Shown piece by piece: positions 1 through 54,731 of a DNA stretch of 54,731 nucleotides. This DNA is from Candidatus Endomicrobiellum siamense. Its GTDB lineage: Bacteria > Elusimicrobiota > Endomicrobiia > Endomicrobiales > Endomicrobiaceae. The DNA is taken from NCBI GenBank assembly GCA_031268145.1, contig JAIRXS010000011.1:1-54731 (forward strand). Direction: 5' to 3'. A program made the translations under genes and the position numbers. The stretch's first letter is position 1. The number at the start of each line of letters is the position of its first letter. The notes below the pieces were generated by a model. The model was not told the origin of the DNA, did not search any database, and was given only the letters and a program-made list of their open reading frames with translations.

Positions 1-88
1 TACAGCATACAGCATACAGCATACAGCATACAGCATACAGCATACAGCATACAGCATACAGCATACAGCATACAGCATACAGCATACA
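1..88. repeat. Heptanucleotide tandem repeat (TACAGCA)n
   Basis: The 7-base unit TACAGCA is repeated perfectly about 12.6 times and runs off the left edge, so the full length is unknown. Because 7 is not a multiple of 3, gain or loss of one unit would shift any reading frame or change promoter spacing. The unit has no stop codon in any frame on either strand, so it could be the tail of a gene outside the window as well as non-coding DNA. Confidence 0.95.
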
Positions 89-120
89 ATGTAATAAATT
101 CCGCGAAAGCATTTTTTTAC

Positions 121-171
121 AAAAAAGTAAAGCCGTTTTCTGATAATTTCAGGCAGCGGTTTTACTTTTTT
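121..171. terminator. Likely bidirectional rho-independent terminator
   Basis: A 15-base-pair stem with one G-T wobble pairs 121-135 with 157-171 around a 21-base loop. One arm begins with six A and the other ends with six T, so transcripts of either strand end in a U run. It sits between the repeat and the operon that starts at 361. The rest of 172-360 holds no gene I can support. A TATAAT is present at 230-235 but no -35 box is properly spaced. Confidence 0.6.
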
Positions 172-360
172 GAGTTTGGAAAGAGGTCTATTATTAAAAG
201 TAACAAAGGAGCGTTTGATATTTTATATTTATAATTTGAGCTAAAGTCCATCTAGATAAAGGTACAAATTTATGCATTCAGTTGGTGATTTATCAAATGG
301 AATTGTTTTGTTATCGCCACAAAAATAGCAAAAATATTTAAAAGGAGTGTCAATAATTTT

Positions 361-1539
361 ATGACAAAGAAAAAAATAGGACTACTCATAATAGGAATCA
401 ATGGTGCTATCGGAACCACTGTAACGGCAGGAGTAAAAGCAATTAATAGTAATTATGTCGAGCCTATAGGTTTAGTTACCGAAATTTTTGAGTTTAAAAA
501 ATTGGATTTTGTGAATTTAAAAGATTTGGTTATTGGGGGATGGGATATAATAGAAAAACCTCACATGGAATGTATGAAATCTCACAATATTATACCAGAA
601 ACTTTGTACAATAAATTAGTATCAGATGGTATGGATGTGACTGTTTATAAAGCACCTAGAGCGGGCATTACAATACATAATTTAAATGTTGATGGAGTAC
701 ATAAAGACAAAAAAAGTATAACAATATCTGAAGCTATAAAAAGTATTACTGATGATATAAATGATTTTGTTTCAAAAAACAATCTTGATGGTTGTGTGGT
801 CGGAAATTTATCGTCGTGTGAGCCTTTGCCGGAAAATTGCGAAATATTTAATTCAATAGAGGTATTTGAAAAAGCTATTGAAAATAACGATTCGAGAATA
901 AAAGCAAGTGTTGTTTACGCTTATGCGGCTATTAAAAATCATGCTCCTTTCTTTAATTTTACTCCGAACTATACAATTGATATACCTGCAATTAAAGAAT
1001 TAGCCATAAGAGAAAAAATTTCAATAGCTGGGAATGACGGAAAAACAGGACAAACTTTATATAAAACAGTTATTGCCCCTATGTTAAAATGGAGAAATTT
1101 AAAATTGTTTGGTTGGTACAGCACCAACATTTTGGGCAATAATGACGGAAGAGTTCTTGAAGATCCTTCGCATAAGGAAGCTAAAATAAAATCAAAGTCT
1201 AAAGTATTGGATAAAATATTGGGGTACAGTGATTTTTATCACAGAGTTGATATTAATTATTACCCTCCAAGAGGGGATGCAAAAGAAGCGTGGGATACAG
1301 TTGATTTTAAAGGTTGGTTAGGTAAAGAAATGTGTATGAAAATCAACTGGATTGGCGAAGATTCTACTTTGGCTGCTCCGCTAATTGTTGATATAACCAG
1401 ACTGTTATGGTATACACAAAAAAAAGGTGACTATGGTGTCGCAAAACACTTGTCATCGTTTTTCAAAGATCCTTCGGAAAATGACGACTACAGTTTTGGG
1501 AATCAAGTTCAAATGTTATTAAATTATCTGTCTAATTAA
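361..1539 (+). CDS. ino1: Inositol-3-phosphate synthase (MIPS)
   Basis: This enzyme converts glucose 6-phosphate to inositol 3-phosphate with NAD as internal redox cofactor. Residues 12-20 form the NAD-binding glycine motif (G12, N14-G15, G18, then TT). Family motifs follow: GNDGKTGQT near 224, LGNNDG near 258 and LAAPLIVDI near 337. The length of 392 aa matches the shorter prokaryotic form. The ATG start has AAAGGAGTG just upstream. It is the first gene of a run of thirteen same-strand genes with gaps of 0-64 bases and several overlaps, so inositol phosphate is probably a building block of the product made by this operon. The stand-alone enzyme could also serve phosphatidylinositol synthesis, but no PI synthase is nearby. 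Confidence 0.9.
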   Translation: MTKKKIGLLIIGINGAIGTTVTAGVKAINSNYVEPIGLVTEIFEFKKLDFVNLKDLVIGGWDIIEKPHMECMKSHNIIPETLYNKLVSDGMDVTVYKAPRAGITIHNLNVDGVHKDKKSITISEAIKSITDDINDFVSKNNLDGCVVGNLSSCEPLPENCEIFNSIEVFEKAIENNDSRIKASVVYAYAAIKNHAPFFNFTPNYTIDIPAIKELAIREKISIAGNDGKTGQTLYKTVIAPMLKWRNLKLFGWYSTNILGNNDGRVLEDPSHKEAKIKSKSKVLDKILGYSDFYHRVDINYYPPRGDAKEAWDTVDFKGWLGKEMCMKINWIGEDSTLAAPLIVDITRLLWYTQKKGDYGVAKHLSSFFKDPSENDDYSFGNQVQMLLNYLSN

Positions 1540-1567
1540 ATTTAAAGAAGGCAGGTAATGAAATGAA

Positions 1568-2770
1568 ATGAAAGTATTGTTTATTACATCACACCTGCCC
1601 TATCCCCCGCATAGCGGTGGAAGATTACGAGAGTTTAAACTTTTAGAAAAGTTTAAGGGCAAGTGTGATGTGTTTTTATGTGTAGTAACTAAAACATTTG
1701 ATGAAGATATAAAAAATTCAAAGTATATAAAACCTTTATGTACTGAGTTGAAGTTATTTAAAGCGTACGCTAGCAATTTAGATGAAAATAATTATCCACA
1801 ACAAATTATTAGAAATTTTTGTTTAAAAGCCCAAGACTATATAAATAGCATGATTTTGAATAAAAAAATTGATGTTATTCATTTAGAAGGCTATTATATG
1901 CTTTCAAACATCCAAAATGATATAACTGTGCCTATTTTATTAGTTGAACAAAATATTGAATATTCTATTTTAAAACAAAAACTCTCTTTATTAAAGGATG
2001 CTTTATTGTTGAAAAAACACAAAAAAGAATATAAATTGAATTTAAAACATGAACGCGGCGCTTGGAGAAGGTGCAATATGTGCGTAACGCTTACAAGTGA
2101 TGATTGTTCCGTTATAAATAATTACGATAAAAATATAAATTGTAAAATTATACCCAATGGAATAGATCATGTTTTAGAAATTGAAAATAAACATTTACAT
2201 ACTTCTTGCAATGCAAAAACAAATCTAGACAAATATATTCTTTATGTAGGAAATTTTGACTATTATCCTAACGTAGATGCGGCTAAATACCTTATCGAGT
2301 ATATTTTTCCGAAAATCAAAAAAATACATCCAAAATTGAAATTATACGTGGTCGGCAATAATAGTAACATAGTATTGGATAAGTATAAATTTGATGATAT
2401 TGTAATTACAGGAAAAGTTGATAATCTTAACGCATACTACAAAACCGCCGAATTGTGTGTATTTCCACTTAGGATTGGTGGAGGTATAAAAGTAAAAGTT
2501 TTAGAAGCTTTAACATTAAAACAGTTTGTTGTAACAACTTCTATAGGAGCACAAGGTATACCAAAAGTTGAAAATTCACAAATGATTGTTAGCGATAAAG
2601 CTAGTGACATTATAAGCTCCGTTTGCAATGTATTAACTATGAAAAAAGACGAAAAATCAGAAAGAGAAAAAAATAATAATGCAATTTTGTCGAAATTTAT
2701 AACATGGGATACATCTGCCAATAGGCTTATAGATCAATACAAAAAATTACTTAAGGAGAGTGTGAAGTGA
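1568..2770 (+). CDS. Glycosyltransferase, GT-B fold (group 1/GT4-like)
   Basis: A 400-aa protein with the two-Rossmann GT-B layout. The N-terminal acceptor half opens with KVLFITSHLPYPPHSGG. The C-terminal donor half carries YVGNFDYYPN near residue 220 and the nucleotide-sugar signature GGGIKVKVLEAL near 303-314. It lies 28 bases after the inositol phosphate synthase, so an inositol-derived acceptor is a reasonable guess, as for MshA in mycothiol synthesis. That substrate is inference. The ATG at 1568 is preceded by GAAGGCAGG. Its stop overlaps the GTG start of the next gene by four bases, indicating translational coupling. Confidence 0.85.
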   Translation: MKVLFITSHLPYPPHSGGRLREFKLLEKFKGKCDVFLCVVTKTFDEDIKNSKYIKPLCTELKLFKAYASNLDENNYPQQIIRNFCLKAQDYINSMILNKKIDVIHLEGYYMLSNIQNDITVPILLVEQNIEYSILKQKLSLLKDALLLKKHKKEYKLNLKHERGAWRRCNMCVTLTSDDCSVINNYDKNINCKIIPNGIDHVLEIENKHLHTSCNAKTNLDKYILYVGNFDYYPNVDAAKYLIEYIFPKIKKIHPKLKLYVVGNNSNIVLDKYKFDDIVITGKVDNLNAYYKTAELCVFPLRIGGGIKVKVLEALTLKQFVVTTSIGAQGIPKVENSQMIVSDKASDIISSVCNVLTMKKDEKSEREKNNNAILSKFITWDTSANRLIDQYKKLLKESVK

Positions 2771-3978
2771 GTTACATTGTGCCTTACATTGGAAAAGGTA
2801 GTATGTTTGGGTATGAAGAACTTGATGCAATAAAAAAATTGTTGCTAAACGATGAGACCCTTTCGTGTTCAAAAGTCAGAGCAAGTTTTGAAGAAAAATT
2901 TGCTGAATTTATAGGAGTAAAGTATGCTTTTGCATTAACAAATTGCACAGTAGCTTTAGAATTTGCATCATATTTAGCAGGTATTCAAGGTGGAGATGAG
3001 ATTATTACAACCTGCTTTTCATATCAAGCGACTATATTACCGCTTTTAACTAAAAAAGTAAAAATAAAATTTTGTGACATTGAGCCAAATAATTTAGGTT
3101 TGGATTTATATCATCTAAAAAAATTAATAACACCAAATACAAAAGCTGTTTTTATTACACATTACGGTGGCATAGTAGCCAAAAACATTTATGAAATTGT
3201 TGAAACAGCTCACAATTACGGTGCGGTTGTCATTGAAGATTGTGCGCATACTATCGGTAGTACATATAAAGCTCAAAAAGCAGGTAGTTTCGGAGATATT
3301 GGATGTTTTAGTTTTCATTCTTTAAAAAATATTTCCACGCTAGGGCAGGGAGGAATGATCACATTAAACAATGAAAAGTGGGCAAAAATCGTAAAAAAAA
3401 TTAGAGGTACTGAACCGGATGCTAAGTTTTATGCTTGTGAAAATATTTTCGGCGACTATAAATCACCTAATGACAACATTGAAAGACATTCAAAAAATTC
3501 ATATACAGAAAATTGTGATGCAGTTTTTTATACAGGCACTAATGCAACATTATGCGAGCCGGCGTGTGCTGCAGGTATCGAACAAATGAAAAAACTACAC
3601 CTCTTCAATAATCGAAGAATAAAAATAGCTAAGATGCTTAATGATGGATTAAGGCAAATTCCTGGAACAAAAGTTCAACAAGTTGATTCTAATTATTTTC
3701 ATACATACCATTTGTATACATTTTTCTTGACGGATGATGCAGGTATAGACAGAGATACTTTTGTTAACTTGTTAGACAAAAAAGGTATACAAATCGTTTT
3801 AAGATATTTCCCAATGCACTTATTACCTGAGTGGAGGATGCAGGGCGGAGGTTATGGTTTGTGCCCTGTTGCTGAAAAATTATGGTTTGAATCTTTAGTA
3901 AATCTTCCTTGTTATCCAAAATTAAATGACGAACAGATTTATTATATGATTAAAACAATAGCCGAAATTATAAATTAG
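2767..3978 (+). CDS. DegT/DnrJ/EryC1/StrS family PLP aminotransferase
   Basis: A fold-type I PLP enzyme that adds an amino group to a keto-sugar or keto-cyclitol. Lys187, in HSLKNISTLGQGG, is the expected Schiff-base lysine. Asp158, in IEDCAH, should contact the pyridine nitrogen. The length of 403 aa is normal. Translation starts at GTG 2767, overlapping the preceding stop as GTGA, with AAGGAGAG upstream. Relatives act on nucleotide-linked keto-sugars or on scyllo-inosose in aminocyclitol synthesis. With an inositol synthase two genes upstream the second option is worth testing, but no inositol dehydrogenase is visible. The exact substrate cannot be read from sequence alone. Confidence 0.88.
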   Translation: MSYIVPYIGKGSMFGYEELDAIKKLLLNDETLSCSKVRASFEEKFAEFIGVKYAFALTNCTVALEFASYLAGIQGGDEIITTCFSYQATILPLLTKKVKIKFCDIEPNNLGLDLYHLKKLITPNTKAVFITHYGGIVAKNIYEIVETAHNYGAVVIEDCAHTIGSTYKAQKAGSFGDIGCFSFHSLKNISTLGQGGMITLNNEKWAKIVKKIRGTEPDAKFYACENIFGDYKSPNDNIERHSKNSYTENCDAVFYTGTNATLCEPACAAGIEQMKKLHLFNNRRIKIAKMLNDGLRQIPGTKVQQVDSNYFHTYHLYTFFLTDDAGIDRDTFVNLLDKKGIQIVLRYFPMHLLPEWRMQGGGYGLCPVAEKLWFESLVNLPCYPKLNDEQIYYMIKTIAEIIN

Positions 3979-3990
3979 AGGAGATTTGTT

Positions 3991-5661
3991 ATGAAAAGCA
4001 CTTATACAATATTGGGGTTAAATATAGGACTACATGATTCTTCTGCCGCATTAATTGTTGACGGGAAAATGGTAGCTATGGGAGAACAAGAGAGATTTAG
4101 TAGGCGCAAAAGAGCAAAAGATGAAGCTCCTATTGATGCTATTAAATTTTGTCTTGAAAAAGGCAATATTGATTTTGATAAAATTGACTTAATTGCATTT
4201 GGATCTTCTCAAAAATTGTTAGATGAATGGCATGAATTAACGGAAGAAGAGATAAAAAATAGAGTGCAATTAGATGATCCTAATCGATTATTTCCTAAAG
4301 AGATTTTTAGTTATTCAAAATTACCCGAAATAGTTTCTATTCCTCATCATTTGGCTCACGCTGCTAGTGCGTATTATATGAGCGGGTTTGAAGATTCTGC
4401 AATATTAGTTGTGGATAACAGAGGCGAAAGCACTTCTACAACTTTATTTCACGGCAATAATGGTAAAATAGAATTTATTGAAGATTATCCCATAACTGAA
4501 TCTTTAGGGCTATATTATAGAACAGCAGCACAGTATGCAGGGTTGTGTGGAGAACATAAAAATGTTGGTAAATTGATGGGGTTAGCGCCTTATGGTAAGC
4601 CAACTGAACCAACGCCTCTGCAAGTATTAGATGGCAAAGTCACATTTGATCAATTAGAAAATATTTCAAACATGCGAGGGATTGATATTCCTGACAAAAG
4701 AACTGAACAATTGTTAAATTATTATTTGAGAAACTGTTATCCTTATGAAATTGGTTTAAACAGTGACGTGATGGCTTACTGCAATTTTGCATCAAGCATC
4801 CAAAAGTCTGTTGAAAATGCATTGGTTAGGTATTGTGAAATACTCAAAGAAAAAACCAAAAGTAAAAATTTATCAATAGCTGGCGGTGTAGGATTAAATT
4901 GTAGTGCCAATGGAATCATTGCTAAATCTGGAATTTTTGAAAATATATTTGTACAGCCTGTTGCTGGAGACGCAGGCGTCGCTATCGGAGCTGGGTTTAA
5001 AGCGTTATATGAAAAGTCCTACACAGCTAATTTTAAAATGAAACATGCTTATTATGGATCAGAATTTAGCAATGAAGATGTAGTTAATTCGATAAAAAAA
5101 TACAATCTTAAATATGAACATTTGGATAATAACCAAATTGCTAAAAAAACAGCAGAATTGTTGCAAAATTTCAAAGTTGTTGGTTGGTTTCAAGGAAAAG
5201 CAGAAATTGGTCCTAGAGCATTAGGTGCTAGAAGTATTATTGGAAACCCAAGAAAGCGTGAAACTTTAGTTAGAATGAATAACATTAAGGAAAGAGAAAT
5301 GTGGCGTCCGTTAGCGCCAAGTGTTTTAGAAGAAAAGTTTTTTGATTATTTTGTGGGGCCTCATGCTTCTCCTTTTATGATTGTAGCAACACAGGTTCAT
5401 CATTACAAACATAAAGAAGTACCTGCAATAGTTCATATCGATGGAAGTGCAAGACCTCAAATTGTAAAAAGAGATACAAACCCCATGTACTGGAATATGA
5501 TTAACGAATTTTACAAATTAACTGGAATACCGATAGTTGTAAACACTTCATTTAATACAGCAGATGAGCCTATTGTACACAAACCTGAAAATGCTATTGA
5601 AGATTATTTGAAATCAGATATAGATGCATTAGTAATGAATAACATCATAATTGTTAAATAG
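3991..5661 (+). CDS. O-carbamoyltransferase, NodU/TobZ family
   Basis: The family transfers carbamoyl from carbamoyl phosphate, through carbamoyl-adenylate, to a sugar or macrolide hydroxyl. Residues 1-340 form the Kae1-like domain (GLNIGLHDSSAAL at the start, metal-binding HHLAH at 119-123). Residues about 375-550 form the family C-terminal domain with GPRALGARSI near 407 and VNTSFN near 515. At 556 aa it is full length. A Shine-Dalgarno (GAGGAG) precedes the ATG. Family members decorate Nod factors, tobramycin, novobiocin and the mannose of bleomycin. With GDP-mannose genes in the same operon, a carbamoylated mannose is one plausible product, though this is inferred. Confidence 0.9.
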   Translation: MKSTYTILGLNIGLHDSSAALIVDGKMVAMGEQERFSRRKRAKDEAPIDAIKFCLEKGNIDFDKIDLIAFGSSQKLLDEWHELTEEEIKNRVQLDDPNRLFPKEIFSYSKLPEIVSIPHHLAHAASAYYMSGFEDSAILVVDNRGESTSTTLFHGNNGKIEFIEDYPITESLGLYYRTAAQYAGLCGEHKNVGKLMGLAPYGKPTEPTPLQVLDGKVTFDQLENISNMRGIDIPDKRTEQLLNYYLRNCYPYEIGLNSDVMAYCNFASSIQKSVENALVRYCEILKEKTKSKNLSIAGGVGLNCSANGIIAKSGIFENIFVQPVAGDAGVAIGAGFKALYEKSYTANFKMKHAYYGSEFSNEDVVNSIKKYNLKYEHLDNNQIAKKTAELLQNFKVVGWFQGKAEIGPRALGARSIIGNPRKRETLVRMNNIKEREMWRPLAPSVLEEKFFDYFVGPHASPFMIVATQVHHYKHKEVPAIVHIDGSARPQIVKRDTNPMYWNMINEFYKLTGIPIVVNTSFNTADEPIVHKPENAIEDYLKSDIDALVMNNIIIVK

Positions 5662-5694
5662 GTTATCATCGATAAAATTCCAAGAGAGAGTTAC

Positions 5695-6729
5695 ATGGAT
5701 AAAACTATTGAAATAAACAATTTGTCTAAAGAATATAAGGTATTAAATAGAAAAGAAGGTTTTAAAGGTGCTATTTTAAATTTATTTTCTAAAGATTATA
5801 AATATATAAAAGCAATTAACAATGTCTCTATGGAAATATTTTCAGGCGAAATACTAGGTATTCTAGGTAGAAATGGTGCAGGAAAATCAACTTTAATTAA
5901 AATGATGACAGGAGTTTTAAAACCTTCTGCAGGTGCTTTGAGTATAAATGGAAATACTCCGTTTAAAAACAGAAAACAACACGCTTTAAACATTGGAATA
6001 GTATTCGGGCAAAGAAGTCAACTATGGTGGTCGTTACCCTGTATTGAATCTTTCAAAATAATAAAAGAAATATATTCTATAAATGATGATGTGTATGAAG
6101 AAAATATGAATTTTTTTAATGAACTAATACCACTAAACGAATTGATGAATAAACCAGTCAGACTTATGTCATTGGGGCAAAGAGTTTTATGTGATATTTT
6201 GGCGTCTTTTTTACATAATCCAAAAATTGTGTTTCTTGATGAACCTACAATTGGTCTTGATATTGATGTGAAAGATAAAATACACAAATTAATACTAAGT
6301 TTAAATTCCAAAAAGAAAACAACTGTTATTTTAACTACGCATGATATGGGTGATGTAGATGCTATTTGTAAGCGTATAGTCATAATCGACAATGGTGAGA
6401 AAATTTATGACGATAAGATATACAAGCTAAAAAAATATTTTGGTCCAAATAAGACATTATTAGCGCACATTAATTCTAATAAAATAAGAGATGATTCAGT
6501 GGTGATTACAAACATAAAAAAACTAATAGATAAACACATTCAACTGATTGACTATTTGTCTGTAGAATGTAATAACAGGTGGATAAAGATAGTGGTTGAT
6601 GAAAATCAGATTTCTGTATTGAAAGTGCTAAATTTAATTCAAAAAGAATTTGATATAGATAAAATAGAAATTAAAGAAATTTCAACGGAGTCTGTTATTA
6701 AAAAGATATATGAAGGTAAATGCTTATGA
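5695..6729 (+). CDS. ABC-2 exporter ATP-binding subunit (COG4586-like)
   Basis: The cytoplasmic ATPase of a three-gene export system. Walker A (GRNGAGKST) is at about 58-66, the Q-loop region follows with the family-typical FGQRSQLWWSLP, Walker B (IVFLDEPTIG) is at about 177-186 and the switch His is in LTTHD near 213. The signature loop reads LMSLGQR instead of LSGGQ, which is common in this subfamily. The 344 aa include a C-terminal extension of about 120 residues that does not resemble the Wzt carbohydrate-binding domain. Two permease genes follow with a four-base overlap and then zero spacing, so the three subunits should be made together and probably export the product of the operon. Confidence 0.87.
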   Translation: MDKTIEINNLSKEYKVLNRKEGFKGAILNLFSKDYKYIKAINNVSMEIFSGEILGILGRNGAGKSTLIKMMTGVLKPSAGALSINGNTPFKNRKQHALNIGIVFGQRSQLWWSLPCIESFKIIKEIYSINDDVYEENMNFFNELIPLNELMNKPVRLMSLGQRVLCDILASFLHNPKIVFLDEPTIGLDIDVKDKIHKLILSLNSKKKTTVILTTHDMGDVDAICKRIVIIDNGEKIYDDKIYKLKKYFGPNKTLLAHINSNKIRDDSVVITNIKKLIDKHIQLIDYLSVECNNRWIKIVVDENQISVLKVLNLIQKEFDIDKIEIKEISTESVIKKIYEGKCL

Positions 6730-7532
6730 TTATTAAAACTGGAGCTGTAATGATAAAAGCTGGTATTATGCAGTCGTTTGCATACCGAGCTTCCGGTTTT
6801 CTTCTTATGCTTCTTAATAATTTGCTCTATTTAGCGTTGATATATTTTTTATGGAAAGGGATTTTTAATTCAAATAATATAGAACTTCTAAATGGGATGA
6901 CTTTTAATCAAACTTTACTATATCTTGGTTTAGCTGTTGCGCTACAACCTATTGTAGAAACGTATGTAATTTGGCAGATGAGTGCTGATATTTTAACAGG
7001 ACAAATATCTCTTCATATTGTAAAACCGATAAGCTATCAAACTTATTTATTTTTTTTAATGATCGGTGAAAATTTAATTACTACACTAGTAGTATTTTTG
7101 CCTACTTTTGTAATAGTTTATTTTTTAACCAACAGCTTTGTTGTATTGAGTTATAATATTCTATTATTTGTTATTAGCATTTTAATAAGTATTATCATCA
7201 ATTATCTTGTGGGATTTATTGTTGGCACATTTTGTTTGTACGTGCAATCTCCAGCAGGATTAGATAATATGCGTATGATTGTTGTGTTTTTGCTGTCTGG
7301 AGCAATAATACCTATAGCTTTTTTCCCTGAACTGTTGCGTTCGGTAGTTATGTTACTGCCGTTTCAAGCTATCTATAATGCGCCTTTACAATTTTTATTA
7401 AGCTCTGGTATTAATTTGAATGAGATCATTCATACCTTTGCAAATCAGCTATTTTGGGTAATTATCTTGTATGGGTTAAGCAAAATAATTTGGTCTATTT
7501 CTATAAAAAAAATAACGGTTAATGGTGGTTAA
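6726..7532 (+). CDS. ABC-2 exporter permease subunit 1 (COG4587-like)
   Basis: An integral membrane protein of 268 aa with about six hydrophobic segments (near 20-40, 58-78, 112-135, 140-165, 180-200 and 230-250). It is the first of two permeases following the ATPase gene. I place the start at ATG 6726, which overlaps the upstream stop as ATGA and lies nine bases after GAAGG. The earlier in-frame ATG at 6720 is only three bases from that site. Membrane topology and position, rather than a strong motif, support the call. Substrate is unknown but likely the glycoconjugate assembled by the flanking enzymes. Confidence 0.8.
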   Translation: MIIKTGAVMIKAGIMQSFAYRASGFLLMLLNNLLYLALIYFLWKGIFNSNNIELLNGMTFNQTLLYLGLAVALQPIVETYVIWQMSADILTGQISLHIVKPISYQTYLFFLMIGENLITTLVVFLPTFVIVYFLTNSFVVLSYNILLFVISILISIIINYLVGFIVGTFCLYVQSPAGLDNMRMIVVFLLSGAIIPIAFFPELLRSVVMLLPFQAIYNAPLQFLLSSGINLNEIIHTFANQLFWVIILYGLSKIIWSISIKKITVNGG

Positions 7533-8342
7533 ATGAAAAATTATTTTAAAAAAGTTAAGTATTATATACACATTTATAGAATGATATTAATTCAAGATCT
7601 TAAAACTAAAATGAGTTTTAGAGCAGATTTTTTGATTTCATCTTTTAGTGGAATAATGCTTAATGCGGCAAGTTTTATATCAATTTGGATTATGTTTCAA
7701 AATTTTTCATCGATAATGAACTGGAACTATTATGAAATGTTGTTTTTATATGGTTTTTCTTTGTTAGCATTAACACCTCAATTGGTATTTTTTGATAATA
7801 GCTGGGTTTTGTGCGATAAGGTATTCAAAGGGGATTTTATCACGTACTGCTTTAGACCAATTAATATATTTTTTTATTATACATTTGAAAAGATAAATAT
7901 AAACGCAATAGGACAATTTTTTATAGGCGTTACACTCATAACGTATTCATGGATAAAGTTGGGATTGGATGTAAATACAATAATTGTTTTTAAATTAATT
8001 ATTTCGCTTTTAACAGCTTCTTTATTTATGATAGCAATAGTAATTTTTATATCTTCAATGTCTTTTTGGATAATTAACGCAAAAGGATTAATGGATTTTT
8101 TTTCGAAATTTAAAGATTATACTAGATATCCTTTTACAATATTCAATAACTTTTTCAAATTTGTTTTTAGTTTTATAATTCCAATTGGATTTGTTGCTTA
8201 CTATCCAAGTTTGTTCTTCATACATACTGAGGAATTGTCTTGGATTTCGTTTTTTGGTGTGTTTTACGGCATAATCTTGTTATATTTTAGCTATAAAGTT
8301 TGGGTGAAAGGTGCCTTGCAATACTCAGGAACTGGATCTTAA
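7533..8342 (+). CDS. ABC-2 exporter permease subunit 2 (COG3694-like)
   Basis: The second membrane subunit, 269 aa, with about six hydrophobic segments and the short cytoplasmic N-terminus typical of this family (a hydrophilic stretch ending in the TKMSFRADFLISSF region). Its ATG directly abuts the preceding TAA. Systems with this ATPase-permease-permease order export hydrophobic or amphipathic small molecules or unknown substrates in many bacteria. No Wzx flippase, Wzy polymerase or Wzt-type substrate-binding domain occurs in the window, so this trio is the only obvious exit route for the operon's product. Confidence 0.8.
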   Translation: MKNYFKKVKYYIHIYRMILIQDLKTKMSFRADFLISSFSGIMLNAASFISIWIMFQNFSSIMNWNYYEMLFLYGFSLLALTPQLVFFDNSWVLCDKVFKGDFITYCFRPINIFFYYTFEKININAIGQFFIGVTLITYSWIKLGLDVNTIIVFKLIISLLTASLFMIAIVIFISSMSFWIINAKGLMDFFSKFKDYTRYPFTIFNNFFKFVFSFIIPIGFVAYYPSLFFIHTEELSWISFFGVFYGIILLYFSYKVWVKGALQYSGTGS

Positions 8343-8406
8343 AAATATTTGTTTAGAATCAAATTTTAAAAAACATTCTAAATCTCATTATAAGGTTCGA
8401 AAAATT

Positions 8407-9471
8407 ATGGAAAAATACGGATTGATAATGGCAGGTGGTAATGGAACTCGTTTTTGGCCAATGTCACGAAAAAAAAGACCTAAACAATTTCTGAATTTGA
8501 GTAACAAGTTGCCTTTAATATATGAAATTTTTGAACACCTTGCAATGATAATTCCGCGTGAGAAGATTTTTATAATCACTAATATTGAGTATAAAAAATT
8601 AGTAATGGAAACCTTTAATTATAGTTTTCCAGAAAGCAATATTATATGTGAACCGTTAGCTCGGAATACTGCTGTTTGTATTCTTTATTCTTTGTTAAAA
8701 ATAAAACATATTTATGGAAATGGAAGCATTGTGATAGTTCCATCCGATTCATATATCGGAAATAATAAATTATTTTGTAGAAACATTAATGACGCATTGA
8801 ATTACATTGAGCAATCAAACGATATAATTACTCTTGGGATAAAGCCAAAATTTCCCGCAACTGGATACGGATATATTAAGTACTCTAACAGTATGCAAAC
8901 AATAAAAAAAGTTCTAGAATTTAAGGAAAAACCTACCTATGAGACTGCTGTTGAATACGTAAAAAGCAAGGAGTATGTTTGGAATAGCGGAATATTTATA
9001 TCAAACATATTATCATTAATAGAAAACTATAAGAATTTTTTACCGGTAATGTACGAACAGCTGATTAAAAATAACACATATATAGAAACTTTAGATGAAT
9101 ATCATAAACTAAAACAATTATATCCGTTATTGGAAAACATATCTATTGATAAAGGAATAATGGAAAAAACATCACAAATTAAAGTAATAATGGCCGACTT
9201 CATATGGGATGATATTGGCAGCTGGGACAAGCTTAAGGTTTATCATAAAGAAGATAGAAAAGGAAATATTTTTGTTTCTAAGCATGTAGATATTGACACT
9301 GAAAATACGATTTTCTATTCAAAAGACAAGATGATAGCAACACTGGGGTTAAAAAATATAGTGATCGTGGAACATGACGGTGTTATACTCGTTTGTGACA
9401 AAGGACGAGTACAAGATATTGGTAAAATAACTGAAAAATTAAAAAAAGAGGATAAAGAAAAATATTTATAG
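8407..9471 (+). CDS. manC: Mannose-1-phosphate guanylyltransferase
   Basis: Makes GDP-mannose from mannose 1-phosphate and GTP. The nucleotidyltransferase signature GGNGTRFWPMSRKKRPKQF is at 10-28, followed by EKPT, WNSGIFI near 192 and WDDIGSW near 267. The 354 aa comprise the nucleotidyltransferase domain plus a short beta-helix; the C-terminal phosphomannose isomerase domain of bifunctional versions is absent, matching the separate isomerase gene at 15420-16304. The frame opens upstream at 8311 inside the permease gene, but the family motif begins just after ATG 8407, which has TAAGG eleven bases upstream, so I use that start. Confidence 0.92.
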   Translation: MEKYGLIMAGGNGTRFWPMSRKKRPKQFLNLSNKLPLIYEIFEHLAMIIPREKIFIITNIEYKKLVMETFNYSFPESNIICEPLARNTAVCILYSLLKIKHIYGNGSIVIVPSDSYIGNNKLFCRNINDALNYIEQSNDIITLGIKPKFPATGYGYIKYSNSMQTIKKVLEFKEKPTYETAVEYVKSKEYVWNSGIFISNILSLIENYKNFLPVMYEQLIKNNTYIETLDEYHKLKQLYPLLENISIDKGIMEKTSQIKVIMADFIWDDIGSWDKLKVYHKEDRKGNIFVSKHVDIDTENTIFYSKDKMIATLGLKNIVIVEHDGVILVCDKGRVQDIGKITEKLKKEDKEKYL

Positions 9472-9486
9472 GTCTGGAGAAGCTTT

Positions 9487-11226
9487 GTGAACAATTACAT
9501 TGATCGGTACAACTACTGGTGTTGCGCTAGTTTATTCAAAGAGAGCGTAAGGGAAGAACTAAAAAAAATACGTAATAACATAAAAGAAATTGAAGACCGT
9601 TTTTGTTGTGATATTAAGTTCGGAACAGGTGGTATTCGTGGTTTAATGGGTGCAGGTACAAATAGAATAAATGAATACACTATTCTTCGTGCAACCCAAG
9701 GAATAGCACACTATATTATTAGTCAAAATAGTAAAAAGAAAAGTGTAGTAATTGCATATGATACAAGGCTTAATTCAAAATATTACGCTGAATTAACGAC
9801 TCTATGTTTAAATAAAAACGGAATAAAAACTTACTTATTTAAAGATAGTTCACCTACTCCAGAGCTATCCTATACAATTAGAAAATTAGGCTGTATTGCG
9901 GGTATTGTTATTACAGCAAGTCACAATACTTTTGAATATAATGGGTATAAAGTTTATTGGAGTGACGGGGGACAAATTACTGATTTAATGGCAGAGAGAT
10001 TATTTAAGGAAATTCAAAAAGTTGATTATTTTGATGTAGATTATCAGCACAGCCAGCTGTTTGAAAATGACTTGAATTGTTTTATAGGAGAAGATATTGA
10101 TCAAAGTTATATAGATACAATAATTAATCTTTCGTTAATGCAAGAAACAGACTCATTTGACGGTGTTTCAATTGTATATACGCCTTTGCATGGGACGGGA
10201 GCTAGATTAATAAAAAATATTGCCGATCGTCTCGACATAAAAAAATTTTATATGGTAAATGAACAAATCGAAAATAACGGCTATTTTTCTACTGTCAATT
10301 CTCCAAATCCAGACAATAAAGAAGTTTTTAACATGGCTTTAAATTTAGCGAAAAATAAAGATGCAGACATAATTATAGCAACAGATCCTGATGCGGATAG
10401 GTTAGGGGTTATGGCAAAAAAAGAAAGTGATGAATATAAATTTTTTACAGGTAATATGTTAGGTGTTTTTCTATTAAATTATATATTAGAACAAAAACAA
10501 AAAATGAATATTTTACCACCAAATGGTGTTGTTTTAAAAACAATTGTCTCATCAAAAATGATTGAAGAAATAGCAAAAAATTATGGTCTCGAAGTTATAG
10601 AAGTATTGACAGGTTTTAAGTATATAGGAGAGCAAATTGAAATACTTCATCTAAATAAAAAAGAATTTGTGTTTGGACTTGAAGAAAGCAATGGATACTT
10701 AGCCGGTATATACGCAAGGGATAAAGATGCAATTTCTGCTGCTATGATTCTTTGTGAGGCGTGTGCATTTTATAAATCTAAAGGAATTTCAGTCTGGGAT
10801 AAAATGTTAGACCTATATAAAAAGTATGGATTTTATAAAGAAGATATTATAAATGTAAACTTGTCTAATATAAATGAAATAAACAATGTAATACATAGTT
10901 TAAGAAGTCTTTCTCATGACATTATTTTGAAAAGTAATGTAATAAAAATTAATGATTATATATCTAGCAAATCCTACGATATAATTAATAATACGGTAGA
11001 AAATATTAAGCTGCCTAAATCGAACGTATTGTTATACGAAATGAACAACAGCAACTGGTTTGCTGTTAGATCTTCCGGAACTGAAATAAAGCTTAAGATT
11101 TATTTTGGAGTAAAAGATAGGCATATTAAAAACGCTAATTCAAAATATAAATGTATAAAAACTTTAATTTATGACTTAATAAACTTAGCTTGTAAAAATG
11201 TAGAAAGGAGGGAAAAGCAATTTTAG
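9487..11226 (+). CDS. Phosphomannomutase/phosphoglucomutase
   Basis: An alpha-D-phosphohexomutase that interconverts hexose 6- and 1-phosphates and here probably supplies mannose 1-phosphate to the neighbouring guanylyltransferase. The phosphoserine loop TASHN is at 143-147 (Ser145), the metal-binding loop DPDADR at 300-305, the sugar-binding loop GLEESNGY near 397, and the phosphate-binding RSSGTE lies near the C-terminus. The length of 579 aa fits the PgcA/yeast-PGM-like long form. The start is GTG 9487, eight bases after CTGGAG. The last codons overlap the proposed start of the next gene. Confidence 0.92.
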   Translation: MNNYIDRYNYWCCASLFKESVREELKKIRNNIKEIEDRFCCDIKFGTGGIRGLMGAGTNRINEYTILRATQGIAHYIISQNSKKKSVVIAYDTRLNSKYYAELTTLCLNKNGIKTYLFKDSSPTPELSYTIRKLGCIAGIVITASHNTFEYNGYKVYWSDGGQITDLMAERLFKEIQKVDYFDVDYQHSQLFENDLNCFIGEDIDQSYIDTIINLSLMQETDSFDGVSIVYTPLHGTGARLIKNIADRLDIKKFYMVNEQIENNGYFSTVNSPNPDNKEVFNMALNLAKNKDADIIIATDPDADRLGVMAKKESDEYKFFTGNMLGVFLLNYILEQKQKMNILPPNGVVLKTIVSSKMIEEIAKNYGLEVIEVLTGFKYIGEQIEILHLNKKEFVFGLEESNGYLAGIYARDKDAISAAMILCEACAFYKSKGISVWDKMLDLYKKYGFYKEDIINVNLSNINEINNVIHSLRSLSHDIILKSNVIKINDYISSKSYDIINNTVENIKLPKSNVLLYEMNNSNWFAVRSSGTEIKLKIYFGVKDRHIKNANSKYKCIKTLIYDLINLACKNVERREKQF

Positions 11227-12086
11227 TATTAAAAAATAATCTGGACAAAAAAATTATTAGTACCAATTTTTACATATTTGTAGACGGCAATTTATTTAAT
11301 GTTAGAAATTGGAACAAAGGATTTAATCAACTTGAAAAATTGGTTAAGTGTATTAGAAAAAATTGTAATGACACTTTTAAAATTCATTATCAAAGTTATC
11401 TAACAACAAAAGCAGATACACTATTAATGATGGCAGTAGCCCATGTTATGAAAAGTATATTTTGCTTGAAAAACAGTAAATATCTTGATATCACATTTTC
11501 ATACAGTTTTCCGCTTTATGATGAAATACACCTAGTTAAACATATGATGGAATGCTTGGATGATATAGTTGACACCGGTTTAATCATACTAGATTATTCA
11601 GATAATTTTTCGAAAATTTCAATTTCAGACGAAGAAGCATATAACAAATGTATGAAAAACGACTGTGCGTACTTAATAAGAAGAAATAGCAAAGACATAT
11701 CCATCAATAAACAAAGTAACTTGTATTCGTTATTAATAAATTGGAGAAATTTTTGTAGGTCAAAATTTAAAAAAATATATAGTAAAAAAATAATAGATGT
11801 TTACATGAAGTTATTTGTTCAAAGTGGATTTATGCCAATTACGTACTCCTATAATGGAGATATTATGGCACAAGAAATATACTATAAAAGTCCTAGAAGC
11901 AACACCAATTATATTTGTATTTTTATTTGGAACAAAGAATACAAAAACAGATGTCCTGGTAAATATGCTTACGCACTATCCATAGAAGAATGCAAAAAAG
12001 AAAATCGTTTTTTTTCTTATTGTTACGGAGCTCAAAATTATAAAAAAACTTGGATGAAACCATTTTTAGAAAGTGGAATTAGATGA
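11220..12086 (+). CDS. GNAT-fold acyltransferase-like protein (Acetyltransf_6 type)
   Basis: A protein of about 288 aa if read from ATT 11220. The C-terminal half resembles the Acetyltransf_6/CelD/FemAB-like fold: a conserved core beta region (YNGDIMAQEIYYK), GKYAYALSIEECKKE, and the closing YGAQNYKKTWM. The frame is open upstream of the first conventional start (TTG 11340), and a perfect AGGAGGG at 11206-11212 lies seven bases before ATT 11220. This suggests either a rare ATT start or a start codon damaged from ATG. The stop overlaps the next gene's ATG. It probably transfers an acyl or aminoacyl group to the operon's product. Substrate is unknown. Confidence 0.55.
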   Translation: MLVLKNNLDKKIISTNFYIFVDGNLFNVRNWNKGFNQLEKLVKCIRKNCNDTFKIHYQSYLTTKADTLLMMAVAHVMKSIFCLKNSKYLDITFSYSFPLYDEIHLVKHMMECLDDIVDTGLIILDYSDNFSKISISDEEAYNKCMKNDCAYLIRRNSKDISINKQSNLYSLLINWRNFCRSKFKKIYSKKIIDVYMKLFVQSGFMPITYSYNGDIMAQEIYYKSPRSNTNYICIFIWNKEYKNRCPGKYAYALSIEECKKENRFFSYCYGAQNYKKTWMKPFLESGIR

Positions 12087-12856
12087 AAAAACATAATATA
12101 TTTTTAGCTCCGCATTTAGACGATGCCGCACTCTCTTGTGGGGATTTAATTTGTAAATTAGTTACTAGAGACGAAAAATGCACAGTAATAACAATTTTTT
12201 CTGGCAGTCCAGCAACAAAGTTTTTGTCTGCTGCTGCTAAACAATTTCACTCAAATTGTAATTTTGGTAATAATCCAATTTTTCACAGAAAAATGGAAGA
12301 TAAAAATGCTATGCGTTTATTAGGATGCGAATATAAGCATTTAGACTTTTTAGAATGTTTATACAGGGCAGATGAACCAGAAAATCATATATATTCAAAT
12401 TTAAATCAAATATACTGTTACAATCATGATAAAGATAAGAATTATGAATATATGGTAGAAAAAGCGTTATATAGTGAAGTAAAAGACTCTGATGTAGTAT
12501 ACGCTCCCTTGAGCATAGGAAATCATGCAGACCATATTATGACTAAAATATTATATCTAGATTATCAAAGAAAATATCGGGGGAAATTTATTATTACGAA
12601 GATATACTTTATGTTTCTGGAGTAAACGGCACAACTGTATATAAAGAGAAAACTAATGGTCTTGGTGAAAGTATAATAAACATTACCGAAAACGAATGGG
12701 AAAGGAAAAAAATGTGCAGTTAAATGCTATAAATCACAAATCAAGATTATGTGGGACAGTCTTGAAACTATGCTCAAAGATATTGATCACGTTTCAAAAA
12801 CACATGCGACTGGAAGAAGCATACGCTTATGGCATATGAATAAAAATATTACATAA
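12083..12856 (+). pseudogene. PIG-L/LmbE-family deacetylase, two frameshifts
   Basis: The family removes N-acetyl groups from amino sugars using zinc. The metal-binding motif is visible as PHLDDAALSCG near residues 9-19 and a second ligand in NHADH near 148. The reading frame breaks twice. At the G run 12579-12583 the frame must shift to read GEIYYYEDILYVSGVNG, and at the A run 12706-12712 it must shift again to read CAVKCYKSQIKIMW, finishing at TAA 12854-12856. With both corrections the protein would be about 257 aa, a normal family length. Deletion or insertion in homopolymers explains both. Unless sequencing errors are responsible, the deacetylase step of the pathway is lost. Confidence 0.85.
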
Positions 12857-12899
12857 ACAACACCAATAGAATTTTTAAAATCAAGGAGATCGTATTGCC

Positions 12900-14162
12900 A
12901 TGCATAAACAACACATTTCACAAGAAATAAAATACGAATTATTATTCAGCACAATAAAAAAATGCTACGATTATGTGCCGTTTTATAAAAATCTTTTTGA
13001 TTTAAATAAATTAGACTATAACAAAATTAAATCATTAAACGACATAAATTTAATTCCATTTACAAACAAAACGGATTTAATTAACAATTATCCCTTTGGT
13101 CTTTTTGCTGTAGATCAAAAAGAAATTGTAAGAATTCATCAGTCAAGCGGAACTCATGATGTACCTAAAGTTATTGGATATACGCATAAGGATCTAAAAA
13201 ATTGGCAAAACACTTGTATTCAAACACTAAAAGCAACTGGCTGTACTAACAATGATGTAATTCAAATTGCCTTTAATTATGGCTTGTTTACTGGAGGACT
13301 TGGATTTCATGCAGCAGCAGAAAAACTAAGACTAACTGTTATACCATCTTCTTGTAACAACACCTATAAACAAATATCACTATTAAAAGATATGCAGACA
13401 ACAATACTGTGCTGTACTCCTTCTTATGCTTTGTATATTGGCAATACAATTAAAAAACTAGGTGAAGACCCAAAAACATTTAACCTAAATACTGCAATTT
13501 TAGGAGCAGAAAATTTATCCGATAATATGAGAAAATTGATAGAAACTCTATTCAATTTAGAAGTTTATAATACATATGGGCTTTCGGAAATGTACGGTCC
13601 TGGCGTTGCTTTCGAATGTGAATATCACTGTGGAATGCACATAAACGAAGATTATTTTTTACCTGAGGTAATAAACCCTAAAACTTTAGAAGTTTTAGAA
13701 AATGGTGAAATAGGTGAATTAGTTTTAACTACTTTACAACATCAAGCGATGCCGTTGTTAAGATATAGAACAGGAGATCTTACAAGTTTAAAAAAAGAGC
13801 TGTGTCCATGCGGGCGTACATTAATAAAAATGAGTAATCCTTTGGGAAGATCTGATGATATGTTTATAATAAAAGGTGTTAATATTTTCCCTTCACAAAT
13901 TGAAAATGTTATTTTCAAAGAAATTTCTAATATTGCAGATTATAGAATTATTATTGACAAAATTGACAACATAGATAGATTAACTGTAGATATCGATTTA
14001 CTTAACAGTGTTAATGATAAAAATTTAAAAGGTAGAATAGAAAAAATTTTGAAAAACAAGTTATGTGTAAAAGCCAATGTAAATATATTAGTTGATAATC
14101 TAGCATATGAAATCAAAGCTAAAACTAATCATTTGATTGACAGACGAAAAATATCTGAATAA
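12900..14162 (+). CDS. Adenylate-forming ligase, phenylacetate-CoA ligase (PaaK/CapK) family
   Basis: The family activates a carboxylic acid as acyl-adenylate. The phosphate-binding loop reads SSGTHDVPK near 82-90, the adenine-binding motif is YNTYGLSEMYGPG near 223-235, and the hinge region is RYRTGDL near 287, followed by a small C-terminal domain with GRSDDM. At 420 aa it is full length. ATG 12900 has CAAGGAGAT upstream. Lying between two GNAT-type transferases, it may activate an acyl group for attachment to the glycan. CapK-like members occur in polysaccharide loci without proven CoA ligase activity, so the acid and final acceptor are unknown. Confidence 0.82.
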   Translation: MHKQHISQEIKYELLFSTIKKCYDYVPFYKNLFDLNKLDYNKIKSLNDINLIPFTNKTDLINNYPFGLFAVDQKEIVRIHQSSGTHDVPKVIGYTHKDLKNWQNTCIQTLKATGCTNNDVIQIAFNYGLFTGGLGFHAAAEKLRLTVIPSSCNNTYKQISLLKDMQTTILCCTPSYALYIGNTIKKLGEDPKTFNLNTAILGAENLSDNMRKLIETLFNLEVYNTYGLSEMYGPGVAFECEYHCGMHINEDYFLPEVINPKTLEVLENGEIGELVLTTLQHQAMPLLRYRTGDLTSLKKELCPCGRTLIKMSNPLGRSDDMFIIKGVNIFPSQIENVIFKEISNIADYRIIIDKIDNIDRLTVDIDLLNSVNDKNLKGRIEKILKNKLCVKANVNILVDNLAYEIKAKTNHLIDRRKISE

Positions 14163-14220
14163 ATAACTTTTTATCATATGTGTACATAAAATTAAGAAAA
14201 ATTATTTAGGAGATTTTATT

Positions 14221-15417
14221 TTGGAAATTAAAAAAATTAATGCCACTTTTAAACAAAAAATTATTAGTTTGTATGAACAATCTGGGTTTGATCAAAATGG
14301 TTATTTTTTCAAATGTTTGCATGAAAAAAATTTTTTATTGGATTTTATTACAGGCGTATTTAAAGAAGATGAATTGTTGGCAATACAAGCTGATGTACCT
14401 TCAAAAATGTCATTGAATGGGAATCAGCTAGATATTTTATATTTAAGTAATGTAACAGTAGCACCTAATAAAAGAGGTGACGGTCTTAGTAAAATTCTTT
14501 TTAACGATGTTATAAATAAAGCAAAAAGTAAAAATTTATCTGCACTAGTTATGCACCCTTTTAATCATAGTTTTTATTGGAATTCAGGATTTGCCAGTGC
14601 ATTTTCTAATTGGGCACTTAAAATCCCCACTGAATTGGTGCAAGACTCTTTTAAATTTAATGTCTCGAAATCAATTAAAAGTATACTTAAAACTGAATCA
14701 TTAGATAATAACAATACTTTTAGTAATTTTTTTTCTTTAAAACAATACTTTTGGAATCAAAAAAATGATAATGTTAGTGAATTGATTATTCCAGAAAAAT
14801 TTTTACGTTCTAAAATGCACGGAAATCTTATGATAGCGTATTGTATAAGTGAACTTGACAAAGGATATATGCTCTATGAAATTACGAATAGAAAAATCAC
14901 TGTACACGAAATTAGATACAACAATAAAGATATCCTTTACAGTTTTATCCAAATTCTTCAGGGATATAAATGGCATTGCACGGAATATTTTTTTGAAAAT
15001 GTTAATTATAATTTTCCAATGGAGTTATTAATAAAGAATTATTGGAACATCTCACAAAACGTTATGTTATTTTATGATCCTTTTAGAATGATAAGAATAA
15101 TAGATTTATATAAAATATTTTTATCTGTATGCAATTTATATTTTGATGGGAATTTAAGCATAAAAATAAAAGATAACTTAATTTTAGAAAATAATCTAAT
15201 ATACAATTTTGATGGAAATGGTAGAATACATAAACATGCCGACGGTGATTACATGTGTTCAACTGACATAAGAAGTATTGCCGAATTAATTACTGGTAAA
15301 AGTAGCCCGCAAAACTTGTTTTTATTAGGAAGATTAGACGTAAGCTACGAAAAATGTTTAGACACCTTAAATAAAATTTTCACTAATTATGATACCCTAT
15401 CACTTGACATACATTGA
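14221..15417 (+). CDS. Eis-like GNAT acetyltransferase
   Basis: At 398 aa this has the length and layout of the Eis family: an N-terminal GNAT domain, a central second GNAT-like domain and a C-terminal SCP2-like domain. The acetyl-CoA loop is in VTVAPNKRGDGLSKIL near 78-93, followed by the Eis-typical MHPFNHSFYWNSGF. The start is TTG 14221, seven bases after TTAGGAGA. Characterised Eis proteins acetylate aminoglycosides at several amines, so in this setting it could modify the cluster product or protect against a related compound. Its stop lies two bases from the stop of the opposing manA gene, with no terminator visible between them. Confidence 0.8.
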   Translation: MEIKKINATFKQKIISLYEQSGFDQNGYFFKCLHEKNFLLDFITGVFKEDELLAIQADVPSKMSLNGNQLDILYLSNVTVAPNKRGDGLSKILFNDVINKAKSKNLSALVMHPFNHSFYWNSGFASAFSNWALKIPTELVQDSFKFNVSKSIKSILKTESLDNNNTFSNFFSLKQYFWNQKNDNVSELIIPEKFLRSKMHGNLMIAYCISELDKGYMLYEITNRKITVHEIRYNNKDILYSFIQILQGYKWHCTEYFFENVNYNFPMELLIKNYWNISQNVMLFYDPFRMIRIIDLYKIFLSVCNLYFDGNLSIKIKDNLILENNLIYNFDGNGRIHKHADGDYMCSTDIRSIAELITGKSSPQNLFLLGRLDVSYEKCLDTLNKIFTNYDTLSLDIH

Positions 15418-15419
15418 TC

Positions 15420-16304
15420 CTAATTTGGGCAGTATATTAATAAAAATTTTATTTGGCCACCAATAGTTATATACTGGTCTTCTTCAAACATTACTAAAAC
15501 ACATTCGCTTTTATGTAAATTATTACTATTTATAAATCCTTCTCCCTCTAAAACATAAATGACACAAAATGTGTTTAGTCTGATTTTTTCGCAATTATTA
15601 CCATAAAGACTATAAAATTTTACTGTGTACTGATTGTTTTTTTCCAAAATTATAGATTTAAATCCATTGAGTAGTTTATTAGAATTAATAATGCTATTAT
15701 GTACAGAGGGATAGTTTATTGCTTTTAATCCACACTTTAAATTTAGATCTCTGCATTTTTCGGTATCTATTCTTTTATAATCATAAATTCTATATGTAAC
15801 GCTATTACTTTGTTGGACTTCAAGTACTTCTACGCCTTTGCCTAATGAATGAACTGTGCCAGCATTGATTTGAATACAATCTCCTTTCTTTACTGTTTCA
15901 TAACTTACAATTTGTTCTATGTTGTCGTTATTAACGTATTTAATAAACTCGTTTTTGCTAATGGCGCTATGTCCATTAATGATCTTCATATTATTTTTAT
16001 TGTTTAATACATACCAAAATTCATCTTTACCTTTGCAGCCTTCCATTTTTTTAGCGTACCTATCGTCTGGATGTACCTGTATGCTAAGATTTTGAATAGG
16101 AGTAATTATTTTTAACAATAGTGGGAAATCATCTCTCATTGATTTTATTTTTATATTTTTCCACAAATCTTTTAATGAAATTACTTCACCATTATTCTTT
16201 TCAGTGCCTATGCAATTAGCCATATCATTTCCACTTAGTATCCATGATTCAACTCCCCACATTTTTTTAAAAAATATAGGTTTAAAATTATATAACTTTG
16301 TCAT
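15420..16304 (-). CDS. manA: Mannose-6-phosphate isomerase, class I
   Basis: Interconverts fructose 6-phosphate and mannose 6-phosphate, the entry to GDP-mannose. The cupin zinc ligands are visible: Gln76 and His78 in IQVHPDD, Glu95 in KDEFWYV, and His152 in INAGTVHSLG, followed by EVQQSNSVTYRIYDY. At 294 aa it is the short bacterial form. It is the last gene of the minus-strand block and starts three bases after the PHP gene ends. With manC and the mutase on the facing operon it completes the GDP-mannose route, which ties the two convergent blocks into one functional cluster. Confidence 0.93.
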   Translation of the reverse strand: MTKLYNFKPIFFKKMWGVESWILSGNDMANCIGTEKNNGEVISLKDLWKNIKIKSMRDDFPLLLKIITPIQNLSIQVHPDDRYAKKMEGCKGKDEFWYVLNNKNNMKIINGHSAISKNEFIKYVNNDNIEQIVSYETVKKGDCIQINAGTVHSLGKGVEVLEVQQSNSVTYRIYDYKRIDTEKCRDLNLKCGLKAINYPSVHNSIINSNKLLNGFKSIILEKNNQYTVKFYSLYGNNCEKIRLNTFCVIYVLEGEGFINSNNLHKSECVLVMFEEDQYITIGGQIKFLLIYCPN

Positions 16305-16307
16305 TAA

Positions 16308-17027
16308 TTAATTTCTCCCTATATTTTTTAATAAATCGCTGTGACAGTTTAATATGAGTTCTTTAGGAAATCTTGTCTTATTTATTAAATATTCTGCATT
16401 TTTAAAGTTGCCAATATGATATGCAACATGTGCATCACTTCCAATTGAAATCATAACTTTATGTTTTTTACACAATTTTAAAATTTCAGTCATATTTTCT
16501 TCTGAATTTTGACGATAACTGCTTCCATCCATCGAATTACTATTAAGCTCAATAAACACATTATATTTTGCAGCATTTTTTACAACTTCTTCATAATTTA
16601 GCTTGTATCTTCCATCATCGGGATGACCTATTATTGATACATTTTTATTTTTCATAGCACCAATAATTGCTTCTGTATTTTCATTCTCAGTTCCTGGCTT
16701 AATACATCTAGAATGCAGTGAAGCAATAATTATATCGCATTGCTGAGCAGCCACATCACTTAAATCAATTCTACCAGTATAATCTAAGATATTAGCCTCA
16801 CAACCAAATATTAAATTAACTCCAAACATCTCTCTTGATAGAGAACACAAATTATGATAATAGTATTCATGACATGCATCTGGCATGGCATACCCATGTT
16901 CAGTAATTGCTAGTGTTTTTATTTTGTTTGTTTTGGCAAACGTGATCATCTCTTGAATAGTGCTATATGCATGCCCGCTAGCTATACTATGGGTATGTAG
17001 ATCTGCTGAAATTTTCATGCTTAACAT
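16308..17027 (-). CDS. PHP-domain phosphoesterase (YcdX-like)
   Basis: A 239-aa metal-dependent phosphoesterase. The N-terminal metal motif DLHTH is at 9-13, EHGY near 43-46 and HSR near 105; IGHPDD near 137 and SDAH near 198 complete the PHP signature. The start has AAGG five bases upstream; Met4 is an alternative. Family members dephosphorylate small substrates, including sugar or inositol phosphates. Between a methyltransferase and manA in a sugar cluster, removal of a phosphate from an intermediate is a reasonable role, but the substrate is not shown by the sequence. Confidence 0.82.
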   Translation of the reverse strand: MLSMKISADLHTHSIASGHAYSTIQEMITFAKTNKIKTLAITEHGYAMPDACHEYYYHNLCSLSREMFGVNLIFGCEANILDYTGRIDLSDVAAQQCDIIIASLHSRCIKPGTENENTEAIIGAMKNKNVSIIGHPDDGRYKLNYEEVVKNAAKYNVFIELNSNSMDGSSYRQNSEENMTEILKLCKKHKVMISIGSDAHVAYHIGNFKNAEYLINKTRFPKELILNCHSDLLKNIGRN

Positions 17028-17041
17028 CTTATCCTTAAACT

Positions 17042-18046
17042 TTAGTTTTTTAGAGCTATTTCATATATTGAAGCTTTTTTCCCATTAACCAAAGTATTGT
17101 ATTTTTTTACAATTATGAAATCGGAGTTATTAACGGTCTCTTCAAATTCGATCTTCTTTGCTGTTAATATCAATGCCTTTCCATCTTGTATCAAAACGTT
17201 TTGAAAACTGTCTAACATAATAGAGTAAAATTCTTTAATATTATCAATATTTTCAAATATTCCCCAAGGAGGGTCTGTAATAATATAATTAATAGACTTT
17301 TCTTTAATAAATGTTTGTTTATTAATATCACAACAAAATATTTCAATTTTTTTGTTTTTCAAAAACTTATTTTTTTTTAAATTTTCTATACTTTTTTTGG
17401 ATATATCGGAAACATATAATTTGCTAAACCTAAAATGTTTTGCGATTTGAACTGGAATTGCACCATATCCGGAAAAAGGTTCCCATATTACAGAATTTTT
17501 ATTCGTATTAATACAATTTGCAAAAAGATATGCGAATTCTGGTCTTAACTCTCCTTTATTTAATGTTTTTTCATTAAAAATTCTCTTAGTAATTAACTGA
17601 CAATACATCTGAACATCAGTTCTTTTAATAAACCAAAATTCTGTATCTGGATTAAGCCTATTTATCCTTAAACTACTATTTTTTAGAATATGATTTTCTA
17701 TGCAATGCACTGTTTGGTTATCTACTTTACAAAATTCATTTTCCTTTGAAAACCTTACTCGAAAATTTTGTCTATTTAATGTGTTGTAGTTATATTTTTT
17801 GGATTTTCCTTTTGTTATTTGTTTAACCATTGAATTAAAAGATGTATCACCATTAAATCCCCTATGAACCTTATATGTATTATTTACAAAAAATAATTTT
17901 TTCAAATCAAGTATATTTCCGTTATACTCATATAATACGAGCCCGTCATATACTTCAAGAATATTTATTTTTGGTAAAACTTCTTTCATCTGTCTTACGA
18001 CTATACTATCTAACCCGGTAACAAAGGTTGATGCATATTTTAACAC
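17042..18046 (-). CDS. Putative RNA methyltransferase (UPF0020, Trm14/RlmL-like)
   Basis: A 334-aa SAM-dependent methyltransferase. The N-terminal 150 residues look like a THUMP-type RNA-binding region. The Rossmann domain follows, with LRPEFAYLFA at 167-176, motif I EPFSGYGAIP at 189-198, the acidic SAM-binding SDIS near 213 and the catalytic motif DPPWG at 258-262, characteristic of N2-guanine RNA methylases. The start is GTG, preceded by a purine-rich GGATGGGGG. It sits among carbohydrate genes on the same strand, 31 bases after a glycosyltransferase. The location may be incidental, since the motif favours an RNA rather than a sugar substrate. Confidence 0.75.
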   Translation of the reverse strand: MLKYASTFVTGLDSIVVRQMKEVLPKINILEVYDGLVLYEYNGNILDLKKLFFVNNTYKVHRGFNGDTSFNSMVKQITKGKSKKYNYNTLNRQNFRVRFSKENEFCKVDNQTVHCIENHILKNSSLRINRLNPDTEFWFIKRTDVQMYCQLITKRIFNEKTLNKGELRPEFAYLFANCINTNKNSVIWEPFSGYGAIPVQIAKHFRFSKLYVSDISKKSIENLKKNKFLKNKKIEIFCCDINKQTFIKEKSINYIITDPPWGIFENIDNIKEFYSIMLDSFQNVLIQDGKALILTAKKIEFEETVNNSDFIIVKKYNTLVNGKKASIYEIALKN

Positions 18047-18077
18047 TCGGCCCCCATCCTTTTTATTAATTAACTTC

Positions 18078-19283
18078 CTAAACGTATAAATTATTTATAA
18101 TAGAGTCATATGTTTTTTCAATATTTCTTTCCATGATGCTTATAGTGAATTTTTCATTGACTGTGTTTTTAGCTTTTTCTCCAATTTTCATGCGTAATTC
18201 AGTATTTTTTAGTAGCTGTATTATGGCTTTAGAAATATCAATATAGCTTCCCTTATTAACCAGTATTCCGTTTTTTCCAGATTCTATTATATCAGGAACC
18301 CCACCCACACATGTAGCTACTACACACTTATTAAAAGACATTGCTTCTAAAATAGTTCTTGGAGTAGTTTCTGTATCTGAAGCAAGAACCATTATATCTG
18401 TTATTTCGTATATACATTCTATTTGTTTAACAAAACCTAAAAAATATGTCTGGTTTTTTATTTTTAGTGCTGAAGCCAATTCCTTAAGTCTTCTTTCCTC
18501 TGAACCACTTCCTGCTACTACAAAAATTACGTTATCATATTTTTTAGACACTTCTTTGCAAGCTTTAAGATATAAATCGATTCTTTTTTCCTGTGATAAA
18601 CGCCCAACAAATGTTATGATTTTTGCATTTAACGGTAAGTTAAACATGTTTTTTATATCTTGATTAGATAATAAAATAGATGTTCTACTACAAACTCCAT
18701 TTGGAATACAATAAATTCCTTTGTTTTTTACATGTTTTTTCAATCGTACATAATCTTTTTTACATACGGTTATTAATGCTTTTGATATATTATATGTAAA
18801 AAAATCCAACTTTGTTTTAATTATGTTTTTCACGGTGTTTTCTATCCACCCATGACATGTCATTAAAACGGGAATTTTTCCCCATGTTTTTTTATAAATT
18901 TTATGTAATAAATACGTAATATAGTTTGCATCATACTGATGACTATGTATACATGAAATATGCAGTTTTTCTGGAATATTCTTGGCGTAACGTATCAAAT
19001 CCAGCTTTTTGTGTTTTAATATAGTTCCATCAATATATGCAATTTTTGCCTCTTTAAGCATATTTGTATAGCTTTTATTTTGGTTTATTAGTACTATCGG
19101 AACATATTTACTGTTTTTTTTCTGTTCTTTACATAAATTAAGAACATGTGTATCTGCACCTCCTAGCTCACCTTCCGGTTCTGGCTCTAAAATATGTAAA
19201 ATATAGCTTTTTTCTTTACTATAATAATTATCATTTTCAGGAAAAATTATGGGTAGTTTTATCTTATTATTTTTGTTAAACAT
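18078..19283 (-). CDS. Glycosyltransferase family 4
   Basis: A 401-aa GT-B enzyme. The acceptor-side loop EGELGGADTHVLNL is near 34-47. The donor domain starts at ITFVGRLSQEKRIDLYLKA near 221, continues with VVAGSGSEE near 256, and holds the nucleotide-sugar signature ETTPRTILEAMSFNKCVVAT near 306-325 with the family Glu. GDP-mannose made by the cluster is a likely donor, though donor identity cannot be read directly. The gene has the same orientation as the broken PHP gene upstream (19327-20050), so the original transcript probably began before the insertion-sequence relics. Confidence 0.87.
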   Translation of the reverse strand: MFNKNNKIKLPIIFPENDNYYSKEKSYILHILEPEPEGELGGADTHVLNLCKEQKKNSKYVPIVLINQNKSYTNMLKEAKIAYIDGTILKHKKLDLIRYAKNIPEKLHISCIHSHQYDANYITYLLHKIYKKTWGKIPVLMTCHGWIENTVKNIIKTKLDFFTYNISKALITVCKKDYVRLKKHVKNKGIYCIPNGVCSRTSILLSNQDIKNMFNLPLNAKIITFVGRLSQEKRIDLYLKACKEVSKKYDNVIFVVAGSGSEERRLKELASALKIKNQTYFLGFVKQIECIYEITDIMVLASDTETTPRTILEAMSFNKCVVATCVGGVPDIIESGKNGILVNKGSYIDISKAIIQLLKNTELRMKIGEKAKNTVNEKFTISIMERNIEKTYDSIINNLYV

Positions 19284-19326
19284 ATTGCCTTTCTCGTATA
19301 AGAAATTTTTGTTTTAAGTTTAGCAT

Positions 19327-20050
19327 TTAAAATTTATAAAACTTTACTTTTTGATTTTCAAAAATTGAATATTGTTCAAACCCCAGTTCTTTAAGAAGTT
19401 CTTCTGCGAGATTAAATTTATAACCTACCTGTTCTGGAATATGTGCATCGCTTCCTACAGTATGTTTCCTCCAAGTTGCTTATACATTTTTAAAACCTCT
19501 TTATGTGGATAAGGATATCCTAAGTCTTTAGCTATACCTGAAGTATTAACTTCGATACCTTTACCGTTTGTGAATATAATTTAAAAAATTCTTCAAAAAT
19601 ATCTTTGTAGTCTTCAAAATTAAAATATTTGTTTTTATTGGGTCCGTACCTCATAACAAATCTAAATGCCCATAAACATTATAATCATTAATTTTTTTTA
19701 CATTTCGCAAAATTGAATTAAAATATTCTGCATAAGTTTTTTTTCACCTCTACCACTATAAAAACTATCAAAACATGGATCTTTTCCGTCAACCATATGA
19801 GAAGATCCGATTATAAAATCAAAACAATATTTTTTTGTATATTCTTGTATTCTTTCTTTTAGGTATGGCATCAAGCCAAGTTCTATCCCATATAAGATAT
19901 TGATTTTTTATTATATTTTTCTTTTAATTCCTGTATCTGTTTTGTGTAGTTTTCTATATCTAATTTAAAATCTATTTCTTTTTCTTTTGAAGGATATTCT
20001 ATATCATAATGATCAGTAAAGCAAATAGTTGTATCAACCCACTCGAAAAA
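19327..20050 (-). pseudogene. Histidinol-phosphatase-like PHP gene, truncated and frameshifted
   Basis: On the minus strand fragments of a PHP-family protein of the HisJ type can be read in order: FEWVDTTICFTDHYDIEYPS near 20045-19985, then IELGLMPYLKERIQEY, then IGSSHMVDGKDPCFDSFYSG, and near the end HTVGSDAH at about 19443-19466, closing at TAA 19327. In-frame stops and several shifts separate the pieces. The first 30 or so residues with the initial HxH metal motif are missing where the IS110 relic begins. The ancestor could have been histidinol phosphatase or a sugar-phosphate phosphatase of the adjoining cluster. Confidence 0.85.
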
Positions 20051-20082
20051 AGCAGGAAGAAGTAATAAAGCGAAATTAAAAA

Positions 20083-20374
20083 TTAAGTATTTATAAAAGA
20101 GCTTTGAGAATAAAAAGAGCTACAGCGATTATTGATAATAACTAAAAGCTTACGCATGACGGCAACAATGGCAACCATCTTGAATTTGCCATGATTTAAG
20201 AAGATGATGATAAAAAGACTTTAAAGCAAGGTTATGTTTAATAGCAACAAAGGGCACACATGAAGAGAGTTCGCTTAACCAGAGGCCTGCCCTGAGAAGT
20301 TCTACGACGTTTAGAAAAAGAGCCAGAGTCATTGGCAAAAGGAGCAAGGCCAGCCTTTGCCTGCGATTGGGTTA
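20083..20374 (-). mobile_element. IS110-family transposase relic (C-terminal part)
   Basis: Minus-strand reading gives segments typical of the C-terminal Transposase_20 region: AGLAPFANDSGSFSKRRRTS, then VKRTLFMCALCC, HNLALKSFYHHLL, and finally KMVAIVAVMRKLLVIINN followed by a stop at 20083-20085. At least one in-frame stop and one frameshift separate the segments. The N-terminal DEDD catalytic region is absent, so the copy is dead. It is cut at its upstream end precisely where the IS256-type relic begins. Confidence 0.85.
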
Positions 20375-21047
20375 TGTAAAAAGAATGTGTAAAGAACCTT
20401 TAGTAAAATGAAACTAAAGGGGAGGTAAAATGGACAAAGAAGTCTTGAAGAAAGTGAATGTGGATGCAAAGAATTTGGAAAAGGAGGTATATGGATTTGA
20501 AGTATAAGAAGGGACGATAAGCAATATAACAAATGGAGTAGTGGAGAAAGTAAGAATATGGCAGAGCCGGCCGTTAGAGGAAAAGTATAGAGTTATTATA
20601 ATATAAAAGAAGAAGGCAAGGACGAAAGGAAGTACTGGGACTATGCAGGTTTTCCTCAACGAGTGCATCAAGTAAGGAATTCAACCAAGCATGTATGGAA
20701 GTAGGTGCAGATTTAAGGGCAATATACACATCATGTGGGAGAAAGATGGGAACGCAATTGGTCAGGACTTAGTATGTTTTGGAAATATCCGTTAGAAAAG
20801 AGAAGATTTATTTACACAACAAACCCAATAGAATCGTTTAAGCGGTCAATGAGAAAAGTAACAAAAAACAGAGGGTTGTTTCCAAGCTCAGAAGCGTTGC
20901 TTAAATGCTTGTATTTGGGTGTGCAAAGGCTGGAAAAGAAGTGGTGTTGAAAGATTCAAAATTGGGGTCAGATTTACAATCAGTTATTTATTATTTCGGA
21001 TAAAAATTGACAATGCTAAAAGGTAACTTTACACAAATTTTTTTACA
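20375..21047 (+). mobile_element. IS256-family element relic with both inverted repeats
   Basis: Imperfect terminal inverted repeats of about 30 bases remain at 20375-20403 and 21016-21047; both begin TGTAAAAA and share GTGTAAAG when read inward. Between them lies a decayed Transposase_mut gene: ITNGVVEKVRIWQSRPLEE near 20520-20577, QACMEVGADLRAIYTSC near 20686, and YTTNPIESFKRSMRKVTKNR near 20813-20870 with GLFPSSEALLKCLYL after it. The catalytic middle is mostly deleted; an intact member is about twice this length. No target-site duplication is visible, so the flanks have probably been rearranged since insertion. Confidence 0.85.
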
Positions 21048-21051
21048 GGCC

Positions 21052-21575
21052 CACTTTAGGACCTTTACATATTCCCTATTTAAATTCAAAATGAGACTTT
21101 AGTATTTTAAATGGCATTTTTGATTCTAAAGAATATTCTAGAACGTATTTTAACATTTATGAAGAATTACTTGACAAAAATATTATTAAATTTACTCCAT
21201 TTTCAGGATTATATAGCGAATGTGGAGCATATAAAAGTAATGTTTTTAGCATTGATGCAAAAGGGGATATTTTTAAATGTTTTGAAAACGTATTTAACAG
21301 ATCAGAACCCATGGGTAATATAGCTATAAAAGTATAAGTTTAACTTATAAGCATGCAAAATGGATAAAAAAGGATTTTGACTTTGAGAAATTAGAATGTT
21401 ACTATTGCAAATTATACTGCCTATATGTAAAGGTGGATGTAATATGGTAAGGCAATTTAAAGAAGAAAGCAATATAGGGAATTTTTTAGACTTGGGTTGT
21501 AACGAATGGAAGTATGGATTTGAAAAAGGATTGAAATTATATTATAAGGGTCTTAAGAAAGATGAAAAAAACTAA
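21052..21575 (+). pseudogene. Radical SAM/SPASM maturase remnant
   Basis: The C-terminal SPASM region of a radical SAM enzyme is readable in pieces: FKFKMRL near 21080, GIFDSKEYSRTYFNIYEELL from 21113, SGLYSECGAYKSNVFSIDAK with GDIFKCFE near 21200-21280, KLECYYCK near 21390, and after a shift LPICKGGCNMVRQFKEESN from about 21415. The cysteine pattern (CGAY, KCFE, CYYC, CKGGC) is that of SPASM iron-sulfur ligands. The N-terminal CxxxCxxC half is missing and at least three frame breaks are present. SPASM enzymes commonly modify ribosomal peptides or enzymes. The last codons overlap the ATG of the next ORF. Confidence 0.78.
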
Positions 21576-22071
21576 TACTGTTTTTAAGCTTTTAAAAAAC
21601 TATAAAGCTGAAATTTCTCAATACTTGTGTATTGATTTTTTATTGAAAATTCATCAATATAGTTACATCTTTTTTTGTAATGATTTTTGGAGTTTATATT
21701 TTTCTACAAAGAACTCTAAGGTACCATGGAAAAGAGTTAAGAGGATACTACTTAAAAAAAGTGAAGAAGAAAATTTTAAGGATAATCGCGCTGATTACAC
21801 AAATGAATCAAAAACAAATATTTTTTTAAATAATTATATTAATATCTATAATTTTTATATCTATTTTTTTATTCCAATATTTAGAGTCAATATTCCTTTA
21901 GATTATAAAATTAATGATAATAAATTGATACTAGATGCAAAAAACCTAAATACCAAAAAAGACTTATTTGTAAAGTTTGAAGAAAATGGGAATGTAACGT
22001 TTACAATAAATCATAATAGTAGTAATTTTAAAATTGATAAGTCTAATATTTATAATGAGCAAATCAACTAA
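21562..22071 (+). CDS. Hypothetical protein coupled to the SPASM remnant
   Basis: I do not recognise this 169-aa protein. The N-terminus is basic (MKKTNTVFKLLKNYKAEI), residues 80-115 contain an aromatic hydrophobic stretch, and the rest is Asn/Lys-rich and beta-like. No cysteine motif or signal peptide is obvious. Its ATG overlaps the last 14 bases of the broken radical SAM gene, the spacing of a translationally coupled partner, so it may be a remnant of the same system. It may itself be truncated or no longer expressed. Confidence 0.4.
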   Translation: MKKTNTVFKLLKNYKAEISQYLCIDFLLKIHQYSYIFFCNDFWSLYFSTKNSKVPWKRVKRILLKKSEEENFKDNRADYTNESKTNIFLNNYINIYNFYIYFFIPIFRVNIPLDYKINDNKLILDAKNLNTKKDLFVKFEENGNVTFTINHNSSNFKIDKSNIYNEQIN

Positions 22072-22247
22072 CTATAGAAAAAGATTTGAAAATATTTTAT
22101 AACTTAAAAAAAATATTACAAGCTATATTTTGAAAAAACACACAATACCTTGAGTCTTCTGATTTTTTCATTTTTGTGACTACTTTTTTTGTCTCATTTT
22201 TTGGGATTATTATAATGTGTAGGTTTATATTTCTTATTCATTATCTT

Positions 22248-22376
22248 TTAAACTCTATTTTCAAGTCTTTTGAAAACGTTTTTATGCCCATAGTGAGTAT
22301 CAGTCTTTTCGGCTTGATTATCAGCTTCATCAAGTTTAAGTTCTATATCCTGTGTTAAATCTGCATAAAGGTTCCT
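22248..22376 (-). pseudogene. Possible antitoxin C-terminal remnant
   Basis: Directly after the SemiSWEET stop on the minus strand, 42 sense codons stay open and read ELKLDEADNQAEKTDTHYGH then KNVFKRLENRV before a stop. Charged helical tails of this type end many short type II antitoxins, and an ATG of a following frame lies ten bases after the stop but soon terminates. No start codon or DNA-binding half survives. The assignment rests on resemblance alone. The rest of 22072-22247 shows nothing I can support. Confidence 0.25.
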
Positions 22377-22377
22377 T

Positions 22378-22668
22378 TTAATTGTTAAGTTGTACAGCAT
22401 CTGATCCTTGAAGGTTATCATATTTGGTTTTTAAAATAATTTGCGTTAAAGCAAGAGAACACATTACGATATTTGTTATATAGATTGCAGGTTGTTTTAG
22501 AGAAATACCATAAATTACCCATAAAACATTACTTACCATGCATATTACAAACGTTTGAGTAGAGACGCCCTTAGCAGACTTATTTTTCCAAGTTTTGTAA
22601 ACTTGCGGAACAAAAATTATCATAGAGAAAAACCCTGCTGTAAATCCCACTATATCTAAAAAAAACAT
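22378..22668 (-). CDS. SemiSWEET/PQ-loop sugar transporter
   Basis: A 96-aa membrane protein with three transmembrane helices (about 4-24, 38-58 and 62-82). The PQ motif occurs in the first helix as FVPQVYKTWKNKSAKGVST. SemiSWEETs work as dimers and move sugars passively across the inner membrane. The start lies 13 bases inside the end of the upstream EFR1 gene, so the two are probably co-translated. In a bacterium with glycogen metabolism a glucose or disaccharide substrate is plausible, but the substrate is not encoded in a recognisable motif. Confidence 0.85.
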   Translation of the reverse strand: MFFLDIVGFTAGFFSMIIFVPQVYKTWKNKSAKGVSTQTFVICMVSNVLWVIYGISLKQPAIYITNIVMCSLALTQIILKTKYDNLQGSDAVQLNN

Positions 22669-23453
22669 TTATTTAGCTCCTGCTGGTTTAATGCTTGATA
22701 TGTTTTTTTTATCAAAAAAGATTTTATTGCTTTTTGAGGACAATAAGATATGCATCTCATGCATATTTGACAATTTTGAGCTTTAAAAACAGGATAGTTG
22801 TTTTTATCTAACCCAATGTTTTTTGTCGGACAGATATTAATACAAAGGTTGCATTTATTACAAATGTTTTTTTTAACTTTAAATTTAACAATTTTTTGAA
22901 ATAGTTTGCCTTTCCATCTATCAGTTATAAAGTTTGTAATAGCAAAACACAATTTAAACAGAAGACTTGTTTTAATTGGTTCTGTATTTTCTTCAATTAA
23001 ACTTTTTGTAAAAACATCCATTTCTTTGTAAGCTTTTTCTCTTTTTTTGATATTTTTAGTTTCTTTTCGTACAGCTATAAAATTATTTGGCATTAAGAAG
23101 CCATGTGTTCCTATTATTTTATAACCTTTGTTTTTAAGAACGTATCCAAAATTTGACGCTGCATTTAAAGAAGAATCTCCCATAGTAGTAAATATAAAAA
23201 CTTCAGTTGTGCCACCTACTATAGGGAGATTGTTTATAAAAATTTTAACAATCGGAAAAGTATTCCAACAAGCAATAGGAAACCCTATTCCAATTGTATG
23301 GGATAAATCTATTGACTTGACATCAGTTTTTGCTATATCAAAAATATTTACTGTACAATTGCTATTTTCAAGAGTTTTAGCAATTTTTGATGCGGCAAGA
23401 AAGGTGTTGCCTGTACCTGTGAAAAAGTATATATCAACTGTTGTGTTGTTCAT
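22656..23453 (-). CDS. EFR1-family flavodoxin/ferredoxin fusion
   Basis: A 265-aa protein joining an N-terminal flavodoxin-like FMN domain (phosphate loop FTGTGNTFLAA near 11-21) to a C-terminal bacterial ferredoxin domain with two CxxCxxCxxxCP clusters (CNKCNLCINICP near 196 and CQICMRCISYCP near 224), each expected to bind a 4Fe-4S centre. It should shuttle electrons in an anaerobic metabolism; partner and direction are unknown. The start overlaps the end of mnmG by 20 bases and the stop overlaps the SemiSWEET start, making a compact three-gene operon. Confidence 0.85.
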   Translation of the reverse strand: MNNTTVDIYFFTGTGNTFLAASKIAKTLENSNCTVNIFDIAKTDVKSIDLSHTIGIGFPIACWNTFPIVKIFINNLPIVGGTTEVFIFTTMGDSSLNAASNFGYVLKNKGYKIIGTHGFLMPNNFIAVRKETKNIKKREKAYKEMDVFTKSLIEENTEPIKTSLLFKLCFAITNFITDRWKGKLFQKIVKFKVKKNICNKCNLCINICPTKNIGLDKNNYPVFKAQNCQICMRCISYCPQKAIKSFLIKKTYQALNQQELNKCFF

Positions 23454-25230
23454 TGGATTTTTGTTTTCTCTCCTTTTTTTGTTTTTCTAGATATATCGTA
23501 ATTATAGCTATATCAGAAGGTTTAATTGCATGTACCCTTGAGGCTTGTCCTACTGTTAGAGGACGTATTTGCATAAGTCTTTGTTTTGTTTCTGATGAAA
23601 GAGAGCTAATTTTATTATAATCAAAATCTATGGGAATTTTCTTATCCTCATTTTTTTTTATTTTATTTGCCATCTTTTTTTGTATTTCAATATAGCCTTC
23701 ATATTTTTTATAAATATCTACTTCTCCTTTGGCTGTTTCTAAAGACCATGGCGATAAATCTTGGTCTGTTGCGAGGTTGTTAATGTCGTTGTTGTATAAA
23801 TCATTTAAAGTGTTTCTGTAGAGTTCAAATTTTTTATAAGCTTTATCAGATATGAGTCCTAAAGAATGACCTATATCCATAAGTCTTAAGTCAGCATTAT
23901 CATTTCTTATAGAGAGCCTATACTCTGCTCTAGATGTAAACATTCTATAAGGTTCGTCCACTCCTCTTGTTGTAATATCGTCTATTAATATTCCTATATA
24001 AGATTCATTTCTCTTAAGAATAAGAGGATTCTTGCCTAAAATTTTTAAAGTTACGTTTACTCCGGCTACAAACCCCTGAGATGCAGCCTCTTCATATCCT
24101 GTTGTTCCGTTGATTTGCCCAGCTAAGAAAAGATTTTGGCAAGTTTTTGTTTCTAGAGATTTTGTTATCTGTAAAGGACTAGAGTAATCATACTCTATAG
24201 CATATCCGTAACGTATAACTTTTGCCTTCTCAAGGCCAGCTATGGAATTAATCATTTGTTGTTGTAAATCAAAAGGAAGCCCTGTATATAAACCATTTAA
24301 ATATACTTCGTTTGTATTGTATCCTTCTGGTTCTACAAAAATGTGGTGACTTGTTTTTTCTGGGTAGCGCTCAATTTTTTCTTCTATAGAAGGGCAGTAT
24401 CTAGGACTTTTACTGTTTACTTCGCCTATACCAATTGAAGACAAGTTTGAATTGTCTCCTACAATTTTGTGAGTTGTAGGATTTGTATATGTAAGCCAAC
24501 AAGAAAGTTGTTTTAAGTTTTTTCTCCAAGATTCTACTTCGGTAAAATGTGAGAAAGGCTTTGGTTTTTCGTCCCCTGGTTGTTCTGTCATTTTTGAATA
24601 ATCTATTGATAAAGTATTAACTCTTGGAGTTGTTGTTGTTTTAAACCTTCCAAGCTTTAAACCTGCATCTTCGCTTAACGACTTTGAAAAATATGAAGCG
24701 GATTTTTCATTAAACCTCCCTCCTTCAAAATGCATTTTGCCAAGATGTATACTGCCTCTTAGGAATGTTCCAGTTGTTACTACGACAGACTCGGCATTTA
24801 TGGTTTCTCCCGTGAGAATTTTAACACCACAAACTTTTCCGTTTTTTACTATTAAAGAAGTAGTTTCTGATTGTAATATATCTAAATTTTTTTGGTTTTG
24901 AAGAGATTTTGACATTAAAATAGAATAAAGTTGTTTGTCGCATTGGGCTCTTGGCGACCAAACTGCTGGTCCCCTTGAACTATTTAAAATTTTGAATTGA
25001 AGGCCCGCGTGGTCTGTTATCCAGCCCATTTCCCCTCCCATTGCGTCAATTTCTCTGACCATTTGTCCTTTAGCTATACCTCCTATAGCTGGATTGCAAG
25101 GCATTATTGCTATAGAATCAACATTTAATGTAATAATAAGTGTTTTTAATCCCATTCTTGAAGAAGCTAAGGCAGCCTCACAACCTGCGTGACCTGCGCC
25201 AACAACTATAACTTGATATTTTCCTTTCAT
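23434..25230 (-). CDS. mnmG: tRNA uridine-5-carboxymethylaminomethyl modification enzyme MnmG
   Basis: The FAD-dependent partner of MnmE; together they modify U34 in the wobble position of several tRNAs. The FAD-binding GxGxxG is at 11-16 in VVGAGHAGCEA. Family signatures include CNPAIGGIAKG near 44, RGPAVWSPRAQCDK near 87, FLAGQINGTTGYEEAASQG near 371 and the C-terminal region with VGQASRVHAIKPSDIA. At 598 aa it is slightly shorter than the usual 620-630. It is the first gene of the minus-strand trio, with a probable promoter at 25268-25297. Confidence 0.96.
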   Translation of the reverse strand: MKGKYQVIVVGAGHAGCEAALASSRMGLKTLIITLNVDSIAIMPCNPAIGGIAKGQMVREIDAMGGEMGWITDHAGLQFKILNSSRGPAVWSPRAQCDKQLYSILMSKSLQNQKNLDILQSETTSLIVKNGKVCGVKILTGETINAESVVVTTGTFLRGSIHLGKMHFEGGRFNEKSASYFSKSLSEDAGLKLGRFKTTTTPRVNTLSIDYSKMTEQPGDEKPKPFSHFTEVESWRKNLKQLSCWLTYTNPTTHKIVGDNSNLSSIGIGEVNSKSPRYCPSIEEKIERYPEKTSHHIFVEPEGYNTNEVYLNGLYTGLPFDLQQQMINSIAGLEKAKVIRYGYAIEYDYSSPLQITKSLETKTCQNLFLAGQINGTTGYEEAASQGFVAGVNVTLKILGKNPLILKRNESYIGILIDDITTRGVDEPYRMFTSRAEYRLSIRNDNADLRLMDIGHSLGLISDKAYKKFELYRNTLNDLYNNDINNLATDQDLSPWSLETAKGEVDIYKKYEGYIEIQKKMANKIKKNEDKKIPIDFDYNKISSLSSETKQRLMQIRPLTVGQASRVHAIKPSDIAIITIYLEKQKKERKQKSNEQHNS

Positions 25231-25267
25231 AAAGATCCTCTATATTCATGTTAAGCTAATAAAGAAG

Positions 25268-25297
25268 ATTCTATCTTTTTTATATGAGAAAAAGCAA
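25268..25297 (-). promoter_or_regulatory. Possible sigma-70 promoter for mnmG
   Basis: On the minus strand TTGCTT (25297-25292) and TAGAAT (25273-25268) are separated by 18 bases, about 40 bases before the mnmG start. The boxes match the consensus in four and five positions. AT-rich sequence gives such matches by chance, so support is moderate. Confidence 0.4.
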
Positions 25298-25341
25298 ATT
25301 GTTTAATATATAAATTTACTTGTTTTTTCAATCCTTTTTAG

Positions 25342-25370
25342 TTGACAAATATATCCAAAAAACATAAAAT
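25342..25370 (+). promoter_or_regulatory. Sigma-70 promoter for the M50 protease/trpS/scp operon
   Basis: A perfect TTGACA at 25342-25347 and TAAAAT at 25365-25370 are separated by exactly 17 bases, 50 bases before the ATG at 25420. This is the best consensus promoter seen in the window, located in a divergent intergenic region. Confidence 0.65.
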
Positions 25371-25419
25371 GAAAAGACATAGTGTAATGTTTTATAGATA
25401 AGTACTATGGGGAATTTAA

Positions 25420-26055
25420 ATGGAAGTTTTTGTGTATATTGTTGTTTTTGTTTTTTCTGTTATAATTCATGAAGTTTCACATGGGTATATAGCTTATTTA
25501 AGAGGTGATGATACTGCAAAGGACATTGGACGCATAACTCTTAATCCTTTTGCTCATTTAGAACTTTTCGGAAGTATAATTCTACCAGCCATGCTTTTAC
25601 TTATGAAAGCTCCTATACTTTTTGGGTGGGCAAAACCTGTTCCAGTAAATTATGTTAATTTAAAAAATCCAAAAATAGATAGTGTTATTGTATCTGCAGC
25701 AGGACCTCTATCTAATATAATGCTTGCTGTGTTTTCAGGTCTAGGGATACGTTTTATTAGTTATTTTTCAACTTTTTCTAATGGTTTTGGTGGCGCGATA
25801 GAAACTTTTTTATATGTAATGTTGACTCTAAACCTTATGCTTGCTATTATAAATTTAATACCAATCCCTCCTTTAGATGGCTCAAAAATTGCTGCATATT
25901 TTTTCCCTAGAGATATTGCAAGAAGTTATTTAAGTTTAAATCCTTTTATATGTTTATTAATTTTATTTATAGTACTATCTTCAGGGTTGGTATGGAGTTT
26001 TTTATATCCTGTAATTAATTTTTTTATGAAAAATTTGAGTGGTATTAGTTTTTAG
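25420..26055 (+). CDS. Site-2 protease family zinc metalloprotease (M50)
   Basis: A 211-aa intramembrane protease-like protein. The zinc motif HEVSH is at 17-21 inside the first transmembrane helix, and the third ligand motif NLIPIPPLDGSK is near 145-156. About five hydrophobic helices follow the short family layout (YwhC/Rv-type group without PDZ). Such proteins are widespread next to trpS and scpA in many bacteria; their substrates are largely unknown. A consensus promoter lies 50 bases upstream. The trpS gene follows after 15 bases. Confidence 0.9.
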   Translation: MEVFVYIVVFVFSVIIHEVSHGYIAYLRGDDTAKDIGRITLNPFAHLELFGSIILPAMLLLMKAPILFGWAKPVPVNYVNLKNPKIDSVIVSAAGPLSNIMLAVFSGLGIRFISYFSTFSNGFGGAIETFLYVMLTLNLMLAIINLIPIPPLDGSKIAAYFFPRDIARSYLSLNPFICLLILFIVLSSGLVWSFLYPVINFFMKNLSGISF

Positions 26056-26070
26056 ATTTGAGAGGTTTTT

Positions 26071-27051
26071 GTGACTGAAAAAAAGAGAGTATTGTCTGGT
26101 ATGCGGCCTACAGGAAGACTTCATTTAGGACATTATTTTGGGGTTGTACAAAACTGGGTTAAAATGCAAGAAGAGTTTGAATGTTTTTATATGTCTTCTG
26201 ATTGGCATGCCTTAACTACAGATTATGCAGATACATCAAAAATAGATGAAAATACTTTTGAAATGGTTGCAGACTGGATTACAGCAGGTATAGATCCAAG
26301 GCAAGTTGTTATTTTTAAACAGTCTAGAGTTCCTTATCATAGTGAGCTGTTTTTAATTCTGTCTATGATAACGCCATTAGGATGGCTAGAGAGATGTCCA
26401 ACATATAAAGAACAAATACAAGAGATAAAAAATAAAGATCTTAACAATTATGGCTTTTTAGGGTACCCTGTCTTAATGGCAGCAGATATTTCACTTTATA
26501 AGGCAAATTTTGTTCCAGTAGGGCAAGATCAGCTTGCACACTTAGAGCTTACCAGAGAAATAGTTAGAAGATTTAATAATTTTTATGGTAATATTTTAAT
26601 TGAACCAAAAGAATATTTAGCAAAAGCGTCTAAGCTTGCAGGTTTAGATGGTAGAAAAATGTCAAAATCTTATGATAATTCCATTTTATTTGGCGAAGAA
26701 GATGATGTTTTAAAAGAAAAAGTTAGAAAGATGTTCACTGACCCGTTAAAAATAAAAAAAACCGATATTGGGCATCCAGAAGGCTGTGTTGTATTTTCTT
26801 TCCATAAAGTGTTTAATAAGGAATACATAAAAAGGCATGATGAATGTAAAGCAGGCTCAATCGGTTGTGTGTTATGCAAGAAACAATTAATGGAGCTGCT
26901 ATCAGAATTTATGAAACCTTTTACACGAAAGAGAAGGGAAATAATAACAGATAAAGCTTATTTGCAAAATGTAATTAGTGAAGGCAGTCAAAAAGCAATT
27001 GAAGTTGCCTATAAGACTATGTTTGAAATAAGGCAGGGATTAAAGTTTTGA
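26071..27051 (+). CDS. trpS: Tryptophanyl-tRNA synthetase
   Basis: A class I aminoacyl-tRNA synthetase that charges tRNA-Trp. The HIGH motif reads HLGH at 18-21 within GMRPTGRLHLGHYFG, and KMSKS is at about 196-200. The length of 326 aa is normal. The start is GTG 26071, ten bases after TTGAGAGG. It is the second gene in the operon that continues into scpA and scpB. Confidence 0.96.
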   Translation: MTEKKRVLSGMRPTGRLHLGHYFGVVQNWVKMQEEFECFYMSSDWHALTTDYADTSKIDENTFEMVADWITAGIDPRQVVIFKQSRVPYHSELFLILSMITPLGWLERCPTYKEQIQEIKNKDLNNYGFLGYPVLMAADISLYKANFVPVGQDQLAHLELTREIVRRFNNFYGNILIEPKEYLAKASKLAGLDGRKMSKSYDNSILFGEEDDVLKEKVRKMFTDPLKIKKTDIGHPEGCVVFSFHKVFNKEYIKRHDECKAGSIGCVLCKKQLMELLSEFMKPFTRKRREIITDKAYLQNVISEGSQKAIEVAYKTMFEIRQGLKF

Positions 27052-27069
27052 TTTGAAGGAATTTGATGA

Positions 27070-27933
27070 ATGGTTTATGATATACATTTAGATATGTTTG
27101 AAGGACCATTAGATCTTCTTTTGCATCTTATAAAGAAAGATGATCTTGAAATTAGTCAGATAAAAATAGCTGATATTACTACTGAATACCTTTCTTACAT
27201 AAATTTAATGCAAAATTTAAATATTGAAATAGCTGGTGAATTTATTGTAATGGCATCTACTCTTATGCAGATAAAAGTTAAATCTTTATTGCCATCTAAA
27301 AATGATTTACAAGAAGACGATGACGATTCACTAGAAGAGCAACTTAAAAACAGACTGTTAGAATATCAAAAATATAAAGAAGTTGGAAAACTTTTATCTT
27401 ATAAAGTAATGGAAAATGCTCAAGTTTATTATAGGCCTGCGCCTGTAATAAGTAAACAAGATTTCGTTTTAAACGCTACAATTTTTGATTTAATGAATTG
27501 TTTTCGGAAAGCTTTAGCTGCTTTGCCTGAAGATATAAAAGAAATTATGTATCAAGAGATTCCTATAGAGGTAAAAATTAGGGAAATTCTTGATGTTTTG
27601 GAAGGAAAATCATATATTGCTTTTACAGAGATACTAAAAAATCAGAATTCAAAAACTGCATTGATAGTTTGTTTTATGGCAGTGTTGGAATTGGTAAAAA
27701 ATAAACAGATTGTTGCTAAGCAATCTGAACTTTTTACAGAAATAAGAATTTATAGAGTTTATAAAGAAGATGAAGTGAGTTTAAAAGATATGGAAAATAT
27801 TTTAAACTTAGCAGGAGAAATAACATCTAAAAGCAGTACTGTTGTTAAAAATTCTAATTGCGCCACTATGCCTATTTTAAATAAAAGTTTTGAAGCTGAG
27901 AATATGCAAGGGGAAGAAGATGGAAACAGCTGA
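27070..27933 (+). CDS. scpA: Segregation and condensation protein A
   Basis: The kleisin subunit of the SMC-ScpAB chromosome condensation complex. The diagnostic N-terminus FEGPLDLLLHLIKKDDLEI is at 10-28, followed by EYLSYINLMQ and the conserved AGEFIVMASTLMQIKVKSLL. At 287 aa it is slightly long because of an acidic/serine tail. The scpB start lies inside its last codons, so the two are coupled. Confidence 0.93.
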   Translation: MVYDIHLDMFEGPLDLLLHLIKKDDLEISQIKIADITTEYLSYINLMQNLNIEIAGEFIVMASTLMQIKVKSLLPSKNDLQEDDDDSLEEQLKNRLLEYQKYKEVGKLLSYKVMENAQVYYRPAPVISKQDFVLNATIFDLMNCFRKALAALPEDIKEIMYQEIPIEVKIREILDVLEGKSYIAFTEILKNQNSKTALIVCFMAVLELVKNKQIVAKQSELFTEIRIYRVYKEDEVSLKDMENILNLAGEITSKSSTVVKNSNCATMPILNKSFEAENMQGEEDGNS

Positions 27934-28522
27934 GATCAAAAAAATTTTAGAAGCATTACTTTTTGCTTCAGAAAGACCTTTGAATTTTAAAGACTTTAAA
28001 GATATATTAAAATCTGATTGTCCTGATTCTTCTGTTGTAAAAGATATTTTAGATCAATTGCAAGAAGAATATACGAAGTTAGACAAACCTTATGAACTTA
28101 AGTTTGTTGCAGATGGGTGGACATTTGCTACAAGGTCAGAATATTCTATTTGGATAAAAAAACTATTAAAAGAAAAGATTGTTTTAAAGTTATCTCCATC
28201 TGCATTAGAGACACTTGCTATGGTTGCGTACAAGCAACCTATAACAAGGGCTGAAATTGATAAAATAAGAGGTGTTGAGTCTTCTGGTGTAATAGATACA
28301 CTTTTAGAAAGAAAACTTATAAAAATAGTTGGTAGAAAAGAAGCTTTAGGCAAACCTTTGTTTTATGGAACTACACAAGATTTTTTAAAACATTTTGGTT
28401 TAACGCATTTAAGTGAATTACCTCTTATTGAAGATATATCAAAAGATGTATCAGAGTCAGATTTACTATTTGATGTAGATACAAATTCTAGCATGCAAGA
28501 AAAGTCTTCTATTGATTCTTAA
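27920..28522 (+). CDS. scpB: Segregation and condensation protein B
   Basis: The winged-helix partner of ScpA in the SMC complex. The family start KILEALLFASERPL is at about 6-19 and the second winged helix carries LETLAMVAYKQPITRAEID and GRKEALGKPLFYGTT. I place the start at ATG 27920, preceded by AAGGGGAAGAAG, rather than the frame opening at 27890; this gives 200 aa and a 14-base overlap with scpA. Confidence 0.93.
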   Translation: METAEIKKILEALLFASERPLNFKDFKDILKSDCPDSSVVKDILDQLQEEYTKLDKPYELKFVADGWTFATRSEYSIWIKKLLKEKIVLKLSPSALETLAMVAYKQPITRAEIDKIRGVESSGVIDTLLERKLIKIVGRKEALGKPLFYGTTQDFLKHFGLTHLSELPLIEDISKDVSESDLLFDVDTNSSMQEKSSIDS

Positions 28523-28536
28523 ATTTTATATTTGAT

Positions 28537-28565
28537 TTACGTTGTTTTTATTATTAAAATATAAT
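28537..28565 (+). promoter_or_regulatory. Possible promoter for the kinase/FHA operon
   Basis: A perfect TATAAT at 28560-28565 stands 58 bases before the kinase ATG. The matching -35 position (28537-28542, TTACGT) is weak. The 101-base gap from scpB and the change of function suggest a separate transcription unit starts here. Confidence 0.4.
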
Positions 28566-28623
28566 ACAAAGTGTATGTATACAATAGTGTTTGAGTAAAA
28601 TTTAAGCAAAAGGTAAACGTCTA

Positions 28624-31600
28624 ATGCTTGATAATCAATCTCAAAAAAATCTTGATGTTAATTTTGTCATCAATAAGCAATATGTAAGTGTAAAAAAAAT
28701 TGGAGTTGGTGGTTTTGGTATTGTATGGCAAATCTATAATTTTAGTTTAAAAAACTATGTTGCTTGTAAAGAGCTTTTATCCCAGTTTTCTGAATTGAAA
28801 TTTGTAGAAATGTTTTATAAAGAGGCATTGATTGCTAAAAACATAGTGCATGCAAATATTGTAAGAGTGCAGCATTTTTGGAAAGGTAACAATGGCTCTT
28901 TTTATATTTTGATGGATTATGTAAATGGTACGGACCTAGAAAATCTTATAAAAAGATGTAATGAATATCAAATAAAGCTACCGTGGGAATTTTCTATTGT
29001 TATATGCATGAATGTGCTTAGAGCAATAGATTATATAAATCGTGTTGCAACTGATCCAGTTACAAGTAAGCCTTATGGGATAGTTTATCGCGATATTTCT
29101 CCAGGAAATATTCTAATTTCTTTTGAAGGTAGTATTAAGTTGAGTGATTTTGGTATTGCAAAAACTGCAGATGACTTAAATACTACTTTAAACCAATCAG
29201 TTGTTACTGGCAAATATGCTTATATGTCTCCTGAGCAAATAAAAGGGTCCAAAGATATAGACCACAGGTCTGACATATTTTCTACAGCTGTTATATTTTA
29301 CGAAATGCTCACAGGTAAACAGCTTTTTTCTGGCAATATTTCTGAAATAAAATCGTGCGTTTTAAATCAAGAATTTAATAAAAATATTTTAGATGGCTTA
29401 GATTTGCCTGCTGAGATTGGGGAAATTCTTTCAAAAGCTCTACAGATAGATAAAACTGAGCGTTATGAAAGAGCCATTGAGATGTATAGAGATTTAAGAC
29501 GAGTTTTAAAAGGCGTTGATGAAGAAGATATTATTTCAGATTTTTCGTCTTTTGTGTTAAAAGTGATGGAAAAAGAATTTAATAATTCTGTTGCATTGTC
29601 AAATATTGTTAAAACAATTGACGCTAATGCAGTAAATAATGATCCATCTATTATTAAAATTAATGCTTCAGATTTTATTGCAGGCCAAACAGAGATACAA
29701 ACTATGTCGCCAGAAACTAGACAAATTAGTAATGAAGATATTAAAGATGTAGGTAACAAATCTAAAGAATTTCAGTCACCATTTGAACCTAAGGGAAAAA
29801 CTATTTTTGAAGAAGTCGATGATTGGTTTAAAAGAAAAATAAGTAATTTAAAAAGTATTTTAGTAAAAACTTTAGTAAGTATTTTAGTGCTTTCCTTTGT
29901 TTTTTTAGTTTGTGATGTTTTCTTGCAAATTACACCAGCTGGCGAATATATTTATGCCAGAATTAATCCTTCAGATGTTGTAATTACCACGTTTCCTCAA
30001 GATGCAACAGTTTCAGTAAAAACTAAAGAAGGGGAAGTTGTTATTGAAAATGAAAGTTCACGAAAGCCTATTGCTTTAAGAAAGATTCATCCTAATTCAT
30101 ATGTTGTTACCGCTACTAAGCCTGGTTTTCTTCCGATACAGCGTATAATTACTATAGAGGGCAATTCTGGAAAAGGACAAGAAAAAATAGACCTTGTGTT
30201 TGATATTGGCTTAAGAGTCGAATCCCATCCTAAAGACGCAGATGTTTATGTAGATGGAAATAAAGTTGGGGTTGCTCCATGTACAGTGCAACTTTCCGCT
30301 GGCGGAGCGCATACTTTAAGATTATCATTACCAGGTTTTTCTACTCTTGGTTCTGATGCAAAAGAATTTAAAGACGGTCAGTGTAATATAGACTTAACTA
30401 AGTCTAGTCAGGAAGAAATTTTCTCAGGTGTGGATAGAAATTTTTGGGATGTATTATTACAAGAGCAAGGAAATGATCAAATATTTACTATAGCAGGACA
30501 TTTTTATAAAAAAATTACTTTTACCACAAATCCAAAAAATATGATTTTGCAAATGTATGGTGAACCAAAACCTAGAGGGATTACTCCAATTGTTTTAAGA
30601 TTAAAAGAAGGCGATTATAAAATTAAATTTCTGGATCCTAATGGTAAGTATTCTGAAGTTGTAGAAGATATAAAAGTTTCTTCTTCTACTCCAGAACAAA
30701 TAGTTGTTGGCATGAATAAGTTGTTTACATTTAAGGTAAAAGCTAAAGACTCGTCAGTCTCTTTTAAAGCGAAATTAAAGATAGAGCGTAAATATTCTGT
30801 GATTGAAGATAATGACGCTGCACAATCAATTAATCAACAAGTGACATTGGAATCTAGTGTATTTAATCAACAGATAACTAACAATATTGCGGTAAGTACA
30901 GAAAGTGTTAATCATCAAGAAAAATTTAATAGTGTTTCTTCTTCTACAACTTCAATAGCTAGTAATATTTCTGAAAGTTCTGTAACTTTACAAACAAATG
31001 CACAGGAAAATGAAGTCGTTGCTCCATTGGAAAGTAATTCTCCTACTATTTTAAGTACAGAAAATAAAACAGAACAAGAAATAGAGGATTCAGAAAGTGA
31101 TAAATCTAATATAAAAGATATAAGTGCTAATAAAGCATTGTCTATAAATCTTCCTATTGATATATATAAATTTACTTTTTTTGCAGATGGCTTTGAGCCT
31201 TTTATCAAAGATGATGTAGATATTGAAAAAATAAATTCTATCAGCGTTGAGTTATCTCCTGCAAAAATTCCTTTGAAATTGAATCTTCGTATATAAATGC
31301 TAAAGGGCAGAGATTACCTGTTGAGAGTGCTGCTATTTGGATTGATGACATTTTATTGGGTGAAACTAACATTGAAGGAGAATGGGAATATAAAGTTGTA
31401 AAGAGTAAAACAATAAAAGGAAAAATTGTAGCAAAAGGATTTATAACGCAAAATTTTAATGTTTCTCCAATAATTGGTAGTGATAATATTAAAAAGATAA
31501 CTTTGATTTCAAAAACATCTTTGCCTATTGATGAAGATGGTGCCTCTATAAGTAAGACAAGAGTTAAAACTACAAAAGAAAATCTGACAAGAGAACAGGG

Positions 31601-31760
31601 GAAAAAAGACAAAAGTTTAGATCAAAAAACAAATAAGATTACAACTAAAAAAGATGAAGAACAAATAATAGTCTGTTCGTATTGTGGTTATGCCAATGTA
31701 ATTCCAAAAGGTAGAAAGCTAAGGTTTTGTTTAAATTGTGCTAAACCTCTAAAATATTAA
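28624..31760 (+). pseudogene. Membrane Ser/Thr protein kinase with PEGA repeats, frameshifted near the 3' end
   Basis: Residues 20-300 form a complete Hanks-type kinase: G-loop GVGGFG near 27, Lys49 in VACKELL, catalytic Asp157 in YRDISPGN, Asp175 in DFG and activation segment MSPEQ. A transmembrane helix lies near 415-438. Beyond it are PEGA-type beta domains (about 445-520, 535-590, 635-690) and a Ser/Thr/Asn-rich stretch. The frame stops at 31296, but reading from 31275 in another frame continues as ESSYINAKGQRLPVESAA and ends at 31760 with a CxxC/CxxC zinc ribbon. A fourth T in CCTTTGAA (31270-31277) would restore one protein of about 1045 aa. The kinase domain should still be made as an 890-aa product, so activity may persist. 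Confidence 0.8.
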
Positions 31761-31789
31761 CTTTAATTATATATAACAAGGAGAATTTT

Positions 31790-33967
31790 ATGCCTTTGTT
31801 GTTGCTAAAGAAAAAAGAACAAATTTTAGGAGAATATATTTTAAAAAGAAAGAATAAAGTTTTTATTGGTAAAAAGAAAACGAATGATATTGTTATAAAT
31901 GACTCATTAGTTTCAGATAATCATTGTACTATAATTTTAAATAACAACAAGTATTATGTCAAAGACCAAAACACAATCTCTGGCATTAAAATTAATGGTA
32001 AAATTGTTACAGAACAAGAATTATCTGATGGAGATAATATTTCCGTAGGTTCTTATATATTAGAGTATTGGCAAAAGAATTCTGTCCCAAGCAGTAGATA
32101 TTATCTTTTAGGAGTTTATGGTAAATTTGAAGGTAACAAATACTGCATAAAAGATACAGAAACATTTATTGGCAGAGAAGTTTTTACTCCAAGAGGAATA
32201 GAAAACGATATAGTTTTGGCAGGAGACAATACAATTTCTAAGGGCCATGCGGTAATTTGTTTGAAAGATGGAAAATATTTTATAGAAGATACTGGTAGTA
32301 CTGGCGGAGTTGCTATTAATGGTTTAAAGATAGGCCAATTTGAAAATTTCGCTATACAAAGTGGTGATGAAATATCTATTGGAAGATCAATTTTTAGATT
32401 TGTAAATTCTAATAATGAAGATTATACTTTTCCAACAAAACAAAGAATGTTTTTACTGAAGATTATAAAACCTTTATCTATTAGTATTACAGTTTTAATT
32501 ATTGTGTTATCTTTGTCTTTATTTTTTATTTCAAATAGAATTCTTTCTATTATGAACTCTTCTGATGAGAAGCTAACATTAGAACTAGATACAAGTTTTA
32601 AGAAAGATATCCCTTTAAAACCTTTAGAAGAATATCATAAAACCCCTACCCCTGCAGTTGGGGATATTTTAAGCAATGGTAATAATTCTCTTATAACTCT
32701 TACTGGTTCTGGTTTTTTATATGGCTGGGATTTAAAAACTGGTAAAGAATTATGGAATCGTGTAGAGGTGTTAAATTCAGATATTGGTTCTCCAATGGTT
32801 ATTGATGTAAACAATGATGGAGTAAAAGATATTATTGTTTTATCAGCTAATTCTATGCTTTATGTATACGATGGACAAACTGCTAGTTTGATAAGGAAAG
32901 AAGTAATTGGCGGTGATATTGTTGGACTTACGCCGTTAGCAGGTGATTTAACTGGCAATGGTAAAATAGATGTGGTTATATGTTCTCAAGATGGTGCGAT
33001 TAGTTTTCTATATAATGTAGGTTATGACAAAGAGTATGAGAAGGTTATAGAATATGTTGATGGTCCTTTATATTCAACACCAGTTTTATGCAATAGAAAA
33101 AACAATGTTCCTTTCGTAGTTGTTGCAAATAATAAAGGTAAAATTTATTTTATAGACGGTAAATCTCGTGAAAAAAAGATGTTAGATTTGCTAGAAAAAA
33201 CAGGAAAAGAACATTCTATTGTAACAGCGCCAGCTGTTGGGCAGATAACCAAAAATGGTAGTGATGATATTGTAGTGGTAACAAATCACCCTCAATATGT
33301 TTCTGCAATTGATGTTGCTAATTTAAATGTTCTATGGACTTTTCAAGTTGACCATATTCCGCCTCAAGACTTATCATACACTGCAGCGCCTTTGATTTCT
33401 AACGGAAATGTATTTTTTGCTTCTGCTAATGGAAATGTGTATTCTTTAAAGGGTAAAACAACTTATCCCTCTGGAGAACTGTTGTCTACTTTAGCAATTC
33501 CTGATGCAAAAAGAATAATAGGTAGCCCATCTAAATATGATTTTGATAAGGATGGGTACGATGAATTTGTTGTTGGTACGGAAGATGGAAGGATAGTAGT
33601 TATTAAAAATAATATTAAAAGACAAGAACTTGAAATTCTTAGTGAAATAAAAGCTAGCAATGTGCCAATAACATCATCTCCTTTGATTGTTGATGCTTTT
33701 AGTTCTGGCAAACTAAATATTATATTTTCCAATGCGACTAATGCTTTACAGATTCTAAATACGAATTCAAAAGTTATGAAAGGTTTTTGTCCATGGCCTA
33801 TGTATCTAGGTAATGCAGCTCACACAAATCAAGAAACTCCTCAACCTAAAATGAGATATTATTTAATGTTTTATTCATCTATTTTACTTTTTGTTGGTTT
33901 TGTATCTTTTAAAACTTTTATATTAGTAAAGAAAAAGTTTAAAAGGATTAAGGTTAAATTCCTATGA
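31790..33967 (+). CDS. Membrane protein with two FHA domains and a beta-propeller
   Basis: A 725-aa protein. Two FHA domains occupy about 20-85 and 120-195; the second is canonical (IGRE, NDIVLAGDNTISKGHA, then GSTGGVAING), so it should bind phosphothreonine. A transmembrane helix is at about 227-250. Residues 280-675 contain repeated blades such as VIDVNNDGVKDIIVLSANS and DFDKDGYDEFVVGTEDGRIV, of the FG-GAP/PQQ-like propeller type. A second helix is near 690-713, with a basic tail. The FHA domains and the tail face the cytoplasm and the propeller the periplasm. The upstream kinase and downstream PP2C are the likely writer and eraser of its ligand. Confidence 0.85.
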   Translation: MPLLLLKKKEQILGEYILKRKNKVFIGKKKTNDIVINDSLVSDNHCTIILNNNKYYVKDQNTISGIKINGKIVTEQELSDGDNISVGSYILEYWQKNSVPSSRYYLLGVYGKFEGNKYCIKDTETFIGREVFTPRGIENDIVLAGDNTISKGHAVICLKDGKYFIEDTGSTGGVAINGLKIGQFENFAIQSGDEISIGRSIFRFVNSNNEDYTFPTKQRMFLLKIIKPLSISITVLIIVLSLSLFFISNRILSIMNSSDEKLTLELDTSFKKDIPLKPLEEYHKTPTPAVGDILSNGNNSLITLTGSGFLYGWDLKTGKELWNRVEVLNSDIGSPMVIDVNNDGVKDIIVLSANSMLYVYDGQTASLIRKEVIGGDIVGLTPLAGDLTGNGKIDVVICSQDGAISFLYNVGYDKEYEKVIEYVDGPLYSTPVLCNRKNNVPFVVVANNKGKIYFIDGKSREKKMLDLLEKTGKEHSIVTAPAVGQITKNGSDDIVVVTNHPQYVSAIDVANLNVLWTFQVDHIPPQDLSYTAAPLISNGNVFFASANGNVYSLKGKTTYPSGELLSTLAIPDAKRIIGSPSKYDFDKDGYDEFVVGTEDGRIVVIKNNIKRQELEILSEIKASNVPITSSPLIVDAFSSGKLNIIFSNATNALQILNTNSKVMKGFCPWPMYLGNAAHTNQETPQPKMRYYLMFYSSILLFVGFVSFKTFILVKKKFKRIKVKFL

Positions 33968-35391
33968 AAGTTTCATATTATGCTAAAACAGATATTGGTC
34001 TAGTAAGAACAGAAAACCAAGACTGTTATGGTATAGGTGATGATTTTTATTTAGTTTGTGACGGCATGGGTGGCGGTGTTGCAGGAGCATTTGCCAGCCA
34101 AATAGCAGTTGATATTATTCTCAAATTAAGTAAAACTATAAATAATGAGCAAGTAAGAGACATTATTGAAGACTTTTCAACAATAAACAATGCTATAGAT
34201 ATTGCTATCCCTATTGCCACAATCATGCTTGCAAATAGAATGCTATACAATCTGATTGTTAAATATCCAAAACTTGCAAGTATGGGGACGACAGTAGTAT
34301 TAGCTAAGGTTGACAAAGAATACAATGTAATAAATGTCTATCATGTAGGAGATAGTAGATTATACAGAGTTAGAGAAGGACATATAGAATTGCTTACTAA
34401 AGACCATTCTAAAATAAATGATTTATTAGATTCTAGAAAAATAACAAAAGAAGACATAAAATTTACAGAAAATCAAAATGTTATTACAAGAGCATTGGGA
34501 ATGGCGTCTAATATAAAAGTAGATTATAGACAGTATGATTATAAAATTGGCGATTTTTATATTATGTGCAGTGATGGTTTAAATGGTGAAATTGGCGATG
34601 AGGAAATTAATAATTTAGTTAATAAAAATAGTACAAATTTAGCTTTTGCTGTAAATGAGCTTATAGCAGCAGCAAATCGTGCAGGTGGAAGAGATAATAC
34701 TACTGTTATTATATTTACAATAGATGATGATGGTCAACCTGTTAAATTATTGAAAGATATTAAAGAAGAAGTTTTGTCATTTAGCGATGATGATTTACAA
34801 AAAAACTTGTATGAAGATAGAATTTTAAAAAAAGTATTAAGAAAATTAGGTATAAAAGTAAGAGTCCCGGAAAATTTTGTAAAGGAAAAAAAATTTACAA
34901 AACATATAGCTATCTCTTTGGTGGCATCTCTAGTATTATTAACTTTTTTTGTTTACTATTTTTTTTCTAAAAAAAGTGAAAATAAAACTTATGATGAACA
35001 GTCAGATAATATTTCAGGTGTAGTGTTAAACATAAGGCGCTTAAAAGAAAATAGACTAAAAGCTGTGCAGGAAACTAACAACTATTATGACAGGAAACAG
35101 TTACTGGAAGAAGCCAAGACTTATTATGAAAATTATTCCTTTATATTTGTTAATGCAGTTGTTTTTATTGAGGAAAAAAACGGATATAATAAATTTATTG
35201 CATTTTCTGGCAGCTATCCAATAAAAGTTTATTTGCCAATTGGAAAATATAAAATGTATTTGAAATATAAAGGGTTTAGTATGATTAACGATAATTTTGA
35301 GATTGTTAAGCAATTGGATTTTTCAGTAGATTTAGTCGGCGGGCTAAAAGAGAAAATAATTTTAATGGTTCCAAATACTTTAGGAGACTAG
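33964..35391 (+). CDS. PP2C-type Ser/Thr phosphatase with transmembrane segment
   Basis: Residues 1-255 form a PP2C domain with its metal-binding aspartates: RTENQD near 15-20, VCDGMGGG near 31-38, HVGDSR near 125-130, CSDGLNGE near 203 and GGRDNTTV near 241. A transmembrane helix lies at about 315-335, followed by a coiled segment and a beta-rich periplasmic domain (about 390-475) resembling a PEGA-like fold. It should remove phosphate groups placed by the upstream kinase. The ATG overlaps the previous stop as ATGA, so it is translationally coupled to the FHA protein. Confidence 0.9.
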   Translation: MKVSYYAKTDIGLVRTENQDCYGIGDDFYLVCDGMGGGVAGAFASQIAVDIILKLSKTINNEQVRDIIEDFSTINNAIDIAIPIATIMLANRMLYNLIVKYPKLASMGTTVVLAKVDKEYNVINVYHVGDSRLYRVREGHIELLTKDHSKINDLLDSRKITKEDIKFTENQNVITRALGMASNIKVDYRQYDYKIGDFYIMCSDGLNGEIGDEEINNLVNKNSTNLAFAVNELIAAANRAGGRDNTTVIIFTIDDDGQPVKLLKDIKEEVLSFSDDDLQKNLYEDRILKKVLRKLGIKVRVPENFVKEKKFTKHIAISLVASLVLLTFFVYYFFSKKSENKTYDEQSDNISGVVLNIRRLKENRLKAVQETNNYYDRKQLLEEAKTYYENYSFIFVNAVVFIEEKNGYNKFIAFSGSYPIKVYLPIGKYKMYLKYKGFSMINDNFEIVKQLDFSVDLVGGLKEKIILMVPNTLGD

Positions 35392-35395
35392 TTTT

Positions 35396-35773
35396 ATGCT
35401 TCAAAAGAAAATTTTAGTTGTTGATGATGATGTAGCTTTTATAGACTCTATAGAAATGTTTTTTTCTAGTGAGGGATTTAGTGTTGTAAAGTTAATAAAC
35501 CCAGATAATATTTTTGATGTGTTGGAAAGAGAAATTCCAGACTTAATTTTATTAGATGTGTACTTGCCTAAAACTAATGGTTTTGAGATTTTAAAGAATC
35601 TAAAATCTCACTACATGTTTTCAAGTATTCCAGTTATTATGATTACAGCAGATGTTACAGTTCATATAGATAAAGCATTTTCACAAGGAGCAGATGATTG
35701 TATTTTTAAGCCTGTAGATCCTCAAGCTCTTATAAAAAGGATATCAAAGGTATTACATGAAAAAATTATATAG
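35396..35773 (+). CDS. Single-domain response regulator
   Basis: A 125-aa receiver domain without an output domain. The acidic pocket is Asp10-Asp11, the phospho-acceptor is Asp54 in LILLDVYLP, Thr84 is the switch residue and Lys105 lies in FKPVDP. No histidine kinase is present in the window. Lying four bases after the PP2C gene and overlapping the next gene by 17 bases, it may link the kinase/phosphatase module to a two-component input or act as a protein-protein switch. Confidence 0.9.
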   Translation: MLQKKILVVDDDVAFIDSIEMFFSSEGFSVVKLINPDNIFDVLEREIPDLILLDVYLPKTNGFEILKNLKSHYMFSSIPVIMITADVTVHIDKAFSQGADDCIFKPVDPQALIKRISKVLHEKII

Positions 35774-37466
35774 CGCGTTTTTAATGTTTATATTTTTATA
35801 TTCTATTGATATTTTTGCAGGTAATGATATTTCTGCAAAAAACCTTTTTTTTTTAAACTATGACGCTCAGTCTAGCGCTATGGGAAACAGTATAGCAGCT
35901 TTTTCTAATAATTCTTTTTCTTTTATAAATTCTCCTTCAACAAATTTTAATTTTTTGCCCAAAAGAACAGATATTTCCTTTATCTCTTTACCAAGCAATA
36001 TTTCTAGTGCTATGTCTATTTCTATGCCATTTTCATTTGGAAATATTACAATAGTAGGTACTCATGGCCAATATTCTTCTAAAGAAGTTTATATAGACCA
36101 AGAGTACTATTTGAAGGATAGCTCTGTGTTATATTTAAATTATGCAGTACCTATTTCTAAATCATATCCTATATACAAAAATATTGGTGGTATTGGAATA
36201 ACAGTAAAAGGTTGTAAATTAGGTTTTAATGACATTTCATCTGTTATATACTCTTGTGATTTTGGAGCCCATTATAAACTTCATATGATAGATGACGGTT
36301 TTTTTGTTGTAATGAGCATTAAAAATTTAGGTAATAATAAAGTTAATTTAAACAATCAAACAGTCAAAGAAAACCTTGAAAATTTTGATTTTGCTTTAAG
36401 ATATAATTTTAGAGGAGTTTCTAATTTTGCACTTGTGGCAGATATGATTAAATTTTTTGATAACGCTAATATAGGCTATACATGTGGAGCTGAAATTTCT
36501 CCAGTATATCCTGCAACTTTTAAAGTAGGTTATACTGATTATAACAATGGTTTTTTGAAAGGTATTACTGCTGGTATTTTTCTAAATTTTAATTCGTTTA
36601 ATATAGGATATGCCTTTTCAGGAATCAATACTATAGAGGCAAAACATACTGTGAATATGGGTTTTATGTTTGGCAGCATAGAAGATGCTAATAAAGCTTA
36701 CAATTATTATTTAGGTGTTAACTTTATTAAAGCCAAGGAAGCATATGATAGAAAAGATTTTATAAACGCAAGGCAAATGTTTGAAAGTATTCTTGCTGTA
36801 TATCCAAACCATGAGCCATCTAAAAAATATTTACAAAAAATTATTTATGATCTTGATACGAACGAAAAAAGTGTGGAGCTTACTGTAAACAAGTTTTTAC
36901 ATAAAGCGCAAAAAGCATATGAAAATAATAATTTAATAAAGGCAAGAACTTATTATAGAAAAGTTTTGGGCGTAGATAGTGCTAATATGCTAGCATTAGG
37001 AGGTATTTCTAAAATAAATAAAATGTTAGAAGAATTAAGTCTAGATGAGAATAAAAAAATAAATGCAAAAAAGGTTATGTCTCTATGGGAAGAAGGAGTA
37101 AAGTTTTATGATAGAAAAGATTTCATTTTTGCACAGGAAAAATTCAAAGAAATTATATTAATTGACCCTCAAAATCCAGGAGCTTTAAAATATTTAACTC
37201 TTATTGCAACCCAACTGTCAAATATAATTTCAGTACAAGCTAAAATAGTTTTTGAACAAGCAATGCATTACTATAACGAAAAAAATTATAAAGAAGCTGC
37301 AAGACACTTTAGTGCGGCGTATGTTACAGATCCTGAAATGATTGAAGCTAAAGAGTATTATATACTTTCTAAAAAAGCATTAAAGCAAAGCTATGATGAT
37401 ATAGATTTATTTAAAGACAAACATATTAGTGATACTGTAAATAGTAAGGCATCAAGAAAAAAATAA
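35757..37466 (+). CDS. PorV/PorQ-like outer-membrane protein with C-terminal TPRs
   Basis: A signal peptide (KKLYSAFLMFIFLYSIDIFAG, about residues 2-22) precedes a beta-barrel region of about 290 residues. It opens with the family-typical YDAQSSAMGNSIAAF and SFINSPS. Residues 318-545 are TPR helices, including AKEAYDRKDFINARQMFESI, KAQKAYENNNLIKARTYYRK and GVKFYDRKDFIFAQEKFKEI. It overlaps the response regulator by 17 bases and ends the operon. PorV proteins act in type IX secretion in Bacteroidota and have poorly characterised relatives elsewhere. The TPR half should be periplasmic and may dock partner proteins. Confidence 0.75.
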   Translation: MKKLYSAFLMFIFLYSIDIFAGNDISAKNLFFLNYDAQSSAMGNSIAAFSNNSFSFINSPSTNFNFLPKRTDISFISLPSNISSAMSISMPFSFGNITIVGTHGQYSSKEVYIDQEYYLKDSSVLYLNYAVPISKSYPIYKNIGGIGITVKGCKLGFNDISSVIYSCDFGAHYKLHMIDDGFFVVMSIKNLGNNKVNLNNQTVKENLENFDFALRYNFRGVSNFALVADMIKFFDNANIGYTCGAEISPVYPATFKVGYTDYNNGFLKGITAGIFLNFNSFNIGYAFSGINTIEAKHTVNMGFMFGSIEDANKAYNYYLGVNFIKAKEAYDRKDFINARQMFESILAVYPNHEPSKKYLQKIIYDLDTNEKSVELTVNKFLHKAQKAYENNNLIKARTYYRKVLGVDSANMLALGGISKINKMLEELSLDENKKINAKKVMSLWEEGVKFYDRKDFIFAQEKFKEIILIDPQNPGALKYLTLIATQLSNIISVQAKIVFEQAMHYYNEKNYKEAARHFSAAYVTDPEMIEAKEYYILSKKALKQSYDDIDLFKDKHISDTVNSKASRKK

Positions 37467-37558
37467 ATGCAAAAAATTATTATAGCAAAACTTTGGCTTT
37501 TGTAAGAAAAAAAACAGTTGAAAAACGTTTTTAAATAAAATAAAACAAAAGAGGAAGA

Positions 37559-38542
37559 ATGTCTGAATTTAGAAAGGATCCGGTTTTAGATAGGTGGACT
37601 ATTATAGACGCTTCAAGAAAAATTAATAAAGTTTTAGATTATGGTAAATATCCTGAGGATATTTCTAAATGTCCTTTTTGTCCTGGCAATGAGTTTATGG
37701 TAAAACATAATATTCTAACTATTGCCAAAGAGGGAGATTTAAAAAATTGGGAGTTGAAAGTAGTTCCAAATACAAAACCAATATTAAATGTTGAGACGGT
37801 TTTAAAAAGAGAAGCATACGGTATATATGATAAAATGTGCGGGGTTGGTGCTCATGAAATTTTTATAGAGACACCTCAACATTTTATTAAAGCTCAAGAT
37901 GTTCCTATGCATTATTATGAAACTTTATATAAAGCTTTAGCTATGAGGATTAAAGATTTACGAAAAGACAGCAGATTAGAGTATATTTTGTTTTTTAAAA
38001 ATTATGGAAAATTTGCAAATGCCCTTTTGGAACATCCACATTCTCAGCTTATAGCAATGCCGACAATCCCAGGCACAATAAAGACTGAAATTGATTCTAG
38101 TAGAAATTATTTTGATAGCAAAGAAAGATGTGTTTTTTGTGATATTATTGCTCAAGAAATTTCAAGCTCATTAAGAATAGTCTATGAAAACGATTTATTT
38201 ATTTCCTTTTGTCCGTATGCATCAAGATACCCATTTGAAACATGGATTTTGCCAAAAAATCATCAATCGGATTTTGATTTTATTGAAAAAGATGAGATAG
38301 AAAGCTTATCTAGAATAACTAAAGAGGTATTGTCAAAAATAATTAGGACATTAGACAATTGTTCATATAATTATATGTTGCACACTAGTCCTTTAAAGAA
38401 TATTAATATACCATTTTATCATTGGTACATTAGTATAAAACCAGCAGTTATTAATGATATTGGTTTTGAGTGGGATAGCGGATTATATATCAATCCGGTA
38501 GCGCCTGAACATGCTGCAAAATTTTTAAGAGACCTTTATTAA
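37559..38542 (+). CDS. galT: Galactose-1-phosphate uridylyltransferase
   Basis: A HIT-superfamily nucleotidyltransferase that exchanges UMP between UDP-glucose and galactose 1-phosphate. Cys38 and Cys41 in CPFCPGNE bind metal, and the active-site motif HPHSQ is at 159-163 with nucleophile His161. A second CVFC follows near 191. The length of 327 aa is normal for class I. ATG has AAGAGGAAG upstream. The glgA gene follows nine bases later, so it may feed sugar-nucleotide pools for glycogen; related enzymes also use ADP or UDP with glucose 1-phosphate. Confidence 0.88.
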   Translation: MSEFRKDPVLDRWTIIDASRKINKVLDYGKYPEDISKCPFCPGNEFMVKHNILTIAKEGDLKNWELKVVPNTKPILNVETVLKREAYGIYDKMCGVGAHEIFIETPQHFIKAQDVPMHYYETLYKALAMRIKDLRKDSRLEYILFFKNYGKFANALLEHPHSQLIAMPTIPGTIKTEIDSSRNYFDSKERCVFCDIIAQEISSSLRIVYENDLFISFCPYASRYPFETWILPKNHQSDFDFIEKDEIESLSRITKEVLSKIIRTLDNCSYNYMLHTSPLKNINIPFYHWYISIKPAVINDIGFEWDSGLYINPVAPEHAAKFLRDLY

Positions 38543-38551
38543 GAGATACTG

Positions 38552-40027
38552 ATGAATATTTTAATGGTTGCTTCAGAATGTGTCCCTTTTATAAAAGTTG
38601 GGGGGTTAGCTGATGTTGTAGGAACAGTGCCTAAATATTTAAAAAGATTAGGTCACGATATAAGAATAATTTTGCCAAAATATAAAGCTATAGATGGTAA
38701 AAAATTTAACTTACAAACGCTTCCATTTAGATTAAGTGTTCAAGTAGGAAAAAGCAATGAAAATTTTAGAATAAAAAAATGCGTAACAGAAGATAAAATA
38801 GAAGTTTACTTTATAGAGAACATGCATTTTTTTAATCGCGCAGGAATATATGGTGAAGGTGGTTTAGATTATAACGATAATAAAGAGCGATATATTTTTT
38901 TTTGTAGGACAGCTTTGGAGTCCGTTAAAGCATTAATGTTTAGACCAGATATTATACATTGTCATGATTGGCAGACAGGTTTAATCCCTGCATATCTTAA
39001 AACAAATTTAAAAAATGATGGTTTTTTTTGGAGTACTTCTTGTGTATTTACAATACATAATATTGCTTATCAGGGACAATTTGGCGCTTCTACTGTAGAG
39101 GATGCTGGTTTTTCTTGGAAAGATTTTACATCTGAGAAATTGGAATATTATAATAATGTAAATTTTATGAAATGTGGCATTGCTATGGCTGATGCTGTTT
39201 CTACTGTAAGTCCTACTTACGCAAAGGAAATAAAAGAGTTTAATGGAAGAGGTATGGAAGTCGTGTTGAAGTCTAGGCACGATGAAGTTTATGGTATTTT
39301 AAATGGGATAGACTATGATTACTGGAATCCTTTGACAGATAAAGTTATAGCATCAAACTACGATAAAAATAACTTAATTGGGAAAATACTTTGTAAGAAA
39401 GATTTACAAAAGATTTGTGGTTTTAAAATATGTGATAATACTTACTTATTAGGTTGTGTCTCAAGGTTAGATGATCAAAAAGGTTTTGATATTATAGTTG
39501 ATGCACTTTATAATTTAAAAGATTTTGATATGCAATTTGTCGTTTTAGGATCAGGTAGTAATGAAATAAAAAAGAAATTAAAAGGAGCTGCGTTAAATAT
39601 ACCAAACAAAATTGCTGTATTTTTTGATTCTAATGAAACTCTTGCCCACAAGATTTATGCAGGGTGTGATAGTTATATGATGCCTTCTAAATTTGAACCT
39701 TGTGGACTTAGTCAAATGATTGCGTTAGCATATGGTACTATTCCAATAGTTAATCGTACTGGTGGTCTTTCAGATACAATAGCCTACTATAATCATTTTA
39801 CAAAAGAAGGCAATGGGTTTGTGTTTAATATAACCTACGGTGAAAATTTTGTCCAGACAATTTTAAAATCCTATAAAATATTTAAAGATAAACAAAATTG
39901 GAATACTGTAATATTAAATGCTTTAAGTAGTAATTTTTCGTGGGATAAATCTGTTTTAGAATATGAAAATATGTATAATGATTTGATTACAAGTAAGTTA
40001 AAAGAGACAGTTTTTATTAGAAGTTAA
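38552..40027 (+). CDS. glgA: Glycogen (starch) synthase
   Basis: A GT5 enzyme that extends alpha-1,4-glucan from ADP-glucose. The donor-binding KVGGL is at 15-19, HCHDWQTGL near 137 and the C-terminal ESCGL-equivalent FEPCGLSQMIALAYGTIPIV near 383. At 491 aa it is full length. It is adjacent to galT, and alpha-glucan phosphorylase is encoded at 51964-54561, so both synthesis and breakdown of glycogen are present in this window. No glgC or glgB is visible here. Confidence 0.95.
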   Translation: MNILMVASECVPFIKVGGLADVVGTVPKYLKRLGHDIRIILPKYKAIDGKKFNLQTLPFRLSVQVGKSNENFRIKKCVTEDKIEVYFIENMHFFNRAGIYGEGGLDYNDNKERYIFFCRTALESVKALMFRPDIIHCHDWQTGLIPAYLKTNLKNDGFFWSTSCVFTIHNIAYQGQFGASTVEDAGFSWKDFTSEKLEYYNNVNFMKCGIAMADAVSTVSPTYAKEIKEFNGRGMEVVLKSRHDEVYGILNGIDYDYWNPLTDKVIASNYDKNNLIGKILCKKDLQKICGFKICDNTYLLGCVSRLDDQKGFDIIVDALYNLKDFDMQFVVLGSGSNEIKKKLKGAALNIPNKIAVFFDSNETLAHKIYAGCDSYMMPSKFEPCGLSQMIALAYGTIPIVNRTGGLSDTIAYYNHFTKEGNGFVFNITYGENFVQTILKSYKIFKDKQNWNTVILNALSSNFSWDKSVLEYENMYNDLITSKLKETVFIRS

Positions 40028-40038
40028 CTCAGGTAGAG

Positions 40039-40776
40039 GTGAAAAAGTTGGCAAAGGTAGTGTTTAATACTATAAAATTTTTAAGTGTAATTTTTTTAAG
40101 TTCATTTTTTGTTTTAATTTCAAATTATTATTACCAAGTACAATCATACGTTTCTTCTCTTTATGACGATCTTAACATTGTTGTATTTTTTAAAGATAGT
40201 GTTAAAGATATAAATGCTCTTGCTGAAAAAATAAAAAATGTAGAAATATTGTACATTAAAGAGTTGGTTGATTCTACGCAGTCATATTTAAAAGCTTTGG
40301 AAAAGAATCCTTTTTTGAAAGATATATCAACTTCAGATACTATAGAGTCTATAGGTAGTTATGCTGTTGTTTTGCCTCAAGAGGTTTTTGATGAAAAATA
40401 TTTATTAAAAATAAGAAATGATATAGAGGCTATTGATGGCGTTGATGAGATAGTTTTTGATTCTTATTCCTTTAATCAATACAAAAAACTTAAAAATTTA
40501 TTGATATTATGTGAAAAAACATTTTTTTTCATCTTTTTTGTATTTGGAATTCTAGCTGTTGTTAAAGTAATTTCTTCTATTTTTTTGCAAGAGGTTAGTT
40601 TAAAGAAAATAGTTCAAAAGTTTTGTTCTTATTTTATGGCGGCTTCTATAGGATTTTTTATAGTTTGGATGTTAAGTATATTTTTTCAATATGATTTATC
40701 TATAGATAAATCATTAATTTTGTACATGATACCTTTTGCTGCTATATTTGGACTAATTTTTGATAATCACTTATAA
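40039..40776 (+). CDS. ftsX: FtsX-like cell-division permease
   Basis: A 245-aa protein with the FtsX layout: one N-terminal transmembrane helix (about 13-33), a periplasmic domain (about 35-150, starting LNIVVFFKDSV), and three C-terminal helices (about 155-177, 192-213, 222-242). It is shorter than typical 290-300 aa members. GTG 40039 follows AGGTAGA. FtsX normally pairs with the FtsE ATPase and activates an EnvC-type factor; the EnvC-like gene is next, but ftsE is not adjacent and would have to lie elsewhere. Confidence 0.8.
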   Translation: MKKLAKVVFNTIKFLSVIFLSSFFVLISNYYYQVQSYVSSLYDDLNIVVFFKDSVKDINALAEKIKNVEILYIKELVDSTQSYLKALEKNPFLKDISTSDTIESIGSYAVVLPQEVFDEKYLLKIRNDIEAIDGVDEIVFDSYSFNQYKKLKNLLILCEKTFFFIFFVFGILAVVKVISSIFLQEVSLKKIVQKFCSYFMAASIGFFIVWMLSIFFQYDLSIDKSLILYMIPFAAIFGLIFDNHL

Positions 40777-40788
40777 ACGAGTGATAAT

Positions 40789-41901
40789 ATGAAAAAAGTA
40801 TTTTTATTAATTTTTTTATTATTTTATTCTACTATGTTATTCTCTCAAAGTTCTGATTTAAAGATTAAATCAGAACAACTATCAAAAGTCAAAAAAACTA
40901 TTCAAACAAAAGAGCAAGAAAAACGGAAGCTTATTATTCAGGAAAAAACTTTTAAAAAAGAATTGGAAGATCTAAATAATAACATTATCCTAACAGAAGA
41001 AAAACTTAATAAGTGTATAAAGGACATAGCAATAGCACAAAAAAATCTCCAAAAAGCCTCTGAATTATATGATGTTGCTTCTTTAAAGAGTAAGGTTTGC
41101 GATAAAAGTATTCAAGATGAAATGAAATTTTTTAATAAAATAACTTTTGTATTGCCATATGAAAAAAATCCACTTGAATATAAAATGAGGAGAAAATTTT
41201 TGGAGAATAAAAAAACAAATTATGAAACAGCAAAAAAAGAATTAACTAATTTCTCTTTAGATTTAAAGAGATGGCAAAATGCAAAAAGTAAACTTTTGAA
41301 TTTACAAAAATACGAACAATCTTTAATAGTAAAACACAAAGAAATGATAGAAGAAAAAAATAAACTTTTAAATATGACATCTGGTAAACTTACAGCTGCT
41401 CAGCAAGAAATCAAAGCTTTAAATGATAGTGCAAAAGCTATGCAGGATTTAATAAATAAAATTATTGCTTCAAATAGACGACAAAGTAATTCTGTTATTA
41501 CTCCCAACCTGCAAGAGAAAAAAAAGAAATCTCTTCCTTGGCCTTTGACTGGCAGAATTATTGTAAATTTTGGCAAAAGTAAACACCCTCAGCTTGATAC
41601 TTATGTGATAAGTAATGGAATAAAAATTAAAAGTACAGATTTTAATAAAGTAAAAAGTATTGATTCTGGGTTAGTTATTTTTACTGGTAATTTTCGTTCT
41701 TATGGCAAAGTTGTTATAATAGGTCACAAAAGTTCTATTTTTTCTATTTATGGACTTTTAGATAATATTTACGTCAAAGAAAACCAGAAAGTAAATAAAG
41801 GCGACATTGTCGCTAGTGTTGGCAGCGGAAAAAATAGTATATTACATTTTGAGATAAGAAAGAATAATATCCCAGAAAATCCCATTTTATGGCTAAAATA
41901 A
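40789..41901 (+). CDS. EnvC-like murein hydrolase activator (degenerate LytM domain)
   Basis: A signal peptide (about 1-20) is followed by a long coiled coil (about 22-215) and a C-terminal LytM/M23 domain (about 250-370). The domain has SYGKVVIIGH and ends with ILHFEIRKNNIPENPILWL, but the usual HxxxD zinc pair is replaced by VISNGIKI. This matches EnvC, an activator of amidases that is not itself a hydrolase. It lies 12 bases after the FtsX-like gene, as expected for an FtsX partner at the division septum. Confidence 0.85.
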   Translation: MKKVFLLIFLLFYSTMLFSQSSDLKIKSEQLSKVKKTIQTKEQEKRKLIIQEKTFKKELEDLNNNIILTEEKLNKCIKDIAIAQKNLQKASELYDVASLKSKVCDKSIQDEMKFFNKITFVLPYEKNPLEYKMRRKFLENKKTNYETAKKELTNFSLDLKRWQNAKSKLLNLQKYEQSLIVKHKEMIEEKNKLLNMTSGKLTAAQQEIKALNDSAKAMQDLINKIIASNRRQSNSVITPNLQEKKKKSLPWPLTGRIIVNFGKSKHPQLDTYVISNGIKIKSTDFNKVKSIDSGLVIFTGNFRSYGKVVIIGHKSSIFSIYGLLDNIYVKENQKVNKGDIVASVGSGKNSILHFEIRKNNIPENPILWLK

Positions 41902-41928
41902 GTTGGAAAATGTTTTTTGAGGGAATAA

Positions 41929-42338
41929 ATGAAAAGGATAAAAAGAAATTTCTTTTTTTTTATATTATTAAATTTTTTAAAAGTTTTTTGCTTTTCACAA
42001 ACTGATGAAACATACGAAAAATTAGGCGTTTTTGTAGATGTTATGGAAATAATAGATACAAACTATGTTTTAGAAACAAAATCACAAAATTTAGTAATTA
42101 GTGCAATGAAAGGTATGGTTGGTTCTTTAGATCAATTTCGCAATATATGAAGGTAGTGTCCAAACTGTTTTTCCTTTATCTGATAGTACGGCTTTAAGAC
42201 TTACAATAGCAAAATATTATTTACCATCTGGTGGTCGTCCAATTGATTGCTCAAATGAAAAAACTGCTAAAAATGGTTAAAGTTATGGAAAATATAGAAA
42301 ATTCTAAAGAATTATCAAATATAAAAAAGAAAAAATAA
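41929..42338 (+). pseudogene. Carboxyl-terminal protease (S41, CtpA-like), internally deleted
   Basis: The N-terminus of a periplasmic S41 protease is present (signal-like stretch, then ETYEKLGVFVDVMEIIDTNY and AMKGMVGSLDQF) and stops at 42150. After a frame shift the C-terminal end of the same family resumes as GSVQTVFPLSDSTALRLTIA followed by KYYLPSGG and ends soon after. The PDZ domain and the catalytic Ser/Lys region, roughly 200 codons, are missing. The order ftsX-envC-ctpA is common in bacteria, which supports the identification. The gene is inactive. Confidence 0.85.
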
Positions 42339-42357
42339 TTTTGTGTTTGGAGATGGC

Positions 42358-42804
42358 ATGTCAAGTAGAAAAAAAACAGAAAGTTTATGGGTTAAATTAT
42401 ATATAATAATATTATTTTTTTGTGGTGTAGCCATATGGTTTTGTGTACAACCTATAAAAAAACAAACTATTTCGCTTGATGTCTATATAGATAAAAAAAT
42501 TGTTGAAACTCTAATTGAAAAAGGCATAACACAAGACGACATATTAAAACAATATGTAAGAGAAAGAACAACTATCAGTGCTAAATGGGATGAGTTTTAT
42601 AAAGTAGTAAAACTAAAGCCTAATCAAAATGCTCAGCTCTTCCAAAATGAATTCAGGCAAATTGCAAGAGATATGAAAGTAGGATTAAATAGACTAGACA
42701 ATATAGATGGTTCAATCACGTATAGATTTTATTCTCCTGATAAAACGTACTACAATATAACTATCGTTCCTGTGAAGTCTTTAAAAAATGGATATAAGAG
42801 ATGA
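42358..42804 (+). CDS. Small membrane-anchored protein of unknown function
   Basis: A 148-aa protein with one transmembrane helix (about 14-34) and a periplasmic, probably mixed alpha/beta remainder. I do not recognise it. I place the start at ATG 42358, five bases after TTGGAG, rather than GTG 42343. Its stop overlaps the tsaD start as ATGA. In relatives a divergent polysaccharide deacetylase often follows ctpA, and this protein might be the N-terminal part of such a gene, but no catalytic motif is present to confirm that. Confidence 0.6.
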   Translation: MSSRKKTESLWVKLYIIILFFCGVAIWFCVQPIKKQTISLDVYIDKKIVETLIEKGITQDDILKQYVRERTTISAKWDEFYKVVKLKPNQNAQLFQNEFRQIARDMKVGLNRLDNIDGSITYRFYSPDKTYYNITIVPVKSLKNGYKR

Positions 42805-43820
42805 ATATTTTTGCAATAGAAACTTCTTGTGATGAAACTTCTGCATCAGTTATTTCAAATGGTACAGATGTTAAATCTTTAGTAATTTCATCACAAACAT
42901 CTATACATGCAAAATTTTGTGGAGTTGTTCCAGAACTTGCCAGTCGTGCGCACATAGAAAATATAAATCCAGTAATAGCTAAAGCTTTAAGCGATGCTAA
43001 GATTAACTTTAAAGATTTTGCAAAAAAAATTGATGCTATATCTTTTACTGTAGGCCCTGGTCTTTCTGGAGCGCTGCTTGTTGGTGCAGTTGCGGCAAAG
43101 GCGTTGGCAAGTGTATATAAAAAACCATTAATACCTGTAAATCATTTGGAAGGGCATTTGTATTCTTCTTTTATTGAGAATCCTTTAAAACCGCCATTTT
43201 TAGCTCTTATAGTATCTGGCGGACATACGGAGCTTATTGTAGTTGAAGATTTTGGTAAATATAAAATATTAGGTGGCACAAGAGATGATGCAGTTGGAGA
43301 GGCTTTTGATAAAGCTGCAAAGATGTTAGGTCTTTCCTATCCTGGAGGGCCAATAATTGATAAAAGAGCTGAACAAGGAAATCCTTTTGCAATTAAATTT
43401 ACTCGTCCGTATTTAAAAGGTAGTTGGGACTTTTCATTTTCTGGAATAAAGACATCTCTTTTGAACTATCTAAAAGCAAACCCAATAAAAAGTCAGCAGC
43501 ATTTAAATGATATATGCGCTTCTTTTAGAATGGCAATAGCAGAAACTTTAAATTTTAAAGCTTTTGAAGCTGTTAAAAAATTTAATTTAGACAAAATTGT
43601 TTTAGGAGGAGGGGTAAGTTCTAACTTTTTAGTAAGACGTATGTTTTTAGAAAGCGGCAAAAACAATAAAATAAAAATTTTTCTTCCATCTCCAATATAT
43701 TGTACAGATAATGCCGCTATGATTGGATGTGTAGCATATTTAAAACAAAAAAAATGCGGTTTAAATTATAATAGTTTACAACTAAAACCAACCCCATCTC
43801 TTGTACTGTCTAATTGGTAA
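42801..43820 (+). CDS. tsaD: tRNA threonylcarbamoyladenosine synthase subunit TsaD
   Basis: The catalytic subunit transferring threonylcarbamoyl to A37 of ANN-decoding tRNAs. The start AIETSCDETSASV at 4-16 is diagnostic, and the metal ligands His115 and His119 lie in HLEGH. SGGHTEL, DDAVGEAFDKAAKMLGL and the C-terminal GGGVSSN and TDNAAMIG follow. At 339 aa it is full length. It is translationally coupled to the preceding small gene through an ATGA overlap. Confidence 0.96.
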   Translation: MNIFAIETSCDETSASVISNGTDVKSLVISSQTSIHAKFCGVVPELASRAHIENINPVIAKALSDAKINFKDFAKKIDAISFTVGPGLSGALLVGAVAAKALASVYKKPLIPVNHLEGHLYSSFIENPLKPPFLALIVSGGHTELIVVEDFGKYKILGGTRDDAVGEAFDKAAKMLGLSYPGGPIIDKRAEQGNPFAIKFTRPYLKGSWDFSFSGIKTSLLNYLKANPIKSQQHLNDICASFRMAIAETLNFKAFEAVKKFNLDKIVLGGGVSSNFLVRRMFLESGKNNKIKIFLPSPIYCTDNAAMIGCVAYLKQKKCGLNYNSLQLKPTPSLVLSNW

Positions 43821-43836
43821 GGCAAAAATAATTAAA

Positions 43837-44817
43837 ATGAACAAATTAAGTATAGGTAATATAAAATTTCGTAATAATATTTTTCTTGCTCCAATGGCAG
43901 GCATTACGGATTTACCGTTGCGTCTTCTTGCAAAGGAAGGCGGTGCAGGACTAGTGTATACTGAAATGGTTTCTGCCAAAGCTCTTGTCTATCATGATGA
44001 AAGTACAAAAAGTCTTTTAAAGATAAAAGATCAAGAAAGGCCAGTAGCTGCACAGATCTTTGGAGGAGAAGCTAGCAGCATGAGAGAAGCTGCTAAGATT
44101 GTACAAGATATTGGCGCTGATATTTTAGATATTAATTTGGGTTGTCCTGTACGAAAAGTAGCAAAAGCTGGAGCAGGGGCAAAACTTCTTGCTAATGAGC
44201 GGCTTGTAGCTAAAATTTTAGAGACTGTTGTTTGTAGTGTACAGATACCTGTTACAATTAAAATACGTGTAGGTCTTTTGCAGGGGAAAAATATAGCTAA
44301 AGAAATTATCAATATAGCTCAAAATGTTGGCGTAAAAATGGTAGCAGTTCACGCAAGGCCTGCATCTTTAGGGCATTCAGGTAAACCTGATTTAAATGCT
44401 TTTGCAGAATCTTGTATTGATGCAAAAATTCCGATTATTGCAAATGGTGGCATTGTTGATGAAAAAACTGCTCAGGCCTTTATGAAAATACCAAATTGTT
44501 CAGGTTTAATGATAGGACGAGGAGCTATTGGCAATTATTCAATATTTGAAAGATTAGAAAGTTTTTTTTCTTCTGGTAAAATTTTGTCAAAACCTAGTAA
44601 AACAGAAAAAATTCAATGGTTAGAAAAGCATGTTAAATATTTAATTGATAATTATGGTATAAAAAAAGGTTTGGGTGCTTTTAGGAAAGTAGCGTATTAT
44701 TATGTTAAAGATTTTCCTAATGCGTCAAAAATACGTTTTATGATAAATACTATGATTAGTTTGGATGATTTTAACGCAATATTAGATAATCTGTATGAAA
44801 ATTATGGTTTCTTATAG
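43837..44817 (+). CDS. dus: tRNA-dihydrouridine synthase (DusB-like)
   Basis: A FMN enzyme that reduces uridines in tRNA D-loops. The N-terminus NIFLAPMAGITDLPLR is typical, the catalytic Cys is in NLGCPVRKVAKAGAGA near 101, and HARPASLGHSG near 168 and GLMIGRGAIGN near 222 are further family motifs. The frame opens at 43801 inside tsaD, but ATG 43837 directly precedes the conserved region and gives the usual length of 326 aa. Confidence 0.93.
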   Translation: MNKLSIGNIKFRNNIFLAPMAGITDLPLRLLAKEGGAGLVYTEMVSAKALVYHDESTKSLLKIKDQERPVAAQIFGGEASSMREAAKIVQDIGADILDINLGCPVRKVAKAGAGAKLLANERLVAKILETVVCSVQIPVTIKIRVGLLQGKNIAKEIINIAQNVGVKMVAVHARPASLGHSGKPDLNAFAESCIDAKIPIIANGGIVDEKTAQAFMKIPNCSGLMIGRGAIGNYSIFERLESFFSSGKILSKPSKTEKIQWLEKHVKYLIDNYGIKKGLGAFRKVAYYYVKDFPNASKIRFMINTMISLDDFNAILDNLYENYGFL

Positions 44818-44836
44818 GTAAAAAGCATAACAAGTC

Positions 44837-45757
44837 CTAATGAGATATATTTAACATTTTTAAAATAGGAAGATAAGCTTTTTCTCTTATATCGTTGCTT
44901 ACAGTAACAAGGTTTTTTGTGTTTTTTAAAACATCAAATATTTTTTCAATAGTAGTTTTTTTCATGTTTGGGCATACTGATAAATCTGTAATAGGATAAA
45001 AATTTTTGTTGGGATTTTTCTTTCTTAATTTGTATAAAATTCCAGTTTCTGTACCTATTATAAAATCTTTATTAGCATTGTGTTTTACATGTTTACACAT
45101 ATTCCCTGTAGACATTGCATAGTCTGCAGCTTCTATGACTTCTGGTCTACATTCTGGATGTACAAGTATTTCTGCAGTAGGATGTTCTTTTCTTGCTTTT
45201 AAGATATATTCTGGCAAAATAAAATTATTGTGTGTCGGGCAAAAACCATTCCAAATATTCATTTTTACACCTGACATCTTTTGAGCATAATATCCAAGAT
45301 TTCTATCAGGAATAAATATTATATCTACATCTTTATTAGTAGAGTCAACGTGTTTTACAATATTTACGGCATTAGAAGAAGTGCAGCAGATGTCACTTTG
45401 AGCTTTTATTTCTGCAGATGTATTTATATATGCTATAACAAAAGGGTTTTTAAATTTTGCCTTAAAGTCATTTAACTCTTTCACTGTTATCATATCTGCC
45501 ATAGGGCAGCCTGCACTTATGTCTGGTATTAGAACTTTTTTATTAGGGTTTAATATATATGCGGTTTCTGCCATAAAATGCACTCCGCAAAAAACTATAA
45601 TTTCCGCATCAGTTGTAACTACTTTTTTACTTAAACCTAAAGAGTCTCCAACAAAATCTGCTACATCATGTACTTCTGGACGTTGGTACATGTGTGCTAA
45701 AATTATTGCGTTCTTTTCTTTTCTTAAAATATTTAAATCATTAATTATTGAATTCAT
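44837..45757 (-). CDS. nadA: Quinolinate synthase A
   Basis: Condenses iminoaspartate and dihydroxyacetone phosphate to quinolinate in NAD synthesis, using a 4Fe-4S cluster. Three conserved cysteines are visible: in VFCGVHFMAETAYIL near 58, in one of the CC pair in DICCTSSNAVNIV, and in VCPNMKKTT near 264. Substrate motifs HPECRPEV and GTETGILYKL are present. At 306 aa it is full length. Neither nadB nor nadC is visible in the window. thiM lies two bases upstream on the same strand. Confidence 0.93.
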   Translation of the reverse strand: MNSIINDLNILRKEKNAIILAHMYQRPEVHDVADFVGDSLGLSKKVVTTDAEIIVFCGVHFMAETAYILNPNKKVLIPDISAGCPMADMITVKELNDFKAKFKNPFVIAYINTSAEIKAQSDICCTSSNAVNIVKHVDSTNKDVDIIFIPDRNLGYYAQKMSGVKMNIWNGFCPTHNNFILPEYILKARKEHPTAEILVHPECRPEVIEAADYAMSTGNMCKHVKHNANKDFIIGTETGILYKLRKKNPNKNFYPITDLSVCPNMKKTTIEKIFDVLKNTKNLVTVSNDIREKAYLPILKMLNISH

Positions 45758-45759
45758 TA

Positions 45760-46575
45760 TTAAATCTCGTCACAATTATTATAATTTATTTTTTCAAGTT
45801 TCTTCATTTTATTAATTGATATATTGCTTAAAGTTGTTATTTTGTCAAATATTTTTGTTTTAAATGTGCCTGGTCCTTCAGAAGTTTTATCTGCACTTTC
45901 TGCCGCTATCTCAAAACATACAAGACCTGCTATTGCAGCAAAAAGATAATCTTTTTCTACAGCACAAAAAGTACCTATTACAGAAGCTGCCATGCAACCT
46001 GTACCGACAATTTGTGCCATCATAGGAGAGCCATTTTTTACTTTAATAATTTCTGTGCCATTTGTACATATATCTTCTTTTCCTGTTACTACTACTACAC
46101 ATTCTTGCTTTCTAGCAAGATCTACTGCAATATTTACTATATCCTCTAGAACTTCGCCTGTATCTACACCTTTTGTTGTAGTGTTTATTCCAGCAGTGCT
46201 TGCAATTTCTGAAGCGTTTCCTTTTACAACTGCAACTTTATGCTGCAGAAGTTCTTTTATTTTTTCATTTCTATATTTTGTAGCCCCTACACCAACTGCG
46301 TCAATAACAACAGGAATACATTTTTTGTTTGCAGCTTTTAAAGCTTGTTTCATGGCTTCTATTGTAGGGTTATTCAATGTGCCTATATTTAATACAACAG
46401 CGTCGGCTATAGAGGCCATTTCTGAAGTTTCTTCAGGAGCATGCGCCATTACAGGAGAACCTCCAAAAGCTTTAACTATATTAGCACAATCTGATATTGT
46501 AACCCAGTTTGTAATATGGTGTACAAGCGGAGAAACTTTTCTAATTTTTTGTAAAACTTCATAAATCTTATCCAT
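45760..46575 (-). CDS. thiM: Hydroxyethylthiazole kinase
   Basis: Phosphorylates 4-methyl-5-(2-hydroxyethyl)thiazole in thiamine salvage. The N-terminal PLVHHITNWVTISDCANIV and SPVMAHAPEE are diagnostic, LNIGTL follows, and the catalytic C-terminal motif is GTGCMAASVIG near 199 (Cys in the anion hole). The length of 271 aa is normal. No thiE, thiD or tenA is adjacent, and no TPP riboswitch is apparent in the short upstream region. Confidence 0.93.
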   Translation of the reverse strand: MDKIYEVLQKIRKVSPLVHHITNWVTISDCANIVKAFGGSPVMAHAPEETSEMASIADAVVLNIGTLNNPTIEAMKQALKAANKKCIPVVIDAVGVGATKYRNEKIKELLQHKVAVVKGNASEIASTAGINTTTKGVDTGEVLEDIVNIAVDLARKQECVVVVTGKEDICTNGTEIIKVKNGSPMMAQIVGTGCMAASVIGTFCAVEKDYLFAAIAGLVCFEIAAESADKTSEGPGTFKTKIFDKITTLSNISINKMKKLEKINYNNCDEI

Positions 46576-46629
46576 TATTTAACCTTTAAATTATAGTGTC
46601 AGTTTATATATTATACATTATTTTGTTTT

Positions 46630-46797
46630 TTAACGAAGGTAACTATAATATCTACAAGAATTATTAATGCCTAAAATAGAGGAATTTATAGATAAATCAT
46701 ACGAATCTACTTCTTTCAAAAGTTTTCCACTATAGTAATAGTAATATTTTGCGCGTTCTGTATCTATATTATTTATTTGTTTTAACGTTTTGTTTTC
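46630..46797 (-). pseudogene. Unidentified gene remnant
   Basis: Fifty-six sense codons without a start codon read on the minus strand up to TAA 46630-46632, including DTERAKYYYYYSGKLLKEVD and SSILGINNSCRYYSYLR. The amino-acid make-up looks like real coding sequence and the middle faintly recalls MORN/YwqK-type repeats. It follows the stop of the MATE fragment and is probably the tail of a gene whose front was deleted. The rest of 46576-46629 holds nothing I can support. Confidence 0.3.
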
Positions 46798-46799
46798 AT

Positions 46800-48480
46800 C
46801 TAGTTTGTTTTACTGGTTTTTGTAAACGATCTATATTGAACAAATATCATATATATAACTAAAAGTGATGATAAAAAGTCTGAAATAGGAATGCTTATCC
46901 AAACGCCTGTAGCACCAAAAAATTTAGGCAATATTATAAGCAATGGAATAAGTATAATTATTTGTCTAGATGCAGAAAGTGTTATAGATTTATAGGCTTT
47001 GCCTATGCTTTGAAAAAAACCAATGGAGACAATTTGAAATCCCCCAAGAGGAGCGAAAATAAATACATATCTCAGTCCTCTGGTGGCAGTGTTTATAAGA
47101 TCTTTTTCATCTGTAAATAGAGAAGCCAGTGTATGTGGGAATAATTCTATAATAACTGTACCAAATAACATTACTATAATTGCTACAGCTACAGCTTTTT
47201 AAAAACCTCATTTGTTCTAGCATAAAGACCTGCTCCATAATTATAACCTACTATAGGCTGCATTCCCTTTTTTTTAATTTACAAAATCGTTTTTGGAAAT
47301 GAGTTTGATTAGTTTTGTTTTTAAAAAGTAATATTTGCTAAATCAATACTATAAATTGTGATATAACGGTTGCACAAGCGCTACCGCGTATGCCCAACTT
47401 AAAGTAGAAAATAAATATATAGTTTAATACAAGATTTATAAGTATTGTAATGATTGTTGCATTCATTGCTTTTGAGGGGTGTCCTGTTGAGCGCAATATC
47501 GAATTTAGTCCCAGATATGTGTTAGTAATAATGTTGCCAAGCAGAATTATGCTGATAAAATCATATGCGTACGAAAAAGAGTTAGCACTTGCTCCAAAAA
47601 ACAATAAAATAGGCTTTAAAAATATTAATGAAGTAACTGTTACAAGTAATCCTGTTATGATATTTAATATGACAACATTGTAAAGTATATACTTTGTAGC
47701 ATCATAATCTTTTTGTCCAAGTCTTATAGAAGAAACTGCTGCTGCACCTATGCCGATTAAAGTACCAAATCCTACTTTCATTACTTGTCTTATGCCTTGC
47801 CTATGTACAATAGCTGGTACACTTAAGTATAAGTCATTTATTCCATAATAATTTTTAAGTAAAGAAGATACTGGCAATATACTGTTTTGATTTTTTAATA
47901 TTGCTTTTGAAATTTTTGTTAAAGAAAGTCCTATACCGTAAGAAGTTTCTCCTTTTTTTTCTATAATTTTGTATGCAGAATCTCTTACATCTTTAAAGAT
48001 TTTTATTAATTTAGTTTCGTTGTTGTCTTTACTGTAATCTTTAAGATATTCTTTAAAAAATACGTCGCCAACTACAGCTTTACTCCATACAGGAAACTCG
48101 CTATCGTCATGTTCTCCACACATTGAAGCGTGTATGTTTCTTGAATCTACGTTTAATTCTTTGCCTATTAAATATTTTAGTCTTGCTGTATCAAGCACTG
48201 TTCCTGAACCTATAACTTCTTTAGAAGGTTTACCTGAAATTTTATATGTAATATAGGAAAGAATATCTACTGGGTTTGTTGCTACAATGATTATTGCATT
48301 TGGCGAATATTTAACAATTCTAGGTACTATAGCTTTAAAAATTTCTGCATTGCTTTTTATTAGATCTATTCTTGTTTTGCCAAGCTTTTGTCCTCTTCCT
48401 GCTGTTATAACAACAAGGTCAGAATTTGCTGTATCTGAGTAATCGCCTGCATATATTTTCCCTTTTTTATTTTTACTTAA
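46800..48480 (-). pseudogene. L-lactate dehydrogenase/MATE transporter chimera, broken
   Basis: From 48480 to about 47785 the minus strand encodes most of an L-lactate dehydrogenase: SDLVVITAGRGQKLGKTRID, ATNPVDILSYITYKISG, and the active-site region CGEHDDSEFPVW with the catalytic His. The N-terminal NAD-binding GxGxxG segment and the C-terminal tail are missing. Without any stop the frame runs on into MATE sequence (VKVGFGTLIGIGAAAVSSIR) until 47338. After several lesions MATE sequence resumes as KGMQPIVGYNYGAGLYA near 47260-47210 and ends at 46800 with LGGFQIVSIGFFQSIGKAY inside it. Deletions on both sides explain the fusion; neither protein can work. Confidence 0.88.
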
Positions 48481-48545
48481 ACAGTGTGTGTATTAATATA
48501 GTATAATATTAACATGTACTTAAATAAATATAATATTATAAAGAT

Positions 48546-49913
48546 ATGATTACAAAAAAATATATAAAAAATATAGTAATATCGTTTTTTTGCATAGTTT
48601 TTTTAATTTTTATAAACATTGATAATGATATTTTTGCTGTTGAAAATATTCTAATAGATGATAAACAAATTCTAATTTTTTGTGAGGATTTAGCCTTAGA
48701 TTTGGTTTTTATAAATAGAGGTCAAAATTTGGTATCTGATAAAGGATTGCTTTCTGCCGCGAGTTCTGTTGTTAAAAATAGTATGTACGGAACTTCATAT
48801 TTTGGAGCAGTTTCTTTGGAAACTTTAAAACACAAAGTTGCTCCTGGATTGGATGTTAATGGCACCTTTTTAGTATCTGGGCTTGCTCAAAAAATAAATA
48901 TATTAACAATGGGTGCATTTTTTGAGTACGGCAAAGGCGAATGTAATATTGTAGATAAATTTGAAAATCTTGCACCTATTACAGGTAATGGTGATAAGAA
49001 GTATATAGGTGGAGGATTGTTATGTTGTTTAGATTTTTTTGACAAATTTTATTTAGATTTTTCTGGCCGTAAAGGATTGCTGAACACTAATTTTTACAGT
49101 TTTGATTTAACATATTTTGGTTCATATGCTGGGTTGAGGTATAAGTTAGATTTTACTAAGAAACTTAAGTTAAATGTTTTTTCTAAATATTTTTTTACTC
49201 ATCAGGATGGCCAAAAAGATGGAACACTTTATACTGGAGAGGTTTTAAATTTTGACGATATAAATTCTCAACGTTTACTTTGTGGGTTAAGTGCTTCTAT
49301 ACAAGCAAGTGAAACTTTTAGTTTTTATAGCGGTTTATCATCTGAATATGAATTTTTAGGGAATATTAAAGCTACTTTCAAAAATAAAGGATTGGCAATC
49401 CAAACATTAAAAGGGTATACAGAAATTGTTGAATTTGGGATATTAGGAAAATCAAATAGTTGTAATGCTGAGTTATCTTTTCAAAAATATTTAGGCGTAA
49501 AAGAAGGTTCTGCTTGGACATTTAAAATATCTTTTGCATTTTTCGATTATATAGAACGCTTTTTAGGTTATTCTTTAGAGAAATTTGAAAATGAAAAGAT
49601 CGGCAGGGTTAGCAATAATTTTTCTTTTTCTAAAAAAGAATGTTTTTTAAAATTGATAGGGATTATAAAAGAATTAAATGGAAGAATTACACATAAAAAT
49701 TTAAGAAAAGGATATATAGTTGCTTTTGATTTTTCAAAAACTTTCCAAGATTCTTGTTTAGATTCAACAGAAGTTTGTATTTATATACGAGATTTAAAAG
49801 GTAACAATGTAAATATTGAAGTTGTGTCAAATAATAATTTGCTAGCGGATGAAGTGTCTAAGAAAATATTTCAAATTTTAAATAAAGATCGAAAAGAAAA
49901 AAAGGGGGAATAA
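48546..49913 (+). CDS. Putative outer-membrane beta-barrel protein (autotransporter-barrel-like)
   Basis: A 455-aa protein with an N-terminal hydrophobic signal (about 9-31). Residues 65-330 alternate hydrophobic and polar residues in strand-sized blocks with aromatic girdle residues, for example [20 protein letters not shown] and [19 protein letters not shown], recalling autotransporter barrel domains. The final 100 residues are more helical and basic and end in KEKKGE, unlike a standard barrel with a terminal aromatic. TATAAT boxes at 48502 and 48529 may be promoters, but -35 boxes are poor. The eno ATG follows two bases after its stop. Confidence 0.55.
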
Positions 49914-49915
49914 TT

Positions 49916-51220
49916 ATGGCAAAAATTGTAAAAATTGTTGGTAGAGAAATTATTGATTCGCGCGGAAACCCTACTGTAGAAGTTGATGTTAGATTAGATG
50001 ATGGGTCTTTTGGCAGAGCAGCAGTGCCATCTGGGGCTTCAACTGGTTCAAGAGAAGCTTTAGAACTTAGAGATGGAGATAAAAAAAGGTTTAGTGGTAA
50101 AGGTGTGTTAAAAGCTGTTTCAAATGTAAATAATATAATAGCGTCAAAACTTTTAGGTTTAGAAGTTACAAATCAACAGGAAATTGACAGTAAAATGATA
50201 AATTTGGACGATACAGATTTTAAGAGCAATTTAGGTGCTAATGCAATTTTAGGAGTATCTCTTGCTTGCGCGAAAGCTGGCGCAAATTCTAAAAAAATGC
50301 CAATTTATAAATATATAAGAGAAATTTATAATATTCAAAACGACAAATATATTTTACCTGTGCCTCTTATGAATATTATAAATGGTGGAGAACATGCAGA
50401 TAATAATGTTGATTTACAAGAATTTATGATAGCTCCAGTGAACGCTCCTAATTTTAGAGAAGCTTTAAGAATGGGTTGTGAAATTTTCCATAGTTTAAAG
50501 AAAGTTTTAAATAAAAAAGGATATGCTACTAGCGTTGGAGATGAAGGTGGTTTTGCTCCTAACTTAAAATCAAACTCAGAAGCTTTAGAAGTGATTTGTG
50601 AAGCTGTAAAAGAAACTGGATATGAAGTAGGAAAAGATATAGTTTTTGCTTTAGATGTTGCAGCAAGTGAGCTGTATGAAAATAATCAGTATATTTTAGA
50701 AGGTGAAGTAAACGGTAAAGAAAAATCTTCAAAAGATATGATCTCTTTTTATAGCTCTTTATTAGAAAGATACCCACTTATATCTATAGAAGATGGTCTT
50801 AGTGAATCTGATTGGTCTGGCTGGAAACTTTTAACAGATGAACTAAAATCTAAAATTCAACTTGTAGGTGACGACCTTTTTGTTACAAACACAAAAATAT
50901 TTAAAGAGGGCATAGAAAAAGGTTTAGGAAACTCCATTTTGATAAAAGTAAATCAAATTGGTTCTCTTTCAGAGACTATAGCTGCAGTACAGATGGCTTA
51001 TAAGGCAGGTTATACTGCAATTATTTCTCACCGCTCTGGAGAGACAGAAGATGGTGTGATTGCAGACTTGGCGGTTGCTTTAAATACAGGGCAAATTAAA
51101 ACAGGATCTGCTTCAAGGACAGATAGAATGTGCAAATACAATCAACTTTTGAGAATAGAAGAAGAATTAGGAGATAAGGCTAGTTATTTGGGGAAATCTG
51201 CTTTTTCTAGCATAAAATAG
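49916..51220 (+). CDS. eno: Enolase
   Basis: Interconverts 2-phosphoglycerate and phosphoenolpyruvate in glycolysis. The N-terminus [18 protein letters not shown] and the signature [14 protein letters not shown] near 341 are diagnostic; magnesium ligands lie in ALDVAAS, IEDGL and GDDL. At 434 aa it is full length. A strong AAAGGGGGAA precedes the ATG. A perfect hairpin lies 14 bases after the stop, before an ftsB-like gene, an order seen in many bacteria. Confidence 0.97.
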
Positions 51221-51234
51221 TAAATTTATTAAAC

Positions 51235-51267
51235 TATACCCCACGTATTAATTTAATGTGGGGTATA
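51235..51267 (+). terminator. GC-rich hairpin after eno
   Basis: TATACCCCAC (51235-51244) pairs perfectly with GTGGGGTATA (51258-51267), a 10-base-pair stem around a 13-base AT loop. No T run follows, so termination could be partial; the structure might instead stabilise the eno mRNA end or reduce readthrough into the ftsB-like gene. Confidence 0.5.
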
Positions 51268-51317
51268 TGCTTATAAGTGGATTTATAATCAATAGATGTT
51301 TTGTAATAATTGGTAAA

Positions 51318-51593
51318 ATGAGAAAGTTTAAAATAAGGTATTTTATAATTTTAATATTGTTTTGTGTATTAGCTTTTAATGAAGGCAATAGAACTTTGTG
51401 TAGACGTTTTCTTGAACAAAGAAAACTAAAATCAGATATAATTAATGCTAAATATCAAAATGGACTTTTAAAAAAAAGGATATATTATCTTGAAAACGAA
51501 CCTTCATATATAGAAAGAATGGTTCGCAGTGAACTAAATGTATTGTCTCAAGGAGAAATAGAGTATAGATTTGTTGTTAAAGATAATTCATAA
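51318..51593 (+). CDS. FtsB/DivIC-like septum formation protein
   Basis: A 91-aa protein with a basic N-terminus, one transmembrane helix (about 8-26) and a short coiled coil followed by EPSYIERMVRSELNVLSQGE, the conserved septum-initiator end that is usually followed by a short periplasmic tail. ATG 51318 is chosen because it begins directly before the membrane helix; the frame is open from 51258 inside the hairpin. FtsB proteins link FtsL and FtsQ in the divisome, and a location after eno is common. Confidence 0.8.
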   Translation: MRKFKIRYFIILILFCVLAFNEGNRTLCRRFLEQRKLKSDIINAKYQNGLLKKRIYYLENEPSYIERMVRSELNVLSQGEIEYRFVVKDNS

Positions 51594-51614
51594 TCTATGT
51601 TTTTGATAATAAAT

Positions 51615-51698
51615 ACTGAGGTGGTGGAATGGCAGACACGCAGGTTTCAGAAGCCTGTCCCCGAAAGGGTGGTGTGGGTTCAAATCCCATCCTCAGTA
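51615..51698 (+). tRNA. tRNA-Leu (anticodon CAG)
   Basis: An 84-base class II tRNA. The acceptor stem pairs 51615-51621 (ACTGAGG) with 51691-51697 (CCTCAGT) and A51698 is the discriminator, as required for leucine. The anticodon stem is CAGGT/GCCTG, with loop TTCAGAA and anticodon CAG at 51648-51650. A long variable arm (CCCCGAAAGGG) and the T-arm GTGGGTTCAAATCCCAT follow. CCA is not encoded and must be added. Confidence 0.95.
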
Positions 51699-51729
51699 AT
51701 CTTATGAAAGTAAGACTTACATACTTACT

Positions 51730-51758
51730 AAAAATTGTTGTTAGTTCACAATTTTTTT
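51730..51758 (+). terminator. Rho-independent terminator after tRNA-Leu
   Basis: AAAAATTGT (51730-51738) pairs with ACAATTTTT (51748-51756) across a nine-base loop and is followed by further T residues. It lies 31 bases after the tRNA. The rest of the gap to 51963 shows a TATAAT at 51821-51826 without a good -35 box, and nothing else I can support. Confidence 0.55.
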
Positions 51759-51963
51759 CCTTTGTTTGTCCCGTTGTTTGTCTTTTAACATATTACATTT
51801 TTATAAAAAAAGATATATAATATAATTTGTTAGTTCTACTGCTGTTAATTACAATATTTCATTAATAAATACCACTTTAATTAAATGCCTTAAGAATATT
51901 TAGTAAAGGCTTTCGTTATTGTTGAACTTTTTAAACTTAATATTTTGCTTTAAAGGAGTTGGT

Positions 51964-54561
51964 ATGGGTTTAGATTTGTTTAATGAAGAGAAAGAAACAT
52001 ACACGGTCTGTAATGCAAAGACTTTTATAGCAATACCGAATCTGCCTGAAATTCTGCAACCTTTACTTGATATTGCAAATAATATGTGGTGGTGTTGGGA
52101 TAGCGATGCAGTGGAACTTTTTAGAAGAATGGATAGAGATCTTTGGGAAGAAACCTACCATAGTCCAAAAGCGATGCTTGAGAAAATTTCTCAAGAAAAG
52201 CTAAATGAATTATCGCAAGATGATAGCTTTATTTCACAAATAGAGAGAGTTAAAAGTTCTCTTGATAGGTATATGAATATGCGTACATGGTACGCTCAGG
52301 AATGTGCAGATTATTCTAGTTTTAAGTTTGCATATTTTTCTACTGAATATGCTATACATGAAAGTCTTCCTATTTACTCTGGCGGCCTTGGAGTTTTGTC
52401 TGGAGACCATTTAAAATCTGCAAGTGATATGGGACTTCCTTTAGTTGGGGTAGGTTTATTATACAAATATGGTTATTTTAAGCAATTGTTAAGTATTGAT
52501 GGTCTTCAACAAGAAGAACACATTGAAAATAATTTGTTACATATGCCTTTGCAGGCTGTAAAGAATGACGATGGAACAGATTTAATATTAGAAATAGATA
52601 CTTATGTGGAAAAAATTTACGCTAAAGCGTGGAAGATACAAATAGGTAGAGTTCCTCTTTATCTACTAGATACATATTTGGATAAAAATTCTGAGAATAT
52701 AAAAAATATTACAGGTCAGCTTTATGGTGGAGATAGGAATATGCGTATTCGCCAAGAGATTGTTTTAGGCATTGGCGGTATAAAACTGTTAAGAGCGTTA
52801 AATATAGAACCTAATGTTATGCATATAAATGAAGGCCATTCTGCTTTTTTACTTTTAGAAAAAATTAGGCAATATGTTAAAGATTTTAACCTTTCCTTTG
52901 AAGCAGCTTTTCAGATGGTAAAAAGTACAAGCGTGTTTACAACTCATACACCTGTTCCAGCTGGTAATGAAGTTTTTTCTGGAGATTTATTTCTTAAATA
53001 TTTTGATAAACTCTGCAAAGAAATTGGAATTACCCACGAACAACTTTTACAGCTAGGCGCTTTTCCTACAAAAGGGGTTAGAAATTTAGAAGATTTTTCA
53101 ATGACGATTTTAGCTTTAAAAGCTACAAATAAAGCAAATGGTGTAAGTAGGTTGCACTCAACAGTTTCTAGAAATATGTGGCAGGAAGTTTGGACAGATT
53201 TACCAAGAAAAGAAGTTCCAATAACTTATATAACAAATGGAATACATACTAATACATGGCTTTCTTATGAGTTTTCTAGCCTTTTTGACAGATATCTTGG
53301 AGATGCCTGGAGAGATGAACCTGCAAACCATGCTATTTGGAATAGGGTGCAATATATTCCTGATGCTGAATTGTGGCGTAGTCATGAAAGAAGAAGAGAA
53401 CGATTAGTTGCTTTTGCAAGAACAAGACTGTGCCATCAACTTCAAAGAAATGGTGCATCACAAAAGATGTTAAGCTATGCAGATGAAGTTTTAGATCCTG
53501 ATGCGCTTACAATAGGTTTTGCAAGAAGGTTTGCAACATATAAAAGAGGTAATTTAATATTTAAAAATTTACAGAGAATAAAAAAAATCCTTACTAATAA
53601 AGAATTTCCTGTTCAAATAATTATTGCTGGTAAAGCGCATCCTCAGGATCTTGCAGGTAAAGCTATCATACAAAATATAGTTGAATTGTCTAAAGATCCA
53701 GACTTGATACATAAAATAGTTTTCTTAGAGGAATATGATGTAAATGTTGCTCATTATTTAGTTCAAGGGGTGGATGTTTGGCTCAATAATCCTTTAAGGC
53801 CAGAAGAAGCTTCCGGTACAAGCGGTATGAAAGCTGCTGTAAATGGAGTTATAAATTTTAGCGTCTTAGATGGTTGGTGGTGTGAAGGGTATAATGGTAA
53901 CAATGGTTGGACTATAGGTTCTACAAATTATTATGTCGATAGAGCTTATCAAGATGAAGTTGAAAGCAATGATATTTATGAGGTTTTAGAAAAAGAGATT
54001 ATACCTCTCTTTTTTACACGAGGACAAGATGATATTCCTAGAGGTTGGATAAAAAAAATGAAATTTTCTATGCAAACTCTAGGTTCAGTATTTAATACAA
54101 ATAGAATGATTGAAGAATACACAAGAAAGTTCTATATTCCAACCTCTATACAACACAATAAATTGATGCAAAATAATTTTGAAATGGCAAATAAAAAAGC
54201 TCAGTGGTTAAACAAAGTATATAACGGTTGGGGAAATGTTAAAGTAGTTTGTTATAGCGATAATATGTCTAAAGAAGTAAAAATATCAAGTGAAGTTACA
54301 ATAACAGCTAAAATATATTTAAGCGAACTTTCTCCTGAAGATGTGATTGTACAAGTTTATAGCGGATATATAGGCACGGATAAAGCTGTAAGTAGCCCTG
54401 TTACAAATAGAATGTATTTGGTCAGTAAAGATGAAAATAATTATACATTTGAATCTAAAATTGTAATTGATAAAGTAGGTAAATTAAGCTACACAATAAG
54501 AGTTTTACCTCAATATAATGGAGAAATTCAATACATACCAGAACTAATTAAATGGGCATAA
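51964..54561 (+). CDS. glgP: Alpha-glucan (glycogen/maltodextrin) phosphorylase
   Basis: A GT35 enzyme that releases glucose 1-phosphate from alpha-1,4-glucan. The 865 aa have the family-typical N-terminal NNMWWCWDSDAVELFRRMD, the sugar-binding YSGGLGVLSGDH, and the PLP-binding GTSGMKAAVNG with Lys623, followed by DGWWCEGY. It belongs to the Thermotoga-type branch lacking the mammalian regulatory extensions. I use ATG 51964, preceded by AAAGGAGTT, rather than the TTG at 51919. Together with glgA this allows storage and use of glycogen. Confidence 0.93.
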   Translation: MGLDLFNEEKETYTVCNAKTFIAIPNLPEILQPLLDIANNMWWCWDSDAVELFRRMDRDLWEETYHSPKAMLEKISQEKLNELSQDDSFISQIERVKSSLDRYMNMRTWYAQECADYSSFKFAYFSTEYAIHESLPIYSGGLGVLSGDHLKSASDMGLPLVGVGLLYKYGYFKQLLSIDGLQQEEHIENNLLHMPLQAVKNDDGTDLILEIDTYVEKIYAKAWKIQIGRVPLYLLDTYLDKNSENIKNITGQLYGGDRNMRIRQEIVLGIGGIKLLRALNIEPNVMHINEGHSAFLLLEKIRQYVKDFNLSFEAAFQMVKSTSVFTTHTPVPAGNEVFSGDLFLKYFDKLCKEIGITHEQLLQLGAFPTKGVRNLEDFSMTILALKATNKANGVSRLHSTVSRNMWQEVWTDLPRKEVPITYITNGIHTNTWLSYEFSSLFDRYLGDAWRDEPANHAIWNRVQYIPDAELWRSHERRRERLVAFARTRLCHQLQRNGASQKMLSYADEVLDPDALTIGFARRFATYKRGNLIFKNLQRIKKILTNKEFPVQIIIAGKAHPQDLAGKAIIQNIVELSKDPDLIHKIVFLEEYDVNVAHYLVQGVDVWLNNPLRPEEASGTSGMKAAVNGVINFSVLDGWWCEGYNGNNGWTIGSTNYYVDRAYQDEVESNDIYEVLEKEIIPLFFTRGQDDIPRGWIKKMKFSMQTLGSVFNTNRMIEEYTRKFYIPTSIQHNKLMQNNFEMANKKAQWLNKVYNGWGNVKVVCYSDNMSKEVKISSEVTITAKIYLSELSPEDVIVQVYSGYIGTDKAVSSPVTNRMYLVSKDENNYTFESKIVIDKVGKLSYTIRVLPQYNGEIQYIPELIKWA

Positions 54562-54575
54562 ATTAATAATTATAG

Positions 54576-54731
54576 TTATTTTTGTATAGCGATTTTTCTA
54601 ATTTGATTTTTACCGGAATCTGTTTTTATACTTATAAAATATACTCCAGGGGCTACTTTACTCCCATTTTCATTTCTCAGATCCCACCTAAGTGTCTTCC
54701 TGTTTAACTCTTCTTGCAATTCCAATATACT
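54576..54731 (-). CDS. C-terminal fragment with FlgD/type-IX-sorting-like domain (partial)
   Basis: The last 51 codons of a minus-strand gene cut by the window edge. They read TLRWDLRNENGSKVAPGVYF then IRKIAIQK before TAA 54576-54578. The pattern W-x-L-x-N-x-x-G-x-x-V-APGVYF followed by a basic K-I-x-I-x-K end is that of FlgD Ig-like or type IX secretion sorting domains at the C-terminus of exported proteins. The main domain lies outside the window. It converges on glgP with 14 bases between stops. Confidence 0.7.
   Translation of the reverse strand, partial: SILELQEELNRKTLRWDLRNENGSKVAPGVYFISIKTDSGKNQIRKIAIQK

Follow-up and report, generated by a model that had tools for sequence, protein, structure and literature searches.

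A kinase, FHA-propeller and PP2C operon of Endomicrobiales with a possible link to T9SS-like outer-membrane export

Examination of a 54,731-nucleotide stretch of DNA from Candidatus Endomicrobiellum siamense (the window, a single contig, G000:C8, of a 1.26-Mb genome that is 95% complete) reveals an operon of five genes on the + strand, from 28624 to 37466, that is real, conserved and under purifying selection. The genes encode a Ser/Thr kinase, an FHA protein with a β-propeller, a PP2C phosphatase, a stand-alone receiver and a PorV-like barrel with TPRs. Type VI secretion is the setting in which control by a kinase, an FHA protein and a phosphatase is most familiar. We propose, at what we judge to be an even chance, that the operon specifies a switch working by threonine phosphorylation across the envelope and attached to an outer-membrane export route of a T9SS-like (SprA/PorV) type in Endomicrobiales.

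Architecture of the operon and its products

Gaps and overlaps between the five genes range from -17 to +29 nt, which argues for a single transcription unit; a scan for promoters and terminators gave results near chance. The nearest relatives, which belong to the phylum Elusimicrobiota, are MAGs of Candidatus Endomicrobiellum recovered from termite guts. An earlier note, made from the sequence of the window, had described a same-strand series of kinase, double-FHA, PP2C, receiver and PorV-TPR genes, and all five were recovered by coordinates, Pfam and NCBIfam matches, profile-profile comparison (hhalign), AlphaFold (AF2) models and Foldseek searches.

The kinase (P0001; 28624..31296, + strand) combines a kinase domain (residues 20-281; Pfam Pkinase, 1.9e-39) with PEGA repeats (1.7e-17) and a single transmembrane segment at 408-440 in hydropathy profiles. 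Residues K49, E67, D157, N162, D175 and E204 are kept across 8 homologues, in one of which the neighboring arginine of the YRD motif is altered. The open reading frame stops early at 31296 because of a 1-nt deletion between ~31275 and 31281: a DNA alignment shows that the base is missing in the window relative to three close relatives, in which the kinase is one uninterrupted frame of 1046-1071 aa with a zinc ribbon at its end. In the window this C-terminal part, a PEGA/CarboxypepD-like stretch followed by a CxxC-x14-CxxC zinc ribbon that is conserved among relatives, lies in the shifted frame (31281..31760, + strand). Thus, the kinase of the earlier note is present with intact catalytic motifs, but its frame as then read is cut by the frameshift and the true end lies in another frame at 31760. 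The deletion spares the kinase domain, the transmembrane segment and most PEGA repeats, and could reflect either a flaw in the sequencing or assembly of the MAG or a recent mutation. The protein does not belong to the PknB-PASTA kinases, as PEGA stands in place of PASTA and it scores 179.9 bits against an equivalog cut-off of 450.

The FHA-propeller protein (P0002; 31790..33967, + strand) contains two FHA domains (8e-30) along with propeller, FG-GAP and PQQ_2 matches in Pfam, and hydropathy places transmembrane segments at 220-255 and 692-714. Its AlphaFold model (pLDDT 82.9) has two FHA domains, a transmembrane helix, a periplasmic propeller with eight blades (a manual count on the strands listed for the model) and a second helix, beyond which lies a short basic tail. 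The phosphothreonine-binding set of FHA2 (G128, R129, S150, H153, N177) is invariant in 11/11 homologues (alignment A1), in which FHA1 is less canonical. The closest solved fold for the propeller is BamB (TM-target ~0.75, Foldseek), and this likeness points to a scaffold in the periplasm close to outer-membrane proteins. While it shares the eight-bladed periplasmic propeller with BamB, the protein is not a member of that family: it scores 31 bits against an equivalog cut-off of 285, has ~14% identity and cytoplasmic FHA domains, and is anchored in the inner membrane by two segments, unlike an outer-membrane lipoprotein.

The phosphatase (P0003; 33964..35391, + strand) matches Pfam PP2C (5.6e-6) and NCBIfam Stp1_PP2C (3.4e-59), keeps the metal-binding aspartates in 10 homologues, and has one transmembrane segment (311-336, hydropathy) ahead of a C-terminal periplasmic domain. 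As had been claimed, three proteins, namely the kinase, FHA-propeller and PP2C, are predicted by hydropathy to cross the inner membrane, with the catalytic or reader side in the cytoplasm and the PEGA repeats, propeller and PP2C tail in the periplasm. Periplasmic PEGA and propeller domains agree with the earlier description; the PEGA-like character that it gave to the PP2C tail finds no support in Pfam. The receiver (P0004; 35396..35773, + strand; Response_reg, 1.2e-24) belongs to a set in which D10, D11, D54, T84 and K105 are conserved, with one acidic residue changed from D to E in one receiver. Several other genera have two receiver domains at the locus.

The last product (P0005; 35757..37466, + strand) is an outer-membrane barrel (residues ~30-305) followed by periplasmic TPRs (~311-550; Pfam TPR_2, 3e-10), and both parts are seen in its AlphaFold model (pLDDT 76.6). 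The barrel aligns with a PorV profile (alignment A2) at P=96.6 and E=5.5e-10 in hhalign, and the best Foldseek matches of the model, 8gl6_F and 6h3i_F, are T9SS translocon entries whose chain lengths fit PorV; by profile and predicted fold the barrel thus appears nearest to T9SS PorV. In Bacteroidota, PorV acts as a shuttle, picking up type A CTD cargo at SprA (PMC12618676, PMC10994853), and the TPR protein SprE serves as a scaffold at this PorV/SprA site (PMC10994853). By analogy, the PorV-TPR fusion could unite the roles of shuttle and scaffold. The likeness to SprE/PorW, the TPR lipoprotein of the extended T9SS translocon, would be one of role as a periplasmic TPR scaffold at that site, with the TPRs here fused to the barrel.

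Gene order among relatives and the larger operon

Homologues of the FHA-propeller were found in 42 of 341 Elusimicrobiota genomes, namely in the majority of Endomicrobiaceae that are not Endomicrobiellum, in several further Endomicrobiales and in one genome related at the level of the phylum only. Scanning of 84,980 species genomes yielded 36 loci, whose titles all name Elusimicrobia or Endomicrobia save for one contig filed under Paludibacter (L081), which has the identical gene order and is likely misbinned. Hand counts place the kinase 5' of the FHA-propeller in 20/20 loci with sufficient flank, the PP2C next to it in 34 of 36, and a PorV/TPR gene in 29 of 32. The ancestral-type order, which recurs across Endomicrobiales, is KIN-TAIL-FLGD-PORV-coiled coil-FHAP-PP2C-REC-PorV/TPR. 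In most relatives, four further genes separate the kinase from the FHA-propeller, coding for a secreted fibre-like protein, a type-A-like CTD protein, a barrel of the PorV family and a coiled-coil protein whose N-terminus is signal-like. Among these middle genes, PorV_fam reaches 90.5 bits (cut-off 90), and Por_Secre_tail and FlgD_ig are both above their cut-offs. The order including the PorV/CTD genes extends to the distant genome of the same phylum (L043, G058). The earlier note had named scattered, unrelated contexts in relatives as an outcome that would speak against it; instead, the gene order is kept in Endomicrobiales.

The four middle genes, whose site in the window is the junction at 31761..31789, are all absent from the window and from its three closest relatives; comparison of the loci indicates that this subclade lost them, and the five remaining genes stayed under purifying selection (dN/dS) after the loss. 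The CTD/PorV genes are also missing, with the kinase-FHA-PP2C core kept, in at least four lineages, counted without a tree (loci L046-L048, L060, L072 and L075). Damaged copies occur in three species of the genus, with L044 and L045 heavily decayed and the FHA-propeller gene broken in L042.

SprA and other T9SS-like components

The PorV-family and CTD matches led us to search for the SprA translocon. A SprA-like protein of 1700-1850 aa was found in 24/24 sampled Elusimicrobiota outside the genus, with TIGR04189 E-values of 1e-34 to 4e-45 and scores below the equivalog cut-off of 200. The genome of the window encodes an intact 1769-aa homologue away from the operon (TIGR04189, E=4.9e-36, its score also below the equivalog cut-off). 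Loss of the translocon in the subclade of the window was considered and rejected, as Pfam SprA_N missed the protein and a family-specific profile found it. This SprA gene adjoins those for a PorV_fam protein with TPRs, a distant likeness of P0005 at 23% identity, and a protein whose end resembles a CTD; as to CTD-type cargo in the same genome, two short ORFs match FlgD_ig above its cut-off, and the match to CHU_C at the SprA locus is weak. Sequence searches for solved relatives of SprA and of the PORV protein gave none of use.

Three features of T9SS are thus present, namely a SprA homologue, a PorV-family barrel and type A CTD proteins, the last above cut-off in the operons of relatives. We call the system T9SS-like rather than T9SS because our searches turned up neither the PorU protease nor GldM: the PorU model matched by its CTD part alone, save for some weak fragments in G058, and the GldM model had no match in 10 genomes, in a search in which no positive control matched either. 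It further differs from T9SS in the fusion of PorV to TPRs, in having Ser/Thr kinase, FHA and PP2C proteins in place of the PorX/PorY regulators, and in its occurrence in Elusimicrobiota, whereas the cited papers assign T9SS to Bacteroidota. These components speak against the earlier implication that no known secretion machinery takes part; of the outcomes that the earlier note had listed as refuting, a tie elsewhere to a known secretion system has largely come about, in the form of T9SS-type parts and SprA.

Two observations limit the weight of this association. PorV-family proteins number 8-45 per non-reduced genome, so a single PorV in the operon is weaker evidence than it appears. Within the genus, the FHA-propeller co-occurs with SprA (7/7 versus 5/29, p=9e-5; p=0.011 in larger genomes), but the metabolic neighbor GlgA, taken as a control, has the same pattern, so we attribute the co-occurrence to genome erosion and do not count it as evidence. 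Furthermore, as SprA is near-universal in the phylum and the switch is mostly confined to Endomicrobiales, SprA does not need the switch.

Proposed function and alternatives

On the basis of the genes in the operon, their conserved order, the folds and the selection on them, we infer the following scheme, with all its contacts between proteins, its stimulus and its direction of control. The PEGA/zinc-ribbon part of the kinase and the periplasmic part of the PP2C would monitor the condition of the envelope or of the export site, and the cytoplasmic kinase domain would phosphorylate threonines on itself or a partner. Docking of FHA2 on phosphothreonine might then position or cluster the BamB-like propeller in the periplasm beneath the PorV-TPR barrel and SprA, which would favor assembly or use of the export site. 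The PP2C would reset the switch and the receiver could bring input from two-component signaling. Since the subclade of the window lost the CTD cargo and second PorV of the operon, the switch there would act on the SprA-linked PorV-TPR/CTD set. The earlier suggestion of phosphorylation control over a PorV-linked process is strengthened in its link to PorV-type export, by the PorV/CTD genes of relatives; the phosphorylation control itself we likewise infer.

An unlikely alternative, though the most probable of those considered, is a general envelope-sensing circuit of the PknB/Stp1 type serving metabolism or growth, in which the PorV/CTD genes are passengers. P0001 is the sole Pkinase-family gene of the 1.26-Mb genome, GalT and GlgA lie immediately downstream of the operon, and the lineages that dropped the PorV/CTD genes retained the core. 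The kinase and PP2C also resemble the PknB/Stp1 families, but with a PEGA/zinc-ribbon rather than a PASTA sensor, a membrane-bound PP2C and scores below the equivalog cut-offs. Against passengers speak the retention of PorV-TPR at 29/32 loci, its selection in the subclade of the window, similar to that on the kinase, and the reach of the order with PorV/CTD genes to the distant genome.

Slightly less probable again is a phospho-regulated aid to outer-membrane assembly, in which the FHA-tethered propeller serves barrel insertion as a scaffold resembling BamB and is tuned to envelope stress by the kinase and PP2C. The best structural matches of the propeller are to BamB, its PQQ_2 (BamB) match is above cut-off, and BamBCD are reported absent from Endomicrobiaceae (PMC11257099). 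However, the BamB fold is a generic eight-bladed one, here at the low identity given above, the two membrane segments tie the propeller to the inner membrane, many Endomicrobiellum have no propeller, and the partners in the operon are PorV/CTD proteins with no Bam parts.

We consider it improbable that the operon is a decaying relic in an endosymbiont, with the kinase frameshift as the onset of loss. The 1-nt deletion, the decayed or broken copies in the genus and published genome erosion (PMC11257099) are consistent with decay, but dN/dS between the window and its subclade is 0.14-0.38 for all five genes, the corresponding values for the neighboring TrpS, GlgA and ScpB being 0.12-0.31, and that of the kinase against close relatives is 0.23-0.33. 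Moreover, the kinase domain, transmembrane segment and most PEGA repeats are intact, and in a MAG a single indel of this kind may have arisen in sequencing or assembly.

We give next to no weight to the idea that the operon is related to the T6SS threonine-phosphorylation pathway and travelled together with T6SS genes: the writer-reader-eraser logic is shared and there is a TagH-like FHA score, but the FHA match is at domain level only and the sheath protein VipB had no match in 15 genomes, that of the window included, with an E. coli control that matched, in line with the earlier observation of no T6SS gene. We therefore rejected the T6SS association. The operon has the joint encoding of kinase, FHA protein and PP2C that marks this pathway (PpkA, Fha1/Fha, PppA), without the link to the T6SS sheath (TssB/TssC), and by analogy would work like the pathway without being a member. 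Common to both are a membrane kinase with a periplasmic part, an FHA reader, a PP2C and a connection to secretion, which in the operon would be to PorV/CTD partners in place of T6SS genes; here, in addition, the FHA protein crosses the membrane to end in a BamB-like propeller and the PP2C is membrane-bound.

Returning to the proposed export switch, we tentatively advance, as a reading rather less probable than the switch itself, that Elusimicrobiota possess T9SS-like export (SprA, PorV-TPR and CTD cargo), possibly without a proton motor, and that its gating in Endomicrobiales by the kinase, FHA-propeller and PP2C would be the first such control of a T9SS-type system. In the open-access literature we found no paper joining Elusimicrobiota or Endomicrobium with the operon, or T9SS with FHA control, and neither the pairing with T9SS-like parts nor an FHA-propeller reader that spans the membrane seems to have been described there. 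As the module is intact, trimmed or decayed among sister endosymbiont species, its dispensable parts can be read from nature, and with one kinase in the genome phosphoproteomics should be unusually clean. If the proposal is true, Elusimicrobiota would gain a protein-secretion system unmentioned in the Endomicrobia genome survey, from which the word 'secretion' is absent (PMC11257099), and the kinase/FHA/phosphatase principle would extend from T6SS to PorV/SprA-type export.

C-terminal regions of the FHA-propeller protein and the kinase

The FHA-propeller protein terminates in a short cytoplasmic tail of the K-R-x-K-V-x-F/Y-L type (window 33932-33964), which is largely conserved across 11 homologues. 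The C-terminal zinc ribbon of the kinase (31670-31757) is likewise conserved and found also in relatives; given that the kinase has a single TM segment, this ribbon is predicted to be periplasmic, an unusual location for it.

Surroundings of the operon

The GalT-like gene 3' of the operon is intact in the window and in genome G019, and reduced to a remnant in two close relatives (L033:13911-14106 and L034:14007-14228). A contig filed under Paludibacter (L081) carries the operon with the gene order seen in Elusimicrobiota, and is probably a misbinned MAG contig.

PorV-family and SprA-like proteins

In the genomes surveyed, PorV-family proteins number 0-2 per genome in Endomicrobiellum as against 8-45 in non-reduced Elusimicrobiota. 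A homologue of SprA, the type IX secretion system (T9SS) translocon, is encoded in the window's genome (G000:C39:15564-20858, equivalent to L104:7565-12871, minus strand of L104) and in 24/24 sampled Elusimicrobiota outside the genus. A GldM (motor part) profile gave no match in 10 genomes, in a search without a responding positive control; no PorU (sortase) was detected, its model matching via the CTD part only, besides weak fragments in G058. Given that neither was detected, the Elusimicrobiota SprA-like set possibly constitutes a motor-less T9SS-like system.
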